Part shown: piece after piece, positions 1-64,000 of the stretch
Position numbering within the stretch: position 1 is the stretch's first letter
How the letters are laid out: every line of letters starts with the position of its first letter
Assembly: GCA_017962025.1 (NCBI GenBank)
Contig: JAGCWD010000123.1
Span: 24,219 to 88,218, forward strand
Length of the DNA: 64,000 nt
Origin: Bacteroidales bacterium
Lineage (GTDB): Bacteria; Bacteroidota; Bacteroidia; Bacteroidales; UBA932
Reading direction: 5' to 3'
Notes under the pieces: generated by a model
What the model saw: only the letters and a program-made list of their open reading frames with translations
Databases searched by the model: none
Told to the model about the DNA's origin: nothing
Translations under genes and position numbers: made by a program

Positions 1-747
1 CAGGTCGCAGTCCTTGAGAAGACCGCTCTTGCCAGTGGCGAGACCTTCAATAACTATTATGCCCAGGCCAGCAAGTTCGCAAACATTGCTGCCGGGAGTT
101 ACCAGAACTATCTTGCCGCCGTTGATTCTTGCGGTGTCTATTCACACCCCATGAACGGAGTGCTTGAGAGCACTTCAAGCTATGGAGCGATAGATCAGGC
201 CAAGGAAGTAACCAGGTGGATCTTTGACAACAAGGTTGGAAAGGTTTCCCCTATCATTACCGTCAACAACAATTTCTTCTTCGTGACCACCGTCAAGGGA
301 ATCCACAAGGAAGGAGTTGCTACACTCGACGAGGTCAAGGACATGATCAATCAGCAGCTTTACAACGAGCAGTTGAGCGTCAAGGCCGCCGAGAGGGTTG
401 CCGAGAGAATCAAGGGACTGAACGATCTCCAGACTATTGCCGACACTCTTCACAGCGTCGTAAGTTCTGGTGTTGATGTGAGGTTCGCTTCGCTCGCAGG
501 ACAGGGACTGGATCCGATGTTCATCGGTGCCGCTTCAGTGGCCCCCGAAGGTCAGATTTGCGGCCCCGTTGCCGGAACAATCGGTACTTATGTGTTCAAG
601 GTGAATTCCCGCGATATGGAGTCCTTCTTCACCGAGGATGATGCCAAGAACGCCGCAGCCCAGATGAACAGCTACAATTCCCAGATGATCCTTCCTGTCA
701 TGATGCAGGAGGCAGACGTCAAGGATAACAGGGCTCGTTTCTTCTAG
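1..747 (+). CDS. PpiD/SurA-type peptidylprolyl isomerase, C-terminal part (5' end outside window)
   Basis: The frame is open from base 1 to the TAG at 745-747, giving about 248 residues of a protein whose start lies upstream. The visible part matches the C-terminal half of PpiD-like periplasmic folding factors. It has a rotamase-like strand pattern (WIFDNKVGKVSPIITVNNNF, then a Val/Thr-rich strand), followed by a helix of the 'TLDEVKDMINQQLYNEQ' type that usually follows the parvulin domain. A second repeat-like region follows (VSSGVDVRF to YVFKVNSRDMES). In this family an N-terminal membrane anchor would lie in the missing part. No catalytic claim can be made from this fragment. Family assignment is good; the exact paralogue is uncertain. 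Confidence 0.75.
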   Translation, partial: QVAVLEKTALASGETFNNYYAQASKFANIAAGSYQNYLAAVDSCGVYSHPMNGVLESTSSYGAIDQAKEVTRWIFDNKVGKVSPIITVNNNFFFVTTVKGIHKEGVATLDEVKDMINQQLYNEQLSVKAAERVAERIKGLNDLQTIADTLHSVVSSGVDVRFASLAGQGLDPMFIGAASVAPEGQICGPVAGTIGTYVFKVNSRDMESFFTEDDAKNAAAQMNSYNSQMILPVMMQEADVKDNRARFF

Positions 748-768
748 GCCATTCTTCCAAGGAGAAAA

Positions 769-803
769 AACGGCTGACACGAAAGTGCCAGCCGTTAATT
801 TTA
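769..803. terminator. Bidirectional terminator between convergent genes
   Basis: Inverted repeat AACGGCTGACAC (769-780), loop GAAA, GTGCCAGCCGTT (785-796), with one internal mismatch. A six-T run follows on the minus strand (763-768 region) and AATTTTAT on the plus strand. It lies between the PpiD-like gene (+) and the repeat lipoprotein (-), so it probably ends both transcripts. The T run is better for the minus direction. Confidence 0.85.
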
Positions 804-816
804 TATGTAATCGCCC

Positions 817-1377
817 TTATTCTTCTCCGGTCAGGATTTTTATGACCGCCTCCATTTTTTGGCGAAGCTTTGCGGTGTCGATGCTTTCGGCGATTCCTTC
901 GATCTGTTTCTTGAGTTTCGCAGTGTCAATGCTGTTTATCAGCCCTTCGACAGACTTGCGGATTTTGGCAGTGTCAATGCTTGACTTTATTCCTTCTACG
1001 GTTTCCCTGATGGACGCGGTGTCAATCTCGTCGATGATACCGTTGATAGTCTCGGGGATCTGCTCCAGAACATCTCCAAGGGCATCGGTAGCCGAACCTA
1101 TCTCGCTGCTGAGAACCATTGATCCATAACGCCCCATTGCCTTCATGGTACGAACCTTTTCAGCCGTGGTGTAGGAATCATAGTTCTCCTTCATCTCGGC
1201 GACAAGGGCATCATATTCAGCCTGGGCTCTCTCCCAGTCCTCTTTTGAGTAGTTCTTGTACTCCTTCTCGGTTTTCTCTACGAAAGAGTCAAGACGGTCG
1301 GGCAGGCTCACTGTCGTTGCGCAGCCAACGGCCAAAATTATGGCTGCAAATAGGATAGCCAAAGATTGTCTTTTCAT
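817..1377 (-). CDS. Putative lipoprotein with four 16-residue amphipathic repeats
   Basis: 186 residues. The N-terminus MKRQSLAILFAAIILAVGC is a lipoprotein signal with Cys near position 19. The central part (about 30-90) is charged and helical. From about residue 115 the protein has four tandem 16-residue units of the form IDTAxIRxxVEGIxxS; the unit start IDTA recurs at regular spacing, visible in the DNA as repeated 'gtgtcaatgct' blocks spaced 48 bp apart at about 875-1035. Such repeats favour a long amphipathic helix. The gene starts 14 bp after the ychF stop, so it is probably the second gene of that transcript, and ends at the hairpin at 769-796. I do not recognise a named family. The function is unknown; an envelope-associated helical protein is an inference. 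Confidence 0.7.
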   Translation of the reverse strand: MKRQSLAILFAAIILAVGCATTVSLPDRLDSFVEKTEKEYKNYSKEDWERAQAEYDALVAEMKENYDSYTTAEKVRTMKAMGRYGSMVLSSEIGSATDALGDVLEQIPETINGIIDEIDTASIRETVEGIKSSIDTAKIRKSVEGLINSIDTAKLKKQIEGIAESIDTAKLRQKMEAVIKILTGEE

Positions 1378-1391
1378 ATCTAACCAAATTA

Positions 1392-2495
1392 TCAGACGTT
1401 AAACAGGAAATGCATGATGTCTCCATCTTGCACTACGTATTCCTTGCCTTCCGTGGCAAGTTTGCCGGCAGCCCGGGCCGCACTTTCACTTCCGAGGGCG
1501 ACATAGTCGTCATACTTGATCACTTCTGCCCTTATGAAGCCTCTTTCAAAGTCGGTGTGGATAACACCGGCGGCCTTCGGGGCCTTATCCCCTTTGTGAA
1601 TTGTCCAAGCACGGCATTCGTCTGCGCCGGCGGTGAAGAAAGTCTGAAGGCCGAGAAGATGATATGCCCCCTGGATGAGCCTTACGACCCCAGACTCATT
1701 CAACCCCATTTCCTCAAGGAACATCTGCCTGTCTTCATAGCTGTCCATTTCCGCAATTTCCGATTCTGTCTTTGCGGAAATAACCAGGATTTCCGCATTT
1801 TCATCCCGGACGGCCTCCTTTACAGCATCGACATATTTGTTGCCCGTAGCTGCAGAGGCGTCATCCACGTTGCAGACGTACATTACCGGCTTGTTGGTCA
1901 GAAGGAAGAGGTCGTGCGACATGGCCGCTTCTTCTTCGTTGGCAAGTTCCACCGTCCTGCAGGATTTTCCCTGTTCGAGAGCTGCCTTGTAACGCAGGAG
2001 AAGGTCCACAAGCTTTTTGGCGTTCTTGTCACCTCCTGTAGTGGCTTGTTTCGTGGATTTGGCCAGTCTGGCCTCAACGGTCTCCAGGTCTTTTATCTGG
2101 AGTTCCATGTCAACCACTTCCTTGTCCCTGACAGGATCCACGCTTCCATCCACATGGACGACGTTTCCGTCGTCAAAACAGCGCAAAACATGGAGGATCG
2201 CATCTGTTTCCCGTATGTTGGCCAGAAACTGGTTACCGAGACCTTCTCCCTTGCTGGCACCTCTAACCAAACCCGCTATGTCCACAATGTCCACCGTTGC
2301 CGGGACGACACTCTTGGGTTTGCACATATCTGCGAGTACCTCCAGCCTCTTGTCGGGCACATTTGTGGAGCCAAGATTAGGCTCGATGGTACAGAAAGGG
2401 AAGTTGGCACTTTGGGCCTTTCCAGAGCTGACACAGTTGAACAAGGTTGATTTTCCCACATTGGGAAGTCCTACTATTCCACACTTCAGGGACAT
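1392..2495 (-). CDS. ychF: Redox-regulated ATPase/GTPase YchF (OLA1 family)
   Basis: 367 residues, the normal YchF length. The G1 motif GLPNVGKST is at residues 8-16, the Obg-type G domain continues with VDIVDIAGLVRGASKGEGLG (G3 region), and the C-terminal TGS-like domain ends in HFLFNV. YchF proteins prefer ATP over GTP and act on ribosome-associated translation and stress control. The start is the ATG at 2493-2495. A perfect TATCTTTG -7 box sits 41 bases upstream on the minus strand. The repeat lipoprotein follows 14 bp downstream. The opposite strand carries a 346-codon open frame, which is a shadow of this gene. Confidence 0.97.
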   Translation of the reverse strand: MSLKCGIVGLPNVGKSTLFNCVSSGKAQSANFPFCTIEPNLGSTNVPDKRLEVLADMCKPKSVVPATVDIVDIAGLVRGASKGEGLGNQFLANIRETDAILHVLRCFDDGNVVHVDGSVDPVRDKEVVDMELQIKDLETVEARLAKSTKQATTGGDKNAKKLVDLLLRYKAALEQGKSCRTVELANEEEAAMSHDLFLLTNKPVMYVCNVDDASAATGNKYVDAVKEAVRDENAEILVISAKTESEIAEMDSYEDRQMFLEEMGLNESGVVRLIQGAYHLLGLQTFFTAGADECRAWTIHKGDKAPKAAGVIHTDFERGFIRAEVIKYDDYVALGSESAARAAGKLATEGKEYVVQDGDIMHFLFNV

Positions 2496-2535
2496 ATCTT
2501 GCTGCTTTCTAAAATCAATTAAAAACGATGTCAGA

Positions 2536-2543
2536 CAAAGATA
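2536..2543 (-). promoter_or_regulatory. Bacteroidota -7 promoter element for ychF
   Basis: Read on the minus strand the bases are TATCTTTG, a perfect TAnnTTTG match, 41 bases before the ychF ATG. No TTTG -33 box is visible at the usual spacing. Confidence 0.6.
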
Positions 2544-2603
2544 CGAATCTAAAGAAAATGTTTTTCCCTTTCTTATCCTTTTTTACGTTTCCTTTGACCA
2601 TCT

Positions 2604-3557
2604 TTGACTGTGATCTGGTTCAAGTTTAGTTTTTGTTGGAGTCTTTTCCTCGCCGCTGCGGTCTTTCCCATAAACGCGGCGGGCAGAGACTCCTTGTTGG
2701 TAATGTTCTGGAATCTTGAAAACTATTTTGACTGGAAACAGGACACCATGTTCGTGAGGCAGCATTGGTCAAAACGGAAATTCATGGTAAAGAGCAGGGC
2801 GATTGCAAAAGCTGTCCTATGGATAGCAGATGAGGAAGGCAAGCTGCCGGATGCAATAGGATTTGCTGAAGTTGAAAACCGTTTCGTCTTGGAAAGGCTT
2901 GTTCATGACACTCCACTCTCAAAGGCTGGATATGGGATAATACATTTTGATTCTCCGGATCCTAGAGGAATAGACGTCGCCCTTCTTTACCGCAAGGCTA
3001 CATTGAAACCGTTGAGGGCAGGTCCTATAAAGATTGAAAACGTGTCTGGGCCGCCCATGAAGACAAGAGACATCCTCTTGGCAGAATTCGTTCGCGCAGG
3101 CGGGGACAGTGTGGCTTTTCTGGTGAACCATCATCCGTCAAAGTACGGAGGAGGTTCTTCTTCCCGAAGGAGGGTGGCCATGGAAAGGCTTAGGGAAATA
3201 ACGGATTCATTGTTTTCTGAAGGCTGGTGCGACGTGGTGTCTATGGGGGATTTCAACGACACTCCGGAGTCCGCAGAGGAATATTCAGAGATCATGGTCA
3301 ACCTTGCCATTCCGCTGGCTTCCAAGGGGCAGGGGACCATTAAATATTCAGGAAAGTGGGAGATGATAGACATGTTTTTCATTTCTCGCTCTTTGGCGGA
3401 AAGGAATACGGGGGCGGGAATGAAAGCCGAAAAAATACCCTTCCTTATGGTGCGAGACAATGCTCATTCTGGAGAAAAACCGTTCCGTACGTTCTCTGGC
3501 CCAACATACTCCGGAGGGGTAAGCGATCATTGTCCGATAGCGCTCATGATTCAATAA
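2604..3557 (+). CDS. Secreted endonuclease/exonuclease/phosphatase (EEP) family protein
   Basis: 317 residues with an N-terminal signal peptide (FKFSFCWSLFLAAAVFPINA) and then a complete EEP fold. Family motifs in order: MFWNLENYFD near 35-44 (metal-site Asn), GFAEVEN near 92 (catalytic Glu), NHHPSKYGG (catalytic His), SMGDFNDTPES (Asp/Asn metal and phosphate site) and SDHCPIAL at the end (catalytic His). These are consistent with a divalent-metal phosphodiesterase acting on DNA or phosphoesters outside the cytoplasm. No ATG precedes the signal peptide: the start is TTG at 2604 or GTG at 2610, both in frame. The substrate is not evident. Confidence 0.85.
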   Translation: MTVIWFKFSFCWSLFLAAAVFPINAAGRDSLLVMFWNLENYFDWKQDTMFVRQHWSKRKFMVKSRAIAKAVLWIADEEGKLPDAIGFAEVENRFVLERLVHDTPLSKAGYGIIHFDSPDPRGIDVALLYRKATLKPLRAGPIKIENVSGPPMKTRDILLAEFVRAGGDSVAFLVNHHPSKYGGGSSSRRRVAMERLREITDSLFSEGWCDVVSMGDFNDTPESAEEYSEIMVNLAIPLASKGQGTIKYSGKWEMIDMFFISRSLAERNTGAGMKAEKIPFLMVRDNAHSGEKPFRTFSGPTYSGGVSDHCPIALMIQ

Positions 3558-3564
3558 TATTTAC

Positions 3565-3572
3565 TATTTTTG
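3565..3572 (+). promoter_or_regulatory. -7 promoter element for galK
   Basis: TATTTTTG is a perfect TAnnTTTG match 43 bases upstream of the galK ATG, in the short gap after the EEP gene. No clear -33 TTTG. Confidence 0.55.
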
Positions 3573-3615
3573 TAAGAACGGCACGAATTACATAATATCA
3601 AATAACACTCAAATC

Positions 3616-4767
3616 ATGGAAATGAAGACCAGAATCAGGGAAAAATTCAAGACCCTCTTCGGGGTTGAAGGAGAAGTTTTTGCTTCGGCAGGAAGAGTCA
3701 ATCTCATCGGCGAGCACACCGACTACAATGGTGGCTACGTGTTCCCGGGAGCCATTAATTGTGGTATCATGACCGAGATCAAGGTCAATGGATCTTCCAA
3801 GGTTAAGGCTTTTTCGCTGGATTATGACGAGTACGTAGAGTTCGGTCTGACAGAGGAGGACAAGCCCCAGCAGCAGTGGGCCCGTTACATCTTCGGGGTC
3901 TGCCGTGAAACCATCAAACGAGGAGGCAAGGTCGAAGGTTTCGACTGCGTGTTTGCCGGAGACGTTCCCCTCGGTGCGGGACTATCTTCTTCCGCCGCTC
4001 TTGAAAGCACCTTTGCCTTTGCCATCAACGAGCTCTTTGACAACAAGATAGACAAGTTCGAGCTTGCCAAGATCGGCCAGAGCACGGAGCACAACTATTG
4101 CGGCGTCAAGTGCGGCATCATGGACCAGTTCGCTTCCATTTTCGGAAAGAAGGGCTGCTTGATCCGCCTGAACTGCAAGACCCTTGAGTACAAGTATTTT
4201 CCGTTCGATCCCCAGGGCTACAAGGTGGTCCTCATCGATTCCTGCGTAAAGCACGAACTTGCTTCTTCTGCCTACAACAAGAGGCGTGAATCATGCGAGA
4301 ATGCGGCTGCGGCCATCAAGAAGAATCATCCTGAGGTCGACTTCCTGAGCGATGCCAAGAGGGTTTGGCTCGAAGAGGTCCGCGAAGAGATTCCGGAAGA
4401 GGACTTCCTCAGGGCAGAATATGTCATCGGTGAGGTCCAGAGGGTCCTCGATGTCTGCGACGCTCTTGAAAGAGGTGACTATGAAACCGTGGGAGAGATG
4501 ATGTACCAGACCCATTTCGGAATGAGCAAGCTCTACGAAGTGAGCTGTCCCGAACTGGATTTCCTCAATAAGCTGGCCCGCAAATGTGACGTTACCGGAT
4601 CCCGTGTCATGGGAGGAGGTTTCGGCGGCTGCACTATCAACCTGGTCAAGGAAGAGCTCTATGACGGCTTCATTGCCGCGGTCAAGGAGCAGTTCCCCGC
4701 CAAGTTCGGTCACGATGTAAAGATCTACGACGTTGTGATCAGCGACGGTGCCAGAAAGGTCGAATAA
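3616..4767 (+). CDS. galK: Galactokinase
   Basis: 383 residues, standard GalK length, phosphorylating alpha-D-galactose at C1 with ATP (Leloir pathway). All GHMP-kinase hallmarks are present: the galactokinase signature GRVNLIGEHTDYNGGYVFP at about 22-40, the ATP-binding loop PLGAGLSSSAALE near 120, the catalytic-base region CGIMDQFAS near 170, and the C-terminal GGGFGGCTINLV. ATG at 3616 was chosen because the signature is at the expected distance. It has its own promoter and is monocistronic, converging on the CpXC gene with 3 bp between stops. galM lies 6.5 kb away, so the galactose genes are not one operon. Confidence 0.97.
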   Translation: MEMKTRIREKFKTLFGVEGEVFASAGRVNLIGEHTDYNGGYVFPGAINCGIMTEIKVNGSSKVKAFSLDYDEYVEFGLTEEDKPQQQWARYIFGVCRETIKRGGKVEGFDCVFAGDVPLGAGLSSSAALESTFAFAINELFDNKIDKFELAKIGQSTEHNYCGVKCGIMDQFASIFGKKGCLIRLNCKTLEYKYFPFDPQGYKVVLIDSCVKHELASSAYNKRRESCENAAAAIKKNHPEVDFLSDAKRVWLEEVREEIPEEDFLRAEYVIGEVQRVLDVCDALERGDYETVGEMMYQTHFGMSKLYEVSCPELDFLNKLARKCDVTGSRVMGGGFGGCTINLVKEELYDGFIAAVKEQFPAKFGHDVKIYDVVISDGARKVE

Positions 4768-4770
4768 ATG

Positions 4771-5421
4771 TCATCCGAAGAATCGAGCTATCCAAGCCTG
4801 ATCAACAACGGGGAAGCCCCCTGAAGGTTTAATCGAAGGATTGCGTCGGAGAATTCCGGCGCAATCTCCATATACATTGAAGCCTATCCGTACTCCATGC
4901 ATCTGGCCGTTTAGCGGATAGGAGAATTCTATGTCGTTGTCCGGTCCGTCTGTCCTGTAAAACTTTAGCTGGGCTGAACCCAGGTCTTTCTCTCCCGCCT
5001 TTCCTGCCATTTCCATCCTGGTGACGTACTTGCACATCTCCAGGACGGTGTCATCCAGGCCGGCGTCGAAGATATTTACTTTTTCTACCAGGGAACCAAC
5101 GTCACTTACCCTTCTGAAAACATATCCTCCCGGGAAATCGGAAGAAGCTTCTATCTGGCGGCCGAGTTCGGCAACTTTGTCTTCCGGCAGCAAACCCTTG
5201 GGAAGCAGCCAGATCATGACCCTCTCCGAGGGGTCGTGATAGATTGTCTGATATGTGGCGAGATTGGCCGATCCGCACGAAGGACAGTCCCAAACGAAGA
5301 GGGTTCCGTCCTTTACAAGGGCTTTCAGTTCGGGCTTCTCTCCGACGTTGATCCCTCCATGTACGGTTATCTCCTTTTTGCATCCGCATGAAGAACAGGA
5401 TGCCAGCATTTTTGTGTTCAT
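4771..5421 (-). CDS. CpXC domain protein
   Basis: 216 residues. The N-terminal 130 residues match the CpXC family: a zinc-ribbon-like core with cysteines at 9, 12 and 14 and a second pair CPSC at 46-49, then a strand-rich region (YQTIYHDPSERVMIWLLP). The C-terminal 80 residues (LKFYRTDG to ARFFG) are not recognised. CpXC proteins are uncharacterised and probably bind zinc. The start ATG (5419-5421) directly abuts the stop of the upstream 93-residue membrane protein, so the gene is translated from the same mRNA as the YeiH-type exporter. A role linked to that transporter is inference from gene order only. Confidence 0.8.
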   Translation of the reverse strand: MNTKMLASCSSCGCKKEITVHGGINVGEKPELKALVKDGTLFVWDCPSCGSANLATYQTIYHDPSERVMIWLLPKGLLPEDKVAELGRQIEASSDFPGGYVFRRVSDVGSLVEKVNIFDAGLDDTVLEMCKYVTRMEMAGKAGEKDLGSAQLKFYRTDGPDNDIEFSYPLNGQMHGVRIGFNVYGDCAGILRRNPSIKPSGGFPVVDQAWIARFFG

Positions 5422-5703
5422 CTATTTGCGCTTGTCAATCCAAATCCAAAGCCGATACATCAGCCAACCCCACCCAAGGAAAAGAACCACATGTACCCAG
5501 TAAGGAACCGAGGTTTTATAGACGTCTTCCTTGGCAATTTCGTCATAACCAGGAATGTCAGCATAATAATAGGCACCGGCTCCGAAATCGTATCCCTGGA
5601 CCAGCCCCATCTTGTTTGCCATTATCCAGAGGGCACAGGCCAAAATGGCCACCACCGCAACGATGGTGACCACTTTGAATGCCTTTTCCTTTCCGGATGC
5701 CAC
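5422..5703 (-). CDS. Small two-helix membrane protein coupled to YeiH exporter
   Basis: 93 residues, not recognised as a named family. Two hydrophobic segments are visible: residues about 10-28 (VVTIVAVVAILACALWIMA) and about 68-86 (WVHVVLFLGWGWLMYRLWI), joined by a loop rich in Tyr, Gly and acidic residues. The start is GTG at 5701-5703 and overlaps the upstream stop by one base (TAGTG), which suggests translational coupling to the exporter; the stop abuts the CpXC start. This placement suggests an accessory subunit or partner of the exporter, which is an inference. An in-frame alternative start is not obvious. Confidence 0.65.
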   Translation of the reverse strand: MASGKEKAFKVVTIVAVVAILACALWIMANKMGLVQGYDFGAGAYYYADIPGYDEIAKEDVYKTSVPYWVHVVLFLGWGWLMYRLWIWIDKRK

Positions 5704-7055
5704 TATTTGTAGAGGTCAAGGACCGGGATGTCAAAGATGACACCCGACAGCAAGAACCAGACCGCGAACAGGGTCAGGGCGATGTTGAAGACCTGGCCGA
5801 TGATGTAGAGCCAAAGGACCTTTCCGCCCTGCATCTGCTTTGCAATCTCCTTGAAGTTGGTGTCAAGGCCTATGCTGGTGAAAGCAAGGACGAAAGCCCA
5901 GTTCTTATACTGGTCGAGAACCGTGTTGATGTCCTTAACCGCACCTGAGCCACAAAGAGGCTGAAGGATGAAGGATGCGATAAGGGATGCTGCGAAGAAA
6001 CCGAGGATGAACTTGGGGAAGCGGGTCCAGATCTCTCCGGCACCGACCTTCTTCTCTGAATTCCTGTCAACCCTGGTGGCGAAGAACACAGCCACGAAGA
6101 AGGCTATGAATCCGATCAGGATATTCTGGATACTCTTAACTAGAACAGCTGCCTGCTCTGCTTCGGGTCCAAGGGCGTTACCTGCAAGTACAACCGCTCC
6201 GGTGGAGTCAACCGTACCACCGATAAGGGCACCTCCCATCAGCTGGGTCATTCCTGCAGCCTTGATGATCATGGGCTCGAAAACCATCATTAGGATGGTG
6301 AATATGATAGAGATTGAAATCGCAATGGAAAGGTCGTCCTTCTTTGCTCCGGAGGCTGCACCGGTGGCGATAGCTGCCGAGGTTCCGCAGACGGAAGTAG
6401 CAGAGGCAAGTGTTATGACCAGGGGTTTATTGTCTATTTTGAAAACCTTGGTTCCAAGCCACCACATGAAAAGGATGACGATAGGGGTGACGATCCATGC
6501 GATTCCTAGGCCGTAGAGACCGAACTTGGCAATGTTCGAGAACAGGACTGAGAATCCCATGATGACCAGACCGGTCTTGATGTAGAACTCGGTCTTGATA
6601 GCCGGCTTGAGCCAGTCCGGAACACCGACGGTGTTGGAAATCAAAAGACCGATCAACAAGGCCCAGAAGGCCCATTCAAGATAACGGTTAAGTGTGAATT
6701 CTGCACTGACAAAGCGGACCACCAGGGCTATTACGAACAGAACCAGGAAAGCCGGGATGTACTTCTTGACACTTCCTCCCTGCAGTTTTACTCCGAGAGT
6801 GAAAAGGACTCCGAGAACCAACACGGTGACGATAAGCTTGCGCCAGAACGCCCACGCCCCTAGCTGCTGAGCAAGAGGAACCGCTTTGGTTGCAGCGGCC
6901 TCTCCAACCGCCCAGGTGGAGAATTTCACTGCGGAGACATCAAAAGCTTTTGTAAGGACGGCGACACAGGCGAGAAGGATGATAATGAAACCAATCCAGA
7001 TAGCCTGCCAGTCCTCCTTGCCCCAGAATTCCGGGACAGACTTGTTTTTTTCCAT
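5703..7055 (-). CDS. YeiH/PSE-family putative sulfate exporter
   Basis: 450 residues, polytopic with about 11-12 hydrophobic segments. It matches the conserved membrane family typified by YeiH (PF03601), longer than the usual 320-350 residues because of an N-terminal extension with an extra hydrophobic segment and a Trp-rich linker. Diagnostic stretches are KTGLVIMGFSVLFSNIAKFG, ASATSVCGTSAAIATG and GGALIGGTVDSTGAVV. The family is annotated as sulfate exporters, but substrates are mostly unproven. It is the first gene of a tightly packed three-gene minus-strand operon with the 93-residue membrane protein and the CpXC protein. A perfect TATCTTTG -7 box lies about 36 bp upstream. Confidence 0.88.
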   Translation of the reverse strand: MEKNKSVPEFWGKEDWQAIWIGFIIILLACVAVLTKAFDVSAVKFSTWAVGEAAATKAVPLAQQLGAWAFWRKLIVTVLVLGVLFTLGVKLQGGSVKKYIPAFLVLFVIALVVRFVSAEFTLNRYLEWAFWALLIGLLISNTVGVPDWLKPAIKTEFYIKTGLVIMGFSVLFSNIAKFGLYGLGIAWIVTPIVILFMWWLGTKVFKIDNKPLVITLASATSVCGTSAAIATGAASGAKKDDLSIAISISIIFTILMMVFEPMIIKAAGMTQLMGGALIGGTVDSTGAVVLAGNALGPEAEQAAVLVKSIQNILIGFIAFFVAVFFATRVDRNSEKKVGAGEIWTRFPKFILGFFAASLIASFILQPLCGSGAVKDINTVLDQYKNWAFVLAFTSIGLDTNFKEIAKQMQGGKVLWLYIIGQVFNIALTLFAVWFLLSGVIFDIPVLDLYK

Positions 7056-7090
7056 ATCTGATAAAATTAGTAAAATGTTCTACTATTTTA

Positions 7091-7098
7091 CAAAGATA
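7091..7098 (-). promoter_or_regulatory. -7 promoter element for the YeiH operon
   Basis: TATCTTTG on the minus strand, perfect match to TAnnTTTG, about 36 bases before the exporter start, in the 52-bp gap after the minus-strand gene ending at 7108. Confidence 0.6.
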
Positions 7099-7107
7099 GG
7101 AAAAAAA

Positions 7108-10100
7108 TTACATAGAGACACTGAATATGGCGCCAAAGTAATGATGGTCAAGTCCCTTTACCGGAAATCTGTCAATATCCTTCCAAGAATTGAAGGCATA
7201 CCTGAAGCCTAGGCTGGAATCATAAGGTAGCCAGAGCAGGTTTCCAAGGTGGAAGACAACATCGGTACCGAAACTGGCCAGGGAAGCGGACCGGACCTCA
7301 TTCATGTTGACCAGATACTCTTTCAGTACGGTAAACTTCTGGAATGCAAGGTCAGCGAAAGGAACGATCTCAAGATTCTTTACGTAAGCCAAAGGGCTGA
7401 GCAATGACCAGTCAAGATTGACCAGGGGTAGTGAATAGTCGAAAGTAAACTTGTAACGAAGAGGAGAACAGGTATTGGCTATCGACAGGATGTTAGTCTC
7501 GACAAAACCTCGTGGAATGAATGATGCCGGCATGTCAGGGTAGCTGAACCTTCCTCCGCCGAAGTCCTTTCCCAAGGAAGCACTCAGCTTGATTCCCTGG
7601 TCCTGAAGGATGCCGGGGAGATAACCGTAGAGGTACATGTAAGCCGTGTTGCTGAAATAAGAAGAGTGCCCTGGTCTCGTTCTTAATCCTGTTTCTGCTC
7701 CGATTCCCAGTCTTGGCCATGCCTGTGAAGGGGCTTTGTCAGTCATGATAAATCCCCTGAATGAGAAATCAAGGGTCGAGAGCATCGACACGCGGTCCTT
7801 CCCGAGCGAACCGATCTCCTTCCATGAGGGATTGTCTTCCGGCCCGAAGATTTCCCTGAGGCTGATCCTGTCATGGTAAACATCGTTGGTAAACCTGTAC
7901 CTTAATTGTGGAACCAATCCTCGGGAGATACCTCCTGAATTGAACCTCAAGGGAACATAGAGCCTCAGGCTTCCTTCAAAGAAAGGAGCGGTCTTCTTTA
8001 CTTTTGAAGTCAAGAGAGCTATCTTTCCTCCTCTGACGTCGGCTTGCTGGACCCTCATGATATCTTTCGAATAACGGTCGCCCAAGTCTGCTGACACTTC
8101 TATGACAGGGAAAAGACCTGAATAGACATATTTGAAATGGGCGGAATGTCTCCAGGAGCCGAACTTGCTGCAGGTGGCTGCGTCCGGATCATCATGGTAA
8201 CTGTAACCGATAAAACCGTATCCGTCACCGACAAGGTTCTGGAACAGGGCGGTGGCGCCCAAGGAGGCAGACTTGTAACTCTCGTCGGACGTTATGCTCT
8301 CCATGCTGTCGTAGTTGAAGTAGAACGGGGTCCATGAGTGGAGCACAGGTATGACCTTCCTGAATCTTTTGGGCTCTGAAAAGGACAGATCCGAAGTTTC
8401 AGGAAGCAGACCATTATTCTCCGCCAGTTCTTTTTCCTGCAAAGACAAAGCGTCTGCAATCCTCCATTTGTGGGTTTCTTCAAAAGAAACCTCTTTCATA
8501 GGCAGGTTCTCTACGGCAGTCGAATAGATCATATAGCCCTGTTTGTAGGCTTCCGGTCTGTCTGACGGAGCCAGGGAGCTGTAATATAAGGAATCTCCTT
8601 TCTCTGAGAAAAACGGAGACCGGATTCCGAACCTTGTTGATGTTGCCTGGAGAAGTTTTCCGGAGGAAGGATCCAGAATGTACAGTTCATTTACCCCGGT
8701 GCGGTCGCAGAGGAAAGTGATTGACCGGCCGGAAGAAGCGCCGAGGTAGGAGAGTTCGACGGGCCGGGGCCCGAGAATAAGGGTGATTGCCGGCCCTTCG
8801 ACAGAGCTCAGGGACCGGATCTCATAAATTCCCATTCCATGGTTCGACAGTCCGGCGGCGAAGAGTTGGTTTTCCAACCAAACCGTCTCCGTGAACTGGA
8901 CTGAATCCGGAGAGGGAATAATGGTTTTGATTTCCCCGTTTTTGCTGTCTAGAAGCAGGAGCCTTGAGTTTCCCGCGGCAGGATATTCAGTGACGCAGAC
9001 AAGGCTTCCGTCGGGCGAAGGAGCAGGATTGAAATACTTTCCTTCCTTGGTCAGGTCATGGATTCTTTTAGGATCCGAGGTGTCAATGTAACGTATCCTG
9101 GAACTACCGGCAAGGGTCCACCGGGGATGAGCGACAGTCTCTGACCACCAGATTCTTTCGCCGGCTTTGTCATAGGTCAGTTTTCCGGTAGCGGCGGAGA
9201 AAGGTCTTACTGTCGCTACAGTGCCTTCCGGACTTACCCTTACCAGGGCTGATGGGGTGGTAAGACCGCTTCTGACGGTCCAGACACCGGTATTTCCCAC
9301 AATTACCGATCCGCTATAAGAAGAATGCCTCCAAGGCTCGGGGGTGACTTGCTCGGAAGGCATGAAAGGGGCCCTTGTCGCCGCTTCTTCCGCCCAGATG
9401 CTTGCGAAGCCTTCCTGGATAGTCTTGAAGGCCCGGGGGAAGTTCACGCCGCTTGCTTGCCTGACCGTTTTCTGCAGGTTGAAGAAGAATCCCCGGCCAG
9501 CAGTGCGGTCAAAATATTCCTTTGTAAATAGAGGATCGTCGAAGAATACCCTTGTTCCGGAGACTAACATGTACCCGACTTTGTAGTAGTCCGGAGTGTA
9601 ATACTTATGGGAACCGTAGGACCACCTCCAATAGTCTCTCCAGTCCCCACTCTCAAAGGCAGGCATCATGTACGACAGGAATGAGGCCTGCCGGCCTCTT
9701 CCCGAGGAAGTGAGAGCCGTTTCGGTAACTACGGCATCCCCTTCGAGCAGAGTCGGCCCTGGATATAATCCCGCAAAAGCACCTGAGAATAATTCTCCTG
9801 AAAGGTATTTGAACACCTTGTGTCGGCCTGCAACACCAGCTTGCATCTGCGCTGCGTGCCTGCCCTCGTGGATCGAAAGCAATTTATCCCAAGGGACAGG
9901 AGTAGGATCATATGGATCAGGGGCGGTGAAGAAGTCCATCCTTTTTGGAGCCCAGGCGACAGAGGCATTCGGAATCGTGTTGAAACTGTGAAGGATCACA
10001 GGCATCCTGGTCTTGTAATCTTTCCCGATCAGAAGTCCGGATGAGCGACTTACTCCTAACCGTGCGTTTTCAAGCCAGAACCCATATACCCTTGCAAGGG

Positions 10101-10251
10101 AGTCTTCCCCATCTGGAAAGATGATTTTGAATTCAGGAGTGTTCATCTGCATCCACCTGACGCTTGAAGGATCGCTTCCCGTCAAGGAAAACTGGGCCCT
10201 CAAAGAAGTGCAGGCGCACAAAAGGAAAAACAGCAGGATGAATCTTCTCAT
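7108..10251 (-). CDS. Secreted HExxH metalloprotease-like / TolB-type beta-propeller / outer-membrane barrel protein
   Basis: 1047 residues from the ATG at 10249-10251, chosen because it begins a clean signal peptide (RRFILLFFLLCACTSLRAQ); a 29-residue longer frame would overlap the divergent gene. Residues about 30-330 look like a gluzincin-type domain: SIHEGRHAAQM (His128, Glu129, His132) followed 38 residues later by LLEGDAVVTET (Glu170), the usual third zinc ligand position. Residues about 330-620 have repeated blades (PAPSPDGSLVCVTEY, RSPFFSEKGDSLYYS) of a PD40/TolB-like propeller. The last 350 residues are strand-rich with aromatic turns, like an outer-membrane barrel, and end at FSVSM. 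Such Bacteroidota proteins are often just labelled 'TolB'. Peptidase activity is an inference from the motif. Confidence 0.72.
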   Translation of the reverse strand: MRRFILLFFLLCACTSLRAQFSLTGSDPSSVRWMQMNTPEFKIIFPDGEDSLARVYGFWLENARLGVSRSSGLLIGKDYKTRMPVILHSFNTIPNASVAWAPKRMDFFTAPDPYDPTPVPWDKLLSIHEGRHAAQMQAGVAGRHKVFKYLSGELFSGAFAGLYPGPTLLEGDAVVTETALTSSGRGRQASFLSYMMPAFESGDWRDYWRWSYGSHKYYTPDYYKVGYMLVSGTRVFFDDPLFTKEYFDRTAGRGFFFNLQKTVRQASGVNFPRAFKTIQEGFASIWAEEAATRAPFMPSEQVTPEPWRHSSYSGSVIVGNTGVWTVRSGLTTPSALVRVSPEGTVATVRPFSAATGKLTYDKAGERIWWSETVAHPRWTLAGSSRIRYIDTSDPKRIHDLTKEGKYFNPAPSPDGSLVCVTEYPAAGNSRLLLLDSKNGEIKTIIPSPDSVQFTETVWLENQLFAAGLSNHGMGIYEIRSLSSVEGPAITLILGPRPVELSYLGASSGRSITFLCDRTGVNELYILDPSSGKLLQATSTRFGIRSPFFSEKGDSLYYSSLAPSDRPEAYKQGYMIYSTAVENLPMKEVSFEETHKWRIADALSLQEKELAENNGLLPETSDLSFSEPKRFRKVIPVLHSWTPFYFNYDSMESITSDESYKSASLGATALFQNLVGDGYGFIGYSYHDDPDAATCSKFGSWRHSAHFKYVYSGLFPVIEVSADLGDRYSKDIMRVQQADVRGGKIALLTSKVKKTAPFFEGSLRLYVPLRFNSGGISRGLVPQLRYRFTNDVYHDRISLREIFGPEDNPSWKEIGSLGKDRVSMLSTLDFSFRGFIMTDKAPSQAWPRLGIGAETGLRTRPGHSSYFSNTAYMYLYGYLPGILQDQGIKLSASLGKDFGGGRFSYPDMPASFIPRGFVETNILSIANTCSPLRYKFTFDYSLPLVNLDWSLLSPLAYVKNLEIVPFADLAFQKFTVLKEYLVNMNEVRSASLASFGTDVVFHLGNLLWLPYDSSLGFRYAFNSWKDIDRFPVKGLDHHYFGAIFSVSM
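8791..8818. repeat. REP-like short palindrome embedded in coding sequence (copy 1)
   Basis: On the minus strand the bases begin CGGTCCCTGAGC and end GAAGGGCCG, an imperfect hairpin (GGTCCCT pairing with AGGGCC). It closely resembles the second copy at 50601-50626 and lies in frame in the propeller gene, encoding RSLSSVEGPA. Confidence 0.5.
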
Positions 10252-10260
10252 TTCTGGAGA

Positions 10261-10268
10261 CGAAGATA
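10261..10268 (-). promoter_or_regulatory. Candidate -7 element for the metalloprotease-like gene
   Basis: TATCTTCG on the minus strand, 7 of 8 to TAnnTTTG, 9 bases before the chosen ATG. It supports the shorter start. Confidence 0.4.
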
Positions 10269-10289
10269 CAGATTTTTGATAAGATTGAG

Positions 10290-10297
10290 TAAATTTG
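10290..10297 (+). promoter_or_regulatory. -7 promoter element for the DUF5106-galM-thyA-folA operon
   Basis: TAAATTTG, a perfect TAnnTTTG match 18 bases before the GTG start at 10316. The resulting 5' leader would be only about 10-12 bases. Confidence 0.5.
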
Positions 10298-10315
10298 TAA
10301 GAATGGTCTTTTGAC

Positions 10316-11281
10316 GTGAAAGGTTGTTTGAGGCACATAGTCAGCTTGTTATTTGTCCTGTCGCTTATCTCTTGCGGCAGGAAGGATAGGCCTCAGCTTG
10401 AAACCAGGGCGTTCCCGCCCATTCCTTCCGCACCTTCAATCATAACCGATCAGGCCAAGATAATCGAGTACAAGGTTTCTCATTTCTGGGATAACTTCCT
10501 TGAGGGAGATTACCTCTGTGATTCGTCCCATGTTAACGGGGCATCTTCTGACGAAGTGGAAAAGGCACTTGGCAGGTACATAACATTGCTCGAGGAAAGG
10601 AGTACCAGGGAGTTTGCCAAAAAGGAAATCGGAAACCTTTTTAACAGAATCGAAGAGTATTCGGCCACCCATCCTTCCTCAAATGTTTTCTCATTTTTTG
10701 AGGAGATGGTCCCGAAATACCTTTACGACCCCAACTCCCCAGTCCGTGATGAGGACCTCTACCTGCCCTATGTTGAGGGTCTGGCGGTTTCCGAGTTGGT
10801 CTCTGAAGACTTGAAGCCAGCATATTCCCATGACGCCAGGATGTGCTCACTCAACCAGGTCGGTACCCCTGCGGCAGACTTTTCATTCACAGACCTTGGA
10901 GGACGTATGCACAACCTGTACGGGATCAAGGCTCCCTTCACCCTTCTCATGTTTACCAATCCCGGCTGTGAAGCCTGTCACGAGGTTATAGAGACCCTGC
11001 AAACGAATGCAATCATTCCAAGGTTGGTGAAAAATGGAACCCTCGCGGTTGTCAATGTCTATATAGACCTTGAAAGGGAGAAATGGCAGGCGTTGGCAAA
11101 GGAATATCCTTCCGAATGGTACAATGGATATGATCAGGATTTCGCCATTCGCCAGGACCTTACCTACAATGTCCGGGGAATCCCGTCTCTCTATGTCCTG
11201 GATAAGGACAAGAGCGTTATTATGAAGGATGCCCCTACAGATAAGGCTGTTATTTACCTGCAGAATATTCAAAAACAATGA
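10316..11281 (+). CDS. DUF5106/thioredoxin-like lipoprotein
   Basis: 321 residues with a GTG start. The lipobox is LISC at about residue 20. Residues about 45-170 match the helical DUF5106 domain found in front of thioredoxin folds in Bacteroidota. Residues about 180-321 form a thioredoxin-like domain: GTPAADFSFTDLGG, then FTNPGCEACHEV with a CxxC (CEAC), and the cis-Pro loop VRGIPSLYVLD. It is probably a periplasmic thiol-disulfide protein, reductase or isomerase, anchored to a membrane. It heads an operon with galM (4-bp gap), though no functional link to galactose is evident. Confidence 0.85.
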   Translation: MKGCLRHIVSLLFVLSLISCGRKDRPQLETRAFPPIPSAPSIITDQAKIIEYKVSHFWDNFLEGDYLCDSSHVNGASSDEVEKALGRYITLLEERSTREFAKKEIGNLFNRIEEYSATHPSSNVFSFFEEMVPKYLYDPNSPVRDEDLYLPYVEGLAVSELVSEDLKPAYSHDARMCSLNQVGTPAADFSFTDLGGRMHNLYGIKAPFTLLMFTNPGCEACHEVIETLQTNAIIPRLVKNGTLAVVNVYIDLEREKWQALAKEYPSEWYNGYDQDFAIRQDLTYNVRGIPSLYVLDKDKSVIMKDAPTDKAVIYLQNIQKQ

Positions 11282-11285
11282 AGAT

Positions 11286-12335
11286 ATGAAAATCAATAAG
11301 GAAATCTGGGGCGAAACCCCTTCTGGAGAGGAGATACTCCTCTACACCATCGAGAATGAGAAAGGAGCCTTCGTGCGTCTTTCCAGTGTAGGTGCCGGCA
11401 TTGTCTCCATCGTTGTTCCAGACAAGGAAGGTAAACTGGCAGACGTGGTCCTCGGATATCCCGATCCGATGAGTTACTTCGCAGACGGCCCTTGCGCAGG
11501 AAAGTGCCCAGGTCGTTTTGCCAACAGGATAGCATTGGGCAAATTCACCCTCAACGGAGTTGAATATACCCTCCCTATAAACAACGGTCCCAATCATCTT
11601 CACGGTGGTCCCGCCGGTTTCCAGAACAAGGTTTGGGAAAGCAGGGTCGAAGGCGATGCTGTGGAATTCATGTATTTCTCTGAGGACGGAGAAGCCGGCT
11701 ATCCCGGCAACCTGAAAGTGGTCGCCCGTTACGAGTGGAGCGATGACAATGCCCTTAAGCTTTTCCTTACAGCGAGGACTGACAAGGATACAGTTGTCAA
11801 TCTTACCAATCATGCCTACTTCAACCTCAATGGTGAAGGCAACGGCGACATCCTTGGACATGAATTGAAGCTCAACTCATCCGTTTATCTTCCCACAGAT
11901 GAGACCCTCATACCCGTCGGAGAGCCTGATCCGGTTGCCGGTACCCCCATGGACTTCCAGGAGTTCAAGAAGATCGGAGCCGAGATCAAGGAAGACTTCC
12001 CGGCATTGAATTATGGAAAAGGTTACGACAACTGCTGGATGATCAATGGTTATGAGCCTGGGCAACTTCAGGCCGCAGCTAAGCTTTATGCTCCTGAGAG
12101 CGGTCGCCTGCTGGAGGTCTTCACCACCCAACCCGCAGTCCAGATTTACACCGGGAACTGGCTGGCAGGAAGCCCTGTCGCAAAATGCGGACGCAGTTAT
12201 TTCGATTACGAAGGAGTTGCAATCGAGTGCCAGCACTGCCCGGATTCTCCAAATAAACCGGACTATCCTACCACGGTGCTGAAGCCCGGGGAAGACTACG
12301 AAGAGGCAATAATCTGGCAGTTCTCAGTGGCATGA
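11286..12335 (+). CDS. galM: Galactose mutarotase (aldose 1-epimerase)
   Basis: 349 residues. It interconverts alpha and beta anomers of galactose/glucose and feeds galactokinase. Catalytic elements are present: NGPNHLHGG with His104/His106, [10 protein letters not shown] near 170-180 with the second histidine, and Glu near 314 in [18 protein letters not shown]. The ATG at 11286 was chosen over an upstream in-frame start at 11229 because the latter would lie inside the preceding gene and adds an atypical N-terminus. No signal peptide, so cytoplasmic. The stop overlaps the thyA start (ATGA), so the two are translationally coupled. Confidence 0.94.
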
Positions 12336-13126
12336 AACAGTACCTCAACCTATTGAAACGGATCATGGACGAAGGTGTGGTCAAACACGACCGCACCGGC
12401 GTCGGTACCAAGTCCGTCTTCGGGCACCAGATGAGGTTCGACCTTTCTGAAGGGTTTCCTCTCCTGACCACGAAAAAGGTTCATTTGAAATCGATTATCC
12501 ACGAACTTCTTTGGTTCATTTCAGGAGATACAAACATCAAATATCTGAAGGATCACGGAGTTACTATCTGGGATGAGTGGGCTGATGAAAACGGGGACCT
12601 CGGTCCTGTTTACGGCCACCAGTGGCGTTCCTGGCCGGCTCCGGACGGCCGCTCTGTTGACCAGCTCTCCCAGGTGATAGAGACCATAAAGCACAATCCT
12701 GATTCCCGCCGCATGCTGGTGTGTGCATGGAATCCAGGCGAAGTAGACAAAATGGCCCTCCCTCCGTGCCACTGTCTTTTCCAGTTCTATGTGGCAGAAG
12801 GCAAGCTGTCCTGCCAGCTCTATCAGAGAAGTGCAGACACATTCCTTGGGGTTCCTTTCAACATTGCTTCCTATGCCCTTCTTACCATGATGATTGCACA
12901 GGAATGCGGTCTTCGTCCCGGGGAATTCATTCACACCACGGGAGACACCCATATCTATCTCAATCATTTCGACCAGGTACGTGAACAACTCTCCAGAGAG
13001 CCACGTCCCCTGCCCAGAATGATCCTGAATCCTGAGGTCAAATCAGTTTTCGATTTCCGATACGAGGACTTTACTCTCGAAGGTTATGATCCATGGCCTG
13101 CCATCAAGGCCCCGGTTGCTGTTTAA
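12332..13126 (+). CDS. thyA: Thymidylate synthase
   Basis: 264 residues, identical in length to E. coli ThyA. It methylates dUMP to dTMP with methylene-tetrahydrofolate. The catalytic cysteine is Cys146 in [12 protein letters not shown]. Other conserved stretches are [40 protein letters not shown] and GDTHIYLNH. It overlaps galM by four bases and is followed 12 bp later by folA, the usual partner that regenerates tetrahydrofolate from the dihydrofolate ThyA makes. Confidence 0.98.
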
Positions 13127-13138
13127 TTTGTTTTGAAT

Positions 13139-13633
13139 ATGGAAAAATGCATCATAGTCGCAATAGCCGACAACCGCGCGATTGGAAAATCCAACGCACT
13201 CCTCTGGCACATCGCCGAAGACATGAAATACTTTAGACAGACTACCACAGGCTGCCCCGTGATTATGGGATGGATGACATTCCAGTCAATCGGCGGCAAA
13301 CCTCTTCCCAAGAGGGACAACGTGGTCATATCCATATTTCCCTGGCCGGACAAGCCGGAAGGGGTAAAGGTGGCCGGAAGCCTTGAGGAGGCTTACAGCA
13401 TGGTGGACCCAACCGGGAAGGTTTTCGTGATGGGCGGAGGAGAAACCTATCGCCAGGCGTTGCCGACAGCAGACAAACTTTACATCACTCACGTCCATAC
13501 CACCATTGAAGATGCTGATACTTTCTTTCCTGTTATAGATCCTGCAATTTGGAAAGTCGAATCCACCACTCCGGTTGAAATCGATCCGGAAACCGGCTAT
13601 GGCTACGAATTCACAATCTACACCAGGAGATAA
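13139..13633 (+). CDS. folA: Dihydrofolate reductase
   Basis: 164 residues from the ATG at 13139 (an in-frame TTG two codons earlier is less likely). It reduces dihydrofolate with NADPH. Conserved elements: IVAIADNRAIGKSNALLWH, the substrate-site acidic residue in AEDMKYFRQTT, the NADPH-binding MGWMTFQSIGGKPLPKRDN, and MGGGETYRQALP near 100. The usual Arg-Lys in MGRKTW is replaced by Trp-Met here (MGWMTF), a small deviation near the cofactor site. It lies directly after thyA as a folate pair. Confidence 0.95.
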   Translation: MEKCIIVAIADNRAIGKSNALLWHIAEDMKYFRQTTTGCPVIMGWMTFQSIGGKPLPKRDNVVISIFPWPDKPEGVKVAGSLEEAYSMVDPTGKVFVMGGGETYRQALPTADKLYITHVHTTIEDADTFFPVIDPAIWKVESTTPVEIDPETGYGYEFTIYTRR

Positions 13634-13644
13634 CGAACTTGCAA

Positions 13645-14934
13645 ATGGCAACAAAAAGGGAACACTTCGGCAGCAGGGCTGCTGTAATCATGGCTATGGC
13701 CGGATCCGCTATCGGGCTTGGTAACATCTGGCGATTCCCCTACATGGTTGGGGAATATGGCGGAGCGGCGTTCATACTGATCTATATTCTTTGTTCATTC
13801 TTCCTGTCCTTCCCGATTTTCCTTGCCGAGGCTCTGGTCGGGCGTAGGACGCATGCCAACGCTATCGGAGCCATGAACAAGCTGGCTCCTCGGAGTTTCT
13901 GGACCATACTCGGTTATTTGAGCGTAATCACTCCCACGATAATCGTATCATATTACAGCATAGTCGGAGGCTGGTCGATAGAGTACTTCCTTAAATCCTT
14001 TTCGCTGAACTTTGGGGAATTCCGCCCTTCCGGGTGGACACCTCTCATTTTCAATACTGTTTTCCTTGCCCTTTCTTCAATAATCGTGGCGTTCGGAATC
14101 AAGGGAGGTATTGAAAAATTCAACAAGATTTCGATTCCGCTCCTTTTTGTCCTGATCGTACTCATTATGATTTATTCAGTGAATATGCCGGGAGCGGACA
14201 AGGGAATCGAGTATATCGTCAAGCCGGATTTCTCGAAAATAACCGGTAGGACTTTTGCCTTCGCACTAGGACAGAGTTTCTATGCCATGTCCCTTGGAAT
14301 GGGAATCGTAATCACATATTCATCCTACGTCCATAAGGATGAAAACCTGGTTGCTTCCGGTGTAGGGACAGTGCTTGCCGCCCTTATGTTCTCGGTTCTG
14401 GCCGGATTCGCCATCATGCCAGCGGTCTTTTCGGCGGGAATAGCTCCGAGCAGCGGCCCTGGTTTGGTCTATCAGACTTTGCCACATGTATTTACCGGGA
14501 TGAGTGCCTCTTCTCCATGGATAGCATCCTGTGTGGCCGCACTGTTCTTCTTCTCTGTTATCGTGGCAGCAATGACTTCCAGCATATCTCTTATCGAAGT
14601 CGGGGTGGCGTATCTGGTTGAGGAAAGGCATATGAAGAGATCTATGGCCTGCCTGCTGGTATTCGTGGTTACGTGGGTCCTTGGTCTGATAAGCGTGTTC
14701 TCGATAGAAGCATTCGGGAAGGTGGATGCATTTTCTTCCAACTTCCTGCTGACGGCGGGCGTCCTCCTGGTAGTCCTCTTCGTCGGATGGAAGATGAAGA
14801 AGGAAGATGTCCGGGAAGAGATAACAAATCGCGGGGTCATAAACAATAAGGTATTCGGGGTGTTCTATTTCCTGATCAGGTACGTAGCCCCAATAACTGT
14901 CCTCACCATTTTCATAACCAATCTGGTATTATGA
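13645..14934 (+). CDS. Neurotransmitter:sodium symporter (NSS/SNF) family transporter, copy 1
   Basis: 429 residues from the ATG at 13645; a TTG six bases earlier is also in frame. The polytopic sequence shows about 11-12 membrane helices. The NSS signature GSAIGLGNIWRFPYMVGEYGG at the unwound first helix is intact and marks the sodium and substrate site. Bacterial members import amino acids or related amines with sodium. It follows folA by 11 bp and overlaps copy 2 by four bases. Substrate cannot be deduced. Confidence 0.93.
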   Translation: MATKREHFGSRAAVIMAMAGSAIGLGNIWRFPYMVGEYGGAAFILIYILCSFFLSFPIFLAEALVGRRTHANAIGAMNKLAPRSFWTILGYLSVITPTIIVSYYSIVGGWSIEYFLKSFSLNFGEFRPSGWTPLIFNTVFLALSSIIVAFGIKGGIEKFNKISIPLLFVLIVLIMIYSVNMPGADKGIEYIVKPDFSKITGRTFAFALGQSFYAMSLGMGIVITYSSYVHKDENLVASGVGTVLAALMFSVLAGFAIMPAVFSAGIAPSSGPGLVYQTLPHVFTGMSASSPWIASCVAALFFFSVIVAAMTSSISLIEVGVAYLVEERHMKRSMACLLVFVVTWVLGLISVFSIEAFGKVDAFSSNFLLTAGVLLVVLFVGWKMKKEDVREEITNRGVINNKVFGVFYFLIRYVAPITVLTIFITNLVL

Positions 14935-16292
14935 CAAACAGGGAACACTTCGGCAGCAGGGCTGCCGTGATCATGGCCATGGCCGGATCGGCTATCGGAC
15001 TTGGTAACATCTGGCGCTTTCCTTTCATCGTCGGTGAATATGGCGGAGCGGCCTTTATCCTGATCTATATTCTCTGTTGTTTCTTCCTGTCGTTGCCGAT
15101 TCTTCTGTCCGAATCGATTATCGGCCGCAGGACACATCAGAATACCTTTGGGGCCATGAGCACACTGGCTCCCGGTACCAAATGGAAGTGGCTGGGCTTG
15201 CTGACTATAGTCACCCCTATAATCATACTTTCCTACTACAGCGTTGTCGGAGGGTGGTCTTTTGCCTATCTTCTTAAAGCTTGTTCCCTACAATTCAATC
15301 CTGAAAATGCCGAGGCCGTGACGGGAATGTTCGCCACGTTCTCTTCCTCTGCCTGGGGGCCTCTGGCCTGCCTGGTGGTATTCCTTGGATTGACGGCCTT
15401 GATCATATTCTCAGGAGTAAAGAAGGGAATAGAAAAGTTCAGCAAGATATCGATGCCGGTACTCTTTATCCTGATTGTAGTGATAGCTGTCTATTCAGTA
15501 ACCCTTCCGGGAGCGATGGACGGGGTCCGCTATCTTGTCAAGCCTGACTTCTCCAAACTGTCCGCCGGAGCATTTTCGGCCGCTCTCGGACAGAGTTTCT
15601 TCTCTCTCTCCCTAGGAGTGGGCACTATGCTGATTTATTCCTCTTATATCCGGAAGGATGAGAACATTCTGGCTTCCGGTACCGGAACGGCCCTGTTTGA
15701 CATGCTCTTTGCGATCTTGGCCGGATTTGCGGTCATGCCGGCAGTTTTCGCAGCGGGGATAGCTCCCAGTTCAGGCCCAGGCCTTGTGTTCGAGACCCTG
15801 CCATACATCTTTGCCAAGATGGGAGCGGGCGGACAGTTCTTGAGTTCGGCGGTAGCGATACTGTTTTTCCTGACAATCCTGGTAGCTGCACTGTCATCAT
15901 CGATTTCCATGATGGAAGTTGGGGTAGCCTATATGGTTGAGGAGAAGGGAATCTCCAGAGGAAAGGCAACGGCAGGTATCTTCTTTGTCGCCCTGTTCCT
16001 GGGAATCCTTTGCTCCCTTTCTTTCGGACCTATCTCAGGAGTGAAGTTCCTCGGCAACACGTTCTTCAATGCCTGCGACAAGCTTTGCTCCAATTATCTG
16101 ATGACCCTTGGAGCGCTCATGTTCAGTATTTTCGTGGGATGGAAAATGGACAAGGCGTCAGTACATGATGAACTCACCAACGGCGGATCGCTGAAAGGAA
16201 ACTCAAAGGTATTTCCGGTGTTGTACTTCCTTATCAAGTACATCGCACCACTGGCCATAGCTGCCATTTTCATCACGGGACTTCTGGCCTAG
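14931..16292 (+). CDS. Neurotransmitter:sodium symporter (NSS/SNF) family transporter, copy 2
   Basis: 453 residues, a tandem paralogue of the preceding gene. The first 60 residues are almost identical (REHFGSRAAVIMAMAGSAIG onward), later helices diverge, and this copy has an extra stretch near residues 115-125 and another near 370-385. The start overlaps the previous stop (ATGA). The last four bases, CTAG at 16289-16292, are shared with the convergent phosphatase gene, so each gene's stop codon lies within the other gene's last bases. The duplication may have split substrate range, or the pair may form a heteromer; neither is shown. Confidence 0.93.
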   Translation: MTNREHFGSRAAVIMAMAGSAIGLGNIWRFPFIVGEYGGAAFILIYILCCFFLSLPILLSESIIGRRTHQNTFGAMSTLAPGTKWKWLGLLTIVTPIIILSYYSVVGGWSFAYLLKACSLQFNPENAEAVTGMFATFSSSAWGPLACLVVFLGLTALIIFSGVKKGIEKFSKISMPVLFILIVVIAVYSVTLPGAMDGVRYLVKPDFSKLSAGAFSAALGQSFFSLSLGVGTMLIYSSYIRKDENILASGTGTALFDMLFAILAGFAVMPAVFAAGIAPSSGPGLVFETLPYIFAKMGAGGQFLSSAVAILFFLTILVAALSSSISMMEVGVAYMVEEKGISRGKATAGIFFVALFLGILCSLSFGPISGVKFLGNTFFNACDKLCSNYLMTLGALMFSIFVGWKMDKASVHDELTNGGSLKGNSKVFPVLYFLIKYIAPLAIAAIFITGLLA

Positions 16293-18856
16293 CGGCTGTG
16301 ATAGCCGGTAAAGCCGTCAATCCGTCCAAGGGCATTCTTGTCGAGAAGGTCCTTTACGGATGGTTTAGCAGCCTTTAAGGAGTCCAGGAAGGCCAGGTTG
16401 GCCTCGCTCTTGAAAAGGCGTTCCTCCGTGGCGCCGTAAACAATGGTTGCATTTGACGGATTCAGGGTGCGCATACCGTTCTCGTTCCTTCCCTGAAGGA
16501 CATAGAAGGTATCTCCTGCCTTGTTGGCCTTCTTAAGGTCATATCCCAGGGCATCCCTTTCGTATAGAGCGGTCTCTGCGACCAGGCCGGCACCATCCCG
16601 TTCATCCTTGTCCGCGGTGTTGAAACAGATTACCAGTTTGAGGGAAGAGAATTCCGTGCAGAAATGGAAATCACCTCCGCTGTCCATGAATCCGGCTTCC
16701 GGACCATGTCCGTATCGCGGGATCAGGGAGTTCTCTATCGCCTCTACCTTTCCCTTGTTCCAAGTTATGCTGTTGGTCTCAACGGTGTCCCTCTGCCACT
16801 TTCCTCCGGGCAAGGCCAGGTAACCGGCCGTTGATGAATCGTATTTGGTCGGGACTGCCAGGATCCCGGTGCACCATTCGTGAAGTCCGAACACGTCAAC
16901 GGCTGCCCGCACCTGCTCGAGTTGTGACCCTGAGCAGACCCAGATGTCAAAGCCCTTGTCTTTGAGGGCCTTCCAAAGCTCTTTCAGCTCTTCTGTAACA
17001 GAGATGCCGCTTGTCCATGAGCACGGCCTTTCCCCGCCCCAGTGGACAATTGAGGTTTCAACATCCTTGAATGATTCATGGGACGCTTTTGACAGGGCAT
17101 AGATCTGGTCGTTGGTCATTCCATGGAACCAGGAAGTCAACCAGGAGATACAGACATCTTTCGGTTCCACCTGATAGACCAGGTTGTAGAGACCGTACAT
17201 CTTTGTGGCAAAATCCAGCCAGGAAGGATCCTTGTGTAGGGCTGCGGTATCGGACGGAGCCATCCCTTCCGCAGAGAAAGGACCGAATTTCTTGTAGAGT
17301 GCGGAATAGTCCCAGCAAATATCTTCAATCCACTCGGAGCAGAGGTCCATTCTGGTCAGGTCCCGGGAAAGGACGTTCCTCATGTCCTTGGGGTCAATTT
17401 CGAATGCCATCATCATCGGTTGGAAAGGAACCATCTGGTACTGTATGTCGAAAATGCTGGTGGTGTTGTCGAAGTCGAAAACAACGTAGGGACTATTCAC
17501 AGTCATCTGGCCACCCTCTCCGTAAGTTTCGAGGAAGTCATTGATGGCTGTTTTAACGTCAGGAGCCCATCCGGGGAGCATGACTTGGCCGTTAGTTGCC
17601 ACAGGAAGCTTGAAGTTGGTGTATTTCTCCCTTGTGACAGAATACCATCGGTTAAGGTGGTTGTTTGGAGTTTCGAGGACGAATTTATAGAATTTTGAAG
17701 AAGGCAGGGTTGTAAGGTCAACGCGGAAGGTACCATCCTTTGCCGGAACGGTTCCTACCTTTATCCATTCATCCTTCCCTCCTTCCTTGAAATTGTTGCC
17801 GGTGGCTGCCCATACATTGACCGAGGCTTTCTTGTTGAGGCATTCCCATTTAAGGTCAACATAATTGTCGTAGGGAAGAAGGTCCATCTCCATTATGTCA
17901 ACCTTGCCTATAAAAGGCATTCCGTCCTGTTCCCAAAGGACATCCTTTGGAATATTAAAACCGAGGAAGCGGCAGATTGAGGGAGCGATGTCGGTAATGG
18001 CAGATTTCCCGCTCTTCATCCTCTCGTTGACTTTCTGGTTTGTAGCAACCCAGGTTGTCCTTTCGCGCTCGGTCTGGTTTCCGTGGCCATATCCCATGAA
18101 ATCGCGTCCGTGGTCGGTAGTGACCACTATCATCCATTCTTCGTTGAAATGGGCCTCGCGGTATTTGACAGCCTCCCAGACCCGTCCGATCTGTCTGTCG
18201 GCCAGCCGGACGGATTCGTCGAATGTTTCTCCGTTGCCGAAAGTATGTCCGGCATCATCGGTGTACCACAGATAGACCCAACTTAGGTCCGGGGCGTTTT
18301 CCTTTATGCACTTCGCCGCTTCTTTGGAGACATGTTCGTCTATGTCCAGGATGTGAAGGTCATGCGCCTTATGGGGGAAGGCCGCCTCGTCCAGTTCGTA
18401 ACCATCACGCACATAGTCAATCTTGAGGTTGCCCGTTTCGGGCTTTCCCTCGCCGATAAGGACGGTCCTGTTGTCAATCCAGCTTGAGAACAACCCGGTT
18501 GTCACCGGCCTGCCCTGTTCCTTGGCGATTCTGAAGATTGTCCAATAGTTGTAGTTTGGTTCCAGGTTGCTGTTTCCTGGCACATTGTGCTTGTTGACCC
18601 AAGTTGAAGTCAGGAGGTCAGTATATCCGACAGCCGAAATTGTCGGAGTCTGGTCATAACGTCCGACTGTCCCTCCGACATAACTCCGGCCATATGCTCC
18701 CCTGGAGGATATTTCCCGGATGGCAGGAAGGTCCAGCCTTTCGACCATGTCGGCCGGTACTCCGTCAATGATTATGTAAACGGCTTTTTTCTCCTTGGTT
18801 TGTTTGCAACCCAACAGGCAAACGAAGGCTAACAGTAGAGTTAGTATTTTTTTCAT
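16289..18856 (-). CDS. Lipoprotein fusion: alkaline-phosphatase-superfamily phosphodiesterase + HAD phosphatase
   Basis: 855 residues with a lipoprotein signal (LLLAFVCLLGC). Residues about 25-330 match type I phosphodiesterase/nucleotide pyrophosphatase folds: VYIIIDGVPADM (metal Asp), TPTISAVGYTDLLTS (nucleophile region), WYTDDAGHTFG and TTDHGRDFMGYGHG (metal ligands). About 330-430 is a linker with a strand-rich piece. From about 455 an HAD-type phosphatase begins: VFDFDNTTS (DxDxT), WVCSGSQLEQV (motif II Ser), a Lys in NKGKVEAI, and GFMDSGGDFHF (motif III). One chain would carry out phosphodiester cleavage and then phosphomonoester release. Phosphocholine-type substrates are a guess, prompted by similarity of the HAD motif to PchP-like enzymes. 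Confidence 0.78.
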   Translation of the reverse strand: MKKILTLLLAFVCLLGCKQTKEKKAVYIIIDGVPADMVERLDLPAIREISSRGAYGRSYVGGTVGRYDQTPTISAVGYTDLLTSTWVNKHNVPGNSNLEPNYNYWTIFRIAKEQGRPVTTGLFSSWIDNRTVLIGEGKPETGNLKIDYVRDGYELDEAAFPHKAHDLHILDIDEHVSKEAAKCIKENAPDLSWVYLWYTDDAGHTFGNGETFDESVRLADRQIGRVWEAVKYREAHFNEEWMIVVTTDHGRDFMGYGHGNQTERERTTWVATNQKVNERMKSGKSAITDIAPSICRFLGFNIPKDVLWEQDGMPFIGKVDIMEMDLLPYDNYVDLKWECLNKKASVNVWAATGNNFKEGGKDEWIKVGTVPAKDGTFRVDLTTLPSSKFYKFVLETPNNHLNRWYSVTREKYTNFKLPVATNGQVMLPGWAPDVKTAINDFLETYGEGGQMTVNSPYVVFDFDNTTSIFDIQYQMVPFQPMMMAFEIDPKDMRNVLSRDLTRMDLCSEWIEDICWDYSALYKKFGPFSAEGMAPSDTAALHKDPSWLDFATKMYGLYNLVYQVEPKDVCISWLTSWFHGMTNDQIYALSKASHESFKDVETSIVHWGGERPCSWTSGISVTEELKELWKALKDKGFDIWVCSGSQLEQVRAAVDVFGLHEWCTGILAVPTKYDSSTAGYLALPGGKWQRDTVETNSITWNKGKVEAIENSLIPRYGHGPEAGFMDSGGDFHFCTEFSSLKLVICFNTADKDERDGAGLVAETALYERDALGYDLKKANKAGDTFYVLQGRNENGMRTLNPSNATIVYGATEERLFKSEANLAFLDSLKAAKPSVKDLLDKNALGRIDGFTGYHSR

Positions 18857-18878
18857 TTGATAGAACGGATTGGTAGTA

Positions 18879-18886
18879 CAAAGATC
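18879..18886 (-). promoter_or_regulatory. Candidate -7 element for the AP/HAD gene
   Basis: GATCTTTG on the minus strand, 7 of 8 to TAnnTTTG, about 22 bases before the gene start. Confidence 0.4.
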
Positions 18887-18923
18887 GGAAATTAATGCTT
18901 ATCTTGTAAAAAAATCCATCAAC

Positions 18924-19112
18924 ATGTGGTCAACCATCATCTACATCATCGGCCTTGTCCTTGCGATACTCGCCGTCCTTGACATCTTCAAGAAACCGAT
19001 TTCACTGGTAGGAAAGATCATCTGCTCCGTCATCGTGCTTGTGACAAGCTGGATAGGTCTTGCGGTCTATTATTTATATGCCAAGAACCACATCACCGAG
19101 TGGTTTAAATAG
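18924..19112 (+). CDS. Small membrane protein resembling PLDc_N-type two-helix proteins
   Basis: 62 residues from the ATG at 18924; a longer frame from 18870 would start in the promoter region. Two hydrophobic helices, residues about 5-20 (IIYIIGLVLAILAVLDIF) and about 30-48 (IICSVIVLVTSWIGLAVYYL), separated by a short basic turn with Lys-Lys-Pro. The pattern resembles the phospholipase D N-terminal (PLDc_N) module seen alone in many Bacteroidota. It precedes the secreted toroid protein by 10 bp, so the two share a transcript. Function unknown. Confidence 0.6.
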   Translation: MWSTIIYIIGLVLAILAVLDIFKKPISLVGKIICSVIVLVTSWIGLAVYYLYAKNHITEWFK

Positions 19113-19122
19113 CGTAATCGAA

Positions 19123-21162
19123 GTGAAAAGACTCTTTTGTTTGTCGGCGCTGCTGGTTGCTCTGGTAGTGCCAGGTTTTGTCATGTCTGCCCAGACCTGG
19201 TTTCTGGTAAAAGACGGAAGGGTCGTTTTTACTGATGGGACAGACACCCTCCGTACTCCGTCTGAAGGTCTGTGGTCTGTTGCTACCGGTTGGAAAGACG
19301 ACTGGATGAGCGATTGGACCCATGTAAAGGCAACTAAAGTTGAAAAAACGGGCGATTGGACAATCCTAAAAGGCTCTGCCGGATTCAAGGAAGGCGAGTT
19401 GGAACTTACGGATTCATATTCCGTGACTCCTGAAGGCTTGGTAAGGTGTGTCCGCCGTTTTGAGTGGACGGGAGAGGATACCCTTCGCAACGTGACCTTG
19501 TCGGTAAGGTTACAGGAAAAGGGGAACGGCCTGTCCCTGTTCGCCCCCGGGATCGTCTATTACGGCAACAAGAACGGAGCCTCGGTCAACCCCGAACTGA
19601 TAGCCACATGGGACAGCCGTCCTGGAGAGATAGCAGTTTTCGAAGATCACAGGTATCCAATGCCTTTCGTGATGCTTGAGAACCCCTCTTCCCTCAGGGC
19701 GGTTGCTGTACATACTACTCCGTCACCGGTCCGTGGGGCAGTCCTGTCGGATCAGTGGTGGTCGCTTGGCGCAGAGGCCCGCGATGGATTCACGGAGATA
19801 GTCATGTATTCGGGCCCTATCGGATACAATGGACACAAGAGCGCCGCAAAGGCCCGCCAAAGGACCTTTATGCGATATTCAGACACCTTCATCGACCTGG
19901 AGCCGGGAAGGGTGGTGGAGAAAGAGTATTATATCGATCTTTATGCCATCGCCCGCAAGGGAACCGGGTTCCAGAGACCGGTTTATACTTCCCTTGACTT
20001 TTACAAACCATATGATGCTGACCGATTTCCTTCTTTCAAGGAGATAGTGGACACCAAATACCGTTTTGCCCTGTCCCGCTGGATGGAAAATGATGTTGCG
20101 GCAGGCTTCGACATGTACGATTCGCGTTATTCCAGAAAGGACATTGTGATGGGTTGGTGTGGTCAGGCGGACTCTCCGGGCTATTCATTCCAGGTTCTTT
20201 CCAGCAGACTTAAGGATCCTTCAATTCACGAAAAGGTCCAGAGGAGCCTGGATTTCCTTACGGACTGCAAGTTCCTGGAAAACGGGTTGTTCGCTGTCAG
20301 ATATGATTTCCTTAAAGGAGGTTGGGACCAAGGTGACCCAGTCTCCTGCGGCCAGGCGATGTACAATTTTGCCAAGGCAATCGAAACCTCCCGAAGGACC
20401 GGGGAGTATAACACTTCTAAATGGGAAAAGTTCCTCCGTAAGGCCTGCGACGGCGTTTCCGACCTTATCCTTTCTAAAGAGTGGAACCCCAAGTCAACAG
20501 CAGAGGGATTCTATATCGCCCCTCTGGCCATCGCATCCGATCTGTTCCGCAACAGGCGTTACAGGCAAGCTGCGGAGAAAGCGGCCGGAGAGTTCGCTTC
20601 GAGGCATTTTGAGATGGACGGTTGTTACTGGGGAGGAACACTCGATGCTACCTGTGAGGACAAGGAAGGTTCCTGGGCAGCGTTCCAGGGATTCCTGGAA
20701 TGCTATGAAAGATTCCAGGACAAGAAGTATCTTGACTGGGCAAAGCATGCGATGGACGTATGCCTGAGCTATGTGGTTGTGTGGGATATTCCACTGCCTG
20801 CAGGACGGATGGCCGACCATAATTTCAAGACAACGGGATGGACTGTGGTTTCAGCACAGAACCAGCACATTGACGTGTACGGAGTTCTTTTTGCTCCGGA
20901 AGTCTGCAAAATGGGACGGTATCTGGGCGATGAGAGGCTGGTGAAACTGTCCAAGGTGATGTTCCGTACCTGTTTCCAGCTTACCGATGCTTACGGCAGC
21001 CAGGGAGAGCAGCTCCAGCACACCAATTTCGCCCAGCAAGGAGACATGTCAAATGTCCATAAACTTCGTGGAGGCTATTCAGAGCACTGGACTGTTTTCT
21101 GGATCACCACCCACTTCCTCAATGCTGCCGCCCGTTTCGTAGAGATGGGTGAAGACGTCTAA
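19123..21162 (+). CDS. Secreted protein with six-hairpin (alpha-toroid) domain, glycosidase-like
   Basis: 679 residues starting at GTG 19123, which begins a clear signal peptide (RLFCLSALLVALVVPGFVMSA). Residues about 25-300 are strand-rich, resembling the beta-sandwich N-terminal part of several polysaccharide-active enzymes. Residues about 310-670 are helical with the repeat pattern of an (alpha/alpha)6 toroid: YSFQVLSSRL, GGWDQGDPVSCGQAMYNFAK, GSWAAFQGFLECYERFQD, RMADHNFKTTGWTVVSAQNQ. Such folds occur in glycoside hydrolases and lyases. I cannot place it in a numbered family or name catalytic residues with confidence; conserved-looking Asp and His residues in DQGD and QHIDVYG are candidates. 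Confidence 0.62.
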   Translation: MKRLFCLSALLVALVVPGFVMSAQTWFLVKDGRVVFTDGTDTLRTPSEGLWSVATGWKDDWMSDWTHVKATKVEKTGDWTILKGSAGFKEGELELTDSYSVTPEGLVRCVRRFEWTGEDTLRNVTLSVRLQEKGNGLSLFAPGIVYYGNKNGASVNPELIATWDSRPGEIAVFEDHRYPMPFVMLENPSSLRAVAVHTTPSPVRGAVLSDQWWSLGAEARDGFTEIVMYSGPIGYNGHKSAAKARQRTFMRYSDTFIDLEPGRVVEKEYYIDLYAIARKGTGFQRPVYTSLDFYKPYDADRFPSFKEIVDTKYRFALSRWMENDVAAGFDMYDSRYSRKDIVMGWCGQADSPGYSFQVLSSRLKDPSIHEKVQRSLDFLTDCKFLENGLFAVRYDFLKGGWDQGDPVSCGQAMYNFAKAIETSRRTGEYNTSKWEKFLRKACDGVSDLILSKEWNPKSTAEGFYIAPLAIASDLFRNRRYRQAAEKAAGEFASRHFEMDGCYWGGTLDATCEDKEGSWAAFQGFLECYERFQDKKYLDWAKHAMDVCLSYVVVWDIPLPAGRMADHNFKTTGWTVVSAQNQHIDVYGVLFAPEVCKMGRYLGDERLVKLSKVMFRTCFQLTDAYGSQGEQLQHTNFAQQGDMSNVHKLRGGYSEHWTVFWITTHFLNAAARFVEMGEDV

Positions 21163-21926
21163 AGATGTCTTTGGCTGAATTCGCAGCCGCACCAGGTTTG
21201 GTTGTATAGGGCGCAGGACTTTATCAGGAAGTTCCTGCGCTCTTGCAGTCCGCCCTTTCTCCAGTTCTGCGGCCACCAGATCAGACGCGGCACATTTGCC
21301 TTGTCAGGAGAGGATATACCTCCCCGGGACGTCTCGCTTCGCTCGACCCCACCGCTCGCTTCGCTCTGCTCCGCTCCGGTCCCCCCTCTTAACGTGCCGA
21401 GGGTGGCAGTGCCCGGGGGAGGTATATCCTCTCCCGACAAAGAAGCAACGGCACGGCGACCGGCTTCATCGACTTGGGAGAAGACTTTCCAGCGGGAGGA
21501 TGCGAGGGTGGTGGTAAGGATGTCGTAGCCATGGGAAACGGCATATTCCGCTGCCCTGCGAAGCCTGAATTCAAAACAGGCAATGCAGCGCGGACCTCGC
21601 TCCGGCCCGGAGAGAGTACCTGTCGGAACACAGCGGGACTTTACGAAATCCAGCCAGGCATCGTGGTCATATTCATCATCTGTGACTTCCAGTCCGAAGG
21701 TGGCGGCGTAACGGGCGAGCTCGTCGCGGCGCTTGACATATTCATTGAATGGAACGATGTTCGAGTTGCTGAAATAGAGCCCTGGCCGCAGGCCTTCGTT
21801 AACCATCCATTCTAGGATGGCTGTAGAGCAGGGTCCGCAGCAGCAATGAAGCAGGATGCGATCCCTTTTCAGATCACACCCTTCCGGAAGCTCCGGTTTG
21901 AAAGTACAGCCATCAAAATGCTCCAT
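21159..21926 (-). CDS. queH: Epoxyqueuosine reductase QueH, with in-frame palindromic insertion
   Basis: 255 residues. QueH reduces epoxyqueuosine to queuosine in tRNA and contains iron and a 4Fe-4S cluster. The Cys ladder is complete: HCCCGPCS at 27-34, RCIACFEFRL around 113-122, and WCGCEFS at 245-251. Between AGRRAVA (residues 155-161) and ANVPRLIWWPQNWRKGGL lies an extra Pro/Gly/Ser/Glu-rich segment, residues about 163-209, absent from the family pattern as I know it. It is encoded exactly by the 140-bp inverted-repeat element at 21301-21440. The frame stays open, and the cluster ligands lie outside the insert, so the enzyme may still work. It converges on the toroid gene with a four-base overlap. 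Confidence 0.9.
   Translation of the reverse strand: MEHFDGCTFKPELPEGCDLKRDRILLHCCCGPCSTAILEWMVNEGLRPGLYFSNSNIVPFNEYVKRRDELARYAATFGLEVTDDEYDHDAWLDFVKSRCVPTGTLSGPERGPRCIACFEFRLRRAAEYAVSHGYDILTTTLASSRWKVFSQVDEAGRRAVASLSGEDIPPPGTATLGTLRGGTGAEQSEASGGVERSETSRGGISSPDKANVPRLIWWPQNWRKGGLQERRNFLIKSCALYNQTWCGCEFSQRHL
21301..21440. mobile_element. 140-bp palindromic element inserted in frame in queH
   Basis: The arms at 21301-21325 and 21416-21440 are inverted repeats matching at 24 of 25 positions (core GAGAGGATATACCTCCCC). They enclose 90 bp of high GC containing a 12-bp direct repeat CTCGCTTCGCTC at 21333-21344 and 21355-21366. The element adds about 47 codons without a stop in the queH frame. No clear target-site duplication is seen. 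Size and behaviour recall non-autonomous palindromic elements that insert into genes, such as Rickettsia palindromic elements or REP/MITE types; the family is unknown. Confidence 0.75.
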
Positions 21927-22037
21927 CCCTGTTTATTGGCACTGCTAAGATATCAATTATTTCATCTTTGCACAACGTTACATTTCAGCTATTCTTTCGT
22001 CATTAATGTGGCATTGGTATGATTTTTTCGTGAAAAG

Positions 22038-22069
22038 TGTTGCATTCTTGAAAAACATCCGTATATTTG
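22038..22069 (+). promoter_or_regulatory. Promoter of the ABC efflux operon
   Basis: TATATTTG at 22062-22069 is a perfect -7 box. TGTTG at 22038-22042 lies 19 bp upstream in the -33 position. The transcript would start near 22075, about 40 bases before the first ATG. The remaining gap (21927-22037) shows no gene. Confidence 0.65.
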
Positions 22070-22071
22070 CA

Positions 22072-22093
22072 GTGTATTAGTTTAGTAATACAC
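22072..22093. promoter_or_regulatory. Candidate operator palindrome at the ABC operon start site
   Basis: GTGTATTA (22072-22079) and TAATACAC (22086-22093) are perfect inverted repeats around a 6-base spacer, lying just downstream of the -7 box and over the expected transcription start. The geometry fits a dimeric repressor (GntR- or PadR-like operators have this look). No regulator gene is adjacent in the window. Confidence 0.55.
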
Positions 22094-22116
22094 AAAGAAA
22101 CAAACTGAATGAACGT

Positions 22117-22839
22117 ATGCTGATCGAGCTTAAAGACGTCAACAAGACATATTTCGGAGCGCAGCCGCTGCATGTACTGAAGGGAATAAACCTCAATATA
22201 GAAAGAGGTGAGTTCGTGTCCATTATGGGCGCTTCAGGCTCCGGCAAATCCACTCTCCTTAACATACTAGGTATCCTGGACAACTACGATTCGGGAGAAT
22301 ACCGTATCAACGGCAAACTCATCTGGGACCTTACGGAGTCCAAGGCCGCAGAGTATAGGAACAAGATGATAGGATTCATATTCCAGTCTTATAATCTTAT
22401 AGGTTTCAAGACGGCGGTCGAGAACGTCGAACTTCCTCTTTTCTATCAGGGAGTGAGCCGCCACAAACGCCATGAGATGGCCATGGAATACATCGAGCGT
22501 CTAGGACTTAAGGATTGGGCGGGGCACTATCCCAACGAGATGTCCGGAGGCCAGAAGCAAAGGGTCGCCATCGCCAGGGCCCTTGTCACAAAGCCTGACA
22601 TTATCCTGGCTGACGAGCCAACGGGAGCCCTTGACTCCAAGACTTCTATCGAAATCATGGACCTTCTCAAAGAACTCAATGAGAGGGAAAAACTCACGAT
22701 AATCGTCGTCACCCATGAGAGTGGCGTGGCAAACTACACCAACAGGATAATCCACATCAAGGACGGAGTCATTGGTCAGATTGAAGAAAACCGTGCCCAT
22801 GATTCCGTAAGGTTTGGAAGCGAAGGAATGCTCAAATAG
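22117..22839 (+). CDS. ABC transporter ATP-binding protein (MacB/LolD type)
   Basis: 240 residues. It is a complete nucleotide-binding domain: Walker A GASGSGKST near 38-46, Q-loop in FIFQSYNLIG, signature MSGGQKQRVAIARAL near 142-156, Walker B IILADEPTGALDSK, and the His switch in VVTHES. The Q-loop and EPTGALD form are typical of the MacB/LolD/FtsE group that powers mechanotransmission rather than classical transport. First gene of a five-gene operon with two FtsX-fold permeases, a periplasmic adaptor and a TolC-like channel. Confidence 0.96.
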   Translation: MLIELKDVNKTYFGAQPLHVLKGINLNIERGEFVSIMGASGSGKSTLLNILGILDNYDSGEYRINGKLIWDLTESKAAEYRNKMIGFIFQSYNLIGFKTAVENVELPLFYQGVSRHKRHEMAMEYIERLGLKDWAGHYPNEMSGGQKQRVAIARALVTKPDIILADEPTGALDSKTSIEIMDLLKELNEREKLTIIVVTHESGVANYTNRIIHIKDGVIGQIEENRAHDSVRFGSEGMLK

Positions 22840-22848
22840 ACGGAAACC

Positions 22849-24111
22849 ATGCTGGATCTTTTTTCGGAAATATGGAGCACCCTGCGGCAGAACAAGCTGC
22901 GCACCGCCCTTACCGGTTTTGCGGTAAGCTGGGGAATAATAATCATCATAGTGCTTTTGGGTACAGGCAACGGCCTCATGAATGCGCTGATGAACAATGC
23001 CATGGACACAGTCCAGAACATAATCGCCGTCTATCCCGGATCCACCAGCAAACCCTATAACGGAATAAAGGAAAATACGTTTATCCGTTTCAATGACCGC
23101 GACATAGCCTTCTCGGAACAGTTCAGCGAGAAGATAGACAGGGCTTATGGAAGCCTCGACTTCTCCGATACCCTGAGCCTTGGAAAGGAGGCGCTCTCTT
23201 CCTCTATCATGGGAGTCGATCCTCAGCTTAAGGATGTATGGAGGCTTGGATTGGTTGCCGGAAGATTCATCAACAAAAGCGACATAAAGGACCAGAGCAA
23301 GCATATAGTAATAGATGATAATGCTGCGACTCAGTTGCTCGGAGACGACAAGGACTATTCAAAGATCCTGGGCCGCTATATCAACATGGGAAACATCCCG
23401 TTCAAGGTAATAGGCATCGTTGAGGCGGAGGAGCAATCATGGGGACACAATTCCTACATCCCTTATTCAACGGCCAAGACTATGCGCGCGGAGGGTGCCT
23501 GGCTCAGTCGTATCACTATGGAGTTCCATGACCTGGAGACCAAGGAGGCCAACGAAGAATTCGAGAAGAGCTACAAGAGGGCGATGAACATCTTCCACGG
23601 CACGGATCCCGAGGACACCAGGACCACCTTCCTGACTAACTATTACCTTAACAACCAGGAAGTCAGCAAGGCTATCCGCATCATGCGCACAGCCCTCTGG
23701 ATCCTCGGATTCCTGACTCTCCTGAGCGGTATCGTCGGAGTGTCGAACATCATGCTCATTACCGTCAAGGAAAGGATCCATGAGTTCGGTATCCGCAAGG
23801 CTCTGGGAGCAAAGCCGATGTCCATAATGAAGCTTATCGTGGTTGAGAGCGTTGTGATCACAGCATTTTTCGGTTACATCGGAATGGTGATAGGAATGTT
23901 GGCGGACTTTGCCCTTGACAAGACTATCGGTTCCCACCCGATGGACATCGGAATAATGCAGATGTACATATTCAAGAACATCGGAGTCGGTTTCGATGTC
24001 GCAATCAAGGCGACGCTGCTTCTGATAGTAGCCGGAACCATTGCTGGGATCATCCCTGCCTGGAAGGGCGCCAGGGTGCGTCCGATAGAGGCACTGAGGG
24101 CAGAAAAGTAG
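22849..24111 (+). CDS. MacB-like ABC permease, copy 1
   Basis: 420 residues. An N-terminal membrane helix (about 20-45, ALTGFAVSWGIIIIIVLLGTG) is followed by a periplasmic MacB-PCD domain (about 45-270) and three C-terminal helices with the FtsX-type cytoplasmic motif ERIHEFGIRKALGAKPMSIM near 305-325. It pairs with the next gene; both are related but clearly diverged, suggesting a heterodimer with the upstream ATPase. Spacing is 9 bp from the ATPase and 12 bp to copy 2. Confidence 0.93.
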   Translation: MLDLFSEIWSTLRQNKLRTALTGFAVSWGIIIIIVLLGTGNGLMNALMNNAMDTVQNIIAVYPGSTSKPYNGIKENTFIRFNDRDIAFSEQFSEKIDRAYGSLDFSDTLSLGKEALSSSIMGVDPQLKDVWRLGLVAGRFINKSDIKDQSKHIVIDDNAATQLLGDDKDYSKILGRYINMGNIPFKVIGIVEAEEQSWGHNSYIPYSTAKTMRAEGAWLSRITMEFHDLETKEANEEFEKSYKRAMNIFHGTDPEDTRTTFLTNYYLNNQEVSKAIRIMRTALWILGFLTLLSGIVGVSNIMLITVKERIHEFGIRKALGAKPMSIMKLIVVESVVITAFFGYIGMVIGMLADFALDKTIGSHPMDIGIMQMYIFKNIGVGFDVAIKATLLLIVAGTIAGIIPAWKGARVRPIEALRAEK

Positions 24112-24123
24112 GAGGGAGGAGCC

Positions 24124-25374
24124 ATGAGATTCGATATTGACAGATACAAGGAAATAGTTGACACCCTGGCCCGCAACCGCAGCAGGACCCTTCTTACCGG
24201 CTTCGGAATATTCTGGGGTATATTCATGCTCCTTATCATGCTTGGAGGCGGCGACGGACTGAAGTCAATCCTGAACCAGAACTTCGGAGGCTTCACTTCC
24301 AATGCGGTGATAGTAGGATGCAACAAGACGTCAAAACCTTACGGAGGGTTCAAGAGAGACCGTACATGGTATCTTGACAGGACTGACATCGAAGCCATAA
24401 AGACACTCGTTCCTGAAACGGATGTAGTCACCATGATGGACTCCGACTGGGGGCAGGGAATGTCTTACAAGGAAAACACCTATTCCGGAATCCTGAAGGG
24501 GCTGTCTTATGAATATACTTCAGTAGAAACCCCTAAGATGCTCTACGGTCGCTGGATCAATGAAGTGGACTGCGAGCAGGAGAGAAAGGTCTGCGTGATA
24601 GGTAAAAGAGTGTATTCCAATCTTTTCCCCGAAGGCGGCGACCCGACCGGAGAGTATATTAAGGTCAAGGACTCGTATTTCCAGGTCATTGGTGTTGACG
24701 ACCGTAGTTCTGGAATAAACATCAATGGCAGCCCCAACCAGAGCGTCGTCATCCCCTATCAGCTCATGAACAGGTTGAATAACAGGGGCGGTAAATTCGA
24801 CATTATCTGCATGACCCTTAAGGAAGGGGCGGATTCGGATTTGGCTCAGGAGAAGGTAAAGAGCGTCCTTTCAAAGCGCCACAGCATAGCTCCGGACGAT
24901 AATAACGCCATAATGATGCTGGATACAAAAAAGATATTCAAGATTGTGGACAACCTGTTCAAGGGAGTCAATATCCTTGTGATCCTGGTCGGTCTCGGGA
25001 CCCTTCTTGCCGGAGCCATAGGAGTGTCCAACATCATGATGGTAACCGTCAAGGAGCGCACCACAGAGATTGGCATCCGCCGGGCAATCGGCGCAACCCC
25101 GAAGATGATCCTTTCCCAGATCATTACCGAGAGCATAGGGCTTACCATCCTTGCCGGAATGTTCGGAATACTGTTTTCCGTTTTGATCCTATGGGGAGCT
25201 GGAAACATAGTGTCCAACCTTCCGGATATCGGAGAAACAGTATCATTCCAGATTGGTTTCTGGACAGGAATAGCAGTCCTTATGCTTCTGGTCGTGCTCG
25301 GTGTTCTCGCAGGATTGGCACCTGCCCTACGGGCAATGGAAATCAAACCCGTTGATGCAATGAGAGAAGAATAA
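24124..25374 (+). CDS. MacB-like ABC permease, copy 2
   Basis: 416 residues with the same layout as copy 1: N-terminal helix (LLTGFGIFWGIFMLLIMLGG), periplasmic domain with TSKPYGGFKRD resembling TSKPYNGIKEN in copy 1, and the motif ERTTEIGIRRAIGATPKMIL before the last helices. It probably forms the second half of a heterodimeric MacB-type pump. It is followed 12 bp later by the adaptor gene. Confidence 0.93.
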   Translation: MRFDIDRYKEIVDTLARNRSRTLLTGFGIFWGIFMLLIMLGGGDGLKSILNQNFGGFTSNAVIVGCNKTSKPYGGFKRDRTWYLDRTDIEAIKTLVPETDVVTMMDSDWGQGMSYKENTYSGILKGLSYEYTSVETPKMLYGRWINEVDCEQERKVCVIGKRVYSNLFPEGGDPTGEYIKVKDSYFQVIGVDDRSSGININGSPNQSVVIPYQLMNRLNNRGGKFDIICMTLKEGADSDLAQEKVKSVLSKRHSIAPDDNNAIMMLDTKKIFKIVDNLFKGVNILVILVGLGTLLAGAIGVSNIMMVTVKERTTEIGIRRAIGATPKMILSQIITESIGLTILAGMFGILFSVLILWGAGNIVSNLPDIGETVSFQIGFWTGIAVLMLLVVLGVLAGLAPALRAMEIKPVDAMREE

Positions 25375-25386
25375 AAATAAACAGAT

Positions 25387-26481
25387 ATGAAAAAGAACCT
25401 TAAGTACATTATCCTGGCGCTGGTCGCCCTGGTATTTATCGGCACATTTGTGGCACTGTGGAAGAATTCCCGCCCAAAGGAGGTTAGGTATGAACATCTT
25501 GAGGCCTCGGTGAAAGATATTCACAAGACCTCTGTAGTTACCGGTAAGATCATCCCCCGGGACGAGGTAAACATCAAGCCCCAGATCAGCGGCATCATTT
25601 CCGAACTTTACAAGGTTGCCGGTGAGAAGGTCTCTGAGGGAGAGGTCATTGCCAAGGTGAAGGTCATCCCGGAGATGAGCTCCCTCAGCTCTGCCCAGTC
25701 CAGGGTTCGCCTTGCAGAGATTAACCTCAAGCAGGCACAGACCAACTATGACCGAGAGAAGGCCCTGTTCGACAAGAATCTGGTGAGTGCCGAGGAATAT
25801 GACCAGGTGCGCCAGGCCCTCGACCAGGCCAAGGAAGAGAAGGCCGCTGCAATCGAAACCCTCGAAGTCGTCAGGGATGGCGTTTCCAAGAGCAACGCCA
25901 AATCCAGTTCGACCCTGATCCGTTCCACTATCTCGGGACTGATCCTGGACATTCCGGTAAAGGTTGGTAATTCCGTTACCCAGAGCAATACCTTCAATGA
26001 TGGTACTACCATCGCCACGGTTGCCAACATGGGAGACTTGATTTTCGACGGATTCATCGACGAGACCGAAGTCGGTCGTGTCAAGGAGGGAGTTCCCATG
26101 ACGATAACGGTCGGAGCCCTGAAGGATGTACAGTTGGACGCAGTAATGGAATTTATCTCCCCGAAAGCACAGGAGAAGAACGGAACCAATGAATTCGAGA
26201 TAAAAGCCGCTTTGACCGTTCCGGACAGCGTAACTGTCCGTTCCGGTTACAGCGCCAATGCTGAAATCAGGCTTGAAGGGGTGGACGGAGTGCTCTCAAT
26301 TCCTGAAAGCGCCCTTGCATTCGAAGGGGATTCTTCTTTCGTCTACCTTGTCAAAGGAGAGAAGAAATATGAAAAGATTCCTGTAGTGACCGGACTTTCA
26401 GACGGAATCAACATTGAGATCAAGTCAGGTCTCAAGGAAGGAGACAAGGTCCGTGGCAACCAGATAATCGAGAAGAAGTGA
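25387..26481 (+). CDS. Periplasmic adaptor (membrane-fusion) protein of the efflux pump
   Basis: 364 residues, HlyD/MacA-like. An N-terminal membrane anchor (about 5-25) is followed by a lipoyl half-motif (IIPRDEVNIKPQISGIISEL), a coiled-coil hairpin (about 95-165, rich in Ala, Gln and Glu, ending TLEVVRDGVSKSN), the second lipoyl half, a beta-barrel domain, and a C-terminal membrane-proximal domain. It would connect the MacB-like permeases to the TolC-like channel. Its stop overlaps the next start by one base (TGATG). Confidence 0.94.
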   Translation: MKKNLKYIILALVALVFIGTFVALWKNSRPKEVRYEHLEASVKDIHKTSVVTGKIIPRDEVNIKPQISGIISELYKVAGEKVSEGEVIAKVKVIPEMSSLSSAQSRVRLAEINLKQAQTNYDREKALFDKNLVSAEEYDQVRQALDQAKEEKAAAIETLEVVRDGVSKSNAKSSSTLIRSTISGLILDIPVKVGNSVTQSNTFNDGTTIATVANMGDLIFDGFIDETEVGRVKEGVPMTITVGALKDVQLDAVMEFISPKAQEKNGTNEFEIKAALTVPDSVTVRSGYSANAEIRLEGVDGVLSIPESALAFEGDSSFVYLVKGEKKYEKIPVVTGLSDGINIEIKSGLKEGDKVRGNQIIEKK

Positions 26482-27800
26482 TGAAAAGATATTTTTTACT
26501 CATAACCGTTTTTTTGGCAGGGGCCGTATTTGGCCAGAACCACAACGGCCCCTGGACTTTGGCGGAGTGCATCCGTCACGCCCAGGATAATAACATCAGC
26601 CTGCAACAGCGCGGACTCCAGGTGAAACAGCAGGAAATCCAGCTGGACAACTCAAAGGGTAGCAGGCTGCCTCAGGTGAGCGGAAGTGTCAGTGAGAATT
26701 TCTCCTTTGGACGAGGACTTACCGCCGACAACACCTATTCAAACACGAACACCACCAGTTCCGGAATATCCCTTGGAACAGCCGTTCCGATCTTCCAGGG
26801 ACTCAGGATAAGCAACAGCATAAAGGAAAACGAACTCAATCTGAGGGCCGCCACAGAGGATCTTGAGAAAGCCAAGGAAGACATGAGTGTCTCGGTGGCC
26901 CAGGCCTATGTCCAGATCCTCTATAACATGGAACTCCTGGATGTAGCCTTGAACCAGGTTGTCATAGATTCCCTTCAGGTAGAGAGGTTGACAGCCATGC
27001 TTGAAAACGGCAAGGCATCTACTGCCCAGCTGGCCCAGCAGAAGGCAGCCCTTGGCCAGAGCAGGCTTTCAGCCACCCAGGCCAGGAACAACTTGAATCT
27101 ATCCCTCCTTGACCTTTCACAATTGCTGGAGCTTCCTAACCCGGAGGGCTTCAGCATAGTAAAACCGATTGTACCCATCGACGGAATCCTGCTCGGGAAC
27201 CCCGAGGACATCTATGCCGACGCAGTCGAAAACAGGCCTTCCGTAAAAGCAGAAATGTTCAGGCTTGATGCTACTGAGTTTACGATTAAGGGAGCCAAGG
27301 GGGCCTTCATGCCTTCGATAAGTGCGAACGGAGGAATCGGATCGAATTACTATACCATGAGCGCCGCTCCTTCTGCCGCCTTCATGGAACAGATAAAGAA
27401 TAATTTCAGCCAATATCTTGGACTGTCCCTCAGCGTACCGATTTTCTCCGGGTTCCAGAACAGGAACCAGGTAAGGATGGCTGAACTCTCGAGGACAAAT
27501 CAGATGCTTCAGCTGGAAAACACAAAGAAAACCCTATACAAGGAAATCCAACAAGCCTACTACAATGCCGTGGCCGCAGCTGACAGATATCGCTCGAGCA
27601 CGGATGCCCAGGCAAGTGCCGAGGAGTCGTTCGCCCTGGTACAGGCAAAGTACGAAAACGGCAAGGCAAACATCACAGAGTTCAACGAATCACGTGACAA
27701 CTGGCTGAAGGCAGAATCCGATCTCCTTCGTTCCCGCTACGAATACCTTTATTCCGCCAAACTGCTGGACTTCTACCGGGGCCGTCCGCTGGAGTTCTGA
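26481..27800 (+). CDS. TolC-family outer-membrane efflux protein
   Basis: 439 residues from the ATG at 26481, one base overlapping the adaptor stop; a GTG three bases upstream is in frame. Signal peptide KRYFLLITVFLAGAVFG. Two structural repeats of long Gln/Asn/Ala-rich helices are typical of TolC (TLAECIRHAQDNNISLQQRG near the start, the second repeat beginning near DIYADAVENRPSVKAE). It closes the tripartite pump. No drug or substrate can be named from the sequence. Confidence 0.94.
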   Translation: MKRYFLLITVFLAGAVFGQNHNGPWTLAECIRHAQDNNISLQQRGLQVKQQEIQLDNSKGSRLPQVSGSVSENFSFGRGLTADNTYSNTNTTSSGISLGTAVPIFQGLRISNSIKENELNLRAATEDLEKAKEDMSVSVAQAYVQILYNMELLDVALNQVVIDSLQVERLTAMLENGKASTAQLAQQKAALGQSRLSATQARNNLNLSLLDLSQLLELPNPEGFSIVKPIVPIDGILLGNPEDIYADAVENRPSVKAEMFRLDATEFTIKGAKGAFMPSISANGGIGSNYYTMSAAPSAAFMEQIKNNFSQYLGLSLSVPIFSGFQNRNQVRMAELSRTNQMLQLENTKKTLYKEIQQAYYNAVAAADRYRSSTDAQASAEESFALVQAKYENGKANITEFNESRDNWLKAESDLLRSRYEYLYSAKLLDFYRGRPLEF

Positions 27801-27844
27801 AAAAACATCATTATATTTGAGAATCAATAAGGATTTTCAATATA

Positions 27845-29716
27845 ATGATCATGATAAAAAGAACTTCCATCCCCATCATGGCCGCCCTGGCGATCATTGC
27901 ATCTTGCGGCCCCAAGACGGTTTCAACCAGAACTGCGGTTGCAGATGACCAGCCCGACGGCGGAGCTTACACTGAAAAGACAGTTCCCGTCGTGACCAAA
28001 GTCGCTCCCGACGGAGAGGTTACCTTGCGCTTCTACAACGCCCTTCCGGATGTGGCTTACATCTCCGCGGCTGATTTCCAGTCGATAGTCCTTCCCGGCT
28101 CCACTATGACAGTTACCCACACCGGTGTTGGAGAATATACTCTTGCAAACGGGGACTCAAAGGCGGTAGTAAACGTCAATAAAGATGTTTTCGTGACCTC
28201 TGATTTTGATGCTTTCACTAACCAGATGGGCCTTCTTCAGCCGGGAATGGCAAATGTCTATTATGACGGAATGCCATTCGTACGCTACAAGAGCATAACA
28301 ATGACTCCGGCTGTTTCCACTGTCACTCTGGATTACGGGAAATACGGCATAGACCTCCACGCCGACGGCAAGGGGACGGTCTATTTCCCGTTCGCAACCC
28401 TGGCTGACTTGTACTCGGACCTTTTCTATCACCATGCCGGATTCAACGGAGAGAAGGTTGTGGCCAACACGTCAGTCAACGAGGTCAGTCTCGCCAGGAT
28501 CGATCCTGATTACAACAAGGCCCTCTTGTCGAAGGAAACCCGTTCCGAGTCCATGGCTGAGTTTGCCTACAGGGAACTTTGCTTTGCGATGGACCATTTC
28601 TATGGATTCCCCGGCCGTGTCGCTCATAACGAGTCATTAAGGACCAGGGGTATGGACAGGACCCTTGAAGAAGATCTGGCCGCTGGCCCCGCAATAAAGA
28701 AACTTCTGAAATCCACCGATCTGGCCGAATACTTTGTCGGTATGCAAGGACTTAACGCCCTTTACTACGAAGGACACACTTCGATGGATATATCTTCAGC
28801 CATGGGCCGTGACCGCTCGCAATATGAAGAATTAACATCCAGGATAAAGAGTGTCCAGGAAAATAACAAGGAGATCATGGACGCCATCCAGCAAGGCCGT
28901 TTGACAATGGGTGGACGTGCCCAGGAAGTCATGGCTGTACGGACTCTGCGTCCTCAGAGCTATGGCAATGCCCAGGACACTTACGTCAAGAGGGGCAATA
29001 CCGCGGTCTGTGTGTTCAATTCATTCAACACCAGGGCTCAGGATGCATGGGAAGCTTTCTATGCAGGTAAGGGTCCCAAACCTAACATCAAGGACAATAA
29101 CGGAGACTCCATGGTGATATTCCTTGATGCTCTTAATAAAGCCGAGGCTGACCCGGAGGTCGAGAATTTCATAGTTGACATAACTTCCAACGGAGGAGGA
29201 TCCGCCGACATCGTCATGGCCATGACATCCCTGGTCATGAACAAGAGCTATCTTTGCTACGATAATCCCCTTACGAAACAAAGGTCGATTGTCGAGTATG
29301 AGGTTGACCGCGATTTCAACGGAGTGTTCGATGAGAAGGACAAGGATGTGCACTACAACCTCAATTTCGGAGTACTGACCACAGATGTCGCCTTCTCTTG
29401 CGGAAACCTCTTCCCTTCGATGCTCAAGGATAACGGAGTTCCCGTAGTAGGCGAAAAATCAGGCGGTGGAAGCTGCGCCATCCAGGCCATGTGCACAGCT
29501 GACGGATTCTGCTTCCAGATATCTTCGTTCAGGTCCAGGCTCAACTCCCTGGCCGGAGAGAACATCGATTCCGGCATTGTCCCCGACATCGTTATTCCAA
29601 GTGACGAGATGATTGAAATCCAGGTTACGGAAGACCGGAAGATGACCGTCAAGAATTACAAGGATTTCTACGATATCGAGAAAGTCGGAAAGCTGGTTAA
29701 GGAATGGAATAAATAA
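27845..29716 (+). CDS. S41-family peptidase lipoprotein
   Basis: 623 residues, lipoprotein signal with Cys at about 21 (AIIASCGP). Residues about 60-290 are strand-rich and unrecognised. Residues about 375-600 carry the S41 (tail-specific protease) fold: VEVNFIVDITSNGG-like strand (FIVDITSNGGGSADIVM), FSCGNLFPSMLKDNGVPVVG, and VGEKSGGGSCAIQ with the likely nucleophile Ser near 541. S41 enzymes cleave C-terminal regions of periplasmic proteins. The unusual N-terminus and the GGGSC context make the substrate unclear. It precedes the GH13 gene by 6 bp. Confidence 0.82.
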   Translation: MIMIKRTSIPIMAALAIIASCGPKTVSTRTAVADDQPDGGAYTEKTVPVVTKVAPDGEVTLRFYNALPDVAYISAADFQSIVLPGSTMTVTHTGVGEYTLANGDSKAVVNVNKDVFVTSDFDAFTNQMGLLQPGMANVYYDGMPFVRYKSITMTPAVSTVTLDYGKYGIDLHADGKGTVYFPFATLADLYSDLFYHHAGFNGEKVVANTSVNEVSLARIDPDYNKALLSKETRSESMAEFAYRELCFAMDHFYGFPGRVAHNESLRTRGMDRTLEEDLAAGPAIKKLLKSTDLAEYFVGMQGLNALYYEGHTSMDISSAMGRDRSQYEELTSRIKSVQENNKEIMDAIQQGRLTMGGRAQEVMAVRTLRPQSYGNAQDTYVKRGNTAVCVFNSFNTRAQDAWEAFYAGKGPKPNIKDNNGDSMVIFLDALNKAEADPEVENFIVDITSNGGGSADIVMAMTSLVMNKSYLCYDNPLTKQRSIVEYEVDRDFNGVFDEKDKDVHYNLNFGVLTTDVAFSCGNLFPSMLKDNGVPVVGEKSGGGSCAIQAMCTADGFCFQISSFRSRLNSLAGENIDSGIVPDIVIPSDEMIEIQVTEDRKMTVKNYKDFYDIEKVGKLVKEWNK

Positions 29717-29722
29717 CTAATT

Positions 29723-31576
29723 ATGAAAAAGTTAGTTACCCTCCTTGCCGGTATTTGCTGCCTCGTGTCCGTTTCCGCCATGGAGATAGACAGGGTCGAG
29801 CCGCCATTCTGGTGGGTCGGAATGAAAAACCCTTCGCTCCAACTCTTGGTCCACGGAAAGGATATCAGTGATGCAAAGGTTTCCCTCAAGCAAATAGGTG
29901 TGAAACTCGGGGAGATAACCAGGACCGGGAATCCCAACTACCTTTTCATCAATCTTGAGATTTCTTCCAAGGCCCACCCCGGCACATTCGACATAGTTTT
30001 CGATATAAACGGGCAGAAGACCATCCGTGAATATGAGCTGCGGGAGAGGAGTACCACTCCCGGAGCCCAGGGATTCGGCCCCGAAGATGTCCTTTATCTC
30101 ATTACCCCGGACCGTTTCGCCAACGGAGATCCTTCTAACGACACCATTGGAGGAGCCAATCCGGACAGGAAACGTGACGGCGGCCGGCACGGTGGCGACA
30201 TCAAGGGAGTATCCGATCACATGGATTACATCAAGGACCTTGGGATGACCACCATCTGGCTCAATCCTGTACAGGAGAATTCAGCAAGGACCTATCACGG
30301 CTATGCCATCACTGACTACTATGCCGTGGATCCCCGTTTCGGGACCATGGATGAATATATTGCCTTCGTACAGAAAGCCCATGACAACGGCATGAAGGTA
30401 GTGATGGACATGATCTTCAATCATTGCGGAAGCACCCATTGGTGGATGAGCGACCTTCCCACGGGAGACTGGCTCAATTTCGATAACACATTCGTCCCTA
30501 CCAGTCACAACAAGTGGACGGCGGTCGATCCGCATGCTGCCCCTTCAGAGAAGAAAATGTTCTCAGACGGGTGGTTCAACAGGGGCATGCCCGACCTTAA
30601 TCACCGGAATCCCCTGGTGGCTAACTATCTTATCCAGAACTGTATCTGGTGGATTGAATATGCCAGGATAGACGGGGTTCGCCAGGATACCCATCCTTAC
30701 ATGGATCCGATTTTCGCGGCCAGATGGTGCAAGGAGACACTGGATGAATATCCCGATTTTAACATAACCGGTGAGACCTGGTATCCTGTCGGCAGCGGTT
30801 TCCCCGCCTGGTGGCAGGCCGGAAGCGTACTCAACAAGGAATATGACTCCCACCTCAAGAGCGTGATGGACTTCAACCTTGCCTTCATTGCACCGGAAGC
30901 CTTTACTCAGGAAAGCCGGTCAGATGACGGCGCAGCGACAGGACTTTTCAACATCTACGTCTCGATGGCCAACGATTTCCTGTATCCGGACCCGTCCAAT
31001 GTGCTTGTGTTCCTGGACAATCACGACCTTGGCAGATTCTCGCGTGTTGAGGACCAAGGTCTCAATCGCTACAAACAGGGATTAGCATTCCTGCTCACTA
31101 CCCGCGGAATCCCCCAGGTCTATTATGGCACGGAACTCTTGTTCAAGGCCACCAAGGCCCAGGGTGACGGAGCGATCCGGAAAGACATGCCAGGTGGTTG
31201 GCCCGGCGATTCGAGGAGCGTGTTTACCAAGGAGGGGAGGACTCCTGAAGAACAGGACGCATATTCCTACATGCAGAAGATACTTTCTTGGAGAAAGACT
31301 TCCAAGGCGGTGATTTCCGGTACCCTCACACAGTATGCTCCGTTTGCCAACAGCGGGAATTGTTATGTCTATGCCCGCCAATATGGGAATGAGACTGTTC
31401 TGGTAATATTGAGCGGATCGGACAAGGATGTAGATATCGATATGGCCCGCTTCTCGGACGTGACTGAAGGATTCAATTCCGGGAGAGACGTTGTCACCGG
31501 AAAAGTCCTGGACATTAAAGACAAGGTCCATGTTCCGGCAAGGGGTGCTTACATCCTTGACCTGTTTTCCAGATGA
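29723..31576 (+). CDS. Secreted alpha-amylase family glycoside hydrolase (GH13, cyclomaltodextrinase-like)
   Basis: 617 residues with signal peptide (LVTLLAGICCLVSVSA). The N-terminal 25-110 match the cyclomaltodextrinase N domain (VEPPFWWVGMKNPSLQLLVH), the (beta/alpha)8 barrel spans about 125-520, and about 530-617 is the C domain. Catalytic residues are visible: nucleophile Asp near 323 in IDGVRQDTHPY, acid/base Glu near 350 in GETWYP, and transition-state Asp near 431 in FLDNHDLGRF (the common NHDT is NHDL here). It should cut alpha-1,4-glucan oligosaccharides in the periplasm. No susC/D neighbours are present. Confidence 0.93.
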   Translation: MKKLVTLLAGICCLVSVSAMEIDRVEPPFWWVGMKNPSLQLLVHGKDISDAKVSLKQIGVKLGEITRTGNPNYLFINLEISSKAHPGTFDIVFDINGQKTIREYELRERSTTPGAQGFGPEDVLYLITPDRFANGDPSNDTIGGANPDRKRDGGRHGGDIKGVSDHMDYIKDLGMTTIWLNPVQENSARTYHGYAITDYYAVDPRFGTMDEYIAFVQKAHDNGMKVVMDMIFNHCGSTHWWMSDLPTGDWLNFDNTFVPTSHNKWTAVDPHAAPSEKKMFSDGWFNRGMPDLNHRNPLVANYLIQNCIWWIEYARIDGVRQDTHPYMDPIFAARWCKETLDEYPDFNITGETWYPVGSGFPAWWQAGSVLNKEYDSHLKSVMDFNLAFIAPEAFTQESRSDDGAATGLFNIYVSMANDFLYPDPSNVLVFLDNHDLGRFSRVEDQGLNRYKQGLAFLLTTRGIPQVYYGTELLFKATKAQGDGAIRKDMPGGWPGDSRSVFTKEGRTPEEQDAYSYMQKILSWRKTSKAVISGTLTQYAPFANSGNCYVYARQYGNETVLVILSGSDKDVDIDMARFSDVTEGFNSGRDVVTGKVLDIKDKVHVPARGAYILDLFSR

Positions 31577-31601
31577 GTGATTTATTAATGCAAATTTGAT
31601 T

Positions 31602-33155
31602 ATGAAAAGAATCTTCGTGTTTGCCGCTGCTTTTTTCTGCGTGATTTCAGCATGGGGACAGGATGACGAGTATTCAAGGGATGAATGTACCAGTCTTGTT
31701 GTAGGTCGCCTGGCCTCTGTTGATGGTTCGGTCATCACCTCCCACACCTGTGACGGAGTGTCACGTACATGGATAAAAGTCGTCCCTGCCGCCGATTATG
31801 GCCGCAAGGAAATGGTGGACATATTCAAGAACACCCGCAGGACTGCGTTCGACGGCGACACCACGGGAGTCCGTTTCGCTGGACAGATCCCTCAGGCACG
31901 CCATACCTATGCCTATCTCAACACCGCTTATCCTTGCATGAATGAAAAGCAGGTAGCTATGGGCGAAACCACATTCTCCGGTCCAGACACCCTCAGGAAT
32001 GGAAGCAGCATGTTCCTGATAGAAGAACTTCAGAGGATAGCCCTACAGCGTTGCGACAATGCACGGGATGCTGTCAGGATGATGGGAACCCTGGCCGAAA
32101 GATACGGCTATGCTGACGGAGGTGAGTGCATCACCGTTATCGACAAGAAGGAAGCCTGGTTCTTCGAGATCCTTGGCTGCGGTCGTGGAAAGGTCGGTGC
32201 TGTCTGGGCTGCCCAGAGGGTACCTGATGACGAGGTGGCGATCTCAGCGAACATCCCCAGAATCGGGAAGATAGATAGGGAGAATAAAGACTATTTCATG
32301 GCTTCCGACAACGTCGAGGCTGTAGCCTTGGAGTATGGTCTCTGGGATGGACAGGGAGATTTCGTGTTCTGGAAAGCATATCACAGCTCTTATGGAGACG
32401 GAAAGAATTTCAAGGAAAGGGAATTCGTCGCCCTTAACACTCTGGCTCCTTCGCTACATCTTTCATTCGACGCTCCTGAACTCCCTTTCTCTGTGAAACC
32501 TGATGAAAAGGTGGATGTCAGGAAAGTAATGGAGATCCTGCGTGGAACCTACGAAGGACTTGAATTCGACATGACCAAGAATGTGCTTGTGGACGTTCCC
32601 GCAAAAGATGGCCAGCCAGCTACAAAGACAGTGAGTCCCGTGGCTAATCCATGGCTCACCACAGACACCCGCAACATGCTCAACACGATTGCCCCCGGGA
32701 CGGTTGAATTCACCAGGACCCTCGCGGTAGCATGGTGCTCCCATTCCACCGTCATCCAGGCTCGTGACTGGTTGCCGGATTCGGTTGGAGGAATATGCTG
32801 GTATGCTTTGGACAATCCAGGCGAAAGCCCCCGATTCCCAATATTCAGCGGTACTACTGAACTTCCTGCGGCATTTGACACATGCGGAATGCGCCGCTAT
32901 GTCCCGGATGGGGCACTATGGACTTTCCGCAGGCCAAACCGTTTGGCGACCGTTACATGGCAGACCAACAAGGAGAGGGTGATGAAGGATGTACAGACTA
33001 TCGAAGACCTTGGTTTCGAAGGTCTTCCTGAAGTTGAAAAGAATCCTACGACTGATAATCTGAACGCATACACCGCAAAGATCTACAATGCGGCTGCCGA
33101 TCTTTGGAAGAAGCTCGAGGAAGACCTCTGGATGAAGCACGGACGCGGCTTCTAA
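31602..33155 (+). CDS. C69-family dipeptidase
   Basis: 517 residues from the ATG at 31602; a TTG two codons upstream is in frame. A signal peptide (RIFVFAAAFFCVISAWG) precedes a short propeptide ending before Cys29 in DECTSLVVGRLASVDGS, the N-terminal nucleophile Cys exposed by self-processing in peptidase C69 (PepD-like). Other family stretches: YGYADGGECITVIDKKEAWF, EIAISANIPRIG-type loop (EVAISANIPRIGKID), and CWYALDNPGESPRFP. It is probably a periplasmic dipeptidase. The stop overlaps the convergent metX stop (CTAA). Confidence 0.93.
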   Translation: MKRIFVFAAAFFCVISAWGQDDEYSRDECTSLVVGRLASVDGSVITSHTCDGVSRTWIKVVPAADYGRKEMVDIFKNTRRTAFDGDTTGVRFAGQIPQARHTYAYLNTAYPCMNEKQVAMGETTFSGPDTLRNGSSMFLIEELQRIALQRCDNARDAVRMMGTLAERYGYADGGECITVIDKKEAWFFEILGCGRGKVGAVWAAQRVPDDEVAISANIPRIGKIDRENKDYFMASDNVEAVALEYGLWDGQGDFVFWKAYHSSYGDGKNFKEREFVALNTLAPSLHLSFDAPELPFSVKPDEKVDVRKVMEILRGTYEGLEFDMTKNVLVDVPAKDGQPATKTVSPVANPWLTTDTRNMLNTIAPGTVEFTRTLAVAWCSHSTVIQARDWLPDSVGGICWYALDNPGESPRFPIFSGTTELPAAFDTCGMRRYVPDGALWTFRRPNRLATVTWQTNKERVMKDVQTIEDLGFEGLPEVEKNPTTDNLNAYTAKIYNAAADLWKKLEEDLWMKHGRGF

Positions 33156-34168
33156 AGCAGAGAAGGTGCAATGATGCGCCCTATGGCTTCGGTTTCGATA
33201 AGGAAACCGTCATGGCCGTAGGGCGTTTCTATTTGGAAGTATTTGGCTCCGGGAACCATTTCTGACCAAGGTTTCATGTCTTCAGGAGGGAAGAGTTCGT
33301 CAGAGGACATGCAGACAAAGGTGCAATCAGCCGTGATTCCATTCAGGACTTTTTCCACTCCGCCACGTCCACGTCCGACGTTGTTGCTGTCCACCTCGTC
33401 GCAGACATAGAGGTAGGAATAGGCATCCCAGTCCTTGACGAATTTTGAACTCTGGTGACGGTAATAGGATCCTGCCTTATCTGCGAACATCACATCCGGA
33501 GAATCCTCCTCCTGTTTGAACAAACCTTCCTCGCTTCTGTAAGTCAGAAGAGCGATGGTACGGGCTGCCTTCAAACCATCCATTCCGCCTTTCAGATTCT
33601 TGTGCTCCTTGAATGTAGGGTCGGCATACAGCGCCATCTTCATGGCCGAATTGAAACCCGTAAGCCAGGGAGTGACCCTTGCGCCGGTAGCAATGAAAAA
33701 CACCTTGTCGAAAAGTTCCGGTTTCCAGGCCAGCCAGTCGAAGGTCATGAATCCTCCCATGGAGGTACTTATGACCATGTCGATCTTCTGGATTCCCAGA
33801 TGTTCCCTGAGGAGGTCGAAAGCCTTTACTGTGTCGTGTACAGTGACTCTTGGAAAATCGAAATAATAGGGTTTGCCAGTCTTGGGGTTTGTGGAAGCCG
33901 GGCCGGAAGAACCACAGGCAGACCCGAGTACGTTGGCACAGATTACGAAGAATTTTTCAGTGTCCAACAATTTTCCTGGACCTACCAGGGCTGGCCACCA
34001 TTCTCCTTCGGCATCTGAGGAAGCAGTGAGGGCATGGCAGAGCCAGATTACTTTTTTCCCGGGAGAATAATCCCATGGAGATGTATGGTAAGCGACTTCA
34101 AGGTTGTCGATGCTGCCACCGGCCTCGAATCCGAAGGTACCTTTGTGTCTGTAGAGATGTCTGATCAT
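33152..34168 (-). CDS. metX: Homoserine O-acetyltransferase family alpha/beta-hydrolase
   Basis: 338 residues of the MetX-type fold, transferring an acyl group to homoserine in methionine synthesis. The nucleophile is Ser136 in ISTSMGGFMTFDW, the Asp is in SSDELFPPEDM (about 292), and the His is in YGHDGFLIE (about 321). LCHALTASSDA and the GSSGPAS oxyanion region are typical. The family also contains serine acetyltransferase-like and acyl-transfer variants, so substrate is not certain. It overlaps the upstream symporter gene by four bases (ATGA). Confidence 0.87.
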   Translation of the reverse strand: MIRHLYRHKGTFGFEAGGSIDNLEVAYHTSPWDYSPGKKVIWLCHALTASSDAEGEWWPALVGPGKLLDTEKFFVICANVLGSACGSSGPASTNPKTGKPYYFDFPRVTVHDTVKAFDLLREHLGIQKIDMVISTSMGGFMTFDWLAWKPELFDKVFFIATGARVTPWLTGFNSAMKMALYADPTFKEHKNLKGGMDGLKAARTIALLTYRSEEGLFKQEEDSPDVMFADKAGSYYRHQSSKFVKDWDAYSYLYVCDEVDSNNVGRGRGGVEKVLNGITADCTFVCMSSDELFPPEDMKPWSEMVPGAKYFQIETPYGHDGFLIETEAIGRIIAPSLL

Positions 34169-35364
34169 AGTTTTTTGCAGAGTTTGTCCACCCAGATTGC
34201 GCTGACCAGGTTGTCAGTGGTGTTTAGCAAGGTCGCCGGGATGTCCACCAGGGTGCTGATCACCAGAAGTGTGGCGGCGAATCCTGGATCGACTCCAAGG
34301 ATGGTACAAATCAAGATTTCTCCGGTCATTCCTCCGACCGGAATTGCTCCTACTACAAGGCTCGTGAGAATAGCTATCGCAACTATTTCAAAACAGCCGT
34401 AACCGCTGAGACCATAGAACACGACCACGAAAATCGTCTTAAGGACACCTGAGACGACAGAGCCATCCTTATTGAGGTTGATTCCCAAAGGAATGACTGA
34501 TTCAGCAATGGAATTGTCAGCACCCATTTTCTTTGCCGCTTCTATTCCGGCAGGGATAGTGGCCGCACTTGAGCAGGTTGAAATAGCAATGAGGGACGGA
34601 CCGGTGATATTCTGCCAAAAGGCAGCCAGGGCCTTTGGCCCCCCGGCAATGACTATGTAGAGAGAGTTGATTCCGAAGAAGAGGACCGCAGTAATCACGA
34701 GGAACACCAGGAGACAGTTGATGAAACTGCCTACAATCTGGCCGCTTAGGTTGCCGATCATGTCGGCAAAATAGCATCCGAGGCAGACCGGTGCAGCATA
34801 CATAAGGACTCTCATGAATTCCATGACCACTGACATCCCGTTGTCAAGGAATTTCTCCATGGCCTTTCCCTTCTCTCCAGAGAGAGAGGTTGCTGCTCCG
34901 AACAGGATCGAGAACACTATCATAGGGACCAGGTTGTCCTTGCTAAGAAGAAGGTGGAAATCGTGGACGGTAAATAGGTTTTCCACGGTTTCAAGAAGGG
35001 TCCTGCCTGCCAGGGCGACACCTGCTACGCCGGATCTTTCAGGAGGGATCCTGGTAGCAAAGGCTCCGAGCGGATTCCAGAATCTGCATAGGGCCCATGT
35101 AAGGACTCCGGCCACTATGGAGCCGGCCAGAAAGACCACTACCGACCAGCTCAAAACCTTCCAGACCTTCTTTTCTGCAGTCAGCTTGCAGACCGACGAG
35201 GCTATGCTGAAGAAGACCGTCGGAACGAGAAGAACAAATGTCAGGTTTAGGAAGATTTCCCCGACGGGTTTGACAAAGGATGCTGCCGGCCCGAAGACAA
35301 CTCCGCAAATGGCACCGACGGCTACTCCAAGCAGGAGAAGAAGAGTCTGGACGAAATGTTTCAT
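34165..35364 (-). CDS. Dicarboxylate/amino acid:cation symporter (DAACS)
   Basis: 399 residues, about 8 membrane helices plus re-entrant loops. Family marks include the serine-rich re-entrant loop (AISTCSSAATIPAGIEAAKK) near 275-295, GINLNKDGSVVSGV near 305, and VPMIVFSILFGAA. It imports acidic amino acids, serine/threonine or dicarboxylates with sodium or protons. It is the first gene of a two-gene operon with metX, so supply of an amino acid precursor (for example aspartate-family) is possible but unproven. Confidence 0.93.
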   Translation of the reverse strand: MKHFVQTLLLLLGVAVGAICGVVFGPAASFVKPVGEIFLNLTFVLLVPTVFFSIASSVCKLTAEKKVWKVLSWSVVVFLAGSIVAGVLTWALCRFWNPLGAFATRIPPERSGVAGVALAGRTLLETVENLFTVHDFHLLLSKDNLVPMIVFSILFGAATSLSGEKGKAMEKFLDNGMSVVMEFMRVLMYAAPVCLGCYFADMIGNLSGQIVGSFINCLLVFLVITAVLFFGINSLYIVIAGGPKALAAFWQNITGPSLIAISTCSSAATIPAGIEAAKKMGADNSIAESVIPLGINLNKDGSVVSGVLKTIFVVVFYGLSGYGCFEIVAIAILTSLVVGAIPVGGMTGEILICTILGVDPGFAATLLVISTLVDIPATLLNTTDNLVSAIWVDKLCKKL

Positions 35365-35369
35365 TATCG

Positions 35370-35377
35370 CAAATATA
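35370..35377 (-). promoter_or_regulatory. -7 promoter element for the symporter-metX operon
   Basis: TATATTTG on the minus strand, a perfect match, only 5 bases from the ATG, so the mRNA would be nearly leaderless if this is the promoter. Confidence 0.45.
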
Positions 35378-35391
35378 CCGATTTGTTTTCT

Positions 35392-35399
35392 TAATTTTG
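35392..35399 (+). promoter_or_regulatory. -7 promoter element for ispF
   Basis: TAATTTTG, a perfect TAnnTTTG match, 22 bases before the ispF ATG; divergent from the symporter promoter. Confidence 0.5.
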
Positions 35400-35421
35400 T
35401 CAGAACAGACGTTATTTCAAT

Positions 35422-35964
35422 ATGGGTTGGTTTTCTTCAAACAGTATCAGGGTGGGTAATGGCTATGACGTCCATGCCTTGAAAGAAGGACTTCCGATGT
35501 GGTTGTGTGGGGTAAGCATTCCTTCTGAAAAGGGTTTTGTGGCTCATTCAGACGGCGATGTTGCTATTCATGCTCTTTGCGACGCCCTTCTTGGTGCGGC
35601 AGCATTGGGAGACATCGGCCTTCACTTCCCGGACAGCGACCCGAAGTACAAAGGGATAGACAGCAAGAAATTGCTTGCAGAGGTGGTCGGGATGCTGAAA
35701 GATAGGAAGCGGAACGGAGGAGAGCTATATGACATAGAAAATGTTGATATCACCATAGCGCTTCAAGAACCGAAACTGAGGCCGTATATCGACCAGATGA
35801 GGGAGACCCTTGCAAGGATAATGGGTATCGAGAAGACCCGGGTCAGTGTCAAGGCGACCACAACTGAGCATCTCGGCTTCGTTGGTCGTGGAGAGGGATG
35901 TGAAGTCTGGGCCACTGTACAGCTCATCACCAAGAGTGCCAAACGGATTTTCTTCTGGACATGA
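35422..35964 (+). CDS. ispF: 2-C-methyl-D-erythritol 2,4-cyclodiphosphate synthase
   Basis: 180 residues, slightly longer than the usual 157-160 because of an N-terminal leader and a short insert. It makes the cyclic diphosphate in the MEP isoprenoid pathway. Zinc ligands are in NGYDVHAL (Asp, His), and AHSDGDVAIHALCDALLGAAA and LGDIGLHFPDSDPKYKG are the family signature. TTTEHLGFVGRGEG is at the C-terminus as expected. ispE, another MEP gene, is 9 kb downstream. It overlaps the next gene by four bases. Confidence 0.96.
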   Translation: MGWFSSNSIRVGNGYDVHALKEGLPMWLCGVSIPSEKGFVAHSDGDVAIHALCDALLGAAALGDIGLHFPDSDPKYKGIDSKKLLAEVVGMLKDRKRNGGELYDIENVDITIALQEPKLRPYIDQMRETLARIMGIEKTRVSVKATTTEHLGFVGRGEGCEVWATVQLITKSAKRIFFWT

Positions 35965-37415
35965 CCCCTTTTGCTGTTATCATTACGATGGCTGCGTATT
36001 TCGCAGTCATGTTGGCAGTAGGCTTGATTTCTTCGAGGGGAACTGACAACTCCGGTTTCTTCAATGGTGGCAGGAAGGCCCCTTGGTGGATAGTGGCCAT
36101 AGCCATGATCGGGGCTCCAATGTCAGGAGTGACTTATGTTTCGGTTCCCGGAATGGTCGGGATGGGCGGAACCGCCATGGGCTACATGCAGATGGTCTTT
36201 GGCTTTTTCGTCGGTTATGTCTTGATTGCATTCGTCCTGACCCCTGTCTTCTTCAGGATGAACATGGTTTCAATATACCAGTACCTTGAAGACAGGTTCG
36301 GCGCGGCGTCTCATAAGACAGGAGCCTGGTTTTTCTTTATCTCCAAGATCCTTGGAGCAGCTGTAAGGCTTTATCTTGTCTGTGTAACCCTTCAGTTGAT
36401 GGTTTTCGATCCTCTGGGACTGCCATTTGTCTTCAATGTAGTGGTCTCTATGGCGATAGTCTTGATCTATACCTTCAGGGGAGGAGTCAAGTCTGTTCTA
36501 TGGACAGATACTCTCAAGACCGTCTGCATGGTGGTTTCCATAGTGCTTGCAATCATATTCATTTCAAAGGACCTTGGCCTGGATTTTTCCGGTATGGTGG
36601 AGACGGTACGGGAGAGTGGGTATTCGAGGATCTTCTTCTTTGACGACGTCAATCATCCTGAGTATTTCTGGAAGCAGTTCCTGGCCGGCATATTCACTGT
36701 GTTGGCCATGACCGGCCTGGACCAGGCCCTGATGCAGAGGACGCTTGCGAGCCGGAATGCCCGTGATTCCAGGAAAAACCTGATTACCAGTGGCCTTTTG
36801 CAGGTTCCGGTCATATTCCTTTTCCTCTGTCTTGGTGCCCTCCTTTATATCTTTGCAGGACAGAGGGGTATCGCGGAGACTGGAGATACCCTGTTCCCGG
36901 CGGTGGCCACCGGAGGATATCTTCCTGTAATAGTCGGAATCCTTTTCGTAATAGGCCTTGTCTCCTGCGCTTATTCGGCGGGAGGTTCAGCCCTGACTGC
37001 ATTGACCACTTCTTTCACTGTAGATATAATCGGAACCAAGGGGAAGGACGATGAAAAGATTGCTTCGACAAGGAAGAAAGTGCATCTGGCAATGGCCTTG
37101 ATGATGGGTCTTGTGATAATGGTCTTTTATTTACTTAACACGAAGTCTGCCATTGATGCAGTCTATAAACTTGCCAGCTACACCTATGGTCCGATTCTCG
37201 GGATGTTCGCTTTCGGTATATTCTGCAAAAGGGAAGTACGCGACAGATGGGTGCCTTTTGTGGCCATTGCAGCACCTGTCTTGTGTTTCATCCTGCAGGA
37301 TAATTCAGAGCGTTGGTTCGGTGGTTACAAGTTCTCCTATGAACTTATTCTGATCAATGCATTGTTCACTGTCATAGGCTTATGTCTGCTGATCAAGTCA
37401 AAAAATACGAATTAA
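35961..37415 (+). CDS. Sodium:solute symporter (SSS) family transporter
   Basis: 484 residues, about 13 membrane helices. Family hallmarks are GLISSRGTDNSGFFNGGRKAPWW at the start, the unwound-helix region APMSGVTYVSVPGMVGMGG, and GGVKSVLWTDTLKTV. SSS members take up sugars, sialic acid, amino acids or vitamins with sodium; the substrate is not deducible. Translationally coupled to ispF (ATGA). The next promoter begins only two bases after its stop. Confidence 0.93.
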   Translation: MTPFAVIITMAAYFAVMLAVGLISSRGTDNSGFFNGGRKAPWWIVAIAMIGAPMSGVTYVSVPGMVGMGGTAMGYMQMVFGFFVGYVLIAFVLTPVFFRMNMVSIYQYLEDRFGAASHKTGAWFFFISKILGAAVRLYLVCVTLQLMVFDPLGLPFVFNVVVSMAIVLIYTFRGGVKSVLWTDTLKTVCMVVSIVLAIIFISKDLGLDFSGMVETVRESGYSRIFFFDDVNHPEYFWKQFLAGIFTVLAMTGLDQALMQRTLASRNARDSRKNLITSGLLQVPVIFLFLCLGALLYIFAGQRGIAETGDTLFPAVATGGYLPVIVGILFVIGLVSCAYSAGGSALTALTTSFTVDIIGTKGKDDEKIASTRKKVHLAMALMMGLVIMVFYLLNTKSAIDAVYKLASYTYGPILGMFAFGIFCKREVRDRWVPFVAIAAPVLCFILQDNSERWFGGYKFSYELILINALFTVIGLCLLIKSKNTN

Positions 37416-37416
37416 T

Positions 37417-37447
37417 TTTGCGGATTCAGGATAAATCTCTATTTTTG
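37417..37447 (+). promoter_or_regulatory. Promoter of the tRNA-Gln/tRNA-Met unit
   Basis: TTTG (37417-37420), 19 bp spacer, then TATTTTTG (37440-37447): a complete match to the Bacteroidota sigma-ABfr promoter, upstream of the tRNA-Gln gene by about 40 bases. Confidence 0.7.
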
Positions 37448-37486
37448 CAGTCCCGAAACATGTGAGGAACGCAGTTAGGGAACCAT

Positions 37487-37557
37487 TGAGATATGGTGTA
37501 ATGGTAGCACTACAGATTCTGGCTCTGTCAGTGAGGGTTCGAATCCTTCTATCTCAA
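37487..37557 (+). tRNA. tRNA-Gln (CTG anticodon)
   Basis: 71 bases. Acceptor TGAGATA pairs with TATCTCA (7 bp) with discriminator A. D arm GTG/CAC, anticodon stem ACAGA/TCTGT around the loop TTCTGGC giving anticodon CTG (codon CAG). T arm GAGGG/CCTTC with loop TTCGAAT. CCA is not encoded. Confidence 0.93.
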
Positions 37558-37571
37558 CTTAAACGGGACAT

Positions 37572-37645
37572 GGCGGGGTAGCTCAGCTGGCTAGAGCGTC
37601 GGATTCATAATCCGGAGGTCGTGGGATCATGCCCCACCCCCGCTA
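37572..37645 (+). tRNA. tRNA-Met (CAT anticodon), unusual T loop
   Basis: 74 bases, 14 bp after tRNA-Gln. Acceptor GGCGGGG pairs with CCCCGCT (first pair G-T), discriminator A. D stem GCTC/GAGC, anticodon loop TTCATAA giving CAT, T stem GTGGG/CCCAC. The T loop is ATCATGC rather than TTCRANN: T54 and A58 are swapped to A54 and T58. Elongator type by stem sequence (no three G-C pairs next to the anticodon loop); a CAT tRNA read as Ile after lysidine modification cannot be ruled out. Confidence 0.88.
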
Positions 37646-37666
37646 CAACCACAAATATTGACGATA

Positions 37667-38398
37667 ATGCCTAACGCGTTCCATTATTCGATCGGCAGGA
37701 AGTTCATCCAAGCAGTCAGCGGAGCCTTCCTCATAATTTTCCTGCTACTCCACGGTACTATTAATTTTTTCTCTGTCATTGATTCATTCACTGGCAAATT
37801 TGGCGTCGTGGCAGCCGATGAGAAGCTATTCTCTGCTGGAGATGGTTTGTTCAAGCTTGGTTGCGACTTCATGTCGACTCCTTTCATCGACATCATGGTC
37901 CCGATCCTTGCTCTCGGCCTCCTCGTGCATATCATCTACGGTTGCTATCTCACCTGGAAGAACATCAAGGCCCGTGGCGGTGTGAAGCGCTATGAAGAGA
38001 AGAGCGTGGCCGCAGCTGATTCATGGGCAGCAAAGAACATGTTTGTCCTGGGAATAGTAATTCTCGGTATCCTGTTCTTCCATCTTTCCCATTTCTGGGC
38101 AAAGATGCAGCTCCCTGAGATGTTTGGAATAGGAGACTTTGAGAATAATCCTTATTACCTGCTTTGCGCTACGTTCGGCAAATGGTGGATGCTTGTTATC
38201 TACCTTATTTGGTTTGCCGCAATCTGGCTGCATCTCTGCCATGGATTCTGGAGCATGTTCCAGACCGTGGGCTGGAACAACCAGATTTGGTTCAAGAGGC
38301 TTAAGGTAATAGGTGCCATTGTGGCCAGTTTGATTGTCTTCCTTTTCGTGGCAACGGCAATAAACGCCTTCCTCCAAGCAAATGGATTTTTGGGATAA
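37667..38398 (+). CDS. sdhC: Succinate dehydrogenase/fumarate reductase cytochrome b subunit, orphan
   Basis: 243 residues from the ATG at 37667. It is a single-subunit type B membrane anchor with five helices, binding two hemes b. Visible helices include FIQAVSGAFLIIFLLLHGTINFF, FIDIMVPILALGLLVHIIYGC, FVLGIVILGILFFHLSHFWA, WWMLVIYLIWFAAIWLHLCHGF and a last one at KVIGAIVASLIVFLFVATAI. Histidines within or near helices 1, 2, 3 and 4 are candidates for heme ligands. In Bacteroidota sdhC normally leads directly into sdhA and sdhB, but here the next gene is an attenuator-controlled trpB2. The flavoprotein and iron-sulfur subunits must lie elsewhere. Confidence 0.9.
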   Translation: MPNAFHYSIGRKFIQAVSGAFLIIFLLLHGTINFFSVIDSFTGKFGVVAADEKLFSAGDGLFKLGCDFMSTPFIDIMVPILALGLLVHIIYGCYLTWKNIKARGGVKRYEEKSVAAADSWAAKNMFVLGIVILGILFFHLSHFWAKMQLPEMFGIGDFENNPYYLLCATFGKWWMLVIYLIWFAAIWLHLCHGFWSMFQTVGWNNQIWFKRLKVIGAIVASLIVFLFVATAINAFLQANGFLG

Positions 38399-38401
38399 AA
38401 A

Positions 38402-38432
38402 TTTGTTTTTATAAATTTTTTATCCATATTTG
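38402..38432 (+). promoter_or_regulatory. Promoter of the trp leader
   Basis: TTTG (38402-38405), 19 bp, then CATATTTG (38425-38432, 7 of 8 to TAnnTTTG). The start site would be near 38438-38440, almost at the leader-peptide ATG, so the leader mRNA has little or no 5' UTR. Confidence 0.7.
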
Positions 38433-38439
38433 CGAAAGA

Positions 38440-38493
38440 ATGAGAACTACGAACAATAATTTCTGGTGGCGCACTTGCAGTCAAAAGCTGTAA
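38440..38493 (+). CDS. trpL: Trp leader peptide (attenuation), 17 codons with tandem Trp
   Basis: MRTTNNNFWWRTCSQKL then TAA at 38491-38493. Two consecutive Trp codons are at 38464-38469. The frame is followed by a terminator that can also adopt an alternative pairing. Base pairs: GCTGTAAGTC (38487-38496, overlapping the stop) can pair over 10 bp with GACTTACAGC (38540-38549), which is the loop and right-arm start of the terminator. If the ribosome stalls at the Trp codons the antiterminator can form; if it reaches the stop it covers that strand and the terminator forms. This fits classical Trp attenuation. Confidence 0.85.
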   Translation: MRTTNNNFWWRTCSQKL

Positions 38494-38527
38494 GTCGTTC
38501 GTCGTAGTTACCATTAAGGCAAGATAC

Positions 38528-38563
38528 AGGTGGCACGCTGACTTACAGCGTGCCACCTTTTTT
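38528..38563 (+). terminator. Attenuator terminator upstream of trpB2
   Basis: AGGTGGCACGCTG (38528-38540), loop ACTTA, CAGCGTGCCACCT (38546-38558): a perfect 13-bp stem followed by a run of six Ts at 38558-38563. A second mutual pairing is AACTACGA (38445-38452) with TCGTAGTT (38502-38509). The downstream gene starts 50 bases later. Confidence 0.88.
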
Positions 38564-38612
38564 ATTGGCAATTATTCAATCATTAATAAACTCAATTTAA
38601 AAACGAACAGCA

Positions 38613-39977
38613 ATGAGACAGAAAAAATTCTTGCTCCCGGAATCAGAGATTCCTACGCACTATTTCAACATTCAGGCTATCATGCCCAACAAGCCTCTGC
38701 CTTTCCTCCATCCAGCGACAAAGCAGCCGCTTAAGCCTGAGGACTTTTACCCTATCTTCTGTGAGGAGTGTGCCAATCAGGAATTCAACCAGACCGATGA
38801 ATGGATCCCTATTCCGGAACCGGTTCGCGAGCAATACGCAGCTTACAGGTGTACTCCGCTTGTCCGTGCGTATGAGTTGGAAGAGGCCCTCGGCACCCCT
38901 GCCCATATCTATTTCAAGAATGAAAGTGTTTCTCCTGCCGGAAGCCATAAGCTGAACTCCGCCCTTGCCCAGGCCTATTATGCAAAAGAGCAGGGGCTTA
39001 CCAACATCACTACTGAAACCGGAGCCGGCCAGTGGGGTGGTGCACTTTCCTATGCTGCGAAAAAGTTCGGAATAGACTGTGCCGTGTACATGGTGAAGGT
39101 AAGTTACAACCAGAAACCTTACCGCCGTTCTATCATGCAGACATTCGGAGCGGCAATCACTCCTTCTCCGTCTATGTCAACCCGCGCAGGAAAGGACATC
39201 CTGACCGTAAACCCCAACGACCAGGGTTCCCTTGGTTGTGCTATCTCCGAGGCCATCGAACTTGCCGTTACGACTCCGAATTGTAAATACACCCTTGGAT
39301 CCGTACTTAACCACGTATGCCTGCATCAGTCCATCATAGGACTTGAGGCAGAAAAGCAGATGGCGCTTGCCGGTGAATATCCCGACATCGTAATTGCTTG
39401 CTTCGGTGGTGGATCCAATTTCAGCGGAATTGCTTATCCGTTCATGCGTCATAACATCCAGGACGGCAAGAAGACCCGCTTTATCGCTGCCGAGCCTTAT
39501 TCATGCCCGAAACTGACAAGGGGCAAGTTTGAGTACGATTTCGGTGATGAGGCAGGAATGACTCCTCTGCTTCCTATGTACACCCTCGGACACTCCTTCA
39601 AGCCCGCAACGATCCATGCCGGTGGTCTTCGCTATCATGGAGCCGGTGTCATCTTGAGTCAGCTGATGAAGGATGGTTTCATGGAGGCAGTTGACATCGA
39701 GCAACTTGATTCATTTAAGGCAGGAGTCCTCTTTGCCCAGACCGAAGGCATTATTCCCGCACCGGAATCCTGCCATGCAATTGCAGCCACTATCACTGAG
39801 GCTCTCAAGTGCAAGGAAACTGGCGAACAGAAGACCATCTTGTTCAACCTCTCCGGTCACGGTTTCGTAGATATGGGTGCATATGACCAGTATTTCTCAG
39901 GAGAAATGAGCAATTACCATGTCTCCGACGATGATCTGGCCAAATACATCAAGTCCGCTGATGTGCTGAATCAGTAG
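38613..39977 (+). CDS. trpB: TrpB2-type tryptophan synthase beta subunit-like protein
   Basis: 454 residues, the longer TrpB2 form, not the 400-residue TrpB1. Marks: SVSPAGSHKLNSALAQ near 110 with the PLP-binding Lys, TTETGAGQWGGALSYAAKKFG, ACFGGGSNFSGIAYPFM (phosphate-binding loop), and C-terminal FNLSGHGFVDM. TrpB2 joins indole and serine (or O-phosphoserine) to tryptophan. No trpA or other trp gene is adjacent. The upstream attenuator ties it to tryptophan supply, which supports a biosynthetic or indole-salvage role here. Confidence 0.93.
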   Translation: MRQKKFLLPESEIPTHYFNIQAIMPNKPLPFLHPATKQPLKPEDFYPIFCEECANQEFNQTDEWIPIPEPVREQYAAYRCTPLVRAYELEEALGTPAHIYFKNESVSPAGSHKLNSALAQAYYAKEQGLTNITTETGAGQWGGALSYAAKKFGIDCAVYMVKVSYNQKPYRRSIMQTFGAAITPSPSMSTRAGKDILTVNPNDQGSLGCAISEAIELAVTTPNCKYTLGSVLNHVCLHQSIIGLEAEKQMALAGEYPDIVIACFGGGSNFSGIAYPFMRHNIQDGKKTRFIAAEPYSCPKLTRGKFEYDFGDEAGMTPLLPMYTLGHSFKPATIHAGGLRYHGAGVILSQLMKDGFMEAVDIEQLDSFKAGVLFAQTEGIIPAPESCHAIAATITEALKCKETGEQKTILFNLSGHGFVDMGAYDQYFSGEMSNYHVSDDDLAKYIKSADVLNQ

Positions 39978-40013
39978 GGTGACAGCTAACTGGCTATTAG
40001 ACAGAGTATTACG

Positions 40014-40056
40014 CAATCAGTTGGTGCCGATTTCGGTACCAACTGATTGTATTATT
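40014..40056 (+). terminator. Terminator after trpB2
   Basis: CAATCAGTTGGT (40014-40025) pairs with ACCAACTGATTG (40038-40049); the inner bases add a G-T and three G-C pairs around a short loop, about 16 bp in total. A T-rich stretch follows (TATTATTT). It lies between the convergent trpB2 and aroC genes. Confidence 0.75.
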
Positions 40057-40090
40057 TATTGAATATCAATTTCTTATATATCACCCTTCC

Positions 40091-41059
40091 TCAAATCAGG
40101 TTTGCAAGTACGATTGCGGCGACGGCCTCGACGATGACCGGGGTACGCAGGGCGAAACAGGTGTCGTGCCTGCCCGGTACATTCAGGTCTACGGCTTCCC
40201 CTGTTTTGACATTCAGTGTCTTCTGGGTTTTGGCTATGCTGGAAGTGGGCTTGAATGCCACGCGGAACACGATAGGCGCACCATTGGTTATACCTCCGTT
40301 GATTCCTCCCGCCCCGTTCTTTGTCAAGGGAAATACATCATTATGCTCACTTCCTTTCATGCGGGACGCAGCAAAGCCATCGCCGAATTCGATTCCACGG
40401 ACTCCGGGAATGGAAAACACCGCATGGGAAATAAGAGATTCAACGGAATCGAAGAAAGGCTCTCCCAGTCCGGCCGGAATTCCGGCTATCAGGCACTCAA
40501 CAATGCCGCCAAGGGAATCCCCTTCATGTGCAGTATTTTCCAGGAGGGCAGCCCATCTGTCTTTATTGGTCTCTCCACCGATTTCTTTCAATTCGGCCTT
40601 GATCTCAAGTCCAGAACCGACGGAGGAGCAGAATTGTTTTTTCGCAATGACTCCGGCTGCAACCAGCGGCAGGGTCAACCTTCCTGAAAAATGTCCACCT
40701 CCACGTGGATCGTTGAATCCTTCGAATTTAACTGACGCAGCGTAGTCGGCATGCCCGGGCCTAGGGACATCTTTCAAAGCGTTATAATCTCCTGAACGGG
40801 CATTCAGATTCCTGAATATGATTGCGATAGGGGCTCCGGTCGTGTGGCCTTCGAACACGCCGGAGAGGATTTCCGGTTCATCAGATTCTATCCTTGGAGT
40901 TGTGCCCATCGCTCCGCTTTTGCGGCGCAGGATGTCATTCATGAAATCCTCTTTGCACAGCGGGATACCGGCCTTAACACCATCTACTACGACTCCGATG
41001 GCCTCACCATGAGACTCACCGAAAACCTGTACCCTGAAATTCCTGCCGAACGTATTCAT
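40091..41059 (-). CDS. aroC: Chorismate synthase
   Basis: 322 residues, somewhat shorter than the usual 350-360, mostly at the C-terminus. It removes phosphate from EPSP to give chorismate, using reduced FMN. Signatures: GESHGEAIGVVVDGVKAGIP near the start, RRKSGAMGTTPRIESDEPEI, RPGHADYAASVKFEGFNDPRGGG-type region (PRPGHADYAASVKF), GGINGGITNGAPIVFRVAFKP, and VNVPGRHDTCFALRTPVIVEA-like end (NVPGRHDTCFALRTPVIVEA). All catalytic regions are present, so it should be functional. Confidence 0.95.
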   Translation of the reverse strand: MNTFGRNFRVQVFGESHGEAIGVVVDGVKAGIPLCKEDFMNDILRRKSGAMGTTPRIESDEPEILSGVFEGHTTGAPIAIIFRNLNARSGDYNALKDVPRPGHADYAASVKFEGFNDPRGGGHFSGRLTLPLVAAGVIAKKQFCSSVGSGLEIKAELKEIGGETNKDRWAALLENTAHEGDSLGGIVECLIAGIPAGLGEPFFDSVESLISHAVFSIPGVRGIEFGDGFAASRMKGSEHNDVFPLTKNGAGGINGGITNGAPIVFRVAFKPTSSIAKTQKTLNVKTGEAVDLNVPGRHDTCFALRTPVIVEAVAAIVLANLI

Positions 41060-41084
41060 TATCTCTGAAATAATTGCGTAAAAG

Positions 41085-41092
41085 CAAAGATA
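41085..41092 (-). promoter_or_regulatory. -7 promoter element for aroC
   Basis: TATCTTTG on the minus strand, 26 bases before the aroC ATG, with TTTG at 41115-41118 (minus) about 22 bp further upstream, slightly long spacing. Confidence 0.55.
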
Positions 41093-41123
41093 ACCTTTTT
41101 TTTCAAGCTTGTCACAAATAGAT

Positions 41124-41131
41124 TATCTTTG
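41124..41131 (+). promoter_or_regulatory. -7 promoter element for the suf operon
   Basis: TATCTTTG, a perfect match, 30 bases before the sufB ATG; divergent to and interleaved with the aroC promoter. Confidence 0.6.
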
Positions 41132-41161
41132 CATAACTGGCCTTGAGCCTAGTTGTTTACA

Positions 41162-42610
41162 ATGGACCAGAAAGAAGAAGACAAGATAATAGAGAATGTA
41201 ACCTCCCAGGAGTACAAGGAAGGTTTCGTGACGGACATCCGTCAGGATTTTATTCCAAAAGGCCTGAACGAGGACATCATAAAAATGATTTCTGCCCTGA
41301 AGCATGAGCCTGACTGGTTGTTGGAATTCCGTCTGGATGCTTTCAGGAAATGGCAGAAGATGGAGATGCCCCGTTGGGGTCATCTCGACATGCCGGAAAT
41401 TGATTTCCAGGACATTATTTACTATGCTGCACCTAAAAGGGATGAAGACAGGCCAAAGGAGATAGATCCCAAACTTGAGGAGACTTTCGAGAAACTTGGA
41501 ATTCCGGTCCGTGAGCGCGAGGCCCTTGCCGGAGTCGTCGCCGTCGATGCGGTATTCGATTCAGTGTCTGTTGCCACGACTTTCAGGGCATCCCTTGCTG
41601 AGAAAGGAATTATCTTCTGCAGTTTCTCGGAAGCTGTGCGGGAACATCCCGACCTTGTAAGGAAGTATCTTGCAAGCGTGGTACCGGTAGGAGACAATTA
41701 CTTCGCTGCACTCAATTCCGCAGTGTTCAGTGACGGTAGCTTCTGCTATATTCCAAAAGGAGTCAAGTGTCCTATGGACCTGTCCAGTTATTTCAGGATC
41801 AACGCAGCCGGAACCGGACAGTTTGAAAGGACTTTGATAGTGGCCGAAGAAGGATCGTCATTGAGCTATATGGAGGGTTGCACGGCTCCGATGCGTGACG
41901 AGAACCAACTCCATGCTGCAGTTGTTGAGATTGTGGTCGAGAAAGATGCAGATGTTAAGTATTCAACTGTACAGAACTGGTATCCAGGAGATGCTGAAGG
42001 GCGTGGAGGAATTCTTAACCTAGTCACAAAAAGAGGTATCTGCAAGGGTAGCGGAGCACATCTCAGCTGGACTCAGGTGGAGACAGGTTCGGCCATTACC
42101 TGGAAGTATCCTTCCACTATACTCAAGGGGGATTATTCCTCTTCGGAATTTTATTCAGTAGCGGTCACCAACAACTATCAGCAGGCTGACACTGGGACCA
42201 AGATGATCCATATCGGCCGTGGTACAAAGAGCCGTATCGTCAGTAAAGGTATTTCCGCCGGTCACAGTCAGAACAGCTATCGCGGTCTCGTCAGGATGAA
42301 TTCCGGAGCGGTCGGAGCCAGGAATTACTCCCAGTGTGACAGTCTTTTGATCGGATCGAAATGTGGTGCCCACACCTTCCCTGACATCCGGAGTTATAAT
42401 CCGACAGCCATTGTGGAGCATGAGGCCACTACTTCCAAGATCAGCGATGAACAGCTTTTTTACTGCAACCAGAGAGGACTCAATGAAGAGGATGCTGTTG
42501 GATTGATCGTCAACGGTTATGCACATGAAGTTCTGTCGCGGCTCCCTATGGAGTTTGCTGTAGAGGCGACAAAACTTCTCCAGGTTTCACTTGAAGGATC
42601 AATAGGATGA
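41162..42610 (+). CDS. sufB: Fe-S cluster assembly scaffold SufB
   Basis: 482 residues from the ATG at 41162 (a TTG three codons earlier is in frame). It is the scaffold for Fe-S assembly with SufC and SufD. Marks: [73 protein letters not shown] near the C-terminus. The end overlaps the pnuC start by four bases, so pnuC lies within the suf unit. Confidence 0.96.
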
Positions 42611-43269
42611 TGAATATATTCGACATAGACAACATAGCCTTTACATTGGGCGGAGCCGGCGTCAGCTGGCTTGAACTTATCGGAGTGATTGCCGGTCTCA
42701 CCTGCGTGGTTATGGCTGGCCGTAACAACAAGTATAATTTCTGGGTAGGCTATCTTTACAATATCTTGCTCTTCATGCTGTTCTGGCAGAGGCATCTCTA
42801 TTCTGCGATGCTCCTTCAGCCGATAGCTTTTGGCATCAATGCCTTCGGCCACTGGAGATGGACCCACCCCAAGGAAGATGAGAAGAGCGCCCAGGACTCC
42901 ACGGCACTTAAGGTCAGCCGTCTTGACATGAGAGGCTGGTGCGTAGCCCTGACTGTTGTGGTCATTGCCGGTGCCGTCTGGGGATTTGTCCTAAGCAAAC
43001 TGGGGACATCATGGGGAGTAGGGACTTTCAGTCCCGATCCAACCCCATGGCTGGATTCCTTCGTACTGATGCTGACCCTTCTTGCACAGTTCCTGTCTGC
43101 GCAGAAGAAATGGGACTGCTGGATTGTCTGGCTGGTGGTAAATGCTGCCAACATCACCTTGTACCTCAGCGCCGGACTGGTGTTCATGCCGATTGTGAGT
43201 GCCCTGTATCTCATCAATGGAATCTGGTCCCTTTGGACTTGGTTCAAGTTGTATAGGGACGGAAAATAA
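42607..43269 (+). CDS. pnuC: PnuC-type vitamin transporter inside the suf operon
   Basis: 220 residues, about 7 helices. PnuC signatures are visible: [21 protein letters not shown]-like first helix region, [47 protein letters not shown], and the end [16 protein letters not shown]. PnuC takes up nicotinamide riboside; related PnuT proteins take thiamine, and the sequence alone does not separate them securely. The start overlaps the sufB stop (ATGATGA), so it is translated as part of the suf transcript. Placement of a vitamin importer in a suf operon is unusual. Confidence 0.9.
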
Positions 43270-43380
43270 GCTGTTACCTATGTGATTGATTATGAAATAA
43301 ATAAGACAACTAACGGTGCTGTTTTTTGGACGGTTTAATTAAGAAAGTACTTGATAAATAAATAGTTATATAACAGGAAT

Positions 43381-44121
43381 ATGGCTTTTTTAAAAATAAG
43401 CGGGCTTCATGCCGGGATAGGGGATAAGGAGATTCTGAAGGGAATCGACCTTGAGATCGGTTGCGGTGAAATCCATGCAGTAATGGGACCCAACGGAGCC
43501 GGAAAGAGCACTCTGTCTGCCATCCTGACCGGGAAGCCAGGCTATGAAGTTACTGCCGGTACCGTCGAATTCATGGGCAAGGATCTTCTTTCCATGAAAC
43601 CGGAAGAAAGGGCATGGGCGGGAATCTTCATGTCATTCCAGTACCCGATAGAGATTCCGGGAGTTTCTATAACTAACTTCATGAAGACCGCAATCAACTC
43701 CAGGCGCAAGGCTGAAGGCCTTGAGCCCATAAAGGGAGGAGATTTCCTCAAACACATGAAAGAGAAGATGGCGCTTGTGCAGATGAAACCGGAGTTCGCC
43801 AAGAGGGAAGTCAACGTCGGATTCTCGGGAGGAGAGAAAAAGCGAAACGAGATTTTCCAGATGGCGATGCTGGATCCTGTGCTGGCCATATTGGACGAAA
43901 CAGACAGCGGCCTAGACGTGGATGCCTTGAAGATAGTGGCCGACGGCGTGAACGCCCTTCACACTCCTGATAAATCGGCAATTGTCATCACCCATTACCA
44001 GAAACTTTTGGAATATGTACAACCGGATGCTGTCCATGTCCTGAAAGACGGACGAATAGTTGCTGACGGCGGGAGGGAACTGATTGACAAGATAGAGAAA
44101 GATGGGTTCGAGCAGTTCTAA
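43381..44121 (+). CDS. sufC: Fe-S assembly ATPase SufC
   Basis: 246 residues. Complete ABC-type ATPase: Walker A GPNGAGKST near 36-44, FSGGEKKRNEIFQMAMLDP with the SufC-specific form of the signature, Walker B LAILDETDSGLD, His switch ITHYQK. It pairs with SufB and SufD. It is separated from pnuC by 111 bp of AT-rich DNA with no recognisable feature, and overlaps the next gene by 20 bases. Confidence 0.97.
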   Translation: MAFLKISGLHAGIGDKEILKGIDLEIGCGEIHAVMGPNGAGKSTLSAILTGKPGYEVTAGTVEFMGKDLLSMKPEERAWAGIFMSFQYPIEIPGVSITNFMKTAINSRRKAEGLEPIKGGDFLKHMKEKMALVQMKPEFAKREVNVGFSGGEKKRNEIFQMAMLDPVLAILDETDSGLDVDALKIVADGVNALHTPDKSAIVITHYQKLLEYVQPDAVHVLKDGRIVADGGRELIDKIEKDGFEQF

Positions 44122-44746
44122 AAAGGTCTATGTACTTTCGGCAGAGAGTTCGGCCGGTGCGTTTGTCAAACCACCGTCCAGATTAACCGTCGGTGCAAGA
44201 GAAACCCTGGACATGACGGTAATAGTCCTCCCCGGTGTTTCTGCTGACATTCCACTGACCATTGACTTGACAGGCCTGGGTGCGGAGGTCAATCTGAAAG
44301 GGATTTATCTCAGCACCGGCACTGATGAGGTGTCTTTCAGCATCACCATGAATCACCTCGTTGGAGGATGCAGGTCCAGGCAGCTTTTCAACGGACTGGC
44401 CTCTGGTTCGGCCAAATGCTCTTTCTTTGGTAAGATAATAGTTGCTCCTGACGCCCAGCAGACAGAGGCTTACCAGGAGAACCATAATATCGTCTTGACG
44501 GATGAAGCTTCGGTCAACACTAAGCCACAGCTTGAAATCTATGCCGACGATGTCAAGTGTTCCCATGGTGCCACAGTCGGAAAACTCAACGAAGACGAAC
44601 AATTCTACATGCGGTCCCGTGGAATCCCTGAAGACGAGGCAAAAGTCCTTCAGATGATTTCTTTCGTGGCTCCTGTGCTGAACGGCCTTGAGGATGAAGC
44701 CCTGATGGCCAGAATAGAATCCGCCATCCGTTCACTCGCCATATGA
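44102..44746 (+). CDS. sufD: SufD-like protein, short form
   Basis: 214 residues, about half the normal SufD size (about 430). It keeps the C-terminal beta-helix core and the conserved tail: NHLVGGCRSRQLFNGLASGSAK, TDEASVNTKPQLEIYADDVKCSHGATVGKLNEDEQFYMRSRGI, and the short terminal helices. The His of KCSHGAT corresponds to the SufD histidine involved in iron acquisition in the E. coli complex. The N-terminal domain and the first part of the helix are missing. The frame starts inside sufC (20-base overlap) and is intact, so it looks like a minimal SufD rather than a pseudogene, but this is not proven. Confidence 0.85.
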   Translation: MGSSSSKKVYVLSAESSAGAFVKPPSRLTVGARETLDMTVIVLPGVSADIPLTIDLTGLGAEVNLKGIYLSTGTDEVSFSITMNHLVGGCRSRQLFNGLASGSAKCSFFGKIIVAPDAQQTEAYQENHNIVLTDEASVNTKPQLEIYADDVKCSHGATVGKLNEDEQFYMRSRGIPEDEAKVLQMISFVAPVLNGLEDEALMARIESAIRSLAI

Positions 44747-45597
44747 TTCTCCGGACAAATGTGAAGCTGAACTTCGGGCTGAACGTGATTCGAAAACGGC
44801 CTGATGGCTACCATGACATCGAGACTCTTTTCGTCCCGTGCCATGAGTTCGGAGACACGCTGGAGGTAATCACCGGTGATGACTACAGCCGTACTTCGGC
44901 TTCCTTGTTCGGCCGCTATGGTTCAGTTGCACAGGGAATCTCTGAGGATGGTAAATTGATGATCTCTATTGCAAAGGACGAAGGTATTGACTGGGATCCG
45001 CTTAAGGATCTCTGTGCCAAGGCATATTATCTCCTGGCAGAAGATTTCAAGCTGCCGCCGGTAAAGATATTCCTTGAAAAGACGGCTCCCGTAGGAGCGG
45101 GGCTTGGAGGCGGATCTGCCGATGCCGCTTTCACCCTGAAGGCACTGAACGAAATCTGCGCCCTTGGCCTTTCGGAAGAGAGGCTTTCTGAATATGCTTC
45201 CAGACTCGGCAGCGACTGCGCTTTCTTTATCTGGAACCGTCCCATGTTCGGCACGGGCCGTGGCGAAATACTGGAACCGTTCGATTTGGACCTTTCTGGC
45301 TATGAAGTCAAGGTCCTTGTCCCCGAGGGCATCTCCGTTTCTACCAAGGAGGCATATGATGGCATCATTCCAAGAAGTTCCGTCGAGGGACCTATAGTCC
45401 CTTTGATGGACTTGAAGGAGGCTTTGATGCAGCCCGTTGAGGAGTGGAAGGGATTGGTGGTCAATGATTTCGAGACAACGGTGTTCAAGAAGCATCCGGA
45501 GCTTGCAGCAATTAAACAGTCCCTTTATGACAGCGGGGCAGTATATGCTGCGATGTCAGGATCCGGATCAGCTGTTTTTGCTCTGTACAGGAAATAA
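44743..45597 (+). CDS. ispE: 4-diphosphocytidyl-2-C-methyl-D-erythritol kinase
   Basis: 284 residues, a GHMP kinase that phosphorylates CDP-ME in the MEP pathway. Marks: RTNVKLNFGLNVIRKRPDGYHDIETLF with the substrate Lys/Asn/Tyr-His region, the ATP loop PVGAGLGGGSADAA near 108-121, and SGSGSAVFAL at the C-terminus. The ATG overlaps the sufD stop by four bases, putting an isoprenoid gene in the suf transcript; IspG and IspH in this pathway are Fe-S enzymes, which may explain the link. Confidence 0.95.
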   Translation: MILRTNVKLNFGLNVIRKRPDGYHDIETLFVPCHEFGDTLEVITGDDYSRTSASLFGRYGSVAQGISEDGKLMISIAKDEGIDWDPLKDLCAKAYYLLAEDFKLPPVKIFLEKTAPVGAGLGGGSADAAFTLKALNEICALGLSEERLSEYASRLGSDCAFFIWNRPMFGTGRGEILEPFDLDLSGYEVKVLVPEGISVSTKEAYDGIIPRSSVEGPIVPLMDLKEALMQPVEEWKGLVVNDFETTVFKKHPELAAIKQSLYDSGAVYAAMSGSGSAVFALYRK

Positions 45598-45610
45598 ATA
45601 AAGCTTAACT

Positions 45611-46144
45611 GTGTTTAAAGTCAGCGAAATAATAACCACACCTCCTGTTGAATTCTCCAGCCCGCTCCAGCAGCTTGTCTATAAGACGTTGGAACAGCTG
45701 GGAATCCCTTTCGAGAGGGTCGATACCGATCCGGGACTCACTATGGAGGATTGTCTCAACATAGATAAAAAGATAGGGACCAGGATAGTGAAGACCATCT
45801 TCCTTTGCAACCGCCAGCAGACTGAATTCTACATCTATGTAACTACGGATGAGAAGCCATTCGTAACCAAGGATTTCTGCAGGGCTTTGGGGATTCCGAG
45901 AGTTTCGTTTGCCCCGGCAGACAAGCTGGAGGAAATAACGGGAGTCAAGGTCGGGGCGACTACAATCCTAAGCGCAGTTCTGCCTTCTGCGAAAGACGTC
46001 CATCTTGTAATGGACAGAGGCGTTTCCGAAAATGAATGGTACGCGTGTACTGATGGGACAGCCACCTGCTTCCTCAAATTAAGGACAAGGGATTTGCTGG
46101 ATAAGTATATTCATTCAACGGGACATGAGATGGTCTTCATCTGA
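45611..46144 (+). CDS. YbaK/EbsC-type prolyl-tRNA editing protein
   Basis: 177 residues, starting at GTG 45611. It matches the YbaK/ProX superfamily of trans-editing enzymes that hydrolyse mis-charged aminoacyl-tRNA (usually Ala or Cys on tRNA-Pro). Marks: EFSSPLQQLVYKTLEQLGIPFERVDTDPG, KIGTRIVKTIFLCNRQQTEFYIYV with the conserved Lys, PRVSFAPADKLEEITGVKVGATT and the C-terminal strand. The assigned member type (ProX-like, alanyl specificity) is likely from length and pattern, not proven. Confidence 0.87.
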   Translation: MFKVSEIITTPPVEFSSPLQQLVYKTLEQLGIPFERVDTDPGLTMEDCLNIDKKIGTRIVKTIFLCNRQQTEFYIYVTTDEKPFVTKDFCRALGIPRVSFAPADKLEEITGVKVGATTILSAVLPSAKDVHLVMDRGVSENEWYACTDGTATCFLKLRTRDLLDKYIHSTGHEMVFI

Positions 46145-46171
46145 TGCCGCAATGTTCACATTACCGAAAAA

Positions 46172-47971
46172 ATGACGTATCTTTATACCATGGCCCCTCA
46201 AAAAAAGGACATATTCAAATGGATAGCAGTGGCCGTGGCGGTAGTGGCGGCAGCAGTCTCCTGTATCCTGCTTCAAAGATGGGAGGAATACACCTTCTTT
46301 TACAGGGAACAAAGCCAGCTTTTCCTCTTTGACCGCCCTGACATACTGTCCAAGTTGGGGGGCATTGGTGGATTTGCCCTTGTTGCATCACAGTTCATCG
46401 TACAGTTCTTCAAGCTTTCCTGGGCGGGCTCAGTCCTGACTGCGTTGTTGGGAGTTTGTGCAGCCCTTATTCTTTGGAAAACAGTAAGAAAGACCGGTGC
46501 CTCACAAGCTGCTTTTCCACTTTGTTTCCTTCCGGTTTTCTTCCAGGAAGGTGCGTTGGGCGATTCGCTGTACTACTATCAGGGATTCGTGGCATTTGTG
46601 ACCATCGTTGTTTTCCTGTGGTTGTATGTTTCCTTGTTCCAGAAAAAGAGCAAGCTGGTAAAGGTTGTTGCAGGAGTAGTGATCTCAGCACTTCTCTATT
46701 GGATGGTCGGCTCTGTGGCTTTACTTTTTGCTGTCTGCATCATTATCTTGGACGCACTACATGGTAGTGATGGCTGGTATTATGGGGCTGCCTCCCTGGC
46801 GGTTGTCCTTCTTTTCGCATGGGCGGCCGTCCGTTTAGGATTCATCCAGAGCATGAGAATGGCCATCCTTCAGGATTTCTACTATGAGCCTCTGATCCAT
46901 CCGGGTTTATATATTCATGCATCATGGATTGCGCTTCCGCTTGTTGTGGCCATGGCTGTTCTGGCAGGTAAGCTGAAAGGAAATGCGACCCAGATCGTCG
47001 TGGCTTGTGCCGCCATCCTTCTGTCCTTGACCGCCCTTCTGAGGATTCCCTCCCACATGGACAAGAAATATTACGACATGCTTCGTCTGAATCACTTCGT
47101 GGTGGCAGGAGAGTGGGATTCCATCCTTTCCGACAGGACTGCCAGACATGAGAATTTCCTTATGATGAATGTCCGCAACCTAGCCCTTTCTCACAAGGGG
47201 CAGTTGCTTGACAAACTCTTCGACTATCCCCAGAGCGGGTTCATGTCCCTCGTGGCTGCCGATGATCAGAGCGACAGGATACTGGATGTCATCGCCCTGG
47301 ACAGCCACATCTACTATCAGATGGGCAATGTGGCGCATTCCCAGAATAAGGCATTTGACGCAAGTGTGGGAGTGCGTTTCGGCAGCCCCGCGATGATGAT
47401 GCGCCTGATAAGGACGAACCTGGCCTGGGGTGCCTACGGGGTTGCAGGGAAATATATTTCAGAAATGGAAAAGACCTGGGGTTATCGGAAGGAGGCCCAC
47501 GAAATGCGCCGTTTCCTCTGGAATGATGAGGCTGTTGAGGCAGATTCCGAACTCGGGTACTTGAGACGATGTATCCCGCCCGTTGACCATTTCGTAGGAA
47601 TGGATCCTCACAAGGATCTTGAATTGATCCTGAGCGTTGAGCCCGACAATACTGCCGCCAGGGACTATTATGTGGCCTACATGCTACTTGCCAAGGATGT
47701 AGAAGGTCTCAAGTCTTATATTGAAAACGATCCAAAGGCCTACAATCCTGACGGCTCCCTTCACATCCATCTCCAAGAAGCGGTCCTGGTTTACTCGGAG
47801 GAGGACGAGACCTACTGTAGGGAGCATGGTGTCACTGACGGGACTTTCAACCGTTATCAGTCTTTCAAGAGAAAGTTCCTGGAACTCGGAGCCAGCAACG
47901 GCAATCCCATAAGGGATATGAAGTCCTTCTCGGACACTTTCTGGTACTATTTCATGTTCAAAAAGATCTGA
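46172..47971 (+). CDS. DUF6057-type polytopic membrane protein
   Basis: 599 residues. About 9-10 membrane helices in the first 290 residues (IAVAVAVVAAAVSCILL, FALVASQFIVQFF, VLTALLGVCAALILW and others), then about 300 residues of soluble, TPR-like helical sequence (DKKYYDMLRLNHFVVAGEWD, IYYQMGNVAHSQNKAF, LELILSVEPDNTAARDYYVA). I recognise the DUF6057 pattern; no function is known. The start could be ATG 46172 or ATG 46190, since a TATCTTTA element at 46176-46183 overlaps the first. It overlaps the CxxCH lipoprotein by one base (TGATG), so the two are co-translated. Confidence 0.8.
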   Translation: MTYLYTMAPQKKDIFKWIAVAVAVVAAAVSCILLQRWEEYTFFYREQSQLFLFDRPDILSKLGGIGGFALVASQFIVQFFKLSWAGSVLTALLGVCAALILWKTVRKTGASQAAFPLCFLPVFFQEGALGDSLYYYQGFVAFVTIVVFLWLYVSLFQKKSKLVKVVAGVVISALLYWMVGSVALLFAVCIIILDALHGSDGWYYGAASLAVVLLFAWAAVRLGFIQSMRMAILQDFYYEPLIHPGLYIHASWIALPLVVAMAVLAGKLKGNATQIVVACAAILLSLTALLRIPSHMDKKYYDMLRLNHFVVAGEWDSILSDRTARHENFLMMNVRNLALSHKGQLLDKLFDYPQSGFMSLVAADDQSDRILDVIALDSHIYYQMGNVAHSQNKAFDASVGVRFGSPAMMMRLIRTNLAWGAYGVAGKYISEMEKTWGYRKEAHEMRRFLWNDEAVEADSELGYLRRCIPPVDHFVGMDPHKDLELILSVEPDNTAARDYYVAYMLLAKDVEGLKSYIENDPKAYNPDGSLHIHLQEAVLVYSEEDETYCREHGVTDGTFNRYQSFKRKFLELGASNGNPIRDMKSFSDTFWYYFMFKKI

Positions 47972-49476
47972 TGGCCATGAAAGAGATGAAAAGAATCCTG
48001 AGATTATTCATGGTGCCGGTACTTCTGGTTGCTGTGTCCTGCTCTTCGGGAGTAAAAGCTTCCGGAGAACTGAAAGGCTTGCCTGAAGGGATGTTCCCGG
48101 ATTATTCCGAGGTTACCGTTCCATGCAACATAGCGCCGTTGGATTTCACCGTTGGTGATGGAGAGAAAGCTTTTCTTGAGATTGATGCCCCGGGAGGCGG
48201 CAGGATAGCTGTCAAATCCGGGAAATATGGTTTCAGGATTCCTCTCCGCAAGTGGAGGAATCTTCTCGTCGCCTCAAAGGGCGGGAGCCTGCAATTCACC
48301 GTGTCTGTACTCAGGGACGGGAAATGGTTGTCTTATGAGCCGTTCAAGGTAAACGTCAGTGAATATGAGGCCGATCCTTATGTGGCATACCGTCTTATTG
48401 CTCCCGGCTATGGCCTATGGAACAAAATGGGACTATACCAAAGGAATATTACTGACTTCAAGCAGACTCCAATCTACGAGAACCGGCTGACTGACAACAA
48501 TTGTGTCAACTGCCATTCATTCAGGATGCAGGATCCTTCCAGGATGGTCTTCCACATGAGGGCGGCCAACGGAGGAACAGTCTTCATGGATGGAAAACAG
48601 ATTGAGAAACTCAATACCAAGACCGACAAGACAATCTCCAATCTGGTCTATCCCTACTGGCATCCCGAGGGCCACTATATAGCATTTTCCGTGAACAGGA
48701 CTTTTCAGTCATTCCATGCTGCCGACCACAACAGGATTGAAGTGTTCGATGCCGCTTCAGACGTGGTAGTCATGGACACAGAAAAAATGGAGGTGTTCTC
48801 TAATCCGGAACTCATGCGCGATGACGCGTTTGAGACTTTCCCGACATTCTCGCCGGATGGAAAGAGTCTTTATTTCTGTTCGGCACCGGCCGTCGATCCT
48901 ATGCCCGATGGTTACAAGAATGTGCATTACAATCTCTGCAGGGTCGATTTCGATCCTATAACAGGAACGGTGGGTTCCAGGATAGATACCCTATTCCATG
49001 CGGCTGATTCATCAAGCGCATCCTTCCCCAGGATTTCACCTGATGGGAAGACTCTCGTCTTCACCAAGCACGGGTATGGCAATTTCTCGATCTGGCATAA
49101 GGATGCGGACCTTTATGCGGTTGACCTTGAAAGCAGATCCATCCACCCTCTTTCTGAAGTTAATGCTCACGGAGTTGACAGCTATCACAGCTGGAGTTCC
49201 AACAGCCGCTTCATGGTGTTCTCCAGCCGTCGTATTGATGGATTGTACACTCGCCTCTACATGACCTATGTTGATGAATCAGGCCAAGAACACAAGCCGT
49301 TCCTGCTGCCACAACGCAATCCGCAGAAATATTACGAGGATTTGATGTTCTCCTACAATATTCCCGAATTCATCAAAGGTCCGGTCAAGGCTGACCGCCA
49401 CCGCATCGGCCGCACGATGCGCACTTCTTCCGGCACAAATCTATCCTTCCGGGAATCACCTGTTATTCGGAGATAG
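47971..49476 (+). CDS. TolB-like propeller lipoprotein with CxxCH motif
   Basis: 501 residues, lipoprotein signal with Cys24 (LLVAVSCSSG). After a strand-rich N-terminal domain (about 30-150), it carries NNCVNCHSFRMQDPS with CVNCH at 178-182, a c-type heme attachment motif, then a TolB/PD40-like propeller (YWHPEGHYIAFSVNR, FPTFSPDGKSLYFC, FPRISPDGKTLVFTKHG, YHSWSSNSRFMVFSSRRIDG). A cytochrome c-like propeller exposed to the periplasm is the simplest reading. Co-translated with the DUF6057 protein, so they may act together. It converges on aroDA with a 14-base overlap. Confidence 0.78.
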   Translation: MAMKEMKRILRLFMVPVLLVAVSCSSGVKASGELKGLPEGMFPDYSEVTVPCNIAPLDFTVGDGEKAFLEIDAPGGGRIAVKSGKYGFRIPLRKWRNLLVASKGGSLQFTVSVLRDGKWLSYEPFKVNVSEYEADPYVAYRLIAPGYGLWNKMGLYQRNITDFKQTPIYENRLTDNNCVNCHSFRMQDPSRMVFHMRAANGGTVFMDGKQIEKLNTKTDKTISNLVYPYWHPEGHYIAFSVNRTFQSFHAADHNRIEVFDAASDVVVMDTEKMEVFSNPELMRDDAFETFPTFSPDGKSLYFCSAPAVDPMPDGYKNVHYNLCRVDFDPITGTVGSRIDTLFHAADSSSASFPRISPDGKTLVFTKHGYGNFSIWHKDADLYAVDLESRSIHPLSEVNAHGVDSYHSWSSNSRFMVFSSRRIDGLYTRLYMTYVDESGQEHKPFLLPQRNPQKYYEDLMFSYNIPEFIKGPVKADRHRIGRTMRTSSGTNLSFRESPVIRR

Positions 49477-51490
49477 ATCCCCAGATATCGTAGAAGGCGG
49501 GGAAGGATTTGGCGACACAGGCGGTGTCATCGATGACTATGGGACTATCAGCACCTAATGAGGCGACAGTCAAGGCCATAGCCATGCGATGGTCGTGGAA
49601 TGAGGAGTAATTTCCACCTTTCAGGAGATTGCCTTTCAGCAGACGACTTTCCAGTGTCTGTCCTTCAATTGTAAGGCAGTCGCCTTCTGCATGTGCCCCG
49701 ACACCCATCTTTCCCAAGGTTTCCAGAATGGCTTTTCCGCGGTCGCTTTCCTTACTGGCAAGTCTCTTGAATCCAAGGATATGGCTTTCGCCGTTGCAGA
49801 AGGCAGCCATTATCGACACAGCGGGGAATAAATCGGGACAGTTGTTCAGATCAGTGTCAAAAGCTCTGAGTGGAGCCCTCTGGGCAGTGATGACTCCTGT
49901 TTCATCCATTTGGGAAAGACTTGCTCCGGCTTCCATCAGGATGTCCATTATCGAGATGTCTGCCTGAAGGGACGAAGTGTCAAGGCCGGAGAGTTGGACC
50001 TTTCCGAAAACGGCACCCGCGACCAGGAAATTTGCTGCTGCGCTCCAGTCCCCTTCAATGTCGAAAGATGCGGGAATATATTTCTGTCCTCCCTTTACCT
50101 TGAAGGTTACACCAGTGCATAGGCTCCAGTCCTGGTTTTCCATGAACTCTTCATCCCCTTCCATCTCACTTCCAATCCTTATTCCGAATTTACGGAGGAC
50201 ATCTATGGTGATGAACATGTAGGGAATGCTCTTGGGGTCATGGACATGGATGGTAGAATCCCCTTGAAGCAGGGGCAGAGCCATGAGAAGGCCAGAGATC
50301 AACTGGGAACCATCCTTTCCGGAAATGTCATTCTTCCCAGGAAGGAGCGGTCCCTGGACAGACAGAGGAACCTTGAGTTCTCCTGCCTGGTCTCCCAGAG
50401 GTCTGACCACGGTTCCGAATCTTGCCATTATCTCCGTTGCGCCTTTCAATGGACGGTTTGGGAGTGTCCCTTCTCCGGTGATGTCCACAATCTTCGGCAA
50501 GGTCCCACCGGACTGCATCGCAGCCACAAGAGGAATCATCAGCCTGGTGAGAAGACCCGACTCGCCCATATGGAGAGATGACAGGTTTTGAGAAGGACCC
50601 TGGCCCTTCGGCGAGCTCAAGGACCGATTTGTTACAGTGACAGCGGTTCCTTCCACGGTAACATCAGCTCCAAGGGCTACGGCAACCTTCAGTGCGGCTT
50701 CATTATCCCCGCAGGAAGAGTAACCGCCAAGGCAGGAAGTACCATCGGCCAGGGCAGCTGCGATGATTGCCCTTTGGGCGAAGCTTTTTGATGAAGGCAT
50801 GCCCAGAATCTTGGTCCCGGGAAGGGGTTTCCGTTCTCCATACACCTTTTCGGTCATCTTGGAATAAGGCCATTGACCCGGAGCAGCTGCTTCGTCTTCG
50901 GAAAGAGCCGCATAAGTGAAAGGGGCTCCTTTTTCAAGACAGCTTATGCGGCTGTTCTTTCCGGCTTCTCCCATGGCAAAAGCTACGAGTCTTCCAATGG
51001 GCTCTTTATCGTACAACGACATAAGCCTTTCTACGTCACTGTCATCTTTTGCCATGGCAACGACCTTGATAACCTCTCCTCCGAATTTCTTGCATCTTTC
51101 CGCGGTTTCAAAGAGGGTTTCTTCTGAAGGAACCCCCTCGAAAAAATGGCAGGACCGGATCATGGTAGTGCCATGCTCATTGCATGCACGCCTGAGACGT
51201 TTTCCGATTTCTTTTGGAGCCTCGATTTCCAAATCAACAAAGGCGGCTCCGGCTTCGATTGCAGCCATCAACTTGGATTCGGTCTCTTCCCAGGTCCCTG
51301 ATCCGTCTCCGGCTACCCGGCAGGTAGCGATAAGAGGTGTGTCGGAATATGAGAACAGTTCCTCGATTCCCTCAATGTCCAGCGGACATCTGTCCAGGCG
51401 GATTTCAGCCATCTGGACAGAAGGGATGCTGTTTTCCAGCAGTCCGAAGATCTCCTCAAGGGTTTTATTCTGAATGGTGACGCAGATCAT
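49463..51490 (-). CDS. aroDA: Fused 3-dehydroquinate dehydratase (type I) / EPSP synthase
   Basis: 675 residues. Residues 1-225 are type I dehydroquinate dehydratase: AEIRLDRC near 28-35, a His in MIRSCHFFEG, and Schiff-base Lys in GEVIKVVAMAKDD. Residues about 235-675 are EPSP synthase (AroA): SKSFAQRAIIAAALADGTS, GESGLLTRLMIPLV, GTLPNRPLKGATEIM, SKESDRGKAI, and HDHRMAMALTVASL. One chain carries shikimate-pathway steps 3 and 6. AroA and AroD are usually separate in bacteria, and this fusion skips the intermediate enzyme steps (aroE, aroK). A short palindrome lies in frame at about residue 290. It is preceded by aroB, 5 bp upstream. Confidence 0.93.
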   Translation of the reverse strand: MICVTIQNKTLEEIFGLLENSIPSVQMAEIRLDRCPLDIEGIEELFSYSDTPLIATCRVAGDGSGTWEETESKLMAAIEAGAAFVDLEIEAPKEIGKRLRRACNEHGTTMIRSCHFFEGVPSEETLFETAERCKKFGGEVIKVVAMAKDDSDVERLMSLYDKEPIGRLVAFAMGEAGKNSRISCLEKGAPFTYAALSEDEAAAPGQWPYSKMTEKVYGERKPLPGTKILGMPSSKSFAQRAIIAAALADGTSCLGGYSSCGDNEAALKVAVALGADVTVEGTAVTVTNRSLSSPKGQGPSQNLSSLHMGESGLLTRLMIPLVAAMQSGGTLPKIVDITGEGTLPNRPLKGATEIMARFGTVVRPLGDQAGELKVPLSVQGPLLPGKNDISGKDGSQLISGLLMALPLLQGDSTIHVHDPKSIPYMFITIDVLRKFGIRIGSEMEGDEEFMENQDWSLCTGVTFKVKGGQKYIPASFDIEGDWSAAANFLVAGAVFGKVQLSGLDTSSLQADISIMDILMEAGASLSQMDETGVITAQRAPLRAFDTDLNNCPDLFPAVSIMAAFCNGESHILGFKRLASKESDRGKAILETLGKMGVGAHAEGDCLTIEGQTLESRLLKGNLLKGGNYSSFHDHRMAMALTVASLGADSPIVIDDTACVAKSFPAFYDIWGSISE
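50601..50626. repeat. REP-like short palindrome embedded in coding sequence (copy 2)
   Basis: On the minus strand it reads as CGGTCCTTGAGC followed by TCGCCGAAGGGCCA: the same arms and about 20 of 24 core positions as the copy at 8791-8818. It lies in frame in aroDA, encoding RSLSSPKGQG between two strands of the EPSP synthase domain. Confidence 0.5.
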
Positions 51491-51495
51491 AGTCC

Positions 51496-52494
51496 TTATT
51501 CTTCGAGCAGCCTTACTACTTCATCAGCAGTAAAGTCCCTGGTTTCCACAAGACCAATCTTCATAGGCAGGACAAAATGAATCAAACGTCCTTCGGCTTT
51601 CTTGTCTTTTTTCATGGCATCAGCCAGGTCTCCGATACCAAAGGGACATACTACGGGCAGGCCGCAAGATGCAAAATCATTCTCAAGATGTCCCGCAAGA
51701 CCTTCCTCGGCTATACCGGTTTTCTCAGCAAGGCGGGCCGCCATGATGATTCCCATGGACACTGCGTTTCCATGACTGATCTTTTCTCCGGATATCTTTT
51801 CGATAGCATGGGCGAAAGTGTGCCCCAGGTTGAGGAGCCTCCGCTCGCCGTGTTCTTCCGGATCCCGGGAAGCGATTCCGGCTTTGACCTTTGCTGCTTC
51901 AGCCACCAGAGGTCCAAGGTCCCCGGCGCCGCCTTTCAAGGCTTCTACAGCCTTCTGGTAGTTGTCATTCTCATTACTGATAATGAAAGTTTTCAGCAGT
52001 TCTGCCGCTCCTGAGACTATCTGCGGATCAGGAAGGGTTTCCAGCGGTTCGGGACATATGAATGTTTTTTCCGGCTGACGGAACACCCCTAGCATGTTCT
52101 TGAATGAGTCCAGATTGACTCCGTTCTTGCCTCCGATGGCAGCGTCAACTTGTGAAAGAACGGTGGTGGGTATGAAGCCAAACCTGATACCCCTCTTATA
52201 AACGGATGCTGCAAAACCGGTTACGTCCGTTGTGACACCACCGCCTATTCCCAGAAGATAGGCTTTCCTGTCTGCCCCCTGTTCCATCAGCCAGCGGCAT
52301 ATTTCCGCTACGGTTTCAACAGTCTTGTTTTGCTCTGTCGCTTCAATCATGAATACCCCCTGGACTTCGGCTCCTATTCTTTCTGGCACATAGGAGACAT
52401 TCCTGTCGCAGACAGCAAACAAACCGGAAGATTCAGGGATGAAACTTCCAACCTCAGACAGAGGACAATGGATTATGTTGATAACAGCCCCCAT
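51496..52494 (-). CDS. aroB: 3-dehydroquinate synthase
   Basis: 332 residues, a little shorter than the usual 350-360. It converts DAHP to dehydroquinate with NAD and a metal. Marks: LLGIGGGVTTDVTGFAASVYKRG with the NAD-binding loop, FIPTTVLSQVDAAIGGKNGVNL, the metal Glu/His in GAAELLKTFII and LLNLGHTFAHAIE, and HGNAVSMGI. Overlaps the PPC gene stop by one base (TGATG), so it is co-translated; aroDA follows 5 bp later. Confidence 0.95.
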   Translation of the reverse strand: MGAVINIIHCPLSEVGSFIPESSGLFAVCDRNVSYVPERIGAEVQGVFMIEATEQNKTVETVAEICRWLMEQGADRKAYLLGIGGGVTTDVTGFAASVYKRGIRFGFIPTTVLSQVDAAIGGKNGVNLDSFKNMLGVFRQPEKTFICPEPLETLPDPQIVSGAAELLKTFIISNENDNYQKAVEALKGGAGDLGPLVAEAAKVKAGIASRDPEEHGERRLLNLGHTFAHAIEKISGEKISHGNAVSMGIIMAARLAEKTGIAEEGLAGHLENDFASCGLPVVCPFGIGDLADAMKKDKKAEGRLIHFVLPMKIGLVETRDFTADEVVRLLEE

Positions 52495-52916
52495 CAGAAT
52501 TCGTAGAGATTCAAACCGGTCTCTTCGTCGAAACGGCGTCCGACCTTGCAGTTGAAACGGGTAACTACAAGTTCACAGGCCCCGTTCAGGACGCAACTAA
52601 GAAGATGTCCTCCGACAACAGTGTAGTCCCTCCTTCCGAAATTGGCATGGAGGTGGAGGTAAACTTTCCCATCCTTTTCCGAGATGTTTCCCACGAGGCT
52701 TGAGATTTCCATCTGCTCTTCGAAAACCTTGTCGACATATTTCTTGGTGGCGGGATCAAGGAAGCGTAGGACGGCATGGTTCACCGCACCTATCCCGGAA
52801 ACCTCTCCGGCAAGGATTCCCTGCTCTTCACAGAATGCCGCGAGTGCAGCAACCACTTCCTGATGATTGTCTATGCTGACGACATATTTGTTGCCGTCTT
52901 GAACGAACGAGTACAT
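52494..52916 (-). CDS. PPC/DUF296-domain putative DNA-binding protein
   Basis: 140 residues from the ATG at 52914-52916. A 29-residue longer frame overlaps the sulfatase gene, so this start is preferred. It matches the plant- and prokaryote-conserved (PPC/DUF296) fold: DNHQEVVAALAAFCEEQGI, GEVSGIGAVNHAVLRF, LHLHANFGRRDYTVVGGHLL with the His-rich metal-like site, and the C-terminal CELVVTRFN. Members are single-domain trimers; some bind DNA. Function unknown. It precedes aroB by one-base overlap. Confidence 0.88.
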   Translation of the reverse strand: MYSFVQDGNKYVVSIDNHQEVVAALAAFCEEQGILAGEVSGIGAVNHAVLRFLDPATKKYVDKVFEEQMEISSLVGNISEKDGKVYLHLHANFGRRDYTVVGGHLLSCVLNGACELVVTRFNCKVGRRFDEETGLNLYEF

Positions 52917-52953
52917 ATTCTTAATATTTTCGTGAATATAACGATTTTTCGGC

Positions 52954-54504
52954 TTATTGCAGGGGGTCTGCCTCATGTCCGGCATCGTAATGCGAACCGG
53001 CAAGCTCGAGGAATAATCTCTTCATTCTTGCCAGGAGCTCGGGATTGGCAGCAGAGAGGTCTTTTCTCTGGGCAGGATCTTCTTCAAGGTCCCAGAGGGT
53101 GTCATAGTCGTTGCAGCCAAGTTCGATGCCGGTTTCATTGGTGTCCGGGCCTGAATACGCAGGGATAAACACATGTTTTCCACTTCTCAGGGCAAGTCTT
53201 CCCTGGGCTTCGAGGATTTGGTTTTCCCTTCCTCCGGAAAGGGACTTGCCGAGGAATACATCAACATATTCCTTGCTGTCAAGCCCTTCCGGGACGGAAT
53301 AACCGAGCATCTCTCCAATCGTTGCGTACATGTCCACCTGACAGAACCATGAGTCTGAGACTGAGGGTTCAATGTGTCCCTTCCAATAGACTATGAAAGG
53401 AATATGTGTTCCGGCATCATAGAGGCTGTATTTGCCTCCGCGCAAGCCGTTGTCGGGATCATGTCCTTTTTCGGTAGCGAGTTCCAGGCCCAAGTCCTGG
53501 TAACCATCCTGAAGGACGGCTCCGTTGTCCGAGGTGAAAACGACGATTGTGTTGTCCAGAATACCAAGGGAGTCGAGGCATGCGATTGCCTGTCCGACGC
53601 ACCAGTCCGCTTCAATCACTGCATCTCCGCGGGGTCCAAGGCCGCTGGCCCCTGCAAACCTCTCGTTGGGGACACGTGGAACATGTGGCTCATGAAGACC
53701 GTAATAAAGGAAGAATGGTTCATCCTTGTGGCCGATTATGAATGACTTGACCTTGGACAGGAAATAATCGGCCATGGTTTCGTCCTTCCAACGGGCAGAC
53801 TTCCCTCCCTTCATGAAACCTATCCTTGGAACACCGTTCACTATCGTTCCCTGGTGGCCATGGTGCCACCTCATTTTCATCATCTCAGGGTTGGTCAAGG
53901 CTGTAGGCTCCCCGGGAAAGTTCTTTTCGTAGTCCACCAGGATGGGATCATCAGGATCCAAACCTTCAACCAGACCGTTCTCCACGTAAACCGTGGGAAC
54001 CCTGTCCACGGTTGCGGGAATGAGATTGGTGTAGTCGAATCCGACAGTGTTGCCCGAAGGAGAGATTTCCTTATTCCAGTCCAGTTTCCCATAACCCATC
54101 CCAAGATGCCATTTTCCGATTGCGGCGGTTGAATAACCGTTTTCCTGCATCATCTTGGGGAGTGTCGGGGAGCTTGGATCGATAATCAGAGGTGCGTCTC
54201 CAGGGAGTATCTTGGCATCCGGATTCTTCCATGGATACATTCCTGTGAATAGAGCAAAACGACTGGGGGTGGAAGTGGCGGAGGTCGCATAGGCATTCCT
54301 CATCAACAGCCCGTCGTTTGCAATGGCATCGATGTTCGGAGTATGGATAGTGGTGCTTCCATAGCAGCTTACATCACCAAGGCCTAGGTCGTCGGCAACA
54401 ATAAGAAGTATGTTTGGCCTTTCCGGCTTATCTGATTCCGAACTGCAGGCCACTGCTCCCATGGCCAGGGCAGGCAGGAGGACTCTGGAGGGTTTCATGG
54501 TCAC
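52954..54504 (-). CDS. Sulfatase (Ser-type, anaerobic maturation)
   Basis: 516 residues, lipoprotein signal (LLPALAMGAVACSSES). Sulfatase marks: NILLIVADDLGLGDVSCYGS with metal Asp residues, STPSRFALFTG near 80-90 where the first Ser would become formylglycine by an anSME enzyme, YSTAAIGKWHLGMGYG with Lys-His, GLHEPHVPRVPNERF, and TSDNGAVL with Asp-Asn. The genome must carry a Ser-type anSME. It should cleave sulfate esters from glycans in the periplasm. It overlaps the upstream hydrolase gene by four bases. Confidence 0.94.
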   Translation of the reverse strand: MTMKPSRVLLPALAMGAVACSSESDKPERPNILLIVADDLGLGDVSCYGSTTIHTPNIDAIANDGLLMRNAYATSATSTPSRFALFTGMYPWKNPDAKILPGDAPLIIDPSSPTLPKMMQENGYSTAAIGKWHLGMGYGKLDWNKEISPSGNTVGFDYTNLIPATVDRVPTVYVENGLVEGLDPDDPILVDYEKNFPGEPTALTNPEMMKMRWHHGHQGTIVNGVPRIGFMKGGKSARWKDETMADYFLSKVKSFIIGHKDEPFFLYYGLHEPHVPRVPNERFAGASGLGPRGDAVIEADWCVGQAIACLDSLGILDNTIVVFTSDNGAVLQDGYQDLGLELATEKGHDPDNGLRGGKYSLYDAGTHIPFIVYWKGHIEPSVSDSWFCQVDMYATIGEMLGYSVPEGLDSKEYVDVFLGKSLSGGRENQILEAQGRLALRSGKHVFIPAYSGPDTNETGIELGCNDYDTLWDLEEDPAQRKDLSAANPELLARMKRLFLELAGSHYDAGHEADPLQ

Positions 54505-55349
54505 TTGCGTTTAAGGAAATCCATTATGATTTCGACAGCCTTTTTCTGGTCTTTTCCACGGAATCCGTGACCTGCTCCGGGCATTACTTTGAAGTCGGAA
54601 TTCCTGTAGGCCTCATGTGCCCTTTCTGAATAAGAAATCGGCACCAATGTATCCTGGTCACCATGTATGATCTGGACCGGACCTTCGTAACGTGAAATCC
54701 TTCCATAGACATCCAGGTCATAGAGATCTTTGACATATTCCCGCCCCAATTGCATTCCGAATGCGTTCACCTCCTTTGGCATATCTGTCAACTTGGGATA
54801 CTTCGTCACCCAGTCGTCCTTGATGCAGAGGGCGGGGTAGATCAAAACAAGTTTTTCAACCATTTTCGGGTGATCTCCGGCATACAGGGCAGACACCATG
54901 CCCCCTTGGCTTATTCCAAGCAGGGTGACCTTCCCTTTCTTTATTCCTTTGACTTTCCTGAGCCCGTTTACAACGGCTTCAAGATCCTTCTCTTCCGTGA
55001 ATATGGACATGTCTGACGTCTTTCCGTCTGATTTGCTCGCCCTGCCGCCACCACAGAAATCGTAACAATAGACGGCGTAGCCAAGTTTGGTAAGAGCTTC
55101 GGCATAAGGGGCTCCGGAGCGGTGGTTGCTTCCGATGCCGTGTGATACTATGAGAAGGGGAGCCTTTTTTATCCCTTCCGGCCTGTAAAGGACACCGTAG
55201 ATTTTCTGTTTTCCTTTCTTCAGCCATAATTCTTCCTGTGAAAAGTTTGTGGCAGTTTTATTGACAAGGCTGCAACCGGAGAGCACCAACGATGTTGCGG
55301 CGGCCAATACTGACAAAAAGAGAACAAAACGACGATAAGAATGAGACAT
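54501..55349 (-). CDS. Lipoprotein alpha/beta-hydrolase (esterase-like)
   Basis: 282 residues, lipoprotein signal with Cys26 (LVLSGCSL). The alpha/beta-hydrolase core is intact: VSHGIGSNHRSGAP, GISQGGMVSAL with nucleophile Ser near 147, Asp in HGDQDTLVPIS and His in GAGHGFRGKDQ. Such proteins are often esterases acting on acyl or feruloyl groups of polysaccharides. First gene of the minus-strand run with the sulfatase, so a role in processing acylated and sulfated glycans is plausible. It has a TATCTTTG -7 box. Confidence 0.87.
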   Translation of the reverse strand: MSHSYRRFVLFLSVLAAATSLVLSGCSLVNKTATNFSQEELWLKKGKQKIYGVLYRPEGIKKAPLLIVSHGIGSNHRSGAPYAEALTKLGYAVYCYDFCGGGRASKSDGKTSDMSIFTEEKDLEAVVNGLRKVKGIKKGKVTLLGISQGGMVSALYAGDHPKMVEKLVLIYPALCIKDDWVTKYPKLTDMPKEVNAFGMQLGREYVKDLYDLDVYGRISRYEGPVQIIHGDQDTLVPISYSERAHEAYRNSDFKVMPGAGHGFRGKDQKKAVEIIMDFLKRK

Positions 55350-55374
55350 TATTTGTGGTTTTTTCAGTTACTAA

Positions 55375-55382
55375 CAAAGATA
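55375..55382 (-). promoter_or_regulatory. -7 promoter element for the hydrolase-sulfatase operon
   Basis: TATCTTTG on the minus strand, 26 bases before the hydrolase start; perfect match to TAnnTTTG. Confidence 0.55.
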
Positions 55383-55489
55383 ATACATATGTGACAAATA
55401 AGTGCTGGTTAGTTTTTATTCGCGGAGATGCTTTCGATTCTCAAGCGCAGGGTTCGGGACATGGGCCTCGGCGATTTCACCGAAATCAT

Positions 55490-55497
55490 TATCTTTG
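55490..55497 (+). promoter_or_regulatory. -7 promoter element for the beta-helix lipoprotein
   Basis: TATCTTTG, perfect match, 21 bases before the ATG; divergent to the hydrolase promoter in a 169-bp gap that holds nothing else I can identify. Confidence 0.55.
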
Positions 55498-55518
55498 AGA
55501 GTTAGATATAATTGAATT

Positions 55519-56697
55519 ATGAAAAAGCTGATAACCATAATAGCAATTGCCACATCGGTGCTTGTTTCCTGCAATTCACCTGAAAGAAGGATAGAGAAAG
55601 CAGCACGCCTTGGCCGGCTCAGTGTTACCGATTTCGGCGCCAAAGGTGATGGCGTCACGGATGACACAAAAGCTATTCAGCGCGCAATTGATTATCTTGA
55701 TAGCAGGGGCGGAGGGAAGCTATTCTTCCCATATACCAAAGCCGGTTATCTTCTCTCTTCCCCTGCAAAGGAATATGCGTCCAACGGGAGACTGGTCCGT
55801 GCCCAGCTTGTACTCCCTCCGGGAGGCTCCAACATCCAGTTTGAAGGAGAGATGCCATGTAAACTCCTTTATACCTACCAAGTCCGACCGCCTGAAAGTG
55901 TCAAACAAAACTTCACTCCTACGAAATTCGGGGATATGGGCATGCCAAACACTTGCCTGCATTCCACTTGGGATGCTCCTGAGGTCACGGATTCACTTGA
56001 AAGGCCCTGGGCGGTGATTGCCGCTCCAGAAGGAGACGGTGGTGACGGACGTTTCTCAAGGAGTATCTTTTCAATGAAGAATTTGGAAATCAGGGTACAT
56101 CTCGATACGGGCAGGATGTATCCAAGCACTTCCGCAGCCTTCTTGAAAAATGTTTCCAGAATTATCATCGAAGATTCCCAGTTCTGTCTGGACGAACAGG
56201 TTGGAGACACCGAATTGGGGAAATCTCTCCAGCCAAATCCCTGCCATACCATCGGGTTGCATGCTTCCGGAAACCAGAACGATGACCAGATTCTGAGGAA
56301 TGTAGCCGTTCAAGGATTCCGATATGGTTTTGTCCTGGGTGAACATATATTCGCCGACTATCTTTATGCCCACAACTGTGAGGAAGCTTTCGTCTTCCAT
56401 GACGCGACACATTTGTCAACGATTGGACATATAGTGGCCCAACACAACCGTATCATCCTTTCCACGACCCGCGGAAAGATGTTCGGGAACAATCCCGACA
56501 GAGTCAACCTGACTGTGGACTTCCTGAACTTCGAGGGCGGCCAGACGGTACCTTCACCTCCGGATGTCTCTAAGCTGGTGTACGGAGTTTACGATCCTGA
56601 TAACCGGCTGCACGGCTCCGTTCAATGGCATGAGCCCTGGGGCCTAGGTGTATTCCCTATCTGCGGAGCGGACAATTTCCGTGTCAGTAAATACTAG
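55519..56697 (+). CDS. Lipoprotein with pectate-lyase-like right-handed beta-helix
   Basis: 392 residues, lipoprotein signal (IAIATSVLVSCNSPE). The start of the mature part, LSVTDFGAKGDGVTDDTKAIQRAID, is the classic pectate lyase superfamily/GH28-like opening of the parallel beta-helix. Strand ladders follow (NLEIRVHLD, IIIEDSQFCL, QILRNVAVQGFRYGF, YAHNCEEAFVFHD). No catalytic triad can be assigned. It may bind or cleave a polysaccharide. Convergent with the S51/ATP-grasp gene, stops 21 bp apart. Confidence 0.82.
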   Translation: MKKLITIIAIATSVLVSCNSPERRIEKAARLGRLSVTDFGAKGDGVTDDTKAIQRAIDYLDSRGGGKLFFPYTKAGYLLSSPAKEYASNGRLVRAQLVLPPGGSNIQFEGEMPCKLLYTYQVRPPESVKQNFTPTKFGDMGMPNTCLHSTWDAPEVTDSLERPWAVIAAPEGDGGDGRFSRSIFSMKNLEIRVHLDTGRMYPSTSAAFLKNVSRIIIEDSQFCLDEQVGDTELGKSLQPNPCHTIGLHASGNQNDDQILRNVAVQGFRYGFVLGEHIFADYLYAHNCEEAFVFHDATHLSTIGHIVAQHNRIILSTTRGKMFGNNPDRVNLTVDFLNFEGGQTVPSPPDVSKLVYGVYDPDNRLHGSVQWHEPWGLGVFPICGADNFRVSKY

Positions 56698-56717
56698 TAA
56701 TGGACGTATTTCCAGGA

Positions 56718-58622
56718 CTATTCAATTAAATACTTGAAATACTCGTCTATGTCCCGGCGTTTGGAAAGACGGGCAATATACACCTGGTCTCCAAGATCGT
56801 CTGCCAAAGCAGCGCTCATACGGGTACAAAGTGAGATCCGGTCTCCGTAGCGTTGCATTATGTCCTGGTGTGAATGCTTGTAGCTATGTACATCCCGCCT
56901 GCCGACATAGGCGCAGTAGAACTGCTCACCGAAATCTTTCCGGCGCTCGCCGAAAGCGACCATGTCAGCCCAGATCTGGAACACGTCCGTAGAATGGGCG
57001 TAGTTCATCATGTCAGGAGTAAGACCTCCCGGAGGACGCATATTCACTTCAAGGCCCACATAATCGCCTTTCTTTCCCAGCCCTTCCCGATCTCTGTCGA
57101 GCTGGAAAAACTCAAGGTGTACGAAGCGGTTCTTGATACCAAAGGCCTTTACGGTGCGCCTGCCGATAGAAGCCAGCTTGGCCGGAACGGTCTTGTTGGT
57201 CCAATAACATGTATCAAGGTTGCCATGGACGATATCCATTATCGGGGTGGGGAAGACGGAGTTGTTCTCGAAAACCGGCTCCATCTTGTCATTGAATATC
57301 GCATCGTATGAAACCAGGAGTCCGGTAATGAACTCCTCCATCACAAACAGTCGATAGTTGTCCGGGTGATCCATGAACCAACTTTCCAACTCTTCGTTCG
57401 AGTGCAGTTTGAAAGTTCCTGTCGCCCCAACCCCGTTATCAGGCTTGGCAATGATCGGGAACCCGGTCTTCTCAGCAAAGGTTTTGACCGCCCCAAGGCC
57501 CTCGGAGCATTTGATCTGCCGGGCAGTCGGAATACCGCCTTTCCGGTAATACTTCTTCATCTCGGACTTGTTCTTGATCGCTGCGATATGGTCCGACTGG
57601 ATGCCGGTGGTAACATTGAAGTCCGTCCGTAGCCTGGCGTCCTGTTCCAGCCAGTACTCGTTGTTGGACTCGATCCAGTCTATCTTGCCATATTTATGGG
57701 CGAACCAGGCAACAGCCCTGTACATCTCGGAGTAATCCTCCAGATTATTGACCTTGTAATAATCCGTAAGGTTTTCCCTGAGTTGCCAGGGAAGATTCTC
57801 CCACGGCGTGTCCGCTATTCCCAGGACGTTGACACCGTTTCTTTTGGCACCGGCACAGAACTGCCAGTAACCCTCGGGGAAGTGGGGTGAAATGAATATT
57901 AAGTTCACGAAACTATATGTTTTATTTTCTTCTGACACTTTTCTCATACCGCCACCCGTTATCTCCCAAGCTTCTCCGAAGAGGGTTGACCTTCCATCTT
58001 TCACCATCACGTATCCTCCATCCGGGAAAGTGTAGAATCGGTGACGGTGACTGTCCGGGAAGACTACGTCCTCAAAAAGGCGTTTGCCATCCAGGATGAC
58101 GTTCCGGACCTGGTGGTAGTGGGGAATCAGATTGATGTCGGTCAGGCCCAACCCCCTGAGCCAGCGCCTGTAGCCAGGATCGATGGCCTCTCCGGGCAAT
58201 TCCGGATGTGAATACACCATATCTGCGCAGTTCATGCTTCCTGCGCTACATCCCATGATGACTCCTTCGTAGCTTTCCAGCAGTCCTTTCAGGCCAATCT
58301 CGTTGATAAAGAGGTTCTGGGTTGGAACATGACCTCCGCAAAGTATTACCCAATCTGCTTTTTTTACGAGGTCACGAATTTTGGAAGAGTTGCGCCTGTC
58401 CAGCATCACTGTCTTTCGGGGAATTATTCCGGATTTAGATATACAGTCCGACATCCCTTTCAGGACCGAGTCTGTGAAAGCTATTTCGTCCGGGGCAGCG
58501 CTCACGAGCAAGACAAAAGGTCTCTCGGGCAGCTCCGCTTTCACACGGGCAAGAAAACCATTGTCTGAAGTAAAATGGTCCTCTCCGTATCTTGTCGGGC
58601 TTCCTGTCAAGAACAGTGTCAT
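56718..58622 (-). CDS. Fusion: peptidase S51-like domain + ATP-grasp ligase domain
   Basis: 634 residues from the ATG at 58620-58622; a TATCTTCG box 8 bases upstream supports it over a start at 58706. Residues 1-235 resemble S51 peptidases (dipeptidase E, cyanophycinase): a CGGHVPTQ loop at 95-102, the nucleophile elbow MGCSAGSMNCAD with Ser126, and LIPHYHQVR with His168. Residues about 240-630 form an ATP-grasp ligase: an N-terminal PurK-like segment (IADTPWENLPWQLRENL), KPDNGVGATGTFKL near 370-385, FVMEEFITGLLVSYDA, and the metal-binding LEVNMRPPGG. No signal peptide, so cytoplasmic. A ligase and a peptidase in one chain suggests making and cleaving of a peptide-like bond; the product is unknown. 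Confidence 0.82.
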   Translation of the reverse strand: MTLFLTGSPTRYGEDHFTSDNGFLARVKAELPERPFVLLVSAAPDEIAFTDSVLKGMSDCISKSGIIPRKTVMLDRRNSSKIRDLVKKADWVILCGGHVPTQNLFINEIGLKGLLESYEGVIMGCSAGSMNCADMVYSHPELPGEAIDPGYRRWLRGLGLTDINLIPHYHQVRNVILDGKRLFEDVVFPDSHRHRFYTFPDGGYVMVKDGRSTLFGEAWEITGGGMRKVSEENKTYSFVNLIFISPHFPEGYWQFCAGAKRNGVNVLGIADTPWENLPWQLRENLTDYYKVNNLEDYSEMYRAVAWFAHKYGKIDWIESNNEYWLEQDARLRTDFNVTTGIQSDHIAAIKNKSEMKKYYRKGGIPTARQIKCSEGLGAVKTFAEKTGFPIIAKPDNGVGATGTFKLHSNEELESWFMDHPDNYRLFVMEEFITGLLVSYDAIFNDKMEPVFENNSVFPTPIMDIVHGNLDTCYWTNKTVPAKLASIGRRTVKAFGIKNRFVHLEFFQLDRDREGLGKKGDYVGLEVNMRPPGGLTPDMMNYAHSTDVFQIWADMVAFGERRKDFGEQFYCAYVGRRDVHSYKHSHQDIMQRYGDRISLCTRMSAALADDLGDQVYIARLSKRRDIDEYFKYLIE

Positions 58623-58996
58623 AACGCCCGCGAAGATACTATTTTTATCAGAGAAAGAGGCATTATCGAGCCGACCGGCGGTCTTCAGGTGTTCAAGAGG
58701 AAACAAATAATGCTGTTATGTACCCAAATGGGTACCTCGGGTTGTCAATAGGCCACAAAAATGGCCTTTTTGTTACTATTGGGCCACCTGACAATGACGT
58801 TGATTTGAAAACAAAACCGCCCCCAGAGAGGCCTGGAGGCGGTGTGTTGATGCTAGATGTGATTCCGTTGGGAACAATTCTGGATAGATTGTTCTTCAGC
58901 AGTATGAGCAGCGTATTGCTTGAGAAAAACTAATAATTCTTAAATATTTAACTATTGAAGTTAATCAATAGTAACAAGAGTTATAAGAATCCTCTT
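58623..58996. other. 374-bp intergenic region with several hairpins
   Basis: No convincing gene. It holds the likely -7 box of the S51/ATP-grasp gene (58631-58638 minus, TATCTTCG), a GTACCC/GGGTAC palindrome at 58720-58735, a hairpin GGCCA-caaaaa-TGGCC followed by five Ts at 58751-58771 (plus), outer arms TTGTCAATAGGCC and GGCCACCTGACAA around it, and a terminator for the minus strand at 58816-58843. A 71-codon plus-strand frame at 58718-58933 has no recognisable features. Confidence 0.6.
58811..58843 (-). terminator. Terminator of the SusD-hybrid gene
   Basis: Read on the minus strand: ACCGCC, one mismatch, CCAG, a 6-base loop, CTGG, mismatch, GGCGGT, then TTTTGT. It lies 150 bases after the SusD-hybrid stop at 58997. 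Confidence 0.65.
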
Positions 58997-61765
58997 TTAA
59001 TAACCGTAGTTCTGCTCGAAATAAATGCCATTGTTGGACTGTATAATCTGGATGGGAATCGGGAGCACGTAGTTGTGCGGCTGGATATTAGGACGATGAC
59101 GCGTGTTGCCGAGGGCATCGGTGTAAGCCTCGCGGCCGTGGTCGTCGTGCTCATATCCGAAGCCGTACTTGCGGGTGCGCTCGTACAGGGTGTTCGAAGT
59201 AGTGGCATCCTGGGTAGGATACTTGTCCAGAACATAGGTGGCGTTCGGGTTGCAGGACAGGCGGCTTAGGGTTACCCAGCGCTGCTCCTCACCGAAGAGT
59301 TCTCGCACACGCTCATCAAGGATGTAGTCGATGTCGATATCACCTGCTGTAGCGGGCTTTGCACCTGCACGGTTACGAAGGACATTGATGTCTTCCGCTG
59401 CACCAGACTTGTTACCCTGGGCGAGACGGGCCTCTGCACGGAGCAGATAGGTCTCAGCGATACGGATCATGTACCAGTCGGTGTCGTAGTAGCAGTTGTT
59501 GTTGTCAATGATGTGCCTGTCATCGGAGAACTTCCAATAACGAGGGGTGATGTTCACGGTATCGGAAGCTGTCACTGTGTACAGGCCTGCATCTACACGG
59601 GCCTTGACCTCTTTCTTGACCTCAGACCACTTCTTTCCTGAAGGAGTATAGTAGTCACGCTGGACCATAACTTCGCTTCCACGGAAGTCGTTAGGGTCAT
59701 CCCAGTAGGAGCCGAGGATGTCACCTGCAGGACGCACTACGTACTCGGAAGCAAGGAGACCCTGGCCTGTGCTTGCGTTATTGCCTTGTGTGCGGCAAGC
59801 CAGGGAATCTAAACGGGTGGAAAGGTTGTAAGCAAGTTTGCGACCCTGTGCCTCGGGGATGTTAGCGCCGGGAGTTCCAGCACCGGCGGGATTGACACCT
59901 TCTGGGAAGCAGACTGCATCAGCGGTGAACACAAAATAAACCATTCCGTCAGAGCCCATCCTGGTACCGTTCTTTCCACCCAGGGGGATCCAGGGAGCCC
60001 ATGTGGACTCAAGCACGGGTCTGTGCATACGCCACCAGGAGTCTCCGGATTGGTAATCAATTTGGGCAACCCAAATGGCTTCCTTGTTGTCTGGTGCATT
60101 GGGATTGGATTCGGGAGCAAAAGTCCCCGCTTGGGTCATACCGGAAGTACGGAAAAGATCCCAATATGCACCCTTTGGGGCGGAGAGGGAGTTGCCGTAG
60201 CGGTCGACAGTCTGGTCCTTGCGGTTTCCGAAACGGGAGGTCATGAGGTGATAGTCACCGTCCTGTCCGTTGATGACGCGGCTGGCGGCAGCCTCGGCTT
60301 CGGCGAACTCACCAAGCGAGAGATGGATCTCGGAAAGGTAGTGGGCTGCGGCAGCCTTGGTCACGGAACCCAGTGCACGGGGAGAGAAGGGGAGGTTCTC
60401 CTCTGCATACTCAAAGTCGGCAGCAATCTTTTCCCAGGCCTCTTCACGTGTAATCATTGCCTGGTCAAAACTGTCAGACTGCATTGCATGTTCAGAATAA
60501 ACCACTTGGCCGAACATGCCGGTAATGACGCGGAAGGCCCAGGCGCGGAGGAACACTGCTTCAGCACGGAGGTTGTTCTTGACAGTCTCGTTTGTGTATC
60601 CCATCTCTGGATGCTCGTCAATCCAATCAACCACTTTATTAGCGAGGTTTGAAAGAATATACATATGCTCACTATAGAAGCTAGCATATCCGCTTTCTGG
60701 AGTCAGGGTAGTCCAATTGGAGAAGTGGGAGGCGGCACTGGTGGGAGCGAAGGTGTCCAAGCCCAGGCCGAAGAGCATCCAGCTGTGGTCGGCGCCGGCA
60801 CGCTGGTTACCGAATATCATATACTGGACTTTCAAGTAGGCAGTATCAAGAGCCATCTCGACATGCTGGAAGTTCGGATCGTCGATAGGAATGATTCCTG
60901 TCTTCTGGGAATAGGTTGCGCCGGCATCAATATTACTGATTCGTCCGAAGTTGGAGCGCTTGGCGGTGAGTACCCCAGTCTTCTCGACAGTGGCTTCTTC
61001 CGTATAATTCTCCAGTTTGATAGAGAAACCATTCGAGAATGTGGTAGGGAAGATCACGATGTAATAATACTGCCCGACCTCGAAGTATTCCCCTGCTGGA
61101 GCCTCGAGGACTACCTCGTCGGAGCCGTCTATTATTTCGGCGGCAGGGATTCCGTTTTCGAAACGTACTTCAGCCTTGCCGGTGATAAGTTCACCGTTAC
61201 CGCTCTTCAGGGTTACTCTCTTGATTCCCTCTTTTGTAACTGAGAACTTCACTCCTCCGCAGATGTTGTAGAAGCCCATGGTAAGACCCTGGGAGCGGCC
61301 CAGTGAAGGGAACGTGTTGGTAGCAAATGAACCTGGGACAGCTGTCTGCTTCTTGGGAAGAGTCATTGTAACTGAAGTACCATCGCAGGAGGCATCCTCT
61401 TGGTAAGGGTAGAGACCCCAGAAATATGTCTGGTCATCAGGAATCTCGCCGCCACCTGTAATTGCGGTAATTACACCGGTGAAGTTAGTGACCTTTGTGG
61501 TGTCAGTAGTGTTGACGGAAGTAAACTTGCTTCCTCCGTCAGTACCACTACCATAGAATAGGCTGATGGCATCACCTGGTACCCACCAGATGGATCCATC
61601 AGCATTGTCACGGTAGGTCCTGGTCATGGTCTCGTCTCCCTCACGGGTGGCAGTAATGGTGAGTTCCTTCCCAATATTCTGCTGATCCGGGAAGCTTTCT
61701 TCCATCGTGCAGCTTACTGCTGCAAGGGCAATCAGAGCCCCAAGGCTTAATATTGCATTTTTCAT
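58997..61765 (-). CDS. Hybrid lipoprotein: fimbrillin-like N-terminal domain + SusD/RagB domain
   Basis: 922 residues from the ATG at 61763-61765; a 27-residue longer frame would run into the neighbour gene. Lipoprotein Cys19 (ALAAVSCTMEE). Residues about 25-290 are strand-rich and fimbrillin-like (TRTYRDNADGSIWWVPGDAI, FWGLYPYQEDASCDGTSVTM), nearly identical to the N-terminus of the neighbour gene. After IIPIDDPNFQ (about 305) a complete SusD/RagB domain begins: MFGLGLDTFAPT-like (WMLFGLGLDTFAPTSAAS), EAVFLRAWAFRVITGMFGQVV, KAAAAHYLSEIHLSLGEFAEAE, PAGDILGSYW, AETYLLRAEARLAQGN, RWVTLSRLSC. It probably binds a glycan or peptide at the cell surface. No susC lies next to it. Confidence 0.88.
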   Translation of the reverse strand: MKNAILSLGALIALAAVSCTMEESFPDQQNIGKELTITATREGDETMTRTYRDNADGSIWWVPGDAISLFYGSGTDGGSKFTSVNTTDTTKVTNFTGVITAITGGGEIPDDQTYFWGLYPYQEDASCDGTSVTMTLPKKQTAVPGSFATNTFPSLGRSQGLTMGFYNICGGVKFSVTKEGIKRVTLKSGNGELITGKAEVRFENGIPAAEIIDGSDEVVLEAPAGEYFEVGQYYYIVIFPTTFSNGFSIKLENYTEEATVEKTGVLTAKRSNFGRISNIDAGATYSQKTGIIPIDDPNFQHVEMALDTAYLKVQYMIFGNQRAGADHSWMLFGLGLDTFAPTSAASHFSNWTTLTPESGYASFYSEHMYILSNLANKVVDWIDEHPEMGYTNETVKNNLRAEAVFLRAWAFRVITGMFGQVVYSEHAMQSDSFDQAMITREEAWEKIAADFEYAEENLPFSPRALGSVTKAAAAHYLSEIHLSLGEFAEAEAAASRVINGQDGDYHLMTSRFGNRKDQTVDRYGNSLSAPKGAYWDLFRTSGMTQAGTFAPESNPNAPDNKEAIWVAQIDYQSGDSWWRMHRPVLESTWAPWIPLGGKNGTRMGSDGMVYFVFTADAVCFPEGVNPAGAGTPGANIPEAQGRKLAYNLSTRLDSLACRTQGNNASTGQGLLASEYVVRPAGDILGSYWDDPNDFRGSEVMVQRDYYTPSGKKWSEVKKEVKARVDAGLYTVTASDTVNITPRYWKFSDDRHIIDNNNCYYDTDWYMIRIAETYLLRAEARLAQGNKSGAAEDINVLRNRAGAKPATAGDIDIDYILDERVRELFGEEQRWVTLSRLSCNPNATYVLDKYPTQDATTSNTLYERTRKYGFGYEHDDHGREAYTDALGNTRHRPNIQPHNYVLPIPIQIIQSNNGIYFEQNYGY

Positions 61766-61781
61766 AATATAATGATGTCTA

Positions 61782-63893
61782 TCAATTACCATCTCCCCAG
61801 TCATCTTCACCTGTCCCTTCACCGCCGCCGTTATCAGGCTTAACAACTATTTGGGTTTCGGAAGGAAGCTGTAGGACCTGAATCTCTTGTCCTTGAGAAA
61901 CATACAGAGTTGCCATAAGATTGTTTCCGTTGGAATCATTCATCGGAGAACATTGCAGAATTGTTAATAATGCGTTCTTAGACACATCCAAAGATATTAG
62001 CTGGTTTTTGTAGCATTGAAGAGTTTTCAGCGCCGCATTATTCGACAAATCCAAAGTGGTCAACAGGCAATCGGGACACCACAAACTTTCCAACGCTATG
62101 TTGCTAGACACGTCTAATGCGGACAACGGAGTTCTGCCACATTGTAAAATGCGCAAAGCAATATTGCTAGACACGTCAAGTGTTGATAGCGGGTTATCAT
62201 AACAAGAAAGAGTTGTAAGCTCTGTGTTCTTTGAAATATCAATTGCGGTCAATTGGTTGCCTTGGCATGACAGAGAAGTTAATGCCGTGTTCTTAGAAAC
62301 ATCAAGTGCTGTCAATTGGTTCTCACCGCAATACAGACGAGTCAGCGCCGTGTTCTTTGAAACGTCCAAGGAAGTGAGTTGATTCCTGTCGCACAAGATA
62401 CCTGTCAAACCAGTACAACTTGAGACATCTAAACTAGTGAGTTGATTATTATCACACCATAGAGATGAAAGAGAGTTGGTTTTTGGCAATTCAAGAGTAG
62501 TTAGCTGATTGCTTGCACAATGAATCCAACTCAAAGCCGTATTATTTGATAAGTCGAGCTCGGTAAGTTGGTTGTCAGAGCATTGTAAAGAGACAAGCGC
62601 CGTGTTATTAGACACATCGAGGGATGTGAGTTGATGACCTTGGCACCAAAACAATTCCAAAGCGGTATTATTCGAGACATTAACAGTTGAAAACCAGTTG
62701 CTTGAACAGTATAGAGTTTTAAGCTCTACATTCTTAGATAGATCAAGGTCGTTCAATTGGTTGTCTGAACAATCTAAGTATATCAGAGAAGTGTTATTCG
62801 AAATATCAAGGGATGTCAATTGACCTAAACTCGTATAGTTACCAGCACATTTCAAGGATTGCAAATTCTCCATAAACTCAATTCCCCGGACAGATTCAAT
62901 CTCATCAGTACATACATCAATCGATGTAATAGCTTCCGCTTCCTCATAACTAATCTCCCCATCTCCATTCCCATCGAAGTTCTCCACCAGGTAAGCCTTG
63001 AAGTTGGCGTCCTCAACCGGGATATTGCCTGTCTTCTTGCTGTACGTCGCACCAGTATCGATGTTGGCGATCCTTCCGAAATTGGAACGTTTCGCGTTAA
63101 TTGTTCCAGTCTTCTCGACAGTCGCCTCCTCGGTAAAGGTCTCAAGGGTCACGGTGAACCCATTGGTGAACTTCGTAGGGAACATCACCAGGAAATAGTA
63201 TTTTCCAGGCTCGAAGTATTCCCCTGCGGGAGCCTCGAGGACCACCTCGTCGGAACCGTCTATGATCTCGGCTACAGGGATTCCTCCTTCAAAACCAACC
63301 TTTGCCTTACCGGTAAGGAGTTCACCATTCCTGCTCTTCAAGGTGACCTTCTTGATTCCCTCCTTTGTCACAGAGAACTTCATTCCGCTGCAGATGTTGT
63401 AGAAGCCCATGGTAAGCCCCTGTGAGCGGCCCAGTGAAGGGAATGTGTTGGTAGCGAATGTACCGGGTACAGCTGTCTGCTCCTTGGGAAGGGTCATCGT
63501 AACTGAAGTACCATCGCAGGAAGCATCCTCCTGGTAAGGGTACAATCCCCAGAAATAAGTCTGGTCAACCGCAATCTCGCCACCGCCAGTTATGGCAGTA
63601 ATTACGCCAGTGAAGTTGGTCACTTTAGTGGTGTCGGTAGTGTTGACGGAAGTGAACTTGCTTCCTCCGTTGGTCCCGCTGCCGTAGAAGAGACTTATAG
63701 CATCACCCGGTATCCACCAGATAGACATGTCGGAATCGTCACGGTATGTCCTGGTCATGGTTTCGTCTCCCTCACGTGTGGCAGTTATAGTGAGTTCCAG
63801 CTCATTAGTCTGGATATCCTGGAAATTCTCTTCCAAAGTGCAGCCGACAGCTAACAAAGCCATTGTTGCGAAAACAAAGGGGCTCTTTTTCAT
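61782..63893 (-). CDS. Hybrid lipoprotein: fimbrillin-like domain + EF-hand-like loop + 14 leucine-rich repeats
   Basis: 703 residues, lipoprotein Cys18 (MALLAVGCTLEE). Residues about 30-300 match the fimbrillin-like module of the SusD hybrid at about 85-90% identity. The junction NIPVEDANFK (about 295) leads into NFDGNGDGEISYEE, an EF-hand-like calcium loop, then from about 350 to 650 about 14 tandem 21-residue leucine-rich repeats of the form LTSLDVSNNTALxxLxCxxNQ with a conserved Cys in each unit. The end EGTGEDDWGDGN is acidic and glycine-rich. Likely a surface adhesin or binding protein. It precedes the SusD hybrid by 16 bp. Confidence 0.85.
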   Translation of the reverse strand: MKKSPFVFATMALLAVGCTLEENFQDIQTNELELTITATREGDETMTRTYRDDSDMSIWWIPGDAISLFYGSGTNGGSKFTSVNTTDTTKVTNFTGVITAITGGGEIAVDQTYFWGLYPYQEDASCDGTSVTMTLPKEQTAVPGTFATNTFPSLGRSQGLTMGFYNICSGMKFSVTKEGIKKVTLKSRNGELLTGKAKVGFEGGIPVAEIIDGSDEVVLEAPAGEYFEPGKYYFLVMFPTKFTNGFTVTLETFTEEATVEKTGTINAKRSNFGRIANIDTGATYSKKTGNIPVEDANFKAYLVENFDGNGDGEISYEEAEAITSIDVCTDEIESVRGIEFMENLQSLKCAGNYTSLGQLTSLDISNNTSLIYLDCSDNQLNDLDLSKNVELKTLYCSSNWFSTVNVSNNTALELFWCQGHQLTSLDVSNNTALVSLQCSDNQLTELDLSNNTALSWIHCASNQLTTLELPKTNSLSSLWCDNNQLTSLDVSSCTGLTGILCDRNQLTSLDVSKNTALTRLYCGENQLTALDVSKNTALTSLSCQGNQLTAIDISKNTELTTLSCYDNPLSTLDVSSNIALRILQCGRTPLSALDVSSNIALESLWCPDCLLTTLDLSNNAALKTLQCYKNQLISLDVSKNALLTILQCSPMNDSNGNNLMATLYVSQGQEIQVLQLPSETQIVVKPDNGGGEGTGEDDWGDGN

Positions 63894-63921
63894 TGTAGTA
63901 TGTATTGAATTATATTCTTAC

Positions 63922-64000
63922 TTAGTCATCCCAGCATTCTTCACCCGTACCTTCTGAGTCGCCATCACACACAGACTGGCAGATGACAGTTTCATTTTTA
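63922..64000 (-). CDS. Third family member, C-terminal tail only (start outside window)
   Basis: The minus strand is open from the window edge to the stop at 63922-63924. The 25 visible residues end in SEGTGEECWDD, closely matching the tail EGTGEDDWGDGN of the LRR protein, so this is probably a further paralogue transcribed ahead of it. The 28 bases between it and the LRR start contain no terminator. Nothing can be said of its domains. Confidence 0.6.
   Translation of the reverse strand, partial: KNETVICQSVCDGDSEGTGEECWDD

Follow-up and report, generated by a model that had tools for sequence, protein, structure and literature searches.

A dispersed palindromic element inserted in frame in queH and other conserved genes of uncultured Bacteroidales

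The palindromic segment in queH

The window, i.e. the whole 64,000-nucleotide stretch of Bacteroidales DNA analysed here, carries on its minus strand the gene queH (21159..21926), which encodes an epoxyqueuosine reductase of 255 amino acids. A palindromic element occupies positions 21301-21440 within this gene, as one copy in the window, and the reading frame stays open across it. The two 28-nt arms, arm A (21301..21328, plus strand, on the C-terminal side in QueH) and arm B (21413..21440, minus strand, on the N-terminal side), are 93% complementary and are spaced by 84 nt. The palindrome reported in the initial annotation is thus real, with these measured lengths replacing the arms of 25 bp and the spacer of 90 bp given there. 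A search of the window with an 18-nt arm pattern, allowing up to three mismatches, finds only the two arm sites (chance mean 0.05). Between the arms lies the conserved core (21329..21412), which reads ACTGCCACCCTCGGCACGTTAAGAGGGGGGACCG..CGGTGGGGTCGAGCGAAGCGAGAC on the minus strand; a direct repeat, CTCGCTTCGCTC, is found inside the element at 21333 and 21355. The core matches model R1 over 21330-21410 with 82.2 bits, the copy itself being part of the model. The minus strand between 21290 and 21450 folds as RNA to -86.2 kcal/mol compared to -60.8 (sd 4.1) for shuffled sequences, corresponding to a z of -6.2. Scanning 20800-22200 against Rfam at E values up to 1 gave no family above its gathering score, the sole match being MIR839 with 25.1 bits against a cut-off of 200.

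The QueH family of Pfam matches the window protein in two stretches (E 3.7e-47), the best of which spans residues 24-161, and solved QueH chains align to it at residues 23-157 and 219-251. Between these conserved blocks we count 61 residues in the window QueH compared to 11 in a solved QueH chain. An alignment of 14 QueH stretches from the genus contains no invariant position at residues 157-217, and the invariant positions lie outside the insert-bearing loop. The open 255-residue frame and both kinds of alignment agree with the earlier claim that the insert lies in frame inside an intact queH, between conserved blocks. Judged from sequence, the conserved residues of QueH are retained and the loop has gained some 45 extra residues.

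Comparison of queH covered 11 of 12 loci, with G386 left out. The element fills the site in G000, G033 and G212. Seven genomes are without such an insert (G096, G066, G408, G017, G235, G422 and G114), and G073, whose frame exceeds that of G017 by 44 residues, holds a different one. That relatives might lack the segment therefore holds for eight of them, and G033 and G212 carry it as well. In a wider comparison of the queH loop, covering 20 of 30 loci, other inserts occupy the same loop in several further members of the genus, which identifies it as a hot spot. The queH loops of G023 and G071 (L091 and L085) contain a different repeat peptide, SAPVLGP.VASEG.ARPGVFEG.

Copies in other genes and genomes

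A DNA search of the genome from which the window derives returned 32 rows, representing about 28 distinct places, and the RNA model found 24 places in the same genome. The further copies anticipated in the initial annotation are thus numerous, but it is the core that these places have in common, with arms that are almost entirely place-specific. Within the genus 18 of 37 genomes, our own included, match the element at E 0.01. Altogether 61 genomes were searched at this threshold and 19 match, with one weak match among the 24 from outside the genus. G033 has 19 matches, and G066 and G212 have 30 match rows each. With stricter filters, the covariance model matches three of 198 genomes of the order, namely our own, one from another genus of the same family (2 matches) and G576, which belongs to another family (16 matches). 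The exact core pattern is present in at least 118 stretches of public species genomes. All 80 titled stretches among the matches listed are from Bacteroidales or Bacteroidia, with no Rickettsiales, and many titles among the matches listed refer to the stomachs of goat, sheep, buffalo or deer. The assignment of the queH segment to a dispersed, non-autonomous palindromic family of uncultured Bacteroidales is well supported.

Many copies lie in frame within long open frames, in both orientations, and some lie outside long open frames. Host genes with in-frame copies include miaA, purH, ispE, trmB, purD, metH, uvrA, fmt, aroC and ksgA, among others, where names such as miaA, trmB, ispE and fmt are a reading from Pfam matches and translations. 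A Pfam family is matched at 1e-8 by 19 of 20 host proteins, the families including chorismate synthase, IPP transferase, AICARFT, phosphoribosylglycinamide synthetase, class-III aminotransferase, B12-dependent methionine synthase, UvrA, formyl transferase, RrnaAD, TrmO and SpoU methylase; the one protein with no Pfam match at this threshold is L023, read as mannose-6-phosphate isomerase. The further copies, the Pfam-recognised hosts with in-frame inserts and the presence or absence of the insert in queH bear out the proposal of a dispersed non-autonomous palindromic element that has turned into protein sequence. The hot-spot pattern of queH also applies to miaA, purH, ispE, trmB, fmt, ksgA and aroC.

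Across species, a given site is found filled, turned, core-less or empty. At trmB, miaA, fmt and aroC the core points one way in some species and the other way in others. One core type is present at both argD and purD in G000 and another at both genes in G033. In G087 the copies L170-L183 have an array-like arrangement, and L175 and L182 combine left and right arms that belong to different copies; these mixed arms look as if they had recombined through the core. An exchange of cores between copies is suggested by the argD and purD types and by the mixed arms of G087. A segment of about 310-350 bp that carries elements lies in opposite orientations in G066 and G212 (L300/L301 and L302/L303).

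Core-less sites are exemplified in the window by ispE, in which a short palindrome, GAGGGACCTATAGTCCCTTT (45385..45404, plus strand), stands where six relatives have a full element; it is probably a remnant without the core. In trmO and aroC of G066, short palindromes equal the expected product of a deletion between TGCCAG or TGGT repeats, with the filled sites in G300 and G212 taken as reference. The missing part is bounded by TGGT in aroC and by TGCCAG in trmO, and both sites look like scars. Element-free relatives have no palindrome at these positions (G073 and G096 for trmO; G114, G422, G386 and G000 for aroC). The aroC insertion is common to G073, G017 and G212, and since G073 and G017 share it, the G066 site is better read as a scar.

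The initial annotation had also proposed mobility. Dispersal of the element is evident, whereas the search for a close pre-insertion site yielded none, the two closest empty sites (G066/G212) being better read as scars, and no Y1 transposase partner emerged. REP sequences flank RAYT genes. Each of the 12 genomes searched has 2-5 matches to Y1 genes. Among 30 Y1 loci read, two contain a copy of the element, at a distance of about 1.1 kb on one side and without flanking the gene; both copies lie in the ksgA region. A REP/RAYT model was set aside, as the Y1 genes are present but unflanked by copies. A Y1 (RAYT-like) gene is located about 1-4 kb from ksgA in nine of 11 genomes (e.g. G000:C73, G033:C8 and G212:C17), and the only copies observed near Y1 genes are those in ksgA.

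Structure of the core and pairing of the arms

On the strand opposite the window the core reads TGCC-A-CCCTC-GGCA-n-TAA-GAGGG, followed by the hairpins P3 and P2. Helix S1 (TGCC/GGCA; 21395..21408, minus strand) joins 21405-21408 with 21395-21398 around the loop ACCCTC and shows covariation. Helix S2 (CCCTC/GAGGG; 21384..21403, minus strand) joins 21399-21403 with 21384-21388 and is nearly invariant, a two-sided change being seen for one pair in one sequence. Together the two helices have the predicted layout of an H-type pseudoknot, for which the linker lengths look workable. P3 (21351..21380, minus strand) is closed by ACCG/CGGT, pairing 21377-21380 with 21351-21354, and has a variable end. 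In L012, L160 and L162 it is enlarged by an extra hairpin of 30-40 nt, perhaps one element nested in another. P2 (GTC-GA-GC-GAA-GC-GA-GAC; 21331..21347, minus strand) carries a GNA triloop at 21338-21340, and the triloop is GNA in 44 of the 49 found in 61 rows.

In 26 sequences the named structure is paired in 90.5% of cells compared to 83.8% in shuffles, and two-sided changes of the core amount to 28 cells compared to 8.1 in shuffles. Slid versions of the structure are 35-55% paired. The number of pair types, 11 compared to 11.6 in shuffles, shows no excess.

Folding favours the strand opposite the window strand in 77 of 79 copies under RNA parameters and in 74 of 79 under DNA parameters; for these and the following mismatch counts three of 82 copies, with an arm score under 23, were left out. 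Mismatches in the outer arms, read on the window strand, comprise 49 A.C and 19 G.T (p 3.6e-4), counts that overstate independence given that copies are related. The A.C excess represents wobble pairs on the opposite strand and has the same direction in four of four context groups. At the eight positions adjoining the core, which were set aside post hoc after a recurrent mismatch had been noticed there, the counts are 10 and 10, and for all positions together they are 59 and 29. With one vote per locus the bias is 33 to 12 (p 0.0025), and for the G066/G212 loci alone it is 12 to 6. This strand bias tracks the element, independent of the direction of the host gene. It suggests a role at some stage for the minus-strand core in single-stranded form, be it RNA or ssDNA. 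In DNA, both C(GNA)G loops and tandem GA pairs have exceptional stability, and they suit ssDNA too. A structure on the sense strand was also considered and set aside, as folding is weaker and the pseudoknot would be strained by our reading of the linker lengths.

The arms of a copy pair with each other far better than with those of other copies, with a median score of 41 for own arms (82 copies) compared to a median of 10 and a 99th percentile of 21 for cross pairs (n=600). For nine locus pairs with cores at least 97% alike the arms are 45-65% alike, against a background median of 50%, and the top arm identity among 21 locus pairs with cores at least 95% alike is 0.80. A pattern search for an arm-like motif found nothing. 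The terminal inverted repeats are mostly unshared in G000 and G033 and are shared in subfamily A (G066 and G212) and in G576. In subfamily A, the inner 14-bp arms are common to 12 copies at nine loci (hand count), and the adjoining 10 bp on the outer side differ from locus to locus but still pair within a copy (8.4 of 10 positions compared to 4.7 across loci). G576 has two subfamilies with arms of about 20 bp that are constant at many places, beyond which complementarity is absent or extends for a few bases, as judged by eye. Arms are thus not always private, being shared in subfamily A and G576 and reaching an identity of 0.80 elsewhere, and inner arms can travel, with private stem being added or rewritten locally. 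In the G576 copies L488-L497 the near-constant arms are AAGGAATATGCTTT.. and GGCAGGTTGCCCCGGGCAAACC.., and oppositely oriented neighbours 60-140 bp apart occur four times.

At orthologous sites, 939 arm columns are unchanged, 459 are changed on both sides and 154 are unpaired in one copy, as sums across species pairs that are not independent of one another, from 10 of 13 loci; GH3, purD and argD were excluded because at least one copy falls under the arm-score cut-off of 30. In the same-orientation pairs checked the core is more alike than the host flanks. For trmB of G386 and G235, the core agrees at 79 of 81 positions and the flanks at 136 of 174, with 16 arm columns the same, 8 compensated and 0 broken. 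Of two sites compared between G087 and G098, a more closely related pair, the first has an identical core with 0 compensated and 3 unpaired arm columns, and the other has 6 compensated arm changes and a core agreeing at 68 of 71 positions. The outer arm pair in aroC is GTCGTTGCC/GGCAACGAC in G073 compared to GTCGCCGCC/GGTGGCGAC in G212, with neighbouring bases changed on both arms from TT/AA to CC/GG.

In uvrA of G027 the outer arm is complementary at 14 of 14 positions to the codons for FSSRF, a stretch that aligns with F/Y-S/T-N-K/R-F in four relatives. Among the arms, this is the most convincing trace of host sequence. L034 has an outer match of 18 of 18. Insertion might always generate the arms as an inverted copy of the target; this view, which arose from aroC of G066 and G212, was abandoned, being weakened by the inner arms common to loci in subfamily A and by the reading of the G066 aroC site as a scar.

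Spread and maintenance of the hairpins

We consider it probable that the family is a mobile hairpin resembling the Rickettsia palindromic elements (RPE), in which the core and inner arms spread and the arms are rewritten by fold-back (template-switch) copying. The travelling unit would be short and folded, consisting of the core folded on one strand (pseudoknot and two hairpins) and inner arms able to move with it; transposition would disperse it, and copies in genes would survive where they are in frame in tolerant loops. After insertion, fold-back copying during replication would transfer a change from one arm to the other, may run on into host sequence and may turn the core round. Deletion between short direct repeats of the arms would drop the core and leave a palindromic scar. 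The compensated arm changes could instead come from selection on the stem. More tentatively, the family may be a distinct class of mobile hairpin in which a strand-specific folded core (RNA or ssDNA) is what is transmitted, with each insertion growing its own matching stem by fold-back copying at its host site, even from conserved host codons, and the same copying rewriting that stem continually thereafter.

An ordinary element of the MITE or RPE type, with arms brought from the donor and pairing maintained by selection on the folded RNA or DNA, would need no special copying. It accommodates the arms common to loci in subfamily A and G576, and covarying core helices and a strand bias are expected of a selected structure. 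We nevertheless regard it as rather doubtful, given the uvrA outer arm complementary to host codons, the adjacent double change in aroC and the fact that the arms are much more diverged than the core and still paired. It is unlikely that the copies at one site reflect independent insertions into the same hot loops, as opposed to inherited copies with changing arms: the loops of queH, aroC, ksgA and fmt do accept many unrelated inserts and orientation differs among species, but the arms are recognisable across species at one and the same site (queH in G000 and G033; aroC in G073, G017 and G212).

The independence of the strand bias from gene direction, as well as the conserved core with covarying helices and a pseudoknot layout on the minus strand, would also be consistent with a retro-element, in which a minus-strand core RNA, perhaps a ribozyme, is copied into DNA and fold-back makes the second arm. 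GNA triloops and tandem GA pairs fit ssDNA equally, however, and this origin seems to us quite improbable. A non-mobile origin, by local low-complexity coding expansion or as terminator hairpins, is scarcely credible. The encoded peptide is of low complexity and some copies lie outside long open frames, but one and the same covarying core recurs, in either orientation, in dozens of unrelated genes.

The RPE-like mobile hairpin that we favour can be compared with several known systems. RPE are described, in passages of PMC2229807, as geneless dispersed elements of 105-146 bp that lie in intergenic regions and in frame in conserved genes. Like RPE and their Wolbachia counterparts, the Bacteroidales elements are dispersed palindromes of 100-150 bp in intergenic and in-frame genic positions, the latter in conserved genes. 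They differ from RPE in belonging to another phylum and in having a strand-specific core with a pseudoknot layout. Moreover, their arms stay paired while diverging, whereas RPE are said, in a part of PMC6649704, to lose repeat identity with time. The same part describes inverted repeats in coding genes of Nematomorpha mitochondria, with arms maintained together and template switching discussed. The jointly maintained arms within coding genes are common to both cases; in Nematomorpha both arms encode conserved protein, and a repeated core is not mentioned in that part of PMC6649704. In-frame fusions are reported for ERIC and the Yersinia palindromic sequence (passages of PMC2229807). These two, Correia and REP/RAYT are, so far as the passages go, likewise small non-autonomous repeats with inverted ends, but arms in the queH genus are largely unshared and the Y1 genes are unflanked. 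Template switching is described as homogenising arms and inverting spacers (in a part of PMC8604942) and as creating and mending stems (in a part of PMC8794818). It is a mutational process and not an element, and in the present case its substrate would be a mobile unit. Among the papers listed in a literature search limited to open-licence work, none describes such elements in Bacteroidales.

Rickettsia is the best-known source of palindromic elements lying in frame in conserved genes. The family described here is large and belongs to a species-rich gut Bacteroidales lineage, where a given site is filled in one species and reversed, replaced, scarred or empty in others. Two questions are therefore open to plain comparison, i.e. 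whether template switching preserves the pairing of long hairpins through evolution and by what route selfish hairpins become protein sequence. The strand bias provides a handle on a putative hidden single-stranded stage, and the family as a whole offers a test case for the spread and integrity of hairpins within coding DNA.

Further in-frame inserts were observed in some of the host genes. A second, shorter hairpin, CATCCTGAGCGAAGCGAAGGATC, occurs in purH, fmt and ksgA (L121, L222, L253, L257 and L259), where it encodes the peptide ILSEAKDL or ILSEAKNL; its top, GA-GC-GAA-GC-GA, is common with the core hairpin. Another in-frame insert, with a peptide like STPLHPQGGLRGVPLRH, is located in the ksgA and aroC loops (L062, L263 and L324).
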